Below the pieces are notes generated by a model that was given only the letters and a program-made list of their open reading frames with translations, ran no database searches and was not told where the DNA came from. The position numbers and the translations under genes are program-made. A DNA stretch of 35,589 bases from Clostridia bacterium (lineage in GTDB: Bacteria > Bacillota > Clostridia > Oscillospirales > CAG-272). Positions 1 to 35,589 of this stretch are shown in pieces; the first letter of the stretch is position 1; every line of letters starts with the position of its first letter. The DNA lies in assembly GCA_017451735.1 (NCBI GenBank), contig JAFTNU010000080.1:1-35589 (forward strand), written 5' to 3'.

Positions 1-123
1 AAGAACGGTACCTTTTTCGATGCAAACCACATCACCGTGGGAAGTTGCCGCTGCCGCGTTCACTTTCTCAATCAGGGTCTTTGTTTTGCCGGTTCCCTTT
101 ACACCAATCATCAATTTCAGCAT
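1..123 (-). CDS. Small P-loop ATPase, N-terminal part only (gene runs off the window)
   Basis: The ATG is at 121-123 on the minus strand and the frame stays open to base 1, giving 41 residues. A GGAGG ribosome binding site lies about 8 nt upstream. The protein begins MLKLMIGVKGTGKTK, a short beta strand followed at once by a Walker A loop (GVKGTGKTK), so it binds ATP or GTP through a P-loop. A glycine-rich loop this close to the N-terminus, followed by VVCIEKG, resembles small Firmicutes proteins often labelled 'ATP-binding' or, loosely, 'PilT-like' proteins. That resemblance is recalled, not computed. The Walker B region and the rest of the protein lie outside the window, so no function is assigned. 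It has its own promoter and is not linked to pgi, which ends behind a terminator. Confidence 0.7.
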   Translation of the reverse strand, partial: MLKLMIGVKGTGKTKTLIEKVNAAAATSHGDVVCIEKGTVL

Positions 124-175
124 AGCCTGTACCTCCAAGTTTGAAATGACGGAGCTCTTTTCCGTCTACACCTTC

Positions 176-204
176 ATTATACACGATAAGCCCACGATTT
201 TCAA
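176..204 (-). promoter_or_regulatory. Promoter of the P-loop ATPase gene
   Basis: On the minus strand TTGAAA (199-204) and TATAAT (176-181) are separated by exactly 17 nt, a good vegetative promoter. The predicted leader contains a small hairpin with GACGGA/TCCGTC arms at 148-153 and 161-166, between the start site and the ribosome binding site. Confidence 0.7.
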
Positions 205-216
205 GAGGGTTTCTAT

Positions 217-262
217 AAAAAATGCAGTAAATTTCGATGAAAATTCATCGAAATTTACTGCA
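217..262 (-). terminator. Intrinsic terminator after pgi
   Basis: A perfect 18-bp stem (223-240 with 245-262) with a 4-nt loop is followed on the minus strand by a run of six Ts (217-222). It starts 6 nt after the pgi stop codon. The stem is unusually AT-rich for a terminator. Its arm contains AATTTACTGCA, which also occurs in the 129-nt repeats near the right end of the window. Confidence 0.8.
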
Positions 263-267
263 AAAAA

Positions 268-1611
268 TCAAAGCTTGGCAATACGGGCATCCAAAGCAGC
301 CTTCTGCTCTTCGTAGCCGGGCTTACCGAGAAGCGCAAACATATTCTTTTTGTACGCCTCAACACCGGGCTGATCAAAAGGATTGACGCCAAGGAGATAA
401 CCCGAAATGGCGCAGGCCTTTTCAAAGAAGTAGATCATGTAGCCAAGAGAATGGGCGGAACGATCCTCCAGTTCAAGCAGAACATTAGGCACACCGCCGT
501 CCACATGGGCAAAGAGCGTTCCCTGCTGTGCCATGCTGTTGACATAGTTCAGATCCTTACCGGACAGGAAGTTCAGACCGTCGATGTTCTCGGGATCGTG
601 AGGAATCTCCTGCGTCACGCCGGTATCCTTGACCGAGATCACGGTCTCAAAGAGATTACGCATACCGTCCTGAATATACTGACCCAGTGAGTGCAGATCG
701 GTGGAAAAGATCACAGAGGAAGGATAAATGCCCTTCTGATCCTTGCCCTCGCTCTCGCCGTAAAGCTGCTTCCACCACTCGCAGAACATCTGCATAAAGG
801 GCTCATAGCCAACCAGGATCTCGGTGACCTTCCCCTTTCTGTAAAGGATGTTACGCAGTGCGGCATACTTATAGCAATCGTTCTTTTGGATATCGGGATC
901 CGCAAAGGCCACGCGGGCATCGTCGGCACCCTTCATCAGAGCATCGATATCGATACCGGCAACGGCAATGGGAAGAAGGCCCACGGCAGAAAGCACCGAG
1001 AAACGGCCGCCCACATCATCCGGAACCACAAAGGTCTCGTAGCCGACCTTATCGGCAAAGCCCTTGAGAGTGCCCTTGGCACGGTCGGTGGTCACAAAGA
1101 TATGCTCTTTTGCACCGTCTGCGCCATACTTCTTCTCCAACAGCTCGCGGAAAATGCGGAACGCAACAGCCGGCTCGGTGGTGGTACCGGACTTGGAAAT
1201 CACGTTGATGCAGACATCGCGGCCCTCGCAGATCTCCAACAGCTCGCGCATGTTGGTGGCACTGATGTTACAGCCGGAGAAATAGATCTCGGGGCCATCC
1301 TTCTTCAAGTTATTGTAAAGAGGAGACTTGAGGAACTCGATGACCGCGCGGGAGCCGAGATAGGAGCCGCCGATACCGATAACGATAAAAACATCGCAGG
1401 AGCTGCGGATCTTTTCTGCGGCGACCTTAATGCGGGCATACTCCTCTTTGTCATAGTCGCGAGGGAGATCCACCCAACCGAGGAAGGCATTGCCCTGACC
1501 GCTTTTTTCGTGAAGCATGGTATGCGCGGCAGACACCATGGACTGCATATAGGCATACTCGTTTTCGGAAACGAACGGAGTTACGTAGGAATCAACAAGA
1601 CGAATCGACAT
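268..1611 (-). CDS. pgi: Glucose-6-phosphate isomerase
   Basis: Interconverts glucose 6-phosphate and fructose 6-phosphate in the cytoplasm (glycolysis and gluconeogenesis). The 447-residue length fits the shorter Bacillus/Clostridia type. Visible sugar-isomerase (SIS) motifs are GGSYLGSR at about residues 81-88, the phosphate-binding SKSGTTTEP at 139-147, [14 protein letters not shown] at 201-214, and the C-terminal [16 protein letters not shown]. The start is placed at ATG 1611 because AGCAGG lies 6 nt upstream; the in-frame TTG at 1617 directly abuts that AGG and cannot be used. The gene stands alone, with a consensus promoter overlapped by a palindrome upstream and a terminator downstream. 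Confidence 0.97.
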
Positions 1612-1648
1612 AATCAACCTGCTTTCTGTGCTTTGACATATCAGTCAC

Positions 1649-1696
1649 ATAATTATTAACGTTAATAATTATACAATATGTTTTCACAGAATGCAA
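1649..1696 (-). promoter_or_regulatory. pgi promoter with overlapping 24-bp palindromic operator
   Basis: TTGCAT (1691-1696) and TATAAT (1668-1673) on the minus strand are separated by 17 nt. A perfect 24-bp palindrome (1649-1672), with core AATTATTAACGTTAATAATT, covers most of the -10 box and the expected start site. This position suits a repressor that blocks RNA polymerase. The central CG within AACGTT is typical of LacI-family operators (family knowledge); the regulator itself is not in the window. The galM promoter carries the same 10-bp core. Confidence 0.7.
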
Positions 1697-1725
1697 CTGT
1701 TTTTTGGGAAATTCTTATTTTATTT

Positions 1726-2922
1726 TCACATTAGTAAAAATTGCGCCAATAAACGACAGAAAATATCGCCGAATCCGATTTTTTTCACGCCCTCCTTCAC
1801 ACATACCGGCACACTGCCGATCTCCACACCGTCCAGACGATAGGTGATCCGCCCCACCTCATCCCCTGTCGTGAGCGGAGCGGTCAGAACCTCGGGCACG
1901 CTCACCTCGACCTCCACGCGGCTGCTCTGTCCCTTGGGTACGATGGCTCTGAATGCATCGAAGGTCAGTTGACATTCGGGGGAAACACCGCCCTCTACCC
2001 GAACGGTCTGTTCCCCCGCCTCGGCCCGATAGGAGGCATAATTGGCAAAGCCATAATCCAACAGCTTGGCGGCACAGGCATTGCGCACATCGCGTGTCTC
2101 GGCCGCCATGATGACACAGATCAGCGAGAGGCCGTCGCGCTCGGCGGTGGCGCTGATGCAAAATTTGGCTTTGGCGGTGGAGCCTGTCTTGAGCCCCGTA
2201 CAACCGGGATAGAAACGGACCAGGCGGTTGGTGTTGGTCAAGCCAAAGGCACCGTCACGGATGGTATCCATCCAGATCCCACTGTATTCGAGAATTTTGG
2301 GATGAGAAATCAGTGCTCGGGACATGATAGCAATATCACGGGCCGAGGTCACATGATTGGTGGCGGTATCATCCAGGCCGTTGGTGTTTTCAAAATGTGT
2401 ACTGGACATGCCGAGCTCGGCCGCGCGGGTATTCATGGCAGTCACAAAGCCGTCTTCGCTCCCCGCCACAAATTCGGCCAAGGCCACCGCGCAATCATTT
2501 GCCGAGGCAATGATCACACATTTCAGCATTTCCTCCACGCTCATGGTCTCTCCTTCTTTGAGATAGACCTGCGAGCCTCCCATAGAGGCGGCGTTGGCAC
2601 TGACCGTGACCATATCGGTCAACGCGATCTTCCCTGCGTCAATCGCCTCCATAACCAAAAGCAGTGTCATGACCTTGGTAACGGACGCAGGCGGTAAAGC
2701 CGCATCGGCGTTCTGCTCGTAAAGGACCTGCCCCGTGGCAGCATCCATAAGAATGGCGGATGCGCAGGCCAGATCGAGATCGGTCGTCCCCACACTGCCG
2801 TCGGCGGTCGGTACAGCATCGGCTTCGGCCCCTGTACACAGGGTGCCCATGCACAAAAGGAGCACAGCCAAAAGGACAGAAAGCATTTTCATAAATTTGT
2901 GCTTCAAAATCATCACCCCCAT
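1726..2922 (-). CDS. Serine-type D-Ala-D-Ala carboxypeptidase (DacF/PBP5 family)
   Basis: A low-molecular-weight penicillin-binding protein that removes the terminal D-Ala from peptidoglycan stem peptides outside the membrane. The 398-residue protein has a hydrophobic signal sequence (about residues 11-30) and all three active-site motifs: SVTK at 80-83 (Ser80 nucleophile), SAN at 140-142, and KTG at 245-247. A beta-rich C-terminal domain (about 290-380) ends in a hydrophobic tail that could anchor it, as in PBP5. Two starts compete: ATG 2922 has AAGGTGA directly before it, and ATG 2913 lies 9 nt further in. Only about 20 nt separate the galM terminator from the start, so the gene's promoter must lie in the galM 3' end or it depends on read-through. 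There is no clear terminator before the pgi promoter. Confidence 0.93.
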   Translation of the reverse strand: MGVMILKHKFMKMLSVLLAVLLLCMGTLCTGAEADAVPTADGSVGTTDLDLACASAILMDAATGQVLYEQNADAALPPASVTKVMTLLLVMEAIDAGKIALTDMVTVSANAASMGGSQVYLKEGETMSVEEMLKCVIIASANDCAVALAEFVAGSEDGFVTAMNTRAAELGMSSTHFENTNGLDDTATNHVTSARDIAIMSRALISHPKILEYSGIWMDTIRDGAFGLTNTNRLVRFYPGCTGLKTGSTAKAKFCISATAERDGLSLICVIMAAETRDVRNACAAKLLDYGFANYASYRAEAGEQTVRVEGGVSPECQLTFDAFRAIVPKGQSSRVEVEVSVPEVLTAPLTTGDEVGRITYRLDGVEIGSVPVCVKEGVKKIGFGDIFCRLLAQFLLM

Positions 2923-2943
2923 TCACCTTATGAGGGGGCAGGT

Positions 2944-2984
2944 AAAAAAATGAGTGTCCATGCCCGACAAGCGGGCATGGACAC
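2944..2984 (-). terminator. Intrinsic terminator after galM
   Basis: A perfect 12-bp stem (2954-2965 with 2973-2984; arm GTGTCCATGCCC) with a 7-nt loop is followed on the minus strand by a T-run (complement of 2944-2950). It lies 10 nt after the galM stop codon and separates galM from the carboxypeptidase gene. Confidence 0.85.
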
Positions 2985-2994
2985 GATACAGATT

Positions 2995-4065
2995 TTATTT
3001 TTCGCGAACCGAGAAGGCGTATTCGGTGGTATAATCGTAGGTCTCACCCGGGCACAGAACCACATTGGTAAAGTTTTCGTGATTCATGGCATCGGGCATG
3101 TGCTGGGTCTCCAGGCACATGGCGTTCTGCAATCCCTGAGGATAGCCGCCCTTGAAGGGATGCTCTTCGTTCTTGAGAAAATTGCCGCTGTAGAACTGCA
3201 CGCAGGGCTGATTGGTGAAAACCTTCATCTCACGGCCGCTCTTGGGATCGTACAGGGTGCCGCGCAGCACAGGCTTCTTAGTCTCGCCCCCGACAAAATT
3301 GAAGCAGTGGTCATAACCGCCCGCCAATTTGAGATCCGCATCGTCGGCACTGAAATCTCTGCCCACAGCCTTGGGGGTGCGGAAATCAAAGGGAGTTCCC
3401 TCCACGCTCTTCAGCTCTCCGGTGGGAATCAGCGTCGCATCGGTCGGCAGATAGGTGTCGGCATCCAGCTGCAGAATGTGGTCGAAGATCTTACCCGACG
3501 CAAAGCCGCCCAAATTGAAGTAGCAGTGATTGGTCAGATTGAGAACCGTCTTTTTGTCGGTGGTCGCCACATAGCGGATCGACAGAGCGTTACTTGCCTT
3601 GAGGGTATAGGTTACAGTCACATCAAGGGTGCCGGGGTATCCCTCTTCGCCATCCACAGACACATAGTGCAACACCAGCTGAGGTTCGTCACCGTCCACC
3701 GGGGTGGCGTCCCAGATCTTGTGCGAGAAGCCCTCCTTGCCGCCGTGAAGATGGTTCACGCCGTTGTTGATATACAGATTGTCATAAGCAACACCGTCCA
3801 AGGTGAACTTGCCGCGGCAGATACGGTTACCCCATCTGCCAATCAGCGAGCCCTGATAGCCGTCACCGTAGTAGTAATCCAGAATGTTGTCATAGCCACC
3901 CACCACATCGGAAAAACGACCTTTGCGATCGGGGACCAGAATCTGCTGAATGGCACCGCCGAAATCGAGAAGATTGACGGTCATGCCGTTTTTGTTCTGC
4001 AAGGTATAACGGTGAACCGCACGTCCGTCCGGCAAGGTACCGAATAATTGCTTTTGAATGCTCAT
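2995..4065 (-). CDS. galM: Aldose 1-epimerase (mutarotase)
   Basis: Interconverts the alpha and beta anomers of galactose or glucose in the cytoplasm, feeding the Leloir pathway and glycolysis. The 356-residue length is normal for the family. Recognisable are the sugar-binding NHLHGG (104-109) and LTNHCYFNLGG, with the probable catalytic acid His180. Asp252 in GGYDHCFN and the probable catalytic base Glu319 in CLETQHMPD match the positions known from lactococcal GalM. AAGGAGA lies 6 nt before ATG 4065. No other Leloir gene (galK, galT, galE) is adjacent. The TTAACGTTAA palindrome between promoter and start codon is shared with pgi, suggesting joint control of these two genes. Confidence 0.96.
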   Translation of the reverse strand: MSIQKQLFGTLPDGRAVHRYTLQNKNGMTVNLLDFGGAIQQILVPDRKGRFSDVVGGYDNILDYYYGDGYQGSLIGRWGNRICRGKFTLDGVAYDNLYINNGVNHLHGGKEGFSHKIWDATPVDGDEPQLVLHYVSVDGEEGYPGTLDVTVTYTLKASNALSIRYVATTDKKTVLNLTNHCYFNLGGFASGKIFDHILQLDADTYLPTDATLIPTGELKSVEGTPFDFRTPKAVGRDFSADDADLKLAGGYDHCFNFVGGETKKPVLRGTLYDPKSGREMKVFTNQPCVQFYSGNFLKNEEHPFKGGYPQGLQNAMCLETQHMPDAMNHENFTNVVLCPGETYDYTTEYAFSVREK

Positions 4066-4077
4066 GGAGATTCTCCT

Positions 4078-4130
4078 TTAACGTTAATATCGGTTGATTT
4101 TATTATAAATGAGAAAAGCCGTTCTGTACA
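4078..4130 (-). promoter_or_regulatory. galM promoter and TTAACGTTAA operator
   Basis: TGTACA (4125-4130; 4 of 6 consensus bases) and TATAAT (4102-4107) on the minus strand are 17 nt apart. The palindrome TTAACGTTAA (4078-4087) lies just downstream of the expected start site, where a bound repressor would block transcription. It matches the centre of the pgi operator exactly. Confidence 0.6.
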
Positions 4131-4193
4131 GAGGGAAAAGAAGCTTTTAACAGTTTGTTAACATTTGAAATATAAAAATTTGCTCACACCGCA

Positions 4194-4245
4194 TTGACAA
4201 TCTGCTCTGCCCGGTATATACTATAATTGTCTCATTTGAGACAAT
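4194..4245 (+). promoter_or_regulatory. Promoter and perfect operator of the Crp/Fnr-ABC operon
   Basis: TTGACA (4194-4199) and TATACT (4217-4222) are 17 nt apart. At the expected start site lies a perfect inverted repeat, 4226-4245, with arms ATTGTCTCA and TGAGACAAT around a 2-nt centre. Its size and two-fold symmetry suit a Crp/Fnr dimer, and its position downstream of -10 suggests repression, most simply autoregulation by the next gene. A second, weaker symmetry, TTAACA-3-TGTTAA, lies upstream at 4147-4161 with no known role. Confidence 0.7.
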
Positions 4246-4255
4246 CGGAGGTCGT

Positions 4256-4921
4256 ATGGAACAGAAAAAGCAAGTTGTAAAACGGCTTTTGACCCTTCCG
4301 CTTTTCACAGGCGCCGAGGATAGCAATCTTTTGAAGGTCCTGACCGAATTCGATTGCCCCGTTGTCACAGTGGCTCCGGGCGGGAATATCGGAGCGGATC
4401 ATCCGCGATGTCTGGGCGTTCTTTTGGAAGGTAAAGCCGAGATCCGCTCGGCGGACAGTGAAAAAACCGTTATTTTAAGAGAATTGAATGCTCCCGGCGT
4501 ATTCGGCGCCGCATCGCTTTTTTGCGAGGAGGACGACCCAATGTCCCAAATAGAGGCCAAGGTTCCCTGCACCGTTCTCTTTCTCGGTATCGAGGCCGTG
4601 CAGACATTGCTGGTGTGGGACGGGGCGTTTCGGAATGCTTATCTCGGATTTCTTGCCAAGCGGGTCCGTTTTCTCAACCAAAAGATCCGTTGCTTCACGG
4701 CAGGCAGTGCCGAACGGCGCCTGGCACTCTGGCTGACATCGGAGGAGGGACGCACCGTGACAGTCAACACCACGCTCACCGCTCTTGCGGAAACACTGGA
4801 TATCGGTCGTGCATCACTGTACCGCGCCCTTGACAAGCTGGAGGCCGAAGGATTGATCCGCCACGAGGGGCGGAAGATCACTGTTTTATCACAGGAAGAC
4901 ATCCTGAAAAAATACAAATAA
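4256..4921 (+). CDS. Crp/Fnr-family transcriptional regulator
   Basis: A 221-residue protein with an N-terminal cyclic-nucleotide-binding-like beta-roll (about 15-125), a dimerisation helix (about 125-155) and a C-terminal winged helix-turn-helix containing LAETLDIGRASLYRALDKLE, as expected for DNA binding by this family. The cysteines are scattered and do not form an Fnr-type [4Fe-4S] cluster set. The cAMP-pocket signature is also not evident, so the ligand is unknown. GGAGG lies 4 nt before ATG 4256. It is the first gene of an operon with an ABC importer 15 nt downstream, so it probably senses the imported substrate or a related metabolic state. The palindrome at its own promoter suggests autoregulation. 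Confidence 0.9.
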   Translation: MEQKKQVVKRLLTLPLFTGAEDSNLLKVLTEFDCPVVTVAPGGNIGADHPRCLGVLLEGKAEIRSADSEKTVILRELNAPGVFGAASLFCEEDDPMSQIEAKVPCTVLFLGIEAVQTLLVWDGAFRNAYLGFLAKRVRFLNQKIRCFTAGSAERRLALWLTSEEGRTVTVNTTLTALAETLDIGRASLYRALDKLEAEGLIRHEGRKITVLSQEDILKKYK

Positions 4922-4936
4922 AGAAAGGAATTCATT

Positions 4937-5917
4937 ATGAAAAAACTGCTCTCTCTCATTCTGGCTCTTGCCCTGCTCGCCGCCCTTCCCCTGCTGACGG
5001 CTTGCAACAAGGTGGACACAGATCTCTCGATCCGCGTCTGGACCCTCAACGGTACCACCGGCTTTGGCATGGCTCAACTGATCGATGCCGACAAGAACGG
5101 AACCGCCACCCTCAATTATGAGTTCACCGTGGAAACCGCCGCGACCAATGTCACCGATGCATTGAAAAACGGTACCGCAGACATTGCCGCGCTTCCCACC
5201 AACGCCGCCTCCGCCCTTTATAATGCAACCTCCGGAGAGATCGTATTGCTGGCTCTGAATACCAAGGGCGTGCTTTATCTGGTAGCCAACACGTCCAAGG
5301 TGACCGCTCCCACCTCCCTTGCCGATCTGGCAGGAAAAACCGTTTATACCCCCGCACAAAATCCCTATTTCATCACCAAAGCGCTGATCGATAAAGCAGG
5401 ACTTGGCGAAAGCATCACATTGGATGCCACATCTTATGCCGAGCCCGCCGCCCTGCAAGCGGCCGTCGCCGCCGGATTGGTGGACTATGCCATCCTGCCG
5501 GAGCCCATGGTGACGATTGCGACATCCTCCGCCGCAGAAGGTGTAACGCTGACCTCGGCCCTTGATATCACCACCGAATGGGATAAAAGCTTCACCCCGG
5601 GCTCCCTGGTGCAAGGATGCGTAGTGGCACGTAAAGCCTTTGTAGACGAGCATCCCAACGAGGTTAACAAATTTCTTGAGGAATATGAAGCCTCCATCAA
5701 CTATGTGATCGCACATCCCACAGAGGCATCGACCATGATTGCCGACGCAGGTATTTTTGCCAGGGCCGCCGTTGCGGAAAGAGCCATTCCGAAGTGCAAT
5801 CTGTGCTTTATCAAGGGCAGTGATATGAAAACAGCCATGAGCGCCTTCCTTGCCGCCATGCCCATCAATTCCATTGGCGGTGCTCTGCCTGCCGATCCTT
5901 TCTACTACGGCGCATGA
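4937..5917 (+). CDS. ABC importer substrate-binding lipoprotein (SsuA/TauA/NMT1-like)
   Basis: This 326-residue protein has a lipoprotein signal peptide ending in LLTAC, with Cys23 the expected lipidation site, so it should sit on the outer face of the membrane. The mature part has the two-lobed periplasmic-binding fold of the nitrate/sulfonate/taurine/thiamine-precursor group, with segments such as ALKNGTADIAALPTNAAS and DYAILPEPMVTIA typical of that group. AAAGGAA precedes the ATG and the gene is 15 nt after the regulator. It overlaps the permease by 4 nt (ATGA). The substrate cannot be deduced: this fold covers sulfonates, nitrate, pyrimidine precursors and other small anions or heterocycles. 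Confidence 0.88.
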   Translation: MKKLLSLILALALLAALPLLTACNKVDTDLSIRVWTLNGTTGFGMAQLIDADKNGTATLNYEFTVETAATNVTDALKNGTADIAALPTNAASALYNATSGEIVLLALNTKGVLYLVANTSKVTAPTSLADLAGKTVYTPAQNPYFITKALIDKAGLGESITLDATSYAEPAALQAAVAAGLVDYAILPEPMVTIATSSAAEGVTLTSALDITTEWDKSFTPGSLVQGCVVARKAFVDEHPNEVNKFLEEYEASINYVIAHPTEASTMIADAGIFARAAVAERAIPKCNLCFIKGSDMKTAMSAFLAAMPINSIGGALPADPFYYGA

Positions 5918-6702
5918 AAAAAATCCCCACTTTACCACGGTGGAGCCTTCCTCTTCTCTCCATTCTTTTCTGGGTGGGTGCCTGGTGGTTGCTTGCCGTT
6001 CTTTTCGGCAAGCCCCTGCTCCTCCCCACACCGTGGAGCGTGATAACAACGCTATTCTCTCTGATGCGGACGGCCTCCTTCTGGCAAACGGTGGGACTGT
6101 CACTGATGCGGATCGTGGTGGGCATTCTGCTGGCATTGATCGGAGGAACCCTGTTGGCTTTGCTGACCGTGAAAAGCTCCTTTGCCCACCATTTATTCTC
6201 CCCTGTGCTCACACTATGCAAGGCCACTCCCGTGGCTTCTATCATCTTTTTGGTGCTCCTGTGGATCGGGCGGGATCGTGTCCCCCTGTTCATTGCTTTC
6301 ATCATGGCGCTCCCTATTGTCTGGAGCAATGTACGGGAGGGACTGCTGCAAACCGACAAGCAGCTTCTGGAAATGGCCGCCCTGTTTGGATTGTCTGCAA
6401 AGGATAAGCTGCTGGCCATTCGCATTCCCTCCCTGTTTCCCTACTTTCTCGCCGCTTGCCGCTCAGCGATCGCCCTGGCCTGGAAGGCCGGTATCGCCGC
6501 CGAGGTGCTGTGCGCGCCCAAGCTCTCGATCGGTCGGGGCATTTACGAAAGCAAGCAATATCTGATGACCGACGAGTTGTTCGCCTGGACACTGGTCGTT
6601 ATCCTCATCAGTGCCGCCATCGAATGGGGCGCATTGAAGCTTCTGACCAAGGTACAATCCCAAAAGAAATGGGAGGTAGAGCCACGTGATCGAGTTGCGT
6701 GA
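5914..6702 (+). CDS. ABC importer permease (SsuC/TauC-like)
   Basis: A 262-residue integral membrane protein with about six hydrophobic segments and the cytoplasmic coupling (EAA-type) loop LLEMAALFGLSAKDKLLAIRIP, here noted only by its start at about residue 150. This is the binding-protein-dependent transport inner-membrane component of the sulfonate/taurine/nitrate class. It forms the channel for the lipoprotein encoded just upstream (4-nt ATGA overlap, so translation is probably coupled) and pairs with the ATPase encoded downstream, which it overlaps by 17 nt. Confidence 0.9.
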   Translation: MKKIPTLPRWSLPLLSILFWVGAWWLLAVLFGKPLLLPTPWSVITTLFSLMRTASFWQTVGLSLMRIVVGILLALIGGTLLALLTVKSSFAHHLFSPVLTLCKATPVASIIFLVLLWIGRDRVPLFIAFIMALPIVWSNVREGLLQTDKQLLEMAALFGLSAKDKLLAIRIPSLFPYFLAACRSAIALAWKAGIAAEVLCAPKLSIGRGIYESKQYLMTDELFAWTLVVILISAAIEWGALKLLTKVQSQKKWEVEPRDRVA

Positions 6703-7288
6703 TATCACACGGCGATTCGGTGAAAGGACCGTGATAGAAAATCTGAATTTTACATTTCCCGACAAGGGCGCGTTCGCTTTAATGGGGCCGTCGGGATGCG
6801 GCAAGACAACCTTACTCAGATTGCTTGCCAAGCTGGATCGACCGGAAATCGGATCCGTGATCCATTCTCACCGCAAAATCTCTATGGCTTTTCAAGAGCC
6901 GAGGCTACTGCCATGGTTGAATTGCGAGGATAACTTAAAATTGGTTCTTTCGAAAGACAATTCAAGCTCTGAAAATACGCAAAAGTGGCTGAGGCTGTTT
7001 GAACTGAGCGATACCGCCAAGCAGTATCCGAGCACCCTTTCCGGCTGTATGAAGCAACGGCTTTCGTTGGCGCGGGCACTTGCCTTTGGCGGCGATCTGC
7101 TCCTGCTGGACGAGCCGTTTTCCGCTCTTGATCAAGCATTGAAAATGCGTATTGCCCCCCATATCAGAGAAGCCTGTCGGCATGCGCTGACCGTCTTTGT
7201 CACCCACGACCCAAGTGATGCGGATCTGTTAGGTGCAACGGTATTGCACTGCCAGGGCTCTCCCCTGAATACGCTTTCCGAAACATGA
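6686..7288 (+). CDS. ABC importer ATP-binding protein, short
   Basis: Energises the importer. The start is GTG 6686, with GGAGG 9 nt upstream inside the permease gene. Motifs in order are Walker A GPSGCGKTT (about 33-41), Q-loop FQEPRLLPW, signature LSGCMKQR, Walker B LLLLDEPFSALD, and H-loop FVTHDP. The second Gly of the usual LSGGMKQR signature is Cys here. At 200 residues it is about 50 shorter than typical SsuB/TauB, the loss being mostly C-terminal. All catalytic residues are present, so it is probably functional. The operon ends at the shared terminator just after the stop codon. Confidence 0.92.
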   Translation: MIELRDITRRFGERTVIENLNFTFPDKGAFALMGPSGCGKTTLLRLLAKLDRPEIGSVIHSHRKISMAFQEPRLLPWLNCEDNLKLVLSKDNSSSENTQKWLRLFELSDTAKQYPSTLSGCMKQRLSLARALAFGGDLLLLDEPFSALDQALKMRIAPHIREACRHALTVFVTHDPSDADLLGATVLHCQGSPLNTLSET

Positions 7289-7322
7289 AAAAGCAGAGCC
7301 CTACCGGCTCTGCTTTTTCATG
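7284..7322. terminator. Bidirectional terminator between the ABC operon and sigG
   Basis: A perfect 17-bp stem (7284-7300 with 7306-7322) and 5-nt loop, with A-run and T-run on either side of the GC core (AGCAGAGCC/GGCTCTGCT). It fits exactly between the two convergent stop codons and can end transcripts in both directions. Confidence 0.9.
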
Positions 7323-8096
7323 TCAGATTTGACTGCGCATCCGCTCCAAAGCGCCCTTTTCAAGACGTGAAACCTGTGCCTGAGAAATACCGATGCTCTC
7401 TGCGATCTCCATTTGAGTTTTATTCTTATAAAAGCGCATCTCGATGATCTTCCGCTCCCGCTCGCTGAGCTTATTCATGGCATCCCGCAAGGCGATATTC
7501 TCCAGCCAATGCTCGTCCCCTGCGGAGGTATCACTGAGCTGATCCATCACATAGATCGAATCGCCGTTCTCACTGTAAACGGGCTCATAAAGCGAGATGG
7601 GCTCGATGATGGCCTCCATGGCGCGAAGCACTGCTTCCCGCTCCTCACCCAATTTGGCAGCGATCTCATCCACGGTGGGGTCGCGCTCCTTCTCGCGGGT
7701 CAGCTCTTCTCTTGCCTGCAGAGCGCGATAAGCCAGATCCCGTACCGAGCGGCTGATGCGAATGGAGTTGTTATCCCGCAGATAACGTCTGATCTCACCG
7801 ATGATCATGGGCACCGCATAGGTGGAAAACTTAACATCCAGATCGATATTGAAGTGATCCACCGCCTTAATGAGCCCAATGCAACCCACCTGAAAGAGAT
7901 CGTCCACGTTTTCCTTACGTCCCGAAAAGCGTTGGATGATCGAGAGCACCAAGCGCAGATTACCGTAGATCAGCTCCTCACGGGCGGCACTGTCCCCTGC
8001 TTTGGTCCTCACCAAAAGCTCCCGCTTTTCCTCATCTGTCAAAGTCTTTAATTTTGAGGTATTCACCCCGCAAATTTCAACTTTATTCCAATACAT
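7323..8096 (-). CDS. sigG: RNA polymerase sporulation sigma factor SigG (late forespore)
   Basis: Directs late gene expression in the forespore. The 257-residue protein starts MYWNKVEICGVNTSKLKTL, closely matching the SigG N-terminus (xRNKVEICGVDTSKLP), which separates it from SigF and SigB. It has region 2 (LVLSIIQRFSGR, DDLFQVGCIGLIKAVD, KFSTYAVPMIIGEIRRYLRD), region 3 and region 4 with the helix-turn-helix QMEIAESIGISQAQVSRLEK. The start is placed at ATG 8096 because AAGGAGA lies about 8 nt upstream; the frame stays open 42 codons further but that part is non-coding leader. Its usual partners spoIIGA and sigE are not adjacent; the upstream gene is thuA-like. A strong hairpin lies in the leader. 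Confidence 0.96.
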   Translation of the reverse strand: MYWNKVEICGVNTSKLKTLTDEEKRELLVRTKAGDSAAREELIYGNLRLVLSIIQRFSGRKENVDDLFQVGCIGLIKAVDHFNIDLDVKFSTYAVPMIIGEIRRYLRDNNSIRISRSVRDLAYRALQAREELTREKERDPTVDEIAAKLGEEREAVLRAMEAIIEPISLYEPVYSENGDSIYVMDQLSDTSAGDEHWLENIALRDAMNKLSERERKIIEMRFYKNKTQMEIAESIGISQAQVSRLEKGALERMRSQI

Positions 8097-8129
8097 TTCC
8101 TTCTCCTTTTTGGGAGTAAGAAAAGTATT

Positions 8130-8160
8130 GCCGCCACTGCAAAATTTATGCAGTGGCGGC
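8130..8160 (-). terminator. Hairpin with U-rich tail between the ThuA-like gene and sigG
   Basis: A 12-bp GC-rich stem (8130-8141 with 8149-8160; arm GCCGCCACTGCA) with a 7-nt loop, followed on the minus strand by AATACTTTTCTT. It probably terminates the upstream thuA-like transcript and so shields sigG from read-through. No obvious vegetative promoter lies between it and sigG, so a sigG transcript starting further upstream would have to cross it. Confidence 0.6.
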
Positions 8161-8258
8161 ATTGTTAAAAAGCGGTAATTCAGATCAACCGTTACGAAAG
8201 CAATCGCATTACATGCCGACACTCCTTGCGTACACCGCGATCCTTCAGGGATTTTTCT

Positions 8259-8999
8259 TTATTGCTTTTTAACGATCACGTAGCCTTCGGGATCATTCCA
8301 CTTGCGTACATGAGGGCAATCGATTTTCTGACGGTAGCGAGGTGCCACAAAGCGAACTGCGTTGCGAATAACGGTCTGCACCTCGGGAATGTAGTAGGTC
8401 GGGAAGGTCTCGTGACCGGGTTGGAAGTAGAAAATCTGACCGTTTCCGCGCTGGAACAGGCATCCGGAACGGAAAGCCTCACCGCCCGAATAACTGCCGA
8501 TAAAGAGAACCTTGTCGGGGTTGGGGATCGAGAAGGGCTCGCCGTAGGTTTCCTCATGAGGCAAGGAAATGGCATAGTTGATGCCCCGGGTGATGGGATG
8601 GGAGGGATCGGTGACCCAAACCAGCTCGCTGTCACCGCTCTCGCGCCAGGTCAAGCTGCAAGGAGTACCCATGAGCATCTTGAAGGGCTTGGAATGGTGA
8701 GCAGAATGAAGAAAAATGGCACCCATGCCGCTGTGGACGGCATCGCGCACCAGCTTGGCCACCTCATCGGGCACCTTGTTATGTGCCATGTGGCCCCACC
8801 AGATCAGCACGTCGGTCTCATCCAAAAGTTCCTTGGTGATACCGCAGTTTTCGTCGTCCAGCGTGGCGGTGCGCACTTCGATGTCATCGCAACGCAGGAA
8901 ATCGGCAATGGCATTATGGATACCGTTGGGATAAATGGCCTTGACGGTTTCTTTGGTTTTTTCATGTTGAAATTCATTCCAAACCAATACGCGAATCAT
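8259..8999 (-). CDS. ThuA-like domain protein
   Basis: A 246-residue cytoplasmic protein of the ThuA family (glutamine-amidotransferase-like fold, named after trehalose utilisation in rhizobia). It begins with the strand MIRVLVWNEF and contains WWGHMAHN, GAIFLHSAHHSKPF, LPHEETYGEPF and a late FQPGHETFPTY, all conserved-looking family segments. The biochemical role of the family is poorly defined; links to sugar or keto-sugar metabolism are inferred from gene neighbourhoods elsewhere. AAGGAGA precedes ATG 8999. It is divergent from an AraC-type regulator 122 nt away, its likely controller. Confidence 0.88.
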   Translation of the reverse strand: MIRVLVWNEFQHEKTKETVKAIYPNGIHNAIADFLRCDDIEVRTATLDDENCGITKELLDETDVLIWWGHMAHNKVPDEVAKLVRDAVHSGMGAIFLHSAHHSKPFKMLMGTPCSLTWRESGDSELVWVTDPSHPITRGINYAISLPHEETYGEPFSIPNPDKVLFIGSYSGGEAFRSGCLFQRGNGQIFYFQPGHETFPTYYIPEVQTVIRNAVRFVAPRYRQKIDCPHVRKWNDPEGYVIVKKQ

Positions 9000-9039
9000 G
9001 ATTCATTCTCCTTTTCTGTTCCGAAAAATCGGATTTCTT

Positions 9040-9078
9040 GAGAAAAGTATAGCACAATGAGAAAAAGTATGCTATAAT
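9040..9078. promoter_or_regulatory. Divergent promoter region with direct-repeat operator candidates
   Basis: TATAAT (9073-9078) serves the AraC gene; its -35 is weak. On the minus strand TATACT (9046-9051) is a candidate -10 for thuA. Two near-identical direct repeats, GAGAAAAGTATAGC (9040-9053) and GAGAAAAAGTATGC (9059-9072), are 19 nt apart start to start, about two helical turns. Tandem sites of this kind are how AraC-family proteins bind DNA. Confidence 0.5.
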
Positions 9079-9121
9079 ATTTTTGTTTAAAAATATCAAA
9101 TTTGTGTCATGGAGGCCGGAA

Positions 9122-10003
9122 ATGGCTTTTTACGAGGCACGGGCAAAACGAAACGGTATTTCTCTGCCCATTCAGTGCATCCACATGAAATTGAATCAAT
9201 GTAAGGGTAATGTGCGGCATCATTACCACGACTATACCGAGTTGCTGTACGGAATCGACGGCTGTGTATCCGTGTACATCGGCACCCGACATTATCTGCT
9301 GCGGGAGGGCGATATGGCTATTGTCCACACGCACGAGCCGCACGACGTCAAGGGAACGGGCGTTGAAAGCAATTATATCGTGGTAAAATTTCTGCCTCGG
9401 GTATTGCTGGCCGGTGAACAGACCTATCAGGAGTACAGTTATGCCCTGACGCTGATGGAAAACACACATACCAAGCAGGAGTTCTTTTGCAAGGAAGAAT
9501 TGCAAAGCACCGATATGCGGGGACTCTTTTCTCATTTGATGAAGGAATGGAATGAACAGGCCTTTGGACACGAGCTCTCTTTGCGTGCCGATGTGACTCA
9601 TATCTTTTTGCACATCCTGCGTGCCTGGCAAAAGAAGAATCCGAATTTTGTGAACAGAGAGGATAACGGAAACGCCATCATGCAGAAGGCTGTCGCTTAC
9701 ATTGGCGAGCATTATGCAGATCTGACCGAGGAAAGCACCGCAAGCGCCTGCGGCGTCAGCCGCAGTTACTTTTCACGCAATTTCTGCCATGCCATGCAGA
9801 CAACCTTCTCAAGCTATGTAAACAGTGTTCGTTTGCGGGAAGCGGAGCGCCTGCTTTTGACCACCGATCTGAGCATTACCGAAATTTCGGAGGCTGTGGG
9901 TTTTTCTACCACCTCCTACTTTATCGATCGCTTCCGATCCGCACATGGCATCACTCCCTTTCGCTATCGGACGGAAAACCGCCCGGAGATCCCGAAGGAG
10001 TGA
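9122..10003 (+). CDS. AraC-family transcriptional regulator
   Basis: A 293-residue regulator. The N-terminal half is a cupin-like sensor (NVRHHYHDYTELLYGIDG, then REGDMAIVHTHEPHDV), expected to bind a small molecule, often a sugar. The C-terminal 100 residues hold the two helix-turn-helix motifs of the family (ASACGVSRSYFSRNF and ITEISEAVGFSTTSYFIDRF). The start is set at ATG 9122 because GGAGG lies 6 nt upstream; an in-frame TTG at 9083 lies at or before the expected start of transcription. It is divergent from the thuA-like gene, which it probably regulates. No convincing terminator follows; a 7-bp stem (9984-9990 with 10004-10010) spans its stop codon but has no T-run. Confidence 0.92.
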   Translation: MAFYEARAKRNGISLPIQCIHMKLNQCKGNVRHHYHDYTELLYGIDGCVSVYIGTRHYLLREGDMAIVHTHEPHDVKGTGVESNYIVVKFLPRVLLAGEQTYQEYSYALTLMENTHTKQEFFCKEELQSTDMRGLFSHLMKEWNEQAFGHELSLRADVTHIFLHILRAWQKKNPNFVNREDNGNAIMQKAVAYIGEHYADLTEESTASACGVSRSYFSRNFCHAMQTTFSSYVNSVRLREAERLLLTTDLSITEISEAVGFSTTSYFIDRFRSAHGITPFRYRTENRPEIPKE

Positions 10004-10160
10004 ATCTCCGATCACCTTAAAATAAAGGCTTGCATTTTTTTGAAGTTCAATCCATTGGGATTCGGTTAACATATCAACCAAATATTTTACTCTGCTTCAA
10101 AAGAAGATTTGTCAGTTTGTCAAAAATGTATTTTTGCGTCGAAAAAGTTCAAAAAAGCTC

Positions 10161-10189
10161 TTGTCAAGCACCCTGAAATGTGCTATAAT
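10161..10189 (+). promoter_or_regulatory. Promoter upstream of the AEC permease leader
   Basis: TTGTCA (10161-10166) and TATAAT (10184-10189) are 17 nt apart, predicting a transcript from about 10196, roughly 140 nt before the permease ATG. The rest of the gap (10011-10160) is AT-rich and shows nothing else recognisable. Confidence 0.75.
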
Positions 10190-10195
10190 CTGCGG

Positions 10196-10274
10196 GTATC
10201 GAAACGCGCCTTCCATGATCCAAGACACGTCGGATTTTTAAAGCCCTTCGTTGCGAGAGGGGCTTTGTTTTTTT
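10196..10274 (+). ncRNA. Leader RNA ending in an intrinsic terminator (candidate attenuator or small RNA)
   Basis: From the predicted start site the transcript runs about 80 nt and ends at a terminator: a 10-bp stem with one wobble pair (10240-10249 with 10257-10266), a 7-nt loop and seven Ts at 10268-10274. Upstream, GATCC and GGATT (about 10217-10235) could form a second hairpin. A tiny frame, ATG 10215 to TAA 10239, ends in the terminator's left arm but has no ribosome binding site. No second promoter is evident between the terminator and the permease gene, so expression would need read-through. It does not match a riboswitch class I can recognise. Confidence 0.5.
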
Positions 10275-10335
10275 GACTGCTTTCATCCTGTCAAGTCGTG
10301 ATTTTGGATTTTTGTTCATCTGAAAGGACACTGCT

Positions 10336-11325
10336 ATGGATTCGTTGCTGTTTGCTTTGGGAGCGGTCGCCCCCATCATCCTGATGGTCGTATTCGGTTA
10401 TTTTCTCAAAAGGATCGGTTGGATCCAGGGAGATTTCGCCAAGGATGCCAACAAATTGGTCTTTCGCGTCTTTATGCCTGTCATGCTGTTTCTCAACATC
10501 TATCGGATCGAGGACCTCTCCGGCATGGATTTCGGCTATATCGGCTTTGTGGTGGTCGCGCTTCTGGCAGTCTTTTTGCTATCTATCCCCGCTACCGTCA
10601 TTGCGGCACGCCGGAAGAACCGCCGGGGCGTATTGATGCAGGCCGCCTTCCGCTCGGGCTATTCTCTCATTGGCATTCCGCTTGCCGAATCCCTTTACGG
10701 AACCGAGGGGGCCATAGCCGCCACCCTGCTCTCTGCGGCGGTCATTCCGCTTTTCAACATTCTGGCCGTGATCAGCCTTTCCGCCTTCGGCAACGATGGC
10801 GAGGAAAAGCCCGGTTTCAAAAAAATCGCTTTGGATATCATCAAAAATCCTTTGATCCTCGGTATTTTGGCCGGTGTGGCAGCCCTTGGGATTCGTGCGC
10901 TCCTGGTGCGCGCCGGTATCTCCTTCCGTCTTTCCGATCTGACCCCTTTGATGACCGCTCTCCAATATATCTCGAATCTGGCCATTCCTTTGGCACTGCT
11001 GGTGCTGGGCGCGCAATTTGAGCTCTCCGCAGTATCCTCTCTGCGTCGCGAAATCATTTTCGGCACGGTGGTGCGCACTGTAGTGGTTCCTCTCCTTGCG
11101 ATCGGCGCAGCTTACCTCTTTTTCCGTGACCGCTTCGGTCCCGCACATTTCGCAACTCTGGTTGCGGTATTTGCCACTCCCGTAGCAGTCCCCTCTGTTC
11201 CCATGGTCCAGGAAATGGGCGGCGACGTCACTCTTGCGGGACAGCTGGTGATCTGGTCTACGCTCGTTTCGGCGTTGACCGTATTTCTCACCACATTTCT
11301 TCTGCGTCTGGGCGGTGCGTTCTGA
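10336..11325 (+). CDS. AEC-family transporter (auxin efflux carrier / malate permease type)
   Basis: A 329-residue membrane protein with about ten hydrophobic helices in two groups around a charged central region (about 150-165, GNDGEEKPGFKK). The start FALGAVAPIILMVVFGYFLKR, the central LVFRVFMPVMLFLNIYRI and the late YISNLAIPLALLVLGAQF are typical of the AEC family, which in bacteria exports or imports organic acids such as malate or malonate. AAAGGA precedes ATG 10336. The substrate is unknown. Expression appears to depend on read-through of the leader terminator. Confidence 0.88.
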   Translation: MDSLLFALGAVAPIILMVVFGYFLKRIGWIQGDFAKDANKLVFRVFMPVMLFLNIYRIEDLSGMDFGYIGFVVVALLAVFLLSIPATVIAARRKNRRGVLMQAAFRSGYSLIGIPLAESLYGTEGAIAATLLSAAVIPLFNILAVISLSAFGNDGEEKPGFKKIALDIIKNPLILGILAGVAALGIRALLVRAGISFRLSDLTPLMTALQYISNLAIPLALLVLGAQFELSAVSSLRREIIFGTVVRTVVVPLLAIGAAYLFFRDRFGPAHFATLVAVFATPVAVPSVPMVQEMGGDVTLAGQLVIWSTLVSALTVFLTTFLLRLGGAF

Positions 11326-11340
11326 CAAAAGTCACCCACC

Positions 11341-11386
11341 AAGAGCAGAGGCCGCCGCGGATTCATCCGCGGCGGCCTCTGCTCTT
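11341..11386. terminator. Very strong 21-bp hairpin between convergent genes
   Basis: A perfect 21-bp, GC-rich stem (11341-11361 with 11366-11386; it contains GCAGAGGCCGCCGCGG) with a TTCA loop lies between the AEC permease and the DUF1653 remnant, touching the latter's stop codon. It is probably a shared terminator, but neither side has a proper T-run. Confidence 0.6.
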
Positions 11387-11702
11387 AGGTTCCCAAATAA
11401 GTAAATCGCGGGAAAGTCTTACCGTCTCGTGTAATGGTCTCGTTCCACATGGTCGCAGGACGGACCCATACCTCACCTTCTCCGTAAAGAGCGCGATAGA
11501 CAACCATCTCCTCCAGAGTTTCGGAATGCTTGGCAAGGCAAAGCACCTCATATTCCGGGCTCTTTGCCAGACGAAAATAATACGAACTCGCCTGCAAGCC
11601 CTTTGACACAGCATTGACATGATTTTCGGACTCCGAATCGGGTTCGTATTATTTTCGCCCGGCTATAAAGTGACGGTAGCGCCCGAGTCTGAGCTCTCCC
11701 AT
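11385..11702 (-). pseudogene. DUF1653 protein gene disrupted by a small inverted-repeat element
   Basis: From ATG 11702, with AAGGAGA about 9 nt upstream and TATAAT at 11735-11740, the frame reads MGELRLGRYRHF, the usual DUF1653 N-terminus, then hits a TAA after 17 codons. The rest of the domain continues after 11566: PEYEVLCLAKHSETLEEM, VVYRALYGEGEVWVRP, ending FTYLGT at 11385. DUF1653 proteins are about 65-75 residues, of unknown function, and normally run without a break from YRHF to YEVL. The gap is filled by an element with inverted repeats at both ends (11566-11663). A shorter product from an internal GTG at 11609 is possible but would carry element-encoded residues. Promoter and ribosome binding site look intact, suggesting recent disruption. 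Confidence 0.85.
11566..11663. mobile_element. ~98-bp MITE-like element with 22-bp inverted ends
   Basis: Left end 11566-11587 and right end 11642-11663 are inverted copies matching at 20 of 22 positions, sharing a perfect 16-bp core (CGAAAATAATACGAAC). The 54-bp interior has no open frame of note but holds TTCGGA-C-TCCGAA (11625-11637), a small internal hairpin. It interrupts the DUF1653 domain at one point, which is the main evidence for insertion. No clear target duplication is seen, so the exact borders are uncertain by a few bases. It encodes no transposase and would have to be moved by an enzyme encoded elsewhere. Confidence 0.7.
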
Positions 11703-11816
11703 TTATCTGATCTCCTTCGCTATATATTGCATCTATTATATCACATTTGAGAAACGATAGAATGCGAAAGCTTTTGATAAGTGGCAAAAGGCCACAAAAT
11801 GTTTTGGCCGAAACGA

Positions 11817-11845
11817 TTGACAAGGTCTCAAGTTTCGGATAGAAT
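11817..11845 (+). promoter_or_regulatory. Promoter of the MATE gene
   Basis: TTGACA (11817-11822) and TAGAAT (11840-11845) are 17 nt apart, about 22 nt before the ATG at 11868. The start site would be near 11852, giving a very short leader containing only the ribosome binding site. Confidence 0.75.
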
Positions 11846-11867
11846 GACCGTTGAAAGGAGTCATACC

Positions 11868-13235
11868 ATGAAAAAGGATCTGACTACAGGCAGGCCTCTA
11901 TCGGTCATTTGCCGCTTTGTTCTACCGCTTTTGTTGGGCAATTTATTTCAGCAATTTTATAATATGGTGGATTCTGCCATTGTCGGTCAATATCTTGGCG
12001 CAGACGCCTTGGCCGCCGTAGGCAGCACCGGCTCGATCAGCTTTCTGATCATCGGATTCATGAACGGTATTTCCAGTGGCTTTTCCATCATTGTGGCCCG
12101 CTACTACGGCGCCAAGGACATGGACGGCGTGCGTCGTGCCATCGGTACCATTCTGTGGCTGGCCACCGCCATCAGTCTGGTGGTAACCACCGCCTCCGCT
12201 TTGCTGACCGGGCAGATTCTGCGTTGGATGATGACTCCCGAAAATATTTTTAAAGACTCCTATGCTTATATTTTTGTCATCTTTCTGGGTATTCCCGCTA
12301 CCATGCTCTACAATACCCTGGCCGGCATTCTGCGGGCCCTTGGGGATAGTCGCACCCCTCTTTATTTTCTGATCGTTGCATCGCTGATCAACATCGTATT
12401 GGATTTTGCGTTCATTCTTGGGTGTGATATGGGTGTGGGTGGTGCCGGACTTGCTACGGTCCTTTCCCAGCTGCTCTCGGGACTGATGTGTCTGTTCTAT
12501 ATGTACAAAAAGCGCCCCGATATTCATCTCTCCCGCATCCATCTGCATTTTCGCCCTTCTCTTGCCCGTCAGCTTTTGTTTGTGGGCTTGCCCATGGCAT
12601 TGCAATTTTCCATTACCGCTATCGGCTCCATCACCATTCAGACAGCAACCAACACGCTTGGCAGCTCTGCCGTGGCGGCGGTAACGGCGGCCAATAAGTC
12701 ACAGGCCTTTTTGACCACACCCTTGGATTCTTTGGGTGGTGCTATGGCGACCTACTGCGGGCAAAACCTGGGGGCCGGCCGTATCGACCGTGTCAAAAAG
12801 GGTTATTGGAGTGCTGTAGGCTTGGGCCTTGCCTTCTGCCTGTTTGCCACACCCTTTTCCATCTTTCTCGGCCGTTATGTTTCCCTGCTGTTTTTGGACG
12901 CGGGAGAGGTTGCGATCCTCTCCAATGTATCGGTGTTCTTATTTTGGAATGCAGTATTCTATCCTTCACTGATGATGGTCAACGTGGTCCGCAATTCAAT
13001 TCAGGGGCTGGGCTACAGTGTTCCAGCCATGGCGGCAGGTGTTTTTGAGCTGGTAGGCAGAAGTGCCGCCGCTTTGATACTGGTGGACAGGATCGGCTTT
13101 GTGGGTGTCTGCCTGGCCAGCCCCATTGCCTGGATCCTGGCCATTGGATTTCTGATCCCCACCTACCATATTGTAGTCAATAGGCTACAAAAGCACCTCT
13201 CGCCGTCACCAACAGACAAAACGACTGCTGCATAG
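11868..13235 (+). CDS. MATE-family efflux transporter
   Basis: A 455-residue membrane protein with about twelve hydrophobic segments and an internal two-fold repeat. The opening MKKDLTTGRPLSVICRFVLP, then LLLGNLFQQFYNMVDSAIVG and ALAAVGSTGSISFLIIGF, is the usual start of the Firmicutes MATE/NorM-DinF group, which exports drugs or metabolites using a sodium or proton gradient. The start is ATG 11868, 7 nt after AAGGAG; the frame is open further upstream, but that part contains the promoter. Its substrate is unknown. It is a single-gene transcript, bracketed by the full inverted-repeat element (11566-11663) and a half copy (13264-13292). Confidence 0.93.
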   Translation: MKKDLTTGRPLSVICRFVLPLLLGNLFQQFYNMVDSAIVGQYLGADALAAVGSTGSISFLIIGFMNGISSGFSIIVARYYGAKDMDGVRRAIGTILWLATAISLVVTTASALLTGQILRWMMTPENIFKDSYAYIFVIFLGIPATMLYNTLAGILRALGDSRTPLYFLIVASLINIVLDFAFILGCDMGVGGAGLATVLSQLLSGLMCLFYMYKKRPDIHLSRIHLHFRPSLARQLLFVGLPMALQFSITAIGSITIQTATNTLGSSAVAAVTAANKSQAFLTTPLDSLGGAMATYCGQNLGAGRIDRVKKGYWSAVGLGLAFCLFATPFSIFLGRYVSLLFLDAGEVAILSNVSVFLFWNAVFYPSLMMVNVVRNSIQGLGYSVPAMAAGVFELVGRSAAALILVDRIGFVGVCLASPIAWILAIGFLIPTYHIVVNRLQKHLSPSPTDKTTAA

Positions 13236-13263
13236 CCGAGCCTCAATAGGTTGAACTCGGCCA

Positions 13264-13292
13264 GCCAAACGAAAATAATACAAATTTGCCTG
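13264..13292 (+). repeat. Half copy of the DUF1653 inverted-repeat element
   Basis: These 29 bases match the left end of the 11566 element, in the same orientation, at 25 of 29 positions, including CGAAAATAATAC and the GCCTG that lies inside the element. The opposite end is missing. It lies 28 nt after the MATE stop codon and may be a decayed or partly deleted copy. Confidence 0.65.
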
Positions 13293-13301
13293 ACTAAGGT
13301 T

Positions 13302-13336
13302 AAGGGTACCATCCGATATTCGGATGGTACCCTTTT
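13302..13336 (+). terminator. Intrinsic terminator after the MATE gene
   Basis: A 15-bp perfect stem (13302-13316 with 13320-13334; it contains GGGTACCATCCGA) with a 3-nt loop, followed on the plus strand by TTTTATC. It also lies directly after the stop codon of the convergent beta-propeller gene and may serve it, although the T-run on that side is poor. Confidence 0.8.
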
Positions 13337-13337
13337 A

Positions 13338-15209
13338 TCAATAGATCTGTGTTACCCGAAACTCATTCTCACCGAACAGATAGAGGCAACCGTCGATCAG
13401 CACGGCGCGCTTTTGAGTATTGACACCCGCGAGAGGAACATCCAGCACCCGGCGCAGCTGATAGCCGTCAAAGCAAAGCAGAATATAGCACTCCTTCTCC
13501 TCCTGCTGATCCAACGTAACACCAAGCCCCACCAAGCGATTTTCGCGGTCGATGAAATAGGCTTTATACTCGCCTGCGTAGGTGGCGTCGGTCAGCTCGT
13601 ATTTGCAAACCGAAACCACGCCGCTCTCCCCTTCCTCATAGATCTCAATCTTCAGCGAATCCCATGTCTCGCCCACGCCGATGCCAAGCAGATACCCGTC
13701 ACCGAAATTTACCAACGAGGTGGAGTAACCGGTAATGGTATCGCTTTCCTTATAGGTGATGCTGCTGTAGTCGCTCAGATCAAAGAAAAATACGGGATCG
13801 CTCAGACGCACCGCCGTGCAGATATACGCGACATCGCCGTCAAAGCGTGCCGATTGCACCGATTCGCCCCGGGGTGCAAAGGCGATCACACTTGCCAAAA
13901 GCTGACCACTTGCAAGGTCGATGCAGTAAAGATCGGCATTGGTGGTACCGCTGACATCTACGTCATAAATCACGTGATCGTCATCCTTGCTTTCTCTTTG
14001 CAGCACCTCACTTGTGGTGGTGACCACGCGCAGGACTCCCTCGTAAACGTCCATGCTGTACTGATCGAGCACGCTTCCTGTCACGCTGATCGAGCCCTTA
14101 TAGACCAGTGTATCGCCGCTATAGTCCATGCGGGAGATCTCGGTCATGGTACGGTCGTATATCTTGCCGTCGATCTCGATCTCCTCATCGTAGGTACGGG
14201 TAGCAAAAATCTCCTCGGGGGACACGTAAATGGCACCCGGATAGGAGAGGAAGGCGGCACTGTCAAGCAGCGTGAGTGTGGCTTCCTCCAGCTTGCAGAC
14301 AACAGTATAGGAAGCACTGCTCAGCGTATCGGGAGAAATGATATCCGCCGCCGCAAGGCTCTGCCTTCCCTGTCCGTTGTCGATCTGGGGCAGAAAGCTT
14401 GCTTCATCCGAAAAATCGGGATTGCTGTTCACGCGGAAGGCAGTCATCAAAAGCAGCTCGCCGTCAACCATACGGGAGGATTCATAGCTGCCACTGACCG
14501 TGATCCTGCCCTTCACGGTGATTGCAGGGAGGGCGGAGACATCCAGCGACACCACGTCAACGAAGGCGTGCTTCGCGTTATAGTCGTAATAGGGGGCGAG
14601 TACCGTCACGGTCCTGCAATCCGCAGAGAGGAAAAGCTCCCATTTCTCGGCATATGCGGCGTACTTGTAAGAGGAATTTTCGCTATTTCCCACAGAGATT
14701 GTAACACCACCCACCTTGGTAGACGCCGTGCCTGCGATGGAATAGACCGAGAGCCGCTGTCCGTCTAAATAGAAGATATGCTCTGTGCTGCGTTTGATCT
14801 TATCCCCTTCGATCACACCCTGCACCTGATTGTCGGTGACCTCTCGGTAGCCGGTTGCTTCATCGCCTGAATCCATAGGGGAGCTCTCATCCTCAGCCGA
14901 AGCACCGCGAAAGAGGTTGAGCACATATTTATCGAAGTTGTTTTTGAAGGACGGCTTGACAAAGGTCACGGCATTCAGCTTTTGCATGATACCGTAATAC
15001 TCGCTTTCCGCGTATTGGGAAATATCGGGCAGATCGGTATTGAACGGGATGAAGAGCCACAATCCCAGCGCCAGCACAAGGCATGCTGCCACAGACAGCC
15101 AGACGGCTCTCTTTTTCTTGTTTGCGTTCCTTTTACGGCTCGGTGCCGCCTTCTCCAGCAGATCGTCGTCCACGTCGTTCAGGGCGCGAGCCAGCTTTTC
15201 TTTTTTCAT
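13338..15209 (-). CDS. Membrane-anchored beta-propeller protein, probable anti-sigma factor
   Basis: A 623-residue protein with three parts: a cytoplasmic N-terminus of about 33 residues (KLARALNDVDDDLLEKAAP), one membrane helix (about 35-54), and a large extracytoplasmic domain. From about residue 120 that domain resembles the secreted 'Beta_propel' family: repeated beta strands with motifs such as GVIEGDKIKRSTEHIFYLDG, TVTVLAPYY, DYSGDTLVYKGSISVTGSV and ARFDGDVAYICTAVRLSDPV. Its ATG overlaps the stop of an ECF sigma gene (ATGA), so the two are co-translated. ECF sigma factors are usually encoded with a membrane-bound inhibitor, and the short N-terminus resembles those of other Firmicutes ECF-linked proteins. 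I therefore infer an anti-sigma factor with a propeller sensor. There is no zinc-finger anti-sigma motif. Confidence 0.8.
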   Translation of the reverse strand: MKKEKLARALNDVDDDLLEKAAPSRKRNANKKKRAVWLSVAACLVLALGLWLFIPFNTDLPDISQYAESEYYGIMQKLNAVTFVKPSFKNNFDKYVLNLFRGASAEDESSPMDSGDEATGYREVTDNQVQGVIEGDKIKRSTEHIFYLDGQRLSVYSIAGTASTKVGGVTISVGNSENSSYKYAAYAEKWELFLSADCRTVTVLAPYYDYNAKHAFVDVVSLDVSALPAITVKGRITVSGSYESSRMVDGELLLMTAFRVNSNPDFSDEASFLPQIDNGQGRQSLAAADIISPDTLSSASYTVVCKLEEATLTLLDSAAFLSYPGAIYVSPEEIFATRTYDEEIEIDGKIYDRTMTEISRMDYSGDTLVYKGSISVTGSVLDQYSMDVYEGVLRVVTTTSEVLQRESKDDDHVIYDVDVSGTTNADLYCIDLASGQLLASVIAFAPRGESVQSARFDGDVAYICTAVRLSDPVFFFDLSDYSSITYKESDTITGYSTSLVNFGDGYLLGIGVGETWDSLKIEIYEEGESGVVSVCKYELTDATYAGEYKAYFIDRENRLVGLGVTLDQQEEKECYILLCFDGYQLRRVLDVPLAGVNTQKRAVLIDGCLYLFGENEFRVTQIY

Positions 15210-15760
15210 AAAATAACACCTTCACTTTCCAAAAACTGCTTGAATCCGGCGCGAGTACGGTGAAGCATGACCTTAACGCGGTTCTCACTCATAGAGCGAT
15301 CCTGTGCAATATCCCTGATGGATGAAAAATACCAATATCGCTGTAAAAAAACGATCATGGCTTCCTCGGGCAGTGACCGCAGGAAGCGATTGATGACATC
15401 GCGCAGCAAAAGCTCCTCGGTGATGTCACCCTCGCCCGACGGAATACAGCCCTCCAGCTCGGTAAGCACAAGGTTGCTCTCGCCGCTTCCCCGTTTTTGC
15501 GCCGTCTCCCGCTCCCAACGGTTGAGCGCCAGATTGCGGGTGATCTTACCAAGAAAAGAGGAAAGCTTTTGGGGCTTGTGTGGCGGAATGCTGTTCCATG
15601 CGCCAAGATAGGTATCGTTTACGCATTCCTCGGCATATCCGTCGTCGTACAGAATGTTGTATGCAATATAATGACAGTATCTGCCGTATTTTTTCGCGGT
15701 TTCGGCAATTGCTGTCTCACTGCGCTGATGGTACAGCTCCACAATTTGTTGATCGTCCAC
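15206..15760 (-). CDS. ECF-type RNA polymerase sigma factor
   Basis: A 184-residue group-4 sigma factor for an extracytoplasmic signal. Region 2 covers YCHYIAYNILYDDGYAEECVNDTYLGAW and KITRNLALNRWER; region 4 holds EEAMIVFLQRYWYFSSIRDIAQ and SENRVKVMLHRTRAGFKQFL; regions 1.1 and 3 are missing, as in all ECF factors. The start is GTG 15760 because GGGAGGG lies 7 nt upstream; the frame continues to a TTG at 15787, which has no such site. It is coupled by a 4-nt overlap to the beta-propeller gene. A TGTAACCTTTT element upstream could be its own target promoter. Confidence 0.92.
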   Translation of the reverse strand: MDDQQIVELYHQRSETAIAETAKKYGRYCHYIAYNILYDDGYAEECVNDTYLGAWNSIPPHKPQKLSSFLGKITRNLALNRWERETAQKRGSGESNLVLTELEGCIPSGEGDITEELLLRDVINRFLRSLPEEAMIVFLQRYWYFSSIRDIAQDRSMSENRVKVMLHRTRAGFKQFLESEGVIL

Positions 15761-15784
15761 GCGCTTGCCCTCCCTTCTTGTTGT

Positions 15785-15831
15785 CAAGGCCTTTCACCCT
15801 AACACACAGATTTTGGTATGAAAAGGTTACA
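15785..15831 (-). promoter_or_regulatory. Possible autoregulated ECF promoter
   Basis: On the minus strand TGTAACCTTTT (15821-15831) lies about 60 nt before the ECF start codon. AAC-containing -35 boxes are the hallmark of ECF sigma targets, and such factors usually drive their own operon. I could not define a -10 with confidence, and no TTGACA/TATAAT pair is evident, which fits ECF control. Confidence 0.4.
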
Positions 15832-15849
15832 GAAAAAAGAAAAATTTTG

Positions 15850-15881
15850 CAAAATCCCCGCTCAAAAACTTGAGCGGGGAT
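15850..15881 (-). terminator. Intrinsic terminator after folD
   Basis: A perfect 12-bp stem (15854-15865 with 15870-15881; arm ATCCCCGCTCAA) with a 4-nt loop, followed on the minus strand by TTTGCAAAATTTTTC. It ends the M16-lgt-folD operon and insulates the ECF operon downstream. Confidence 0.85.
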
Positions 15882-15891
15882 CGTTATGGCG

Positions 15892-16749
15892 TTATTTTGC
15901 CCCCATTTTAGCGGCGGCGGTAAAGGTATTCTGCATCAGCATGGCAATGGTCATGGGGCCGACGCCTCCCGGCACAGGGGTGATATAAGAGGTGTGGGGC
16001 GCCACCGAGGCGTAATCCACATCACCGCACAATTTTCCGTCAGCGGGACGACGATTCATGCCCACATCGATGACCACAGCCCCCTCCTTGATATAAGAGG
16101 CATCAAAGAACTCGGGCTTACCAATAGCGGCGACCAGAATATCGGCACGGCGGCAGACCTCCTTGAGATCCTTTGTGCGGCTGTGGCAGATGGTCACGGT
16201 GCCGTTTGCCTGCAGTAAAAGCATGGCCTGAGGCTTGCCCACAATATTGGAGCGGCCGACCACCACACATTCCTTCCCCTCCACCGAAATGTGACTGCGG
16301 CGCAGGAGCTCCATGACACCGGCAGGGGTACAAGGAAGAAAATCATAGTTACCGATCATGATCTTGCCCACATTGTAGGGATGGAAGGCATCCACATCCT
16401 TGCGGGGATCGATGGTAAGAAGCACCTTTTCCTCGTCCAGATGGCGCGGCAGGGGCAGCTGCACCAGAATGCCATGCACGCGGTTGTCGTGATTGAGCTT
16501 TTCCACCAGAGCGATCAGTTCCTCTTCGGTGGTGTTCTCGGGCAATTCGTAGCCAAAGGAGGTAAAGCCGATCTCCTCACAAGCCCTGTGCTTATTACGC
16601 ACGTAAACCTTAGAGGCGGGATCCTCGCCCACGATGATCACGGCAAGCCCCGGGGCAAAGCCGTTCTTTTCTTTAAATACCTGTGTTTTTTCAGCCAGCT
16701 CGCGGCGGATCTCGGCAGAGATCGCCTTTCCGTCAATGATATTGGGCAT
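15892..16749 (-). CDS. folD: Bifunctional methylenetetrahydrofolate dehydrogenase / methenyl-THF cyclohydrolase
   Basis: Interconverts 5,10-methylene-, 5,10-methenyl- and 10-formyl-tetrahydrofolate in the cytoplasm for purine and formyl-methionine synthesis. The 285-residue length is normal. The catalytic Tyr49 and Lys53 lie in SKVYVRNKHRACEE; also present are VQLPLPRHLDEEKVL, the dinucleotide-binding GRSNIVGKP, and the family's C-terminal PVPGGVGPMTIAML. AAGGAG lies 5 nt before ATG 16749 and overlaps the end of lgt, 2 nt upstream, so it is the last gene of the operon that begins at 20378. Confidence 0.97.
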   Translation of the reverse strand: MPNIIDGKAISAEIRRELAEKTQVFKEKNGFAPGLAVIIVGEDPASKVYVRNKHRACEEIGFTSFGYELPENTTEEELIALVEKLNHDNRVHGILVQLPLPRHLDEEKVLLTIDPRKDVDAFHPYNVGKIMIGNYDFLPCTPAGVMELLRRSHISVEGKECVVVGRSNIVGKPQAMLLLQANGTVTICHSRTKDLKEVCRRADILVAAIGKPEFFDASYIKEGAVVIDVGMNRRPADGKLCGDVDYASVAPHTSYITPVPGGVGPMTIAMLMQNTFTAAAKMGAK

Positions 16750-16751
16750 AG

Positions 16752-17792
16752 TTACTCCTTTTCTTCATCGTCTGTTGTTTCTCGATTGCTTTCCGTAAGG
16801 GATTCGGGAGGTGATTGAGCGGTATTTGTCAAAGCCTCGTCGTTTTCCACCGTTTCAACAGCTTCTGCATTGGCTGTCGCACGACGGCGCAGACCGAAGC
16901 CGCGCAATTTCTCATAGACGGGCACATAATCTTCGGTATCCAATTCCCCGCGATGACTGCGCACAAGGAAATAAATCAACAGCGCGGTGCAGATCACAAA
17001 GCACAGGAATCCGACCACCTGCGAAATGCGGAAAACGCCGATATAAAGGCTATCGGTACGCAAACCCTCGATAAACATCCGTCCGAATCCGTACCAGGCC
17101 AGGTACATCAAGGTGATCTGTCCGTTAAACTTCTTTTTCTTATAGAAAATGTTGATCAGGATAAAGCCGATCAGATTCCAGACAGATTCATAAAGGAATG
17201 TGGGATGGAAATAGGTGAATTTGGTGTAGCTTGCACCGTCTGCGGCACCCATCAGCCCCATACGGAGGAAAAAGTTCTCCGACGTCTCGATACCGTGGGC
17301 CTCACCGTTGACAAAATTGCCCCATCGACCGATGACCTGCCCCAGCATAACACCGGGTGCCACCATGTCGAAGACCTTGAGCACCTGTGTTTTATTGAAT
17401 TTTTTCACCTTGCTGACAATGATCAGCGCCAGCGCGCCCCCGATGATCGACCCATACATGGCAATACCGCCGTTCCAGATGGCGATCATATCAAGAAAGC
17501 TGTCATAAGCCCATTCCCCTGTGACGGGATCCTTCAATGTAGTCAACACATAGTAGGTACGGGCGCCGATAATGGCAAGAACCACCGTCCACAGGGCATA
17601 ATCCATAATGTCATCGGCAGATATTCCCTCGGTTTTGGTGCGGTACAGGGCGTAGCACAAGCCCGCCACAATACCGAGTGTCAAGAGGATACCGTACCAA
17701 CGGACCTCGATCGGTCCGATCTCAAAGGCGACCTTATCGATGGTAAAAGGACCTATCCCGATGCCGGGAAAGGATATGGTGACTTCGGTCAT
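16752..17792 (-). CDS. lgt: Prolipoprotein diacylglyceryl transferase
   Basis: Transfers diacylglycerol from phosphatidylglycerol to the lipobox cysteine of prelipoproteins, the first step of lipoprotein maturation. The 346-residue membrane protein has about seven hydrophobic helices. It carries the family signature VIGRWGNFVNGEAHG (153-167, with the essential Arg) and the substrate-site segment WNGGIAMYG (107-115). The C-terminal 50 or so residues form an acidic, low-complexity cytoplasmic tail not needed in the family and unusual in length. It starts 1 nt after the M16 peptidase gene and ends 2 nt before folD. Its clients would include the lipoprotein encoded at 4937. Confidence 0.96.
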   Translation of the reverse strand: MTEVTISFPGIGIGPFTIDKVAFEIGPIEVRWYGILLTLGIVAGLCYALYRTKTEGISADDIMDYALWTVVLAIIGARTYYVLTTLKDPVTGEWAYDSFLDMIAIWNGGIAMYGSIIGGALALIIVSKVKKFNKTQVLKVFDMVAPGVMLGQVIGRWGNFVNGEAHGIETSENFFLRMGLMGAADGASYTKFTYFHPTFLYESVWNLIGFILINIFYKKKKFNGQITLMYLAWYGFGRMFIEGLRTDSLYIGVFRISQVVGFLCFVICTALLIYFLVRSHRGELDTEDYVPVYEKLRGFGLRRRATANAEAVETVENDEALTNTAQSPPESLTESNRETTDDEEKE

Positions 17793-17793
17793 T

Positions 17794-19098
17794 TTATTCT
17801 CCTTCTTTCTGTATTTCTTTTTGCGGTTTTACGATCGACAGCGTAAAGCGGCAGGGCTTGAAAAACTCGTTGAACAAGCTCTCGATATAGGAAAACTCCA
17901 TGCCCCGCAGGATATCCGCATAGGCAAAGAGCTCGGCATCGTCGAATACAAAGGCCAAGAGCGTGTTGGCGATTTCCTCGGGGGAATCAAATCCCTTGAT
18001 ATATTCCGCAAACTCCACACGGCGGCATCGTTCAAAATCCTCGCGGGAGAGCCCGTTTTTCTTTTGCTCACCGATATAAGCAAGTATTTGGGAAAGCACC
18101 GCATCAGGGTCGTCTGCCTCACCCGAGATCTGCAGGAATCCAAATCCTTTGGTGATGGCAAAATCGGCCGAAAATTCGGGAGAGATCAATCGGCTGTCGA
18201 ACAAACGGTTATAGAGCTCGCCCGATTCGGAAAACAGCATTTCGGAAAGGATCGCCATCCCCGCATCCCGCCGGGCCCGCTCAAGAGGATCAGCAGGAAT
18301 ATTCACATCCTTCACGCCGATCGAAAAGATGGGCTTTGCCACCTGTCCGCAAGTCACGACGCGCGAATGGGCAACCCCGTCAGGCTCTTGAAGCGTTGAT
18401 TCTTCAGCCACGGGCTTGATACCGCTCTTCGGCAAATGCGCGTCTGCCACGGAAAGGATTTGTTCCACCGTCACATCTCCGCAAACCACCAAAGCCATAT
18501 TCTCCGGGCGGTAATGGGCACGGTAGCAATCGTAAAGAGTCTGATCGGTGATCTCTGCGATGGAGCGGATCGATCCGCATATCTCGGTTTTGACAGGATG
18601 CTCTTGATAAAGCCCCTCCAGCATATTGTAATAACAACGATCGTAAGGATTGTCGCGGCACATTCTGATCTCTTCCCCGATGATCCCCTGCTCCTTTGCC
18701 ACCGATTCGGGCGTAAAATAAGGGTGCGTCACAAAATCGATCAGCTCGGCAAGGGACTCGTCAAAGCGGTCGGTAGCGGAAAACAGATATACCGTACGTG
18801 TGTGGGAGGTATAAGCGTTGGCATCGGCGCCGAAAGACGAAAAGCGCTCAAAGGAGTCGCTTCCGTCCTCATTGGAAAAGAGCTTGTGCTCCAGAAAATG
18901 GGCGATACCGTCGGGAAAGGGTGTATGGCCCTTACGGTCCGGAGCGTTATCCACCGAGCCGTAATTTACGGCAAACAACGCATGTGCCGTTGCCATTTTC
19001 TTTGGAAAAATATAGATGGGCAAGCCACTCTCATGCACGGTACGGTAGTAGACCTCCCCAAGAAGATCGCTTGTAAAGATCTCGATCGGTCGGTTCAT
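17794..19098 (-). CDS. M16-family zinc peptidase (YmfH-like), catalytic partner
   Basis: A 434-residue insulinase/processing-peptidase homologue. The inverted zinc motif HFLEH (67-71) and the third ligand region GEEI (141-144), about 72 residues later, are both present, so it should be an active metallopeptidase. The C-terminal M16 half follows (about 180-420). It lies in tandem, with a 4-nt overlap, after a second M16 gene lacking the zinc motif, the arrangement known for Bacillus ymfF/ymfH. Such pairs typically assemble as active/inactive heterodimers. No signal peptide is seen, so it acts in the cytoplasm. Natural substrates are unknown; the operon partners lgt and folD do not point to one. 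Confidence 0.9.
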   Translation of the reverse strand: MNRPIEIFTSDLLGEVYYRTVHESGLPIYIFPKKMATAHALFAVNYGSVDNAPDRKGHTPFPDGIAHFLEHKLFSNEDGSDSFERFSSFGADANAYTSHTRTVYLFSATDRFDESLAELIDFVTHPYFTPESVAKEQGIIGEEIRMCRDNPYDRCYYNMLEGLYQEHPVKTEICGSIRSIAEITDQTLYDCYRAHYRPENMALVVCGDVTVEQILSVADAHLPKSGIKPVAEESTLQEPDGVAHSRVVTCGQVAKPIFSIGVKDVNIPADPLERARRDAGMAILSEMLFSESGELYNRLFDSRLISPEFSADFAITKGFGFLQISGEADDPDAVLSQILAYIGEQKKNGLSREDFERCRRVEFAEYIKGFDSPEEIANTLLAFVFDDAELFAYADILRGMEFSYIESLFNEFFKPCRFTLSIVKPQKEIQKEGE

Positions 19099-20378
19099 TC
19101 TTCTCCCTCCTCTTTGTCCAGTGTTCCTTTGAGAAAGAAGGTGGCACCCTTTCGGATATGCTCTGCCGCCTCGATCACGTCCTCCTTCGTCACGGCTCCC
19201 ACCGCGGCCCGAAAGCTCTCGACCGTATCGGTATTACCGATGAGAGCGCGACCTGCGTAAAAATCGGACAGGACAGCAGGATTATCAAAAATTTGTCTGT
19301 AAGAATGATCCAGTGACCGCTGCGCCGCCTCAAATTCGGTATCGGTGATCTTTCCTGCGGCCAGGGCGGCAAATTCCTCCAGCATAGCCTCCTCGGTGAT
19401 GCCGCGATTCTCGGGGGTCATTCCCGCGTTGGCAAAAAGCACGCCTTTATAAAGATCCACGGAGGAACTGCAATGATAGCAAAGACTGCGCCGTTCCCGC
19501 ACGTTGAGAAAGAGCTTGGAGGCGGGCGAGCCGCCGTAAATTTCATTCAGCATGAGCATGGCGGGGGCCAGGCGATGATTCAAGGATACGTCGGTACGGA
19601 AGCCAATGGAAAGCTTGCCCTGGCAAAGAGGCATTTCTTCCTCGCCCGAAAGCGGGGCTCCCGTCCCCTTTTTCACAATAGCCGTATAAGGGACCGATGT
19701 GCCGACAAAAGGCGGAAAATATTCGGTGATCAGAGCGGCGACCCTTGTGGGAGCGGTGCTACCCACGTAAAAGAAGGTGGGGGTCGCATCCCTTAGCAGT
19801 GCCCGAAGGCGAGCGGTCATCGTGGCGGCGGTGATATCAGATACCGTCTCCTCCTCGCCAATCAGTGAAAGAGCAAAGGGCTCTCCCCCGCACAACAGCT
19901 TGCGACACTTAGCCAAAGCATAGCTGCGTGGGTTATTGATGGAGGCACGGATCGCATCTCTCAAATTATTTTTCTCGCTTTCCACATAATCGGAACGAAG
20001 CAGCTCCCCCTCACGGGCGGGGCGATACAAAAGCTCCGCTATGGTGGAAATCACCTCGGGGAGCAATCCCGATTCCCCACCGACATAACGTGCACCCAGA
20101 AAATCGGCGGAAAAACCGATGGATTGCATGTCACCGATCCGCTGATTGCGGGTGGAGATCGCAGTGGAGTACAATTCATCCAGATGTCGATTCAAAGCAA
20201 GTTTGGTGGGATACCGCTCGGTACCCCGCCCCAATACCGCCGTGAGCAGTGCATTTTGCTGTGCGGTCTTGGCGCAAAGCGGCAGTGTGAAACGGAGCGA
20301 AAAATATTCGCTTTTGAATCGGTCGGTGGAAATACAGAACAGAGTTGCTCCCCCGACGGGCAGAACAGTCGGCTGCAT
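19095..20378 (-). CDS. M16-family peptidase-like protein (YmfF-like), non-catalytic partner
   Basis: A 427-residue homologue of the M16 fold, recognisable from RGTERYPTKLALNRHLDELYST, NNLRDAIRASINNPRSYA and LNEIYGGSPASKLFLNVRERRSLCYH. The region where HxxEH should lie has no zinc motif, so it is probably the substrate-binding, inactive half of a heterodimer with the downstream product; the late arginine/tyrosine segment RERRSLCYH is the family's usual C-lobe motif. The start is ATG 20378, 7 nt after AAGGAG; the frame runs 33 codons further into the promoter. It is the first gene of the four-gene operon. Confidence 0.88.
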   Translation of the reverse strand: MQPTVLPVGGATLFCISTDRFKSEYFSLRFTLPLCAKTAQQNALLTAVLGRGTERYPTKLALNRHLDELYSTAISTRNQRIGDMQSIGFSADFLGARYVGGESGLLPEVISTIAELLYRPAREGELLRSDYVESEKNNLRDAIRASINNPRSYALAKCRKLLCGGEPFALSLIGEEETVSDITAATMTARLRALLRDATPTFFYVGSTAPTRVAALITEYFPPFVGTSVPYTAIVKKGTGAPLSGEEEMPLCQGKLSIGFRTDVSLNHRLAPAMLMLNEIYGGSPASKLFLNVRERRSLCYHCSSSVDLYKGVLFANAGMTPENRGITEEAMLEEFAALAAGKITDTEFEAAQRSLDHSYRQIFDNPAVLSDFYAGRALIGNTDTVESFRAAVGAVTKEDVIEAAEHIRKGATFFLKGTLDKEEGEE

Positions 20379-20408
20379 TTTTTCGCTCCTTTCATAAAAG
20401 ATAATAAT

Positions 20409-20437
20409 ATCATACACCAAATGCAGGATTTTTGCAA
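20409..20437 (-). promoter_or_regulatory. Promoter of the M16-lgt-folD operon
   Basis: TTGCAA (20432-20437) and TATGAT (20409-20414) on the minus strand are 17 nt apart, about 30 nt before the ATG. It is the only clear promoter for the four tightly packed genes down to the terminator at 15850. Confidence 0.7.
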
Positions 20438-20457
20438 GTAGGGACCGGAAGATTCCC

Positions 20458-20508
20458 AAAAAGAACTGCCACGCCAAGAAAATGTCAGATCTTCAAAGCG
20501 TGACAGTT
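20458..20508 (-). terminator. Intrinsic terminator after the Mrp gene
   Basis: An 11-bp stem (20464-20474 with 20498-20508; one G-U pair on the minus-strand RNA) with a 23-nt loop, followed by CTTTTTGGG. A T-run also follows on the plus strand. Confidence 0.7.
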
Positions 20509-20513
20509 TTTCA

Positions 20514-21344
20514 TCAACCCAGGGTCTTTTCCAAAAGATTTACCGCATCATCAAGAGGGTTATCGGCAAGAGTCTCGATCCTACCGGCATCGACCAGAGC
20601 TGCAAGAGCGGGATCCATAGGGATGCGCGCCAAAACGGGATAGCCGAACTTCTCCGCCACCTCGGCAATATGGCTCTCGCCAAAAACGTGAAGCTCCTTT
20701 CCGCAATCGGGGCATTTCACATAGCTCATATTCTCCACAAGACCGAGCACGGGGATATTCATCATATCTGCCATGTTAGCCGCTTTGGAAACGATCATGG
20801 AGACCAGCTCCTGGGGACTGCTGACAATGACGATGCCGTCCAGCTTGATGGATTGGAAAATGGTCAGGGGAACATCGCCCGTTCCGGGAGGGCAATCGAT
20901 CAGCAGGTAGTCCACATTATCCCAAATGACATCTGTGTAGAACTGCTTGACGGTGCCTGCGATCACAGGACCGCGCCAGATCACGGGACTTGTTTCGTCC
21001 TGCAGCATGAGGTTGAGCGACATGATGTCGATACCGCCCTCGCTCTTGGGGGGATACAGACCGTTTTCATCCCCCTCTACGGGATCCTTGACTCCGAAGG
21101 ACTTGGGAATGGAGGGGCCGGTGATATCGGCATCGAGGATACCGACATGATAGCCTTTTTTGGCAAGTGCCACGGCAAGCATGGAGGTAACGATCGATTT
21201 ACCCACACCACCCTTGCCGCTGACGACCGCGATGGTGTGCTTGATGTTACTTTTCGTATGAGGTTGTTCAAACTGCGGCGCCTGTCGGGATGCGCAATCA
21301 CTGCCGCAGGTAGAACAGTTGTGGGTGCAATTTTCTTCTGCCAT
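20514..21344 (-). CDS. Mrp/Nbp35-family ATPase, iron-sulfur cluster carrier
   Basis: A 276-residue cytoplasmic protein thought to carry and transfer Fe-S clusters to target enzymes. It has a deviant Walker A GKGGVGKS (43-50), the DADITGPSIPKSFG segment and LLIDCPPGTGD (147-157), all standard for Mrp. It also has the N-terminal cysteine set C6, C10, C13 and C17, found in Nbp35-type members, plus the CPDC motif (211-214) that binds the bridging cluster in the dimer. AAAGG precedes ATG 21344. It is transcribed alone, with no suf or isc genes nearby. Confidence 0.95.
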   Translation of the reverse strand: MAEENCTHNCSTCGSDCASRQAPQFEQPHTKSNIKHTIAVVSGKGGVGKSIVTSMLAVALAKKGYHVGILDADITGPSIPKSFGVKDPVEGDENGLYPPKSEGGIDIMSLNLMLQDETSPVIWRGPVIAGTVKQFYTDVIWDNVDYLLIDCPPGTGDVPLTIFQSIKLDGIVIVSSPQELVSMIVSKAANMADMMNIPVLGLVENMSYVKCPDCGKELHVFGESHIAEVAEKFGYPVLARIPMDPALAALVDAGRIETLADNPLDDAVNLLEKTLG

Positions 21345-21394
21345 GATAAAACCTTTCTGCCGCCACGGGGCGGTGCTTTATATTTAACATGTAT

Positions 21395-21422
21395 ATTATA
21401 CTCCTTTTTCAATTAAAATCAA
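21395..21422 (-). promoter_or_regulatory. Promoter of the Mrp gene
   Basis: TTGATT (21417-21422) and TATAAT (21395-21400) on the minus strand are 16 nt apart, about 50 nt before the start codon. Confidence 0.55.
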
Positions 21423-21462
21423 GTGGTTACGGAAAAATTCAGCCGGAACCTTGCGCTATACC

Positions 21463-21491
21463 TTGCAAAATCGCACCATATGTGGTATAAT
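21463..21491 (+). promoter_or_regulatory. Promoter of the ABC exporter-manA operon
   Basis: TTGCAA (21463-21468) and TATAAT (21486-21491) are 17 nt apart; the next ATG in frame with the exporter is 44 nt downstream. No further promoter is seen before manA, so the three genes probably share this one. Confidence 0.75.
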
Positions 21492-21534
21492 ACTTGTATA
21501 TTTCCATCAAAATGTGGGAGGTGTTATCGCCCTC

Positions 21535-23280
21535 ATGCGCAAGCTGTTGCGTTTTTTAAAGCCATATCGAATCGAATCCTGCCTGGGGCCGCTTTTCAAA
21601 ATGCTGGAGGCACTTTTCGAACTGTTTATCCCCTTGGTGGTTGCCGATATCATAGATGTAGGCATCGCCGCGGGTGACAGTGCCTATATTCTGAAGCGGT
21701 GCGGCATCATGGTGCTGCTGGGCATCATCGGGCTTCTCTGCTCGATCACGGCACAGTATTTCTCGGCCAAAGCGGCAGTCGGAATGGCAACGGGAATGCG
21801 CCACGCTCTGTTTGAGCACATCGGCAAGCTCTCCTACGCCGAAACAGACCGCTTCGGCACGGCCACTCTCCTTTCCCGCACCACATCGGATGTGAATCAG
21901 ATCCAGACCACTGTCAATCTGGTGCTCCGCCTCTTTCTGCGTTCCCCCTTCATTGTGTTCGGTGCCATGATCATGGCGTTTACCGTTTCTCCGAAGGCCG
22001 CGCTGACCTTTACCGTAACGATTCCCGCTTTGTCGGTGATCATTTTCGGCATCATGATCATCAGCATTCCCCTATTCCGCCGCGTACAGGCAAAATTGGA
22101 TCGGGTACTCGGCCTCACACGGGAGAATCTGACGGGTGCCCGCGTGGTACGTGCATTTGTACGGGAGGAGGAATCCGTCGAGGAATTCACTGCCGCCAAT
22201 CGGGAATTGACCCATTTGCAGCGTTTTACAGGGCGCTTCTCGGCTCTGCTGAATCCCCTCACCTATGTCATCATCAATCTGTCGATCCTGGCGATCATCT
22301 ATCTTGGCGGTGTGCAGGTAAATCTGGGTCATTTGGGAACAGGCGATGTGATCGCCCTGTACAATTACATGTCCCAGATCCTGGTAGAACTGATCAAGCT
22401 GGCCAATTTCATCATTCTGATTACCAAGGCCTGCGCTTGTGCGGGCCGTGTCAATGAAATACTTGACACCCCCGTCGGTATGAAAAAATCCGACATTTCG
22501 GAGTCAAATATTCCTCCAAAAGCATCCGAAGGACAAGTCGAATTTCGCAATGTCTCCCTTTCCTATCACAAGGATAGCGATAACGCCCTTTCGGGCATTT
22601 CCTTCATTGTCCCTGCGGGCAGCATCGTTGGCATTATCGGCGGCACCGGATCGGGCAAAAGCTCATTGGTAAATCTCATTCCCCGCTTTTACGATGTGAC
22701 CGACGGCACCGTTCTGGTTGACGGTACCGACGTACGCGCCTATGAGCCCGTCGACGTGTTGCGCGAAAAAATCGGTATCGTTCCTCAAAAAGCCGAGCTT
22801 TTTGCAGGCACCATCCGTGACAATCTCCGCTGGGGGCGAAGCGATGCCACCGACGAGGAGCTGTTCGCCGCCCTGGAGGCGGCCCAGGCCGCCGACTTCG
22901 TGCGCCAAAAAGAAGGGGGGCTGGACTTTATGATCGAGCAGTCCGGGCGCAACCTGTCCGGAGGTCAGCGGCAACGGTTGACCATCGCGCGAGCACTGAC
23001 CCGCCGCCCGCGGATCCTGATCTTAGATGACAGTGCTTCCGCCCTTGATTTTGCCACCGATGCGGCACTGCGCAGATCGCTTGCCGATCTTCCCTACCGC
23101 CCCACCGTCTTCATCGTCTCTCAACGCACCGCCTCCATCAAGGATGCCGATCTGATCGTGGTTCTGGAGGACGGTGAGGCGGTGGATCAGGGGACCCATG
23201 AGGAATTACTTTCCCGTTGCGCCGTTTATCGCGAAATCTATGACTCACAGTTCAAGAAGACGGAGGTGACGGCAAAATGA
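21535..23280 (+). CDS. Heterodimeric ABC exporter subunit with degenerate ATP site
   Basis: A 581-residue half-transporter: six membrane helices (about 1-310) fused to an ATPase domain. Motifs are Walker A GGTGSGKSS (from about 369), signature LSGGQRQR (from about 474), Walker B ILILDDSASALD and switch loop VSQRTAS. The catalytic Glu is replaced by Asp (Asp499) and the switch His by Gln (Gln530), the pattern of the non-hydrolysing subunit in heterodimeric exporters such as TM287/288 and BmrCD. ATG 21535 is the best start although GGGAGG lies 13 nt upstream, longer than usual. It overlaps the partner gene by 4 nt. Substrate unknown: multidrug, lipid or peptide are all possible. Confidence 0.92.
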   Translation: MRKLLRFLKPYRIESCLGPLFKMLEALFELFIPLVVADIIDVGIAAGDSAYILKRCGIMVLLGIIGLLCSITAQYFSAKAAVGMATGMRHALFEHIGKLSYAETDRFGTATLLSRTTSDVNQIQTTVNLVLRLFLRSPFIVFGAMIMAFTVSPKAALTFTVTIPALSVIIFGIMIISIPLFRRVQAKLDRVLGLTRENLTGARVVRAFVREEESVEEFTAANRELTHLQRFTGRFSALLNPLTYVIINLSILAIIYLGGVQVNLGHLGTGDVIALYNYMSQILVELIKLANFIILITKACACAGRVNEILDTPVGMKKSDISESNIPPKASEGQVEFRNVSLSYHKDSDNALSGISFIVPAGSIVGIIGGTGSGKSSLVNLIPRFYDVTDGTVLVDGTDVRAYEPVDVLREKIGIVPQKAELFAGTIRDNLRWGRSDATDEELFAALEAAQAADFVRQKEGGLDFMIEQSGRNLSGGQRQRLTIARALTRRPRILILDDSASALDFATDAALRRSLADLPYRPTVFIVSQRTASIKDADLIVVLEDGEAVDQGTHEELLSRCAVYREIYDSQFKKTEVTAK

Positions 23281-25070
23281 ACAAGCAAAAAAAGCATGCG
23301 CCACGGGGCACTCTGCGCCGTGTTCTCACCTACCTCAAGGGCTACCGCTTCTATTTATTCCTTTCCCTGCTCCTTGCCACTGCAACGGTGGTTCTCACAC
23401 TCTATCTCCCCGTGCTCATCGGCAATGCCATCGACTGCATCGTGGGGAAAAATCAGGTTGATTTTGATACCGTTCGCATACTTTTTCTCAAAGGCATCGT
23501 CATCATAGCGGCCACGGCGCTGTTCCAGTGGCTGATGAATGTCTGTAACAACAAGATGACATACGGCATTGTGCGGAACATCCGAAACGACGCATTTCGC
23601 CATCTGCAAAGGGTACCGCTCTCTTATCTGGACACACACAAGACCGGCGATATCGTCAGCCGCGTGATCGCCGATGTGGATCAGTTTTCCGACGGTCTGC
23701 TTCTGGGACTGACCCAACTTTTTTCGGGGGTTTTGACGATCCTCGGTACCATTCTGTTTATGCTTCTCATTCACCCCGGTATTACTTTGGTAGTAGTACT
23801 GGTCACTCCGCTTTCGCTTTTCGTGGCCGCCTTCATCGCACGGCGCACCTACCGCATGTTCAAGCTGCAGACCGAGATCCGCGGCAAGCAGACGGCACTG
23901 ATGGAGGAAGCCATCGGCTCTCACAAGGTAGTGGTGGCCTTCTCACAGGAGGACGAGACCCTGGAGCGCTTTGACACACTGAACGGCCAACTGCAAAAGG
24001 CCTCACTGCAGGCCACCTTCTTCTCTTCTCTCACCAATCCCTCCACTCGATTTGTCAACAGTCTGGTCTATACGGGCGTGGCGCTGACCGGCGCCCTGAC
24101 TGTTATGAGCACAGGCGGTATTTCTCTTACCGTTGGCGGACTTTCCACCTTTCTTTCCTATGCCAATCAGTACGCCAAGCCCTTCAATGAGATTTCCGGC
24201 GTCGTGACCGAATTTCAAGGGGCTCTTGCCTGTGCCGCACGCATCTTTGAGGTGCTGGACGCAACAGTGGAAAAATCCGACGATCCCGATGCCGTTGTGC
24301 TCACCGCGCCAATGGGTGCGGTCGAGTTCCGCAATGTTTCCTTCTCTTATACACCCGAGCGCCCGTTGATCGAAAATATGAACCTCACCGTCGCCCCCGG
24401 GCAACGGGTAGCCATCGTCGGGCCAACGGGATGCGGCAAGACCACCGTGATCAATCTGCTCATGCGTTTTTATGATGTAAAGAGCGGTGCGATTCTGATC
24501 GACGGCACCGACATCCGTCACATGACCCGCGAGAGCTTGCGCAGGTCTCTCGGCATGGTACTGCAGGAAACCTGGCTCCGCGCCGGAACGATACGGGAGA
24601 ATATCGCCTTCGGCAAGCCCGATGCCACCAACGAGGAGATCGTTGCCGCCGCCAAGGCGGCCCACGCCCATAGCTTTATCAAGCGCCTGCCCAATGGGTA
24701 TGACACTGTCATCGCCGAGGACGGCGGCTCTCTGTCCCAAGGGCAGAAGCAGCTGCTCTGTATCAGCCGATTGATGCTCGCTCCGCCCCCCCTGCTGATC
24801 CTGGATGAGGCCACTTCCTCGATCGACACCAGAACCGAGATCCGCATTCAAAAGGCCTTTGCAACCCTGATGCAAGGGCGCACCACCTTTGTGGTGGCGC
24901 ACCGCCTTTCCACCATACGAGAATCCGACATCATTTTGGTCATGAAGGACGGCAACGTGATCGAGCAAGGCAACCACGAAGCGTTACTTGCCAAGGGCGG
25001 CTTTTACGCCCGGCTGTATCACAGTCAATTTGAAGACACACACGAAAATGCCAAAGGAGAAAAAGCATGA
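23277..25070 (+). CDS. Heterodimeric ABC exporter subunit with canonical ATP site
   Basis: A 597-residue half-transporter and partner of the preceding product. Six membrane helices precede an ATPase domain with Walker A GPTGCGKTT (from residue 382), Walker B LLILDEATSSID with catalytic Glu511, and switch-loop His542 in VAHRLSTI. Its signature is LSQGQKQ rather than LSGGQ (from 486). In a head-to-tail dimer this altered signature faces the partner's nucleotide site, so the dimer should have one weak and one active site, as in TM287/288. Stop and start codons overlap (ATGA) at both ends, coupling it to its partner and to manA. Confidence 0.94.
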   Translation: MNKQKKHAPRGTLRRVLTYLKGYRFYLFLSLLLATATVVLTLYLPVLIGNAIDCIVGKNQVDFDTVRILFLKGIVIIAATALFQWLMNVCNNKMTYGIVRNIRNDAFRHLQRVPLSYLDTHKTGDIVSRVIADVDQFSDGLLLGLTQLFSGVLTILGTILFMLLIHPGITLVVVLVTPLSLFVAAFIARRTYRMFKLQTEIRGKQTALMEEAIGSHKVVVAFSQEDETLERFDTLNGQLQKASLQATFFSSLTNPSTRFVNSLVYTGVALTGALTVMSTGGISLTVGGLSTFLSYANQYAKPFNEISGVVTEFQGALACAARIFEVLDATVEKSDDPDAVVLTAPMGAVEFRNVSFSYTPERPLIENMNLTVAPGQRVAIVGPTGCGKTTVINLLMRFYDVKSGAILIDGTDIRHMTRESLRRSLGMVLQETWLRAGTIRENIAFGKPDATNEEIVAAAKAAHAHSFIKRLPNGYDTVIAEDGGSLSQGQKQLLCISRLMLAPPPLLILDEATSSIDTRTEIRIQKAFATLMQGRTTFVVAHRLSTIRESDIILVMKDGNVIEQGNHEALLAKGGFYARLYHSQFEDTHENAKGEKA

Positions 25071-26023
25071 ATTTGTACCCATTGAAATTGACCGCCGTGG
25101 CCAAGAGTGCCATCTGGGGCGGACAGCGCTTGCGCCGTGATTGGAGCAAGCAATCCGACCTCCCCGTTATCGCCGAGACCTGGGAGCTGACCGTGCGCGA
25201 AAAAGAGAACAATGTCATCGAAAACGGTGCATTTCACGGCGAAAAACTGGCAGACGTATTAAAAAATTGGGGCAAAAGCGCCCTCGGCACCCGTGCCGAG
25301 GGTAAGCGCTTTCCCCTTCTGGTCAAGTTCATCGACGCTGCCGACAGACTGTCGGTACAGGTGCATCCCGACGACGAATTTGCCGCCGCCGCGGAGCACG
25401 ATCTCGGTAAAACCGAGATGTGGTACATCGTGGAGGCCGACGAGGGTGCCGAGATCCTGATGGGTCTTGTTCCCGGAGCCACCGCCAAGGATTTTGCCAA
25501 GGCCACCGCCGCAGGTGATCCCGAGCCCGTGCTCCGTCATGTGAAGGTACAAAAAGGCGACTGCTTTTTCATTCCGGCAGGTATGCCTCACGCCATCGGA
25601 AAAGGTATTCTGGTGGCAGAGATCCAGCAGAACTGTGACCTGACCTATCGGGTGTTTGACTACAACCGCCGCGACAAGGACGGCCATTTGCGGGAGCTGC
25701 ATATCGAGAAGGCCCTGCAGGTCACCCGCCCCTTTACACAGGCGGAGGTGGATGCCATCCGCTATGCCCGCGGACGTGGCGACGCCGATCTGCTGGCCGC
25801 CTGTCCTTATTTTACCGTGCGCCGCGCGGTGATCGACGGTGAGCACACAGATACCGCTACGAACGAGAGCTTCGTTTCCCTCCTGTTTCTTTCCGGTGAC
25901 GGATTTGTGGAGGCGGACGGCTGTCGCGTTCCCTTTGCCAAGGGAGAGAGCATTTTCTTGCCCGCCGGCATGGGCGATTATCACATCGTCGGCAAGGGCG
26001 AGGTTTTGATCAGTACCCTTTAA
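25067..26023 (+). CDS. manA: Mannose-6-phosphate isomerase, type I
   Basis: Interconverts mannose 6-phosphate and fructose 6-phosphate (cytoplasmic, zinc-dependent), linking mannose use or GDP-mannose synthesis to glycolysis. The 318-residue length fits the short Firmicutes type. The zinc ligands Gln98 and His100 (VQVHPDD), Glu117 (TEMWY) and His175 (PAGMPHAIG) are all present, as is the active-site TYRVFDYNRRD. GGAG lies about 8 nt before the ATG, within the exporter gene, and the 4-nt overlap couples it to that gene. The operon ends at the terminator at 26046. Confidence 0.96.
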   Translation: MNLYPLKLTAVAKSAIWGGQRLRRDWSKQSDLPVIAETWELTVREKENNVIENGAFHGEKLADVLKNWGKSALGTRAEGKRFPLLVKFIDAADRLSVQVHPDDEFAAAAEHDLGKTEMWYIVEADEGAEILMGLVPGATAKDFAKATAAGDPEPVLRHVKVQKGDCFFIPAGMPHAIGKGILVAEIQQNCDLTYRVFDYNRRDKDGHLRELHIEKALQVTRPFTQAEVDAIRYARGRGDADLLAACPYFTVRRAVIDGEHTDTATNESFVSLLFLSGDGFVEADGCRVPFAKGESIFLPAGMGDYHIVGKGEVLISTL

Positions 26024-26045
26024 GATTGCATATCCGTTTCCAATG

Positions 26046-26075
26046 GCAAAAGGCTCCCGATCGGGGCCTTTTTGC
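26046..26075 (+). terminator. Intrinsic terminator after manA
   Basis: A stem of about 12 bp with one bulged base (26048-26060 with 26061-26072; AAAAGGC...GCCTTTT) followed by TTTTTGC, 24 nt after the manA stop codon. Confidence 0.75.
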
Positions 26076-26169
26076 ATTTTGCACAAAAAGCGCATTTGCT
26101 TTTGCCCAAAAGTGACAAAACGTGTATAAAAAAATGTGGCGCTTGATGATTTTTGTTATGCAAAAGCAG

Positions 26170-26199
26170 TTGACAAACAGGCGGATAATATTGTATAAT
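26170..26199 (+). promoter_or_regulatory. Promoter of the giant beta-helix gene
   Basis: TTGACA (26170-26175) and TATAAT (26194-26199) with an 18-nt spacer. The transcript would start near 26206, giving a leader of about 167 nt. The stretch from 26076 to 26169 shows nothing else recognisable. Confidence 0.75.
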
Positions 26200-26201
26200 A
26201 T

Positions 26202-26357
26202 AGCAAAGACTGCGCGCAGTCTTTGCTTTTGGCGCACCGAGGTGCGCCAAAATGAGGGCCGCCGCGCATCCTTCGACCTCACTCTCGCAGGGCGCTATAC
26301 GCGCACGTGCGAGAGTAAAAACGACATCATTTTTCATGCGGGTTCGGTAACGAGCCC
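26202..26357 (+). promoter_or_regulatory. Highly structured leader with four hairpins
   Basis: Hairpin 1 is a perfect 26-bp palindrome, 26202-26227 (arm AGCAAAGACTGCG). Hairpin 2 is 26227-26252 with 12-bp arms TTTTGGCGCACC and GGTGCGCCAAAA. Hairpin 3 has 9-bp arms, ACTCTCGCA (26281-26289) and TGCGAGAGT (26308-26316). Hairpin 4 (26340-26346 with 26351-26357) has one wobble pair and a GTAA loop of the GNRA type, and ends 3 nt before the ribosome binding site AAGGAGG (26361). A 32-codon frame (ATG 26252 to TAA 26348) lies inside but has no good ribosome binding site. The elements could be a regulatory RNA or local copies of a genome repeat. Confidence 0.6.
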
Positions 26358-26372
26358 CAGAAGGAGGAAAAA

Positions 26373-29300
26373 ATGAAAGTTATGCTCAAACGCACACTTC
26401 TCCTTTCCCTTCTCGTCCTTGTTGTCGCAAGTCTGATGACTTTCGGCATCGCGGCGGCAGAGAAAGGAGAACCCGTCACGGTCACAACCGCGGCAGAGCT
26501 TGCCATGGCCTTGACCAACGCCGCCGAGGACGGCTCCACTGTCATCAAGTTAGCGAATAACATCGATCTTGACGACAGCGCCTTTAGTCCTTCGGAGGGC
26601 ACTGATGAAGCCAGCGCTTTTAACATTACAAAAGGCGTGACCATCACTGCCGATACGGACGTAACCATTTCCACTAACAAGTATCAAAAGGTGTTCCGCG
26701 TTTACGCGAACCTCATCCTTGAGAACATTACGATCACCAACAGCACTAATCAGGGCCGTTGTGTGGATACCCGTGCGGACGGGATCGAGGTCACGCTGAA
26801 AAATGTGACTCTGAAGACCACAAGCACCGCCAATAACCAGCCTTTGAACATCGGCGGTACCGACACGGCCGATGTGATGACCACCGTTACCCTGGACAAC
26901 ACCTCCATCGAGGCAGGCGTGGCCGGTTACGGTATCATTGCCTGGGTTCCCTGCAATGTCAATATCACCAATGGCAGTAGCGTTACCGCTTACGGTGCCG
27001 TGTACATGAAGGGCGAGGCCGATGGCGGCAATACCACCGGCTCGGTGATCACCGTGAACGCATCTACCCTTTCCGGTGTCAACAACCACAGCGGCGCCTC
27101 CGACAGCTTTGGTACCGTTGTATTTTTGGATGAAGGTATTACCCTTTCGGTTGTCGATAGCACCGTCGAGGCCACCGGTACCGGTAACCAGACCGCCATC
27201 CATCTTGGCGACAATCGGGCGACTGTCAGCGTTGACAGCGCATCCACCGTTACCGCCCAGGGCGATAACGTGACTCTGGCCGGTGTCACTGCCGACACTA
27301 CCTTGGCTTTGCCCGCAGGCTCCGACCTGGAAAAGGACGCCGCAGCAGAGCTGAAGGCCGAGGGTGTCACCACCCTTATGGTGGCTCAGGTCAACGGGAT
27401 CAGCTATACCTCTTTTGCAGATGCTCTTGCCGCGGCCGGTGCAAACGATACCATTTATTTATTAGCCGCCTTCACAGTAGATGACACCATCACCATCACA
27501 AAAAGCATCACCATTGACGGTGGCGATTTTACGGTATCCTCTGCTGCCGCAAACCCTGTTTTTCAGGTATCGGGTGCTACCGTTACCTTCCAAAACATGA
27601 CTATCAAAGCCGAAACCGGAACGGCTCTTACTGTTACCGGAGCTTCTTCTACGATTACTTTGAACAGCGCCGAGTTGGATGGTTATAAATACGGTATTTA
27701 TGTTTCCGGTGCCACTCAGTTCACTTTGACTGTCGCCAAGGATACCACAGTTAAGGGCTCCTCTTTGGCCGGTATCTATTTTGGCGGCACCACCACCGGT
27801 ACAGCAACGATCCACGGCGAGGTCTACTCCGCTGACACTCACGCCATCCAGGCCTACAAGGAGGGTGCTGGGCTTAATATTGATCTGATTATTGAGACCA
27901 CTGCTTACCTCAAAGGTGCTGCAGCAGCAACCGAATTGAACAAGGGTGTCGTTCACGTAAACGGTTCTGCTATTGTCCGTGTTACCGTCAAAGGCGGTGC
28001 ACAGATCGTAGTCAACGAGGGCGTGACCGGTGTTTACCATCTCTATGCCACAGCCGGTGCCAACAAGGTAGGAACGACCTTCACCTTTGAAAACCATACT
28101 ACCTACAAGGCACGGTACGAGGGTGTTTGGAATGACGGCGCCAATGGCTCTACTCTTGCATATCGGTTTGGTAACGATCCTTCCGATTTTATATCTTATT
28201 TTAAAGATACAAACAAGAATGAAAGCGCTAAAAAATGGACCAACACCATTTACCTCTTCGATGATGTTTCTTGTTCCAAGACGATCTCTACTAATTATAA
28301 TCTCATCATCGACGGCCAGGGGCACACGGTTACCTTCAACAACTCCGATAAGATCGGCATCAGCCTTGCAAGCGCGCAAACGCTGAATCTGCAGAATGTT
28401 ACCCTTTCCGGCGCGGGTCACACCGCTATCGCCGTAACCGGCGCTGAGGCCGTCACGATCAATCTGACCGATGTCAGCTCCAAGGATATCGGCACGGTGG
28501 TTGCCCACAGCGGCACCGGTGTGATGACGTTGAACATCAAGGGCGGTTCCTTCTCCGCTACCGATGATGTGATCCTTCTGTCGAGCACAGCATCCACCGC
28601 AACCAACATTATTAATATTAATACCGATCGGAATGGGCATACCTCCTTCTCCGGTGCAGGCTCTGCCATTCACCTTGGCAAGGAAAGCACCGTTTCGGCT
28701 ACCGTAACGGTTTATCACGCCGATATCGCCTCTACAGGTGATTACACCATCCTCCATGAGGGCACCGGTGCCATGGTCTTCACCATGGTCAGCGGTCTGA
28801 TCGATTCCGACGCCAGCCACGCCATCGCCTCCTCGGGCAGCGGCAAGCTGACCGTCAATCTGAACGTGGTGGATATCGAGGCCAAGACAAACGGTATCTA
28901 CATCGGCAGCTCCTGCACCGCCGATATCACCGTTATGGGCGGCAAATTCGATACCGACGGCGCCGGCATTTGCGTTGACAACAAGGCAACCTCCCTTGTG
29001 CTTAAAATGACCTCGGTCATCATGGATTCCTCCGACGGGTTCTCGGTTGACGTCGGCGCAGGCGCAGGCGGCACCGCTTACCGTTATACCACGGTGACCA
29101 TGACCGATTGTACCATCACCGGTAAATCCGGTGTGCGTGTCAACGGCAAGACCGACTCGACCTCCACTGCTACCCTGCTGATGAAGGGATGCAAAGTTAC
29201 CGTAGACAACGAGGCACTTTTCATGGACCAGCAGTTAGTTGCCACCATTACCGACTGTGCCCTTTCGGCAACCGGTAATGCATATTACGCTGTGGGCTCT

Positions 29301-32300
29301 GCCGATAACAGCGGCTTTAGCAACCGCACCGTTTATGTCAAGAATACGGTAAACGTTACCTTCAACGGTTCTACCAAAATTACCTTTAAGATGCTGGGTG
29401 TTAAAGAGTTTGAGGCAGCTGCCCCCAATGACCAGAAGAACACCTTCGGCTCCTGCATGTTCTGGGGCGGTAGCTCTAACACCACGGTAACATTTACCGA
29501 TGATGTTATCCTGGAAAGCGACTACATGGGATTGTACTTTAATAATCCTGCCGGGAACGACTCGATCACCTTCTCCGGGAAGGCGCAGCTGACCGCAAGC
29601 GGTCGCCACGGCATTTACCTCAACGGTAATCAGGATGAGCTCAAAACATCTAAGATCGTGCTGAAGGACAATGCCAAGATCACCACAACGGTTGCTACCT
29701 CTTCTATCTGGAATAAAAAGTTGGAGGATAGCGCTGTATTTGCGCTGTACTTAATGGATAATACGGTAAATCTGGAGATCCACGATAAGGCCGCCATCGA
29801 TGCCGCAGGCTCGGCCATTTACTACAACAGTAATGTGACCAATGTCAAATTCACCCTTGACATGGACGGTGGCTCGATCGAAGCAGGCAATACCGGCATT
29901 CTGACCGGAAGCAGTGCCGCTTCCCTGACGGTCATCAACATGACCGGCGGTACCATTCAAACCTCCGACTATGCGATCAAGTTGTATAGCGCCGCGGAGA
30001 TTACCATCGATATGCCCGAGCTGACCGATACTCCCGTGATTCAGGGCTCCCGTGTGTTCTCTCTCCATGAGGCACAGGATTATACGATCGTACTGAACAA
30101 TGCTTATCTGAAGGCCACCGACAATGTGATCCATAAGACGCACCACGGCATCACACTCAATAGTGATAAGACCTACAACTATCGCTATACCGAATTTGTG
30201 GTAAAGGCAACCAACTCCAAGTTGAGTGGCGGTAACGGTGCCCTCTATATTGCCAATGCCGCAACCAATGACAAGGGGGATAGCACAACCTATGCCTATG
30301 ACGCCGCACTGGTTTGGGCAGACATTACTCTGACCAACTGTACCGTTGAGGCCAAGTACGGTATCAGCATCTGGGGTGCAACAAAGCAAACGGTTGACAA
30401 AACCGACGAGACCTACGGTATTGCCTCCAAGATCGTAATCGACGGTGGTTACTACAAGACCTCTGATTTAGTTCTCTCCCTTGCAGGCGATGTGGAGGTA
30501 ACCGTTCAGAACATCGACGATGTCAAGAGCGGCAACGAGCTTTTCGAGAGCACCGATAATAGAATTATCAATATCTATGACGGTGTCACCTATGGGAAAG
30601 CAAAGATCCTCCCCTCCAATATCACCATTACCGTAAGCAATTCTACCATCCAAACCAAAACAAGCGAAGGCATCTATTCCGAGGCGACCGGAGATTTCAA
30701 GGTCACGTTGAATCAGGCCACACTGAATTCTTACAAGTACGCCATCGCAGCTGCCGGCGCTTGCAGCAGTTATACGGTTGAGGTGCTGAACGGCTCTGAG
30801 ATAACCGTAGCCGAGAGCGGCGCTCACACTGCTATCTATGCGGCAGGCTCCAATAAAACCAAGATCACCATTCAAAATTCCGATGTAACCGGCGACACCT
30901 ACGGTATGTTAATCAACGGTACCGATGTAAATACTTCCACTTTTGAGCTTGACATGACCGATAACAGTCACCTTGTTGCAAGAACCAATATCGGCATCAA
31001 ATTCTATAAGGGTGTATATGACATTGACATCGTAAACAGTTATATCGAGGCTGTTGCCAATCACGCAATCAACCTCAACCCCGATGCCGCCAGTAACGGT
31101 TATTCCTCGCTTACCATCACGATGGATGAGAAGGACGCATGGACCGGTGACAATGCCAAGCCTACGATCACTGCAGGCCAATACGGCATCTATTTCCAAG
31201 GCGACAACCCTGTAAAGCTTGAGTTGGAGAATATCTACATCAAGACATCCGGCGTTGCAATTTACCGTTCCAGCAGCGGTTCCGCCAATTATCTATCCGG
31301 CTCTATCAAAAATTCCAAAATTTATTCCGAAACCAGCCTTGCCATGTATCTCACTTTTAACGGATCCAATGCTAAGGTTGCTATGAAGGAGCTTTCCTTT
31401 ACCGATTGTGAGATCGAGGGTAAGGGCGGCATTATCATTTCCGGTAAAACGGGAACCGACTCCAAGTTGACCATCAAGGGTGGCTCCATCACCGCCAACG
31501 GCGGCGCCAGTTGGTCAAGCAACAATCACGGTGCATTGACCGCTTCGAACGATATCGATGTGGAAATCATCGGTACTGCGATCGTATTAAAGGATCAGGA
31601 AGACTCCAACTATCGTGCAATTATGTTGTACGGCGACACCTTGGATCATGACGGCCCTTCCGTAACGCTGAGAAGCTGCACGCTTGAATCCTCTTCGGTC
31701 GGATTCTACTTTGCCAATGTCACCAACGGAACCGTTCATCTTTACGGATGCACCGACATTACCGCTACCAACAATCTGTTCGGCGGCAATACCACAGGTA
31801 ATGTCACCATTCTGGTTGACAGCTCTACCCTGACCACCGAGACGGATTCCATGTATTACAGTGGCAATAAAACCGGCAAGCTGACACTGACCATCCGGAA
31901 TCACTCTCAGGTCAACACCGTGAACTACATTGTTCTGGCTACCAAGCAGGGTGGATACGAGATCAACATCTCCGATTCTACTGTAGAGTGCACCAATAAT
32001 AGTGCCATTTCGTTGGGCGGCGCCTATGACGCCAGCATCGTTCTGAATAACGCCACCGTCAAGACCACGGCCGATCGGGTTGCCAAATCCTACAAAGATG
32101 ATGGTTCCGTTAAGGAATGGACCGTTTTCTACGGTATTTATCACAACGGCGCCGGCCACCTCTACCTGGAAATGAGCGGCAACAGCCTGATCGAATCCTC
32201 CGGTGAGGGCGGTATCGGCATTTACAAGCAAAATCTTTCGGGCACCGGTGAGATGTACATCTACGGCGGCCGCATCGTGGCTTCCTCTCACGGCGTACAA

Positions 32301-35090
32301 TGGGGCTCTGACAACAGCACCATCAATATCCTTCTGGACAAGAGACCCGAGGTGCCCACCATCCAGAGCGGTGACCGTGCCTTCTCGCTCCATAACGCGT
32401 GCAATGTAGACTTTGAATTTGAAAACGCCTACCTCTACGGTAAGAACAGCGTTGTCTACAAGACCCATCCCGGCCTTATCAAGGAAGGCGATGAATACGT
32501 TCTGACCTCCCAGCTCCATAAGGTGACTATTGTTGCCACCGACTGTAAGCTGGAGACCGACACAAGTGGCATCATCTTCAATATGGCAAATCAGGCCACT
32601 GCCAACAAAACCACGAATCCCGCTTATTCGGCTCCCGTGATCTGGTTTGACATTACCCTGAATGACTGCGAGGGCACCGGCAAGCAGCTCCTCAACTCCT
32701 GGAGCAGACTCGACGAGAACGGCGATCCTGCCCGCGTTACCATCAACGGTGGTCGTTATGAGACCGCCGACGGAGTGTTGAACTTCTACGGCAGCGCAGA
32801 GGTCTACATCAACGACGGCGCCGTGCTGACCAGCACCGGTACCAGCGTCCTTTGGGTGGGTACTGCCACGGATGTGAATAACGAGTTCATTGCCATCAAC
32901 GTGAGCTTCTACATCAACGACTCCACCATCAACTGCCCCACCGATAACAAGGCAGGCATCTATCTTGCCAACTCCAAGGCCACCTACAGCATCGAGCTGG
33001 TGGATTCCACCATCGACGCTTACTGCAACGGCATCATGAACTTCGGTACGCTGTATCTGTACATCGGCGGTGATTCCCTGATCACCACCTCCAGCGCAAC
33101 CGATACCGACACAAGCAACTCCATGTATCCCGCAGGTATTATGTCCTGGACCGGCGGCCCGCTCTGCCTGGATATGGACGGCGGCCGCATCGATACCGCA
33201 GGTCCCTGCATCGCGCTCCATCCTCAGGTATCCGGCACCTATTTCCATATCATCATGGATGAGCCTTACGGCAGCACACCTACCCTGAGAAGTGCTACCT
33301 CCTACGCCTTCTGGCTCCGCGACTACGGCTCGATCGACCTGGTTTTGGAGAATGTTTATATCAGCTCCGCCGGCAATGCCATCCACCGCTCCAACTCCGG
33401 CAAGGTCCAGCAATACATGACGGGCTCCATGACCAACTGTAAGGTGGTTACCAACGGTAGTGCCCTTTACCTGACCAACAATGCAACGACCAACACCTCG
33501 GCGCCCCCCACGCTGAACATCCAGTTCGATGTGATCAACTGCGATTTCACATCTGCCGGTTACACGATTCAGGCGTCCACCTCCAACGGCGATTCGGTGA
33601 TCAACATCATCGGCGGCTCCTATAAGAGCCTGAATAGCGATGCTGTGGTATACGGCCTTGGTTATGTGACCATCAACATCTATGCCGGTTACTTCGAATC
33701 CGACCTGATGTGTGTGGCACGCGTGACCGACTACGCCACCATGAACATCTACGGCGGCTACTTTGTGAATGCCAGAGTCTCCGGCTTCAACGATTATACC
33801 TCCGTCATTCGTCTTGGCACCGACGCCGAAGGCTTTAACTGCTCTATGAATGTCTACGGCGGTACCTTTGTGGCCAACGAGGGCGCAAATGCCATCTTCA
33901 ATCTGAACAAGGGCTATGCGTTCAATGTGTTCTCCTACAATTGCGAGGGTGCACAGGCCATCATGACCGTGGATAACGGTGCTACGGTTGCGATCCCCTA
34001 CTCCTCCAAGGTGCACAAGGCTTCTACCCACGCTCCCGTGATGATCAACGGTGCGCAGATCCGTCTGACGCTCTCCGAGGATAACGGCAGTGGCATCCGC
34101 TTTGTGACCAACATTCCCGCTAACGTGTTTGAGTACATCGAGCTTGTCTGCGATTACGACTCCGAGCTGACCATGGGCACGGTGATCGTTCCCGCCGACT
34201 ATCTGGCCGACATCCCTGCCTTTACCATCGACGCTTTGGAGACGGCCGGCAAGCAGTATCTGAACATCGAGGCTCAGAACGGTATCATCATCAACGAGGA
34301 CGGCAGCATTACCCTGCGCGCAGTCATCGACAACATCATGGAGCAGAACTACGACCGTGAGTTTGCGGCAGTGGCTTATGTCATGTACACCGTGAACGGT
34401 CAAAATGTTTACATCTACTCCGATTACGATCCCGACAACAACGCACGCAGTCTCTCGGGTCTTGCTGACAAGGCGCTCTCCGATCTGAAGTACACCAAGA
34501 CCTCGACCCACCGCTTCCCTGTTGAGATCGACGGCCAGATCTTCTACAGCCGCTACACCGAAAACCAGCGCGCGGCGCTCTCGGTCATCCACAACTGTGA
34601 GTACACCGAGACCATTGTGGAGGAGGCAACGCCTCTTGTGCCCGGCTACAAGGTGGTGAGCTGCGAGGTCTGCGGCACCTACTATGAGTCTGTGATCCCC
34701 GCCACCGGCGAGATCAAGGTTCTGTTTATCGGCAACAGCTACTCTGCCGAGGGGCTGTTGGAGATGCGGAACGAGCTGCTCGGTATGGGTATTGAAGATG
34801 TAACCGTTGGTTATGTGAATCTTGCAGATGCTACCCTGATCGACTACGCGGAGGACCTGAGCTCCGATGAGATCGTGTACACCTACTACAAGAACAGCAG
34901 CGGTCTGACGGTTGGCGATACGAAGGCTCCTCTTGTTAAGGGCATTCTTGACGAGAGCTGGGATATCATCATCGTCCAGCACTCCGACGACGATACAGCA
35001 GGTCTTGACAATCTGCTGGAGAAGCTGGAGCTGCTCTGCCCCGATGCTGTGGTATCTTCTCAGGTGATCGAGGCCGTACCGGCCGAGTGA
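26373..35090 (+). CDS. Giant secreted right-handed beta-helix protein (2905 aa)
   Basis: A signal peptide of about 29 residues (cleavage after GIAAA) is followed by more than 2500 residues of short beta-strand repeats rich in Thr, Asn, Gly, Ser, Val and Ile, the pattern of pectate-lyase-like parallel beta-helices. Helix-cap-like starts occur near residues 35, 337 (VNGISYTSFADALAAA) and 591-640. A larger unit recurs four times, near 1208, 1579, 1984 and 2289, each with a Pro-Thr/Val-Ile/Leu segment, an aromatic segment and a LELEN-like strand. From 2539 follow a globular domain (GAQIRLTLSEDNGSGIRFV), a CEVCG...IPATGE motif near 2770, and the start of an SGNH/DUF4886-like domain (VLFIGNSYSAE) that stops after about 120 residues. 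There is no LPXTG or SLH anchor. It is likely an adhesin or glycan-binding surface protein; no enzyme activity is shown. Confidence 0.85.
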   Translation: MKVMLKRTLLLSLLVLVVASLMTFGIAAAEKGEPVTVTTAAELAMALTNAAEDGSTVIKLANNIDLDDSAFSPSEGTDEASAFNITKGVTITADTDVTISTNKYQKVFRVYANLILENITITNSTNQGRCVDTRADGIEVTLKNVTLKTTSTANNQPLNIGGTDTADVMTTVTLDNTSIEAGVAGYGIIAWVPCNVNITNGSSVTAYGAVYMKGEADGGNTTGSVITVNASTLSGVNNHSGASDSFGTVVFLDEGITLSVVDSTVEATGTGNQTAIHLGDNRATVSVDSASTVTAQGDNVTLAGVTADTTLALPAGSDLEKDAAAELKAEGVTTLMVAQVNGISYTSFADALAAAGANDTIYLLAAFTVDDTITITKSITIDGGDFTVSSAAANPVFQVSGATVTFQNMTIKAETGTALTVTGASSTITLNSAELDGYKYGIYVSGATQFTLTVAKDTTVKGSSLAGIYFGGTTTGTATIHGEVYSADTHAIQAYKEGAGLNIDLIIETTAYLKGAAAATELNKGVVHVNGSAIVRVTVKGGAQIVVNEGVTGVYHLYATAGANKVGTTFTFENHTTYKARYEGVWNDGANGSTLAYRFGNDPSDFISYFKDTNKNESAKKWTNTIYLFDDVSCSKTISTNYNLIIDGQGHTVTFNNSDKIGISLASAQTLNLQNVTLSGAGHTAIAVTGAEAVTINLTDVSSKDIGTVVAHSGTGVMTLNIKGGSFSATDDVILLSSTASTATNIININTDRNGHTSFSGAGSAIHLGKESTVSATVTVYHADIASTGDYTILHEGTGAMVFTMVSGLIDSDASHAIASSGSGKLTVNLNVVDIEAKTNGIYIGSSCTADITVMGGKFDTDGAGICVDNKATSLVLKMTSVIMDSSDGFSVDVGAGAGGTAYRYTTVTMTDCTITGKSGVRVNGKTDSTSTATLLMKGCKVTVDNEALFMDQQLVATITDCALSATGNAYYAVGSADNSGFSNRTVYVKNTVNVTFNGSTKITFKMLGVKEFEAAAPNDQKNTFGSCMFWGGSSNTTVTFTDDVILESDYMGLYFNNPAGNDSITFSGKAQLTASGRHGIYLNGNQDELKTSKIVLKDNAKITTTVATSSIWNKKLEDSAVFALYLMDNTVNLEIHDKAAIDAAGSAIYYNSNVTNVKFTLDMDGGSIEAGNTGILTGSSAASLTVINMTGGTIQTSDYAIKLYSAAEITIDMPELTDTPVIQGSRVFSLHEAQDYTIVLNNAYLKATDNVIHKTHHGITLNSDKTYNYRYTEFVVKATNSKLSGGNGALYIANAATNDKGDSTTYAYDAALVWADITLTNCTVEAKYGISIWGATKQTVDKTDETYGIASKIVIDGGYYKTSDLVLSLAGDVEVTVQNIDDVKSGNELFESTDNRIINIYDGVTYGKAKILPSNITITVSNSTIQTKTSEGIYSEATGDFKVTLNQATLNSYKYAIAAAGACSSYTVEVLNGSEITVAESGAHTAIYAAGSNKTKITIQNSDVTGDTYGMLINGTDVNTSTFELDMTDNSHLVARTNIGIKFYKGVYDIDIVNSYIEAVANHAINLNPDAASNGYSSLTITMDEKDAWTGDNAKPTITAGQYGIYFQGDNPVKLELENIYIKTSGVAIYRSSSGSANYLSGSIKNSKIYSETSLAMYLTFNGSNAKVAMKELSFTDCEIEGKGGIIISGKTGTDSKLTIKGGSITANGGASWSSNNHGALTASNDIDVEIIGTAIVLKDQEDSNYRAIMLYGDTLDHDGPSVTLRSCTLESSSVGFYFANVTNGTVHLYGCTDITATNNLFGGNTTGNVTILVDSSTLTTETDSMYYSGNKTGKLTLTIRNHSQVNTVNYIVLATKQGGYEINISDSTVECTNNSAISLGGAYDASIVLNNATVKTTADRVAKSYKDDGSVKEWTVFYGIYHNGAGHLYLEMSGNSLIESSGEGGIGIYKQNLSGTGEMYIYGGRIVASSHGVQWGSDNSTINILLDKRPEVPTIQSGDRAFSLHNACNVDFEFENAYLYGKNSVVYKTHPGLIKEGDEYVLTSQLHKVTIVATDCKLETDTSGIIFNMANQATANKTTNPAYSAPVIWFDITLNDCEGTGKQLLNSWSRLDENGDPARVTINGGRYETADGVLNFYGSAEVYINDGAVLTSTGTSVLWVGTATDVNNEFIAINVSFYINDSTINCPTDNKAGIYLANSKATYSIELVDSTIDAYCNGIMNFGTLYLYIGGDSLITTSSATDTDTSNSMYPAGIMSWTGGPLCLDMDGGRIDTAGPCIALHPQVSGTYFHIIMDEPYGSTPTLRSATSYAFWLRDYGSIDLVLENVYISSAGNAIHRSNSGKVQQYMTGSMTNCKVVTNGSALYLTNNATTNTSAPPTLNIQFDVINCDFTSAGYTIQASTSNGDSVINIIGGSYKSLNSDAVVYGLGYVTINIYAGYFESDLMCVARVTDYATMNIYGGYFVNARVSGFNDYTSVIRLGTDAEGFNCSMNVYGGTFVANEGANAIFNLNKGYAFNVFSYNCEGAQAIMTVDNGATVAIPYSSKVHKASTHAPVMINGAQIRLTLSEDNGSGIRFVTNIPANVFEYIELVCDYDSELTMGTVIVPADYLADIPAFTIDALETAGKQYLNIEAQNGIIINEDGSITLRAVIDNIMEQNYDREFAAVAYVMYTVNGQNVYIYSDYDPDNNARSLSGLADKALSDLKYTKTSTHRFPVEIDGQIFYSRYTENQRAALSVIHNCEYTETIVEEATPLVPGYKVVSCEVCGTYYESVIPATGEIKVLFIGNSYSAEGLLEMRNELLGMGIEDVTVGYVNLADATLIDYAEDLSSDEIVYTYYKNSSGLTVGDTKAPLVKGILDESWDIIIVQHSDDDTAGLDNLLEKLELLCPDAVVSSQVIEAVPAE

Positions 35091-35105
35091 TCCGCAAATG
35101 ACCCC

Positions 35106-35135
35106 AAGAGGCTACGCCACGGCGTAGCCTCTTTT
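35106..35135 (+). terminator. Intrinsic terminator after the giant gene
   Basis: A perfect 12-bp stem (35106-35117 with 35122-35133; arm AAGAGGCTACGC) with a CACG loop, followed by TTCTTTG. It starts 15 nt after the stop codon, so the shortened C-terminus of the giant protein is a settled gene end. Confidence 0.85.
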
Positions 35136-35237
35136 CTTTGCGCAAGTCAGGGGTTGACCACCTACCCTACGGGTGGTGCGCAGGATAGCCTCATCCGTCG
35201 CGCGGTAGCGCGCCCCCTTCTCCCAAGGAGAAGGCTT

Positions 35238-35366
35238 GCCTTTGGCGAAAAGCCTTACAATGCAATTTACTGCAAGCATCTGCTCCTACGGCTCTCCTCA
35301 TCCGCCGTGCAAAAGCACGGCACCTTCCCCGCTGGGGAAGGCAAGGGCGGGGCGGTGCAAACGCGG
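35238..35366. repeat. 129-nt repeat, copy 1
   Basis: Matches the copy at 35403-35531 at 123 of 129 positions with no gaps. It begins GCCTTTGGCGAAAAGCC, contains AATTTACTGCAAGCATC and two hairpins, and ends GGTGCAAACGCGG. Copies start 165 nt apart. Confidence 0.85.
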
Positions 35367-35402
35367 GGGCTACAGTAGCCTTCTTCAGCGGAGTATCTTT
35401 TC

Positions 35403-35531
35403 GCCTTTGGTGAAAAGCCTTACAATCTAATTTACTGCAAGCATCTGCTCCTACGGCTCTCCTCATCCGCCATGCAAAAGCACGGCACCTTCCCCGCCGG
35501 GGAAGGCAAGGGCGGGGTGGTGCAAACGCGG
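35403..35531. repeat. 129-nt repeat, copy 2
   Basis: The second copy, in the same orientation as 35238-35366, with six substitutions and no gaps. The GGGGAAGG hairpin is kept intact here: the loop change (GCT to GCC) does not disturb its stem. The 36 nt between the copies are unrelated to either. Confidence 0.85.
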
Positions 35532-35589
35532 CGGCGCGGAAGTGCCCGTGCCGCGCGCGGAGCGGTGCGGCGGGGGACGCGGAAGTGCC

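Follow-up and report, generated by a model that had tools for sequence, protein, structure and literature searches.

An internally deleted small element in a Clostridia DUF1653 gene and its structured relatives across the bacterial order

The interrupted gene and the inserted segment

The DNA analysed here, a 35,589-nt stretch from a Clostridia bacterium assembly (contig JAFTNU010000080.1; below, the window), carries on its minus strand a DUF1653 gene whose beginning and remainder lie on either side of a short segment with inverted-repeat ends, which raises the questions what this segment is, from what it derives and what would move it. The first-pass annotation had taken it for a MITE-like insertion of about 98 bp with 22-bp ends. 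The features referred to below are, in window coordinates:

11385..11563, minus strand, 3' part of the broken DUF1653 gene (PF07866, 83.5 bits, profile 7-61)
11564..11665, no strand assigned, inserted mobile element, internally deleted, 102 bp including both terminal dinucleotides (model R1 and alignment)
11566..11590, plus strand, left terminal inverted repeat (repeat search, 88% complementary to 11639-11663)
11593..11599, plus strand, joint of the internal deletion, TGCAAGC (overlapping BLAST segments; alignment)
11639..11663, minus strand, right terminal inverted repeat (repeat search, 25 nt, arms 48 nt apart)
11664..11665, no strand assigned, terminal TA, the target dinucleotide (sequence; TA duplication from other family insertions)
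11666..11702, minus strand, 5' part of the broken DUF1653 gene, start codon to insertion (translation; relatives' reading)
13233..13292, no strand assigned, two decayed element ends side by side (own-genome BLAST, eye, sequence)

The split of the gene is borne out by translation, in which the minus-strand frame starts as MGELRLGRYRHF, enters the insert, meets a single stop and resumes as KSPEYEVLCLAKHSE...; MGELRLGRYRHFIAGRK, the stop and the resumed part all lie in the same frame. The part downstream of the insert matches PF07866 (DUF1653) over profile positions 7-61 of 62 with 83.5 bits, and the flanks of the insert, when joined computationally, give a single open DUF1653 frame. The footprint, with its terminal dinucleotides, is 102 bp (11564-11665) and not about 98 bp; as 102 is a multiple of three, its removal restores the frame, which accounts for the failure of a 98-bp excision to do so and agrees with the earlier suspicion that the true borders differ slightly. 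The inverted-repeat ends are present as described, although each is 25 nt long at 88% complementarity rather than 22 bp.

In 16 of the 20 congeners DUF1653 is uninterrupted (PF07866 search; 17 loci, profile 1-61, 0 stops) and the element does not lie inside an intact gene, while the remaining four gave no PF07866 match; the broken gene is the sole match in its own genome. At the place of insertion the relatives read GRYRHFKG[MN]EYEV or similar, with YRHFKG uninterrupted in the 20 of 28 DUF1653 loci caught by the pattern. As judged from sequence comparison, a small mobile DNA segment thus inserted into the DUF1653 gene and broke it. An in-frame GTG codon within the insert may permit a shortened DUF1653 product. 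Elsewhere in the window, a perfect 22-bp inverted repeat with arms 2 nt apart (11341-11386), terminator-like, lies between the convergent ends of a membrane transport gene (PF03547) and the DUF1653 gene, and positions 26373-35090 form a single 2905-codon frame whose sole Pfam match is to DUF4886 at the C-terminus, barely over threshold (27.2 against 26.7 bits).

BLAST of the window segment against its own assembly (2.37 Mb, 81 contigs) returned strong matches on other contigs at unrelated loci. Full-length copies lie at C74:10052-10329 (278 bp) and C55:44388-44664 (277 bp), copies truncated where the contig stops on C4, C15 and C21, and short forms with both ends comprise the window copy (102 bp) and those on C23 (about 68 bp), C76 (59 bp) and C16 (35 bp), the last two lengths counted by hand. 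The terminal-repeat pattern gave 16 matches in this genome with up to three mismatches and its reversed control none, and the covariance model R1 described below gave 18, both strands counted. The element is hence multi-copy well beyond chance, and the copies elsewhere in the genome that the mobile-element reading called for exist in number. A second subfamily, with ends TAGCCGAGCC..., is found on C74.

Next to each other in the window, 13264-13292 corresponds to an own-subfamily left end (86%, own-genome BLAST) and 13233-13263 to an end of the TAGCCGAGCC... subfamily (by eye against the ends of L189 and L190; weak R1 match, E 1.2). These decayed ends directly follow a MATE transporter gene, whose stop codon TAG (13233-13235) supplies the opening three letters of the element end. 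Another dispersed repeat, of about 140 bp, occurs in G000 (C31:6528-6663, C40:7513-7642, C50:5509-5643 and C74:44367-44446) and in the flank of L021, with 12 matches listed in G018 alone; it adjoins one element.

The window copy matches R1 over model positions 1-278 (44.6 bits on the plus, 42.2 bits on the minus strand), and the terminal-repeat pattern fits its left end (11564-11587) with one mismatch and its right end (11642-11665) with none. Aligned with the 278-bp copy on C74, it differs by one internal deletion of 176 bp: two BLAST segments, 11566-11599 against full-element positions 3-36 and 11593-11665 against 206-278, overlap at the joint TGCAAGC, identical to positions 206-212 and one mismatch away from 30-36. 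As the joint lies on these short direct repeats, the 176 bp would have been lost between two 7-bp near-identical copies, as by replication slippage on a hairpin. As RNA of the minus strand, the 102-nt segment folds with z = -7.0 against 200 shuffles. Positions 11564-11565 read TT, where other copies have TA, and on the gene strand the ends are TATA on one side and AA on the other, so that further small changes are required after a simple TA-duplicating insertion. That the segment arose from a 278-bp element by deletion, and that this element belongs to an order-wide family with a conserved fold, was missed in the first-pass annotation.

Target site, spread and fold of the parent family

The window's own terminal repeat was found in none of the 20 congeners at up to three mismatches; a related one, TAGGCAAGAG..., occurs in 11 of them. 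Elements gathered by end pairs number 27, of which 25 measure 276-280 bp (21 from congeners, two from the own genome and two from G045, which belongs to a different family within the order); the window copy and an element of 328 bp make up the rest. Empty sites were sought for 10 insertions in 21 genomes, and four filled loci could be compared with seven alleles. In L047 against L133 and L134, and in L024 against L135, the empty site has one TA and the filled site two; the L136 junction reads CA, not TA, L096 shows small indels at an AT-rich junction against L130 and L131, and L098 against L132 has a gapped junction. Clean junctions thus give TA as the target duplication, as read from alleles at loci other than the window. 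Together with the copies at unrelated loci, these homologous elements with empty sites sustain the mobile-element reading. G018 holds head-to-tail copies with a period of 276 bp in which neighbours have one TA in common, in tandem arrays that are possibly not independent, given that the contigs share ends. L025 (G007) and L099 (G005) are apparently the same insertion before the same gene, as judged by flanks and protein starts.

R1 was built from 25 full elements. With E 0.001 as cut-off, it gave matches in 48 of the 245 genomes of the order and in 26 of their 126 genera; as only seven candidates were scored per genome, the copy numbers are minimum values. Going by the coordinates listed, 39 of these 48 genomes contain a match near full size (246-315 bp, in 20 genera), in one the match is interrupted by the end of a contig, and eight have only 162-188 bp forms or partial matches. 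Among the 125 listed end-to-end matches, 89 measure 272-283 bp and 16 are of 200 bp or less. A phylum-wide sample of 299 genomes yielded R1 in two only, the own genome and G053, both of the order. The model also matches plain hairpins in the window weakly (as at 13295-13337, E 6e-4), for which reason short weak matches were not trusted.

Fifty-two elements were read individually, being the best loci and hand-picked ones, mostly near full size and with L208 left out, so that their lengths are not a fair sample. Their end arms match each other (at least 19 of 27 positions) in 50, the exceptions being L181 (13) and L190 (6), and 33 carry TA at each of the two borders that the model sets. Between genera the end sequences are entirely different, as in GGCATACGGGAGTCGAACCC against GGCTGATTGGCGATAAGG, yet the arms still match within each element.

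An Rfam scan of the window and 24 loci gave no family at gathering score on an element; a sub-threshold mir-2063 match (25.5 bits against 100) overlaps the L105 element. In a different family within the order, L043:519-690, close to an element, carries two Gut-1 RNA (RF01706) matches in opposite orientations, one of 59.7 bits and one of 43.4 bits, the latter short of the gathering score (50). One genus element gave no match in plasmids and phages, and in viral contigs the genus terminal repeat occurs in two contigs and the own one in none. The sole match of the own terminal repeat in a contig collection, a Verrucomicrobiota record, was set aside, as it has no partner arm nearby and about 0.5 chance matches are expected by estimate; that scan may leave out records of the window's own genome. 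No published description of the family was found in the open-licence literature, judged by title and start of abstract.

The predicted fold (RNAalifold) consists of a terminal stem and two arms with 85 pairs, 50 of which show changes on both sides, against 19.6 +/- 2.7 in 500 shuffles; 95.6% of cells are paired, compared with 30-46% when partners are slid, in controls that leave some phylogeny and with a structure taken from the very alignment under test. Another 48 elements, which had no part in building the model, yielded 4014 cells, 84% of them Watson-Crick as opposed to 50% in 200 shuffles, and at least two Watson-Crick types occur in 77 of the 85 pairs; these elements were partly hand-picked, and their alignment was fitted to the model and so leans towards the structure. 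A single long hairpin was rejected as the conserved fold, its interior being 47.4% Watson-Crick compared with 47.1% in its own shuffles, whereas the two-arm fold reaches 88.7% against 73.8%. As the alignment shows, compensatory changes have maintained the two-arm fold throughout one bacterial order. As single-stranded DNA the full own copy folds with z = -10.8. Neither strand of the family's fold is more stable than the other (-78.7 and -78.5 kcal/mol). Among the 69 pairs that the strands share there are 21 G-U and 40 A-C cells (0 and 19 in arm A, even in the other parts), and since G-U does not exceed A-C there, there is no sign of one RNA strand being kept; the wider set has 194 and 150, and a count of 105 against 40, with the structure chosen on the counted strand, is biased.

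Movement of the element and its upkeep

The full form of 278 bp is too small for a transposase gene, in line with the first-pass annotation, which saw none in the segment, and the open reading frames across the window copy, which were inspected, agree. Because the element codes for nothing, it would be moved in trans by a transposase recognising its ends. A TA duplication combined with long terminal repeats usually marks the work of an IS630-type DDE enzyme. The excerpted texts of PMC2229807 and PMC6267812 likewise link TA to IS630. Given the TA ends, the terminal inverted repeats of about 27 bp and the TA insertion and duplication of the parent family at other loci, an enzyme of the TA-duplicating IS630/mariner type would be the most likely one. 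We thus regard it as quite probable that the window segment is a copy, shortened by internal deletion, of a structured non-autonomous element that targets TA and is moved in trans, probably by an IS630/mariner-like transposase.

The search for a transposase gene between the same ends came out empty. PF13358 (IS630-type DDE_3) is absent from all 21 genomes of the genus, and no inward end pairs 0.6-4 kb apart were seen, by eye, among the genus-pattern places listed, although such absence is weak evidence, IS copies being often missing from draft assemblies. The only own-genome end pair of IS size (2.3 kb, on C76) was discarded, its frames reading by eye as metabolic and non-transposase. A transposase between two G256 elements was likewise rejected, the frames there reading by eye as an operon of rbfA-DHH-truB-ribF type; the elements of this locus (L199, G256:C26:5886-10163) flank frames that we take to be rbfA, a DHH phosphoesterase, truB and ribF.

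That there was no insertion at all, DUF1653 being naturally variable here or misassembled, found no support and is extremely improbable, as relatives read straight through the gene, the same sequence stands at unrelated loci and the segment is short and mid-contig. Another proposal is that an enzyme reads the folded strand, so that ends drift while staying paired; such an enzyme could be Y1/HUH-like, or a recombinase whose substrate is a 276-bp circle with TA as its core. The wholly different but internally matching ends, the clustering of lengths at 272-283 bp, the excess of pairing in the two-arm fold over shuffles, which the single hairpin lacks, and the head-to-tail tandems with one common TA speak for it; yet co-evolving transposases would likewise keep both ends alike, tandems can also arise by unequal crossing-over, the TA duplication and long terminal repeats point to an IS630-type DDE enzyme, and Y1_Tnp (PF01797), present in 10 of the 21 genus genomes, is absent from carriers including G000, G005, G007 and G018, which leaves this reading unlikely. 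The element may also be an ordinary MITE whose fold is kept only mutationally, by quasi-palindrome-templated repair and with no function, as the equal folding of both strands, expected of DNA palindromes, and the existence of shorter forms would suit; the length peak near 278 bp and the conserved letters outside the stems (by eye, in the consensus of the 48 far elements) are left unexplained, and we consider this doubtful. Unlikely as well is the notion of a 278-base mobile nucleic acid inherited and mobilised by shape, its three-way-junction fold being read order-wide by an enzyme or the host and its ends wholly replaceable provided that the arms pair.

Host-side selection could instead keep the fold if the element were a mobile 5'-leader regulatory RNA whose folded transcript alters gene expression. 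A Shine-Dalgarno motif with a gene start lies within 60 nt of 35 of the 137 element sides whose flank was long enough, and within that distance of 890 of the 11260 TA sides taken from these flanks as controls; with the motif 0-2 nt from the side, ahead of a gene start, the figures are 14 of 137 and 50 of 11260 (Fisher p 2e-14), the controls including coding DNA. The gene lies on the right of 20 and on the left of nine elements in the order-wide set of 59, and on the right of five and the left of three in the near set of 16. However, TAAGGAG holds a TA and is a natural target, gene-sparing insertions survive better and the controls include coding TAs, so that insertion preference and survival explain part of the excess; the pooled orientation (25 against 12, p 0.047) includes some orthologous or repeated loci and comes from two sets that overlap in part, and so is not independent; 102 of the 137 sides lack such a gene start within 60 nt, and the wobble pairs show no strand preference. 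The leader reading is improbable. As for the preferred reading, a structured element moved in trans, its conserved interior suggests that a folded strand or cruciform would matter, for mobility or in leader transcripts.

Relation to known small repeats

MITEs are usually seen as local wreckage of one IS, with ends kept and the interior free. The family has terminal inverted repeats, dispersed copies, filled and empty sites, a target duplication and no internal transposase, as a MITE would, and the TA duplication at clean junctions is that of IS630/Tc1-mariner-derived MITEs; ends in common with an autonomous IS of the genome were not seen among the places listed, nor an IS630 transposase in the 21 genus genomes. 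The MITE-like reading of the first-pass annotation stands as to repeats, copies and the lack of a transposase, and falls short in that the fold is conserved order-wide, unlike in a plain MITE; a passive MITE does not explain the order-wide persistence of length and internal fold.

ERIC, Correia and RUP are small repeats with TA termini and target duplication, according to the excerpted PMC2229807. ERIC (with IRU and RU-1) and MITEPlu5 resemble the present family in these traits as well as in small size, strong structure and occurrence in several related genera (excerpts of PMC2229807, PMC6267812, PMC2267715). ERIC is however described there as 127 bp long with a 7-bp terminal repeat and a single long stem-loop (PMC2267715, PMC2229807), and the present family, with 278 bp, a terminal repeat of about 27 bp and a terminal stem with two arms, is set apart by description. 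MITEPlu5, ERIC-related, 123 bp long and with TA duplication, has ends resembling IS630 transposons of the same genome (PMC6267812, in part), an end partner of which none was found for the present family. Correia or NEMIS elements are alike in their 24-bp terminal repeats, TA termini, target duplication and longer and shorter forms, and differ, compared by description, in size (about 107 and 155 bp) and in their host, Neisseria; RUP of Streptococcus pneumoniae shares the TA target, terminal repeats and a proposed trans mobilisation, by IS630-Spn1, and differs in its 107 bp, its 9-bp terminal repeat and its candidate partner IS, again found for none of our elements (both after the excerpted PMC2229807). 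Two-armed or double-hairpin folds are predicted for CIR (Caulobacter/Brucella) and Efa-1 (Enterococcus) in the excerpts of PMC2229807 and PMC2267715, of which the former describes CIR without a stem formed by the 5' and 3' ends and the latter Efa-1 by a 163-position model in one species. The family is closest to the ERIC, Correia and RUP repeats and is a member of no single one of them, being longer, differently folded and kept in its interior across the order.

The persistence of interior length and fold over about 20 genera, while the ends change, raises the question of what is selected. A comparable question stands for ERIC-type repeats, whose movement by a transposase was without experimental support at the time of a 2007 review, in its excerpted text (PMC2229807). 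With many filled and some empty sites at hand, association analysis offers a way to search for the mobilising enzyme and then to test it, and the insertions just before Shine-Dalgarno motifs make the family a candidate source of new leader regulation.
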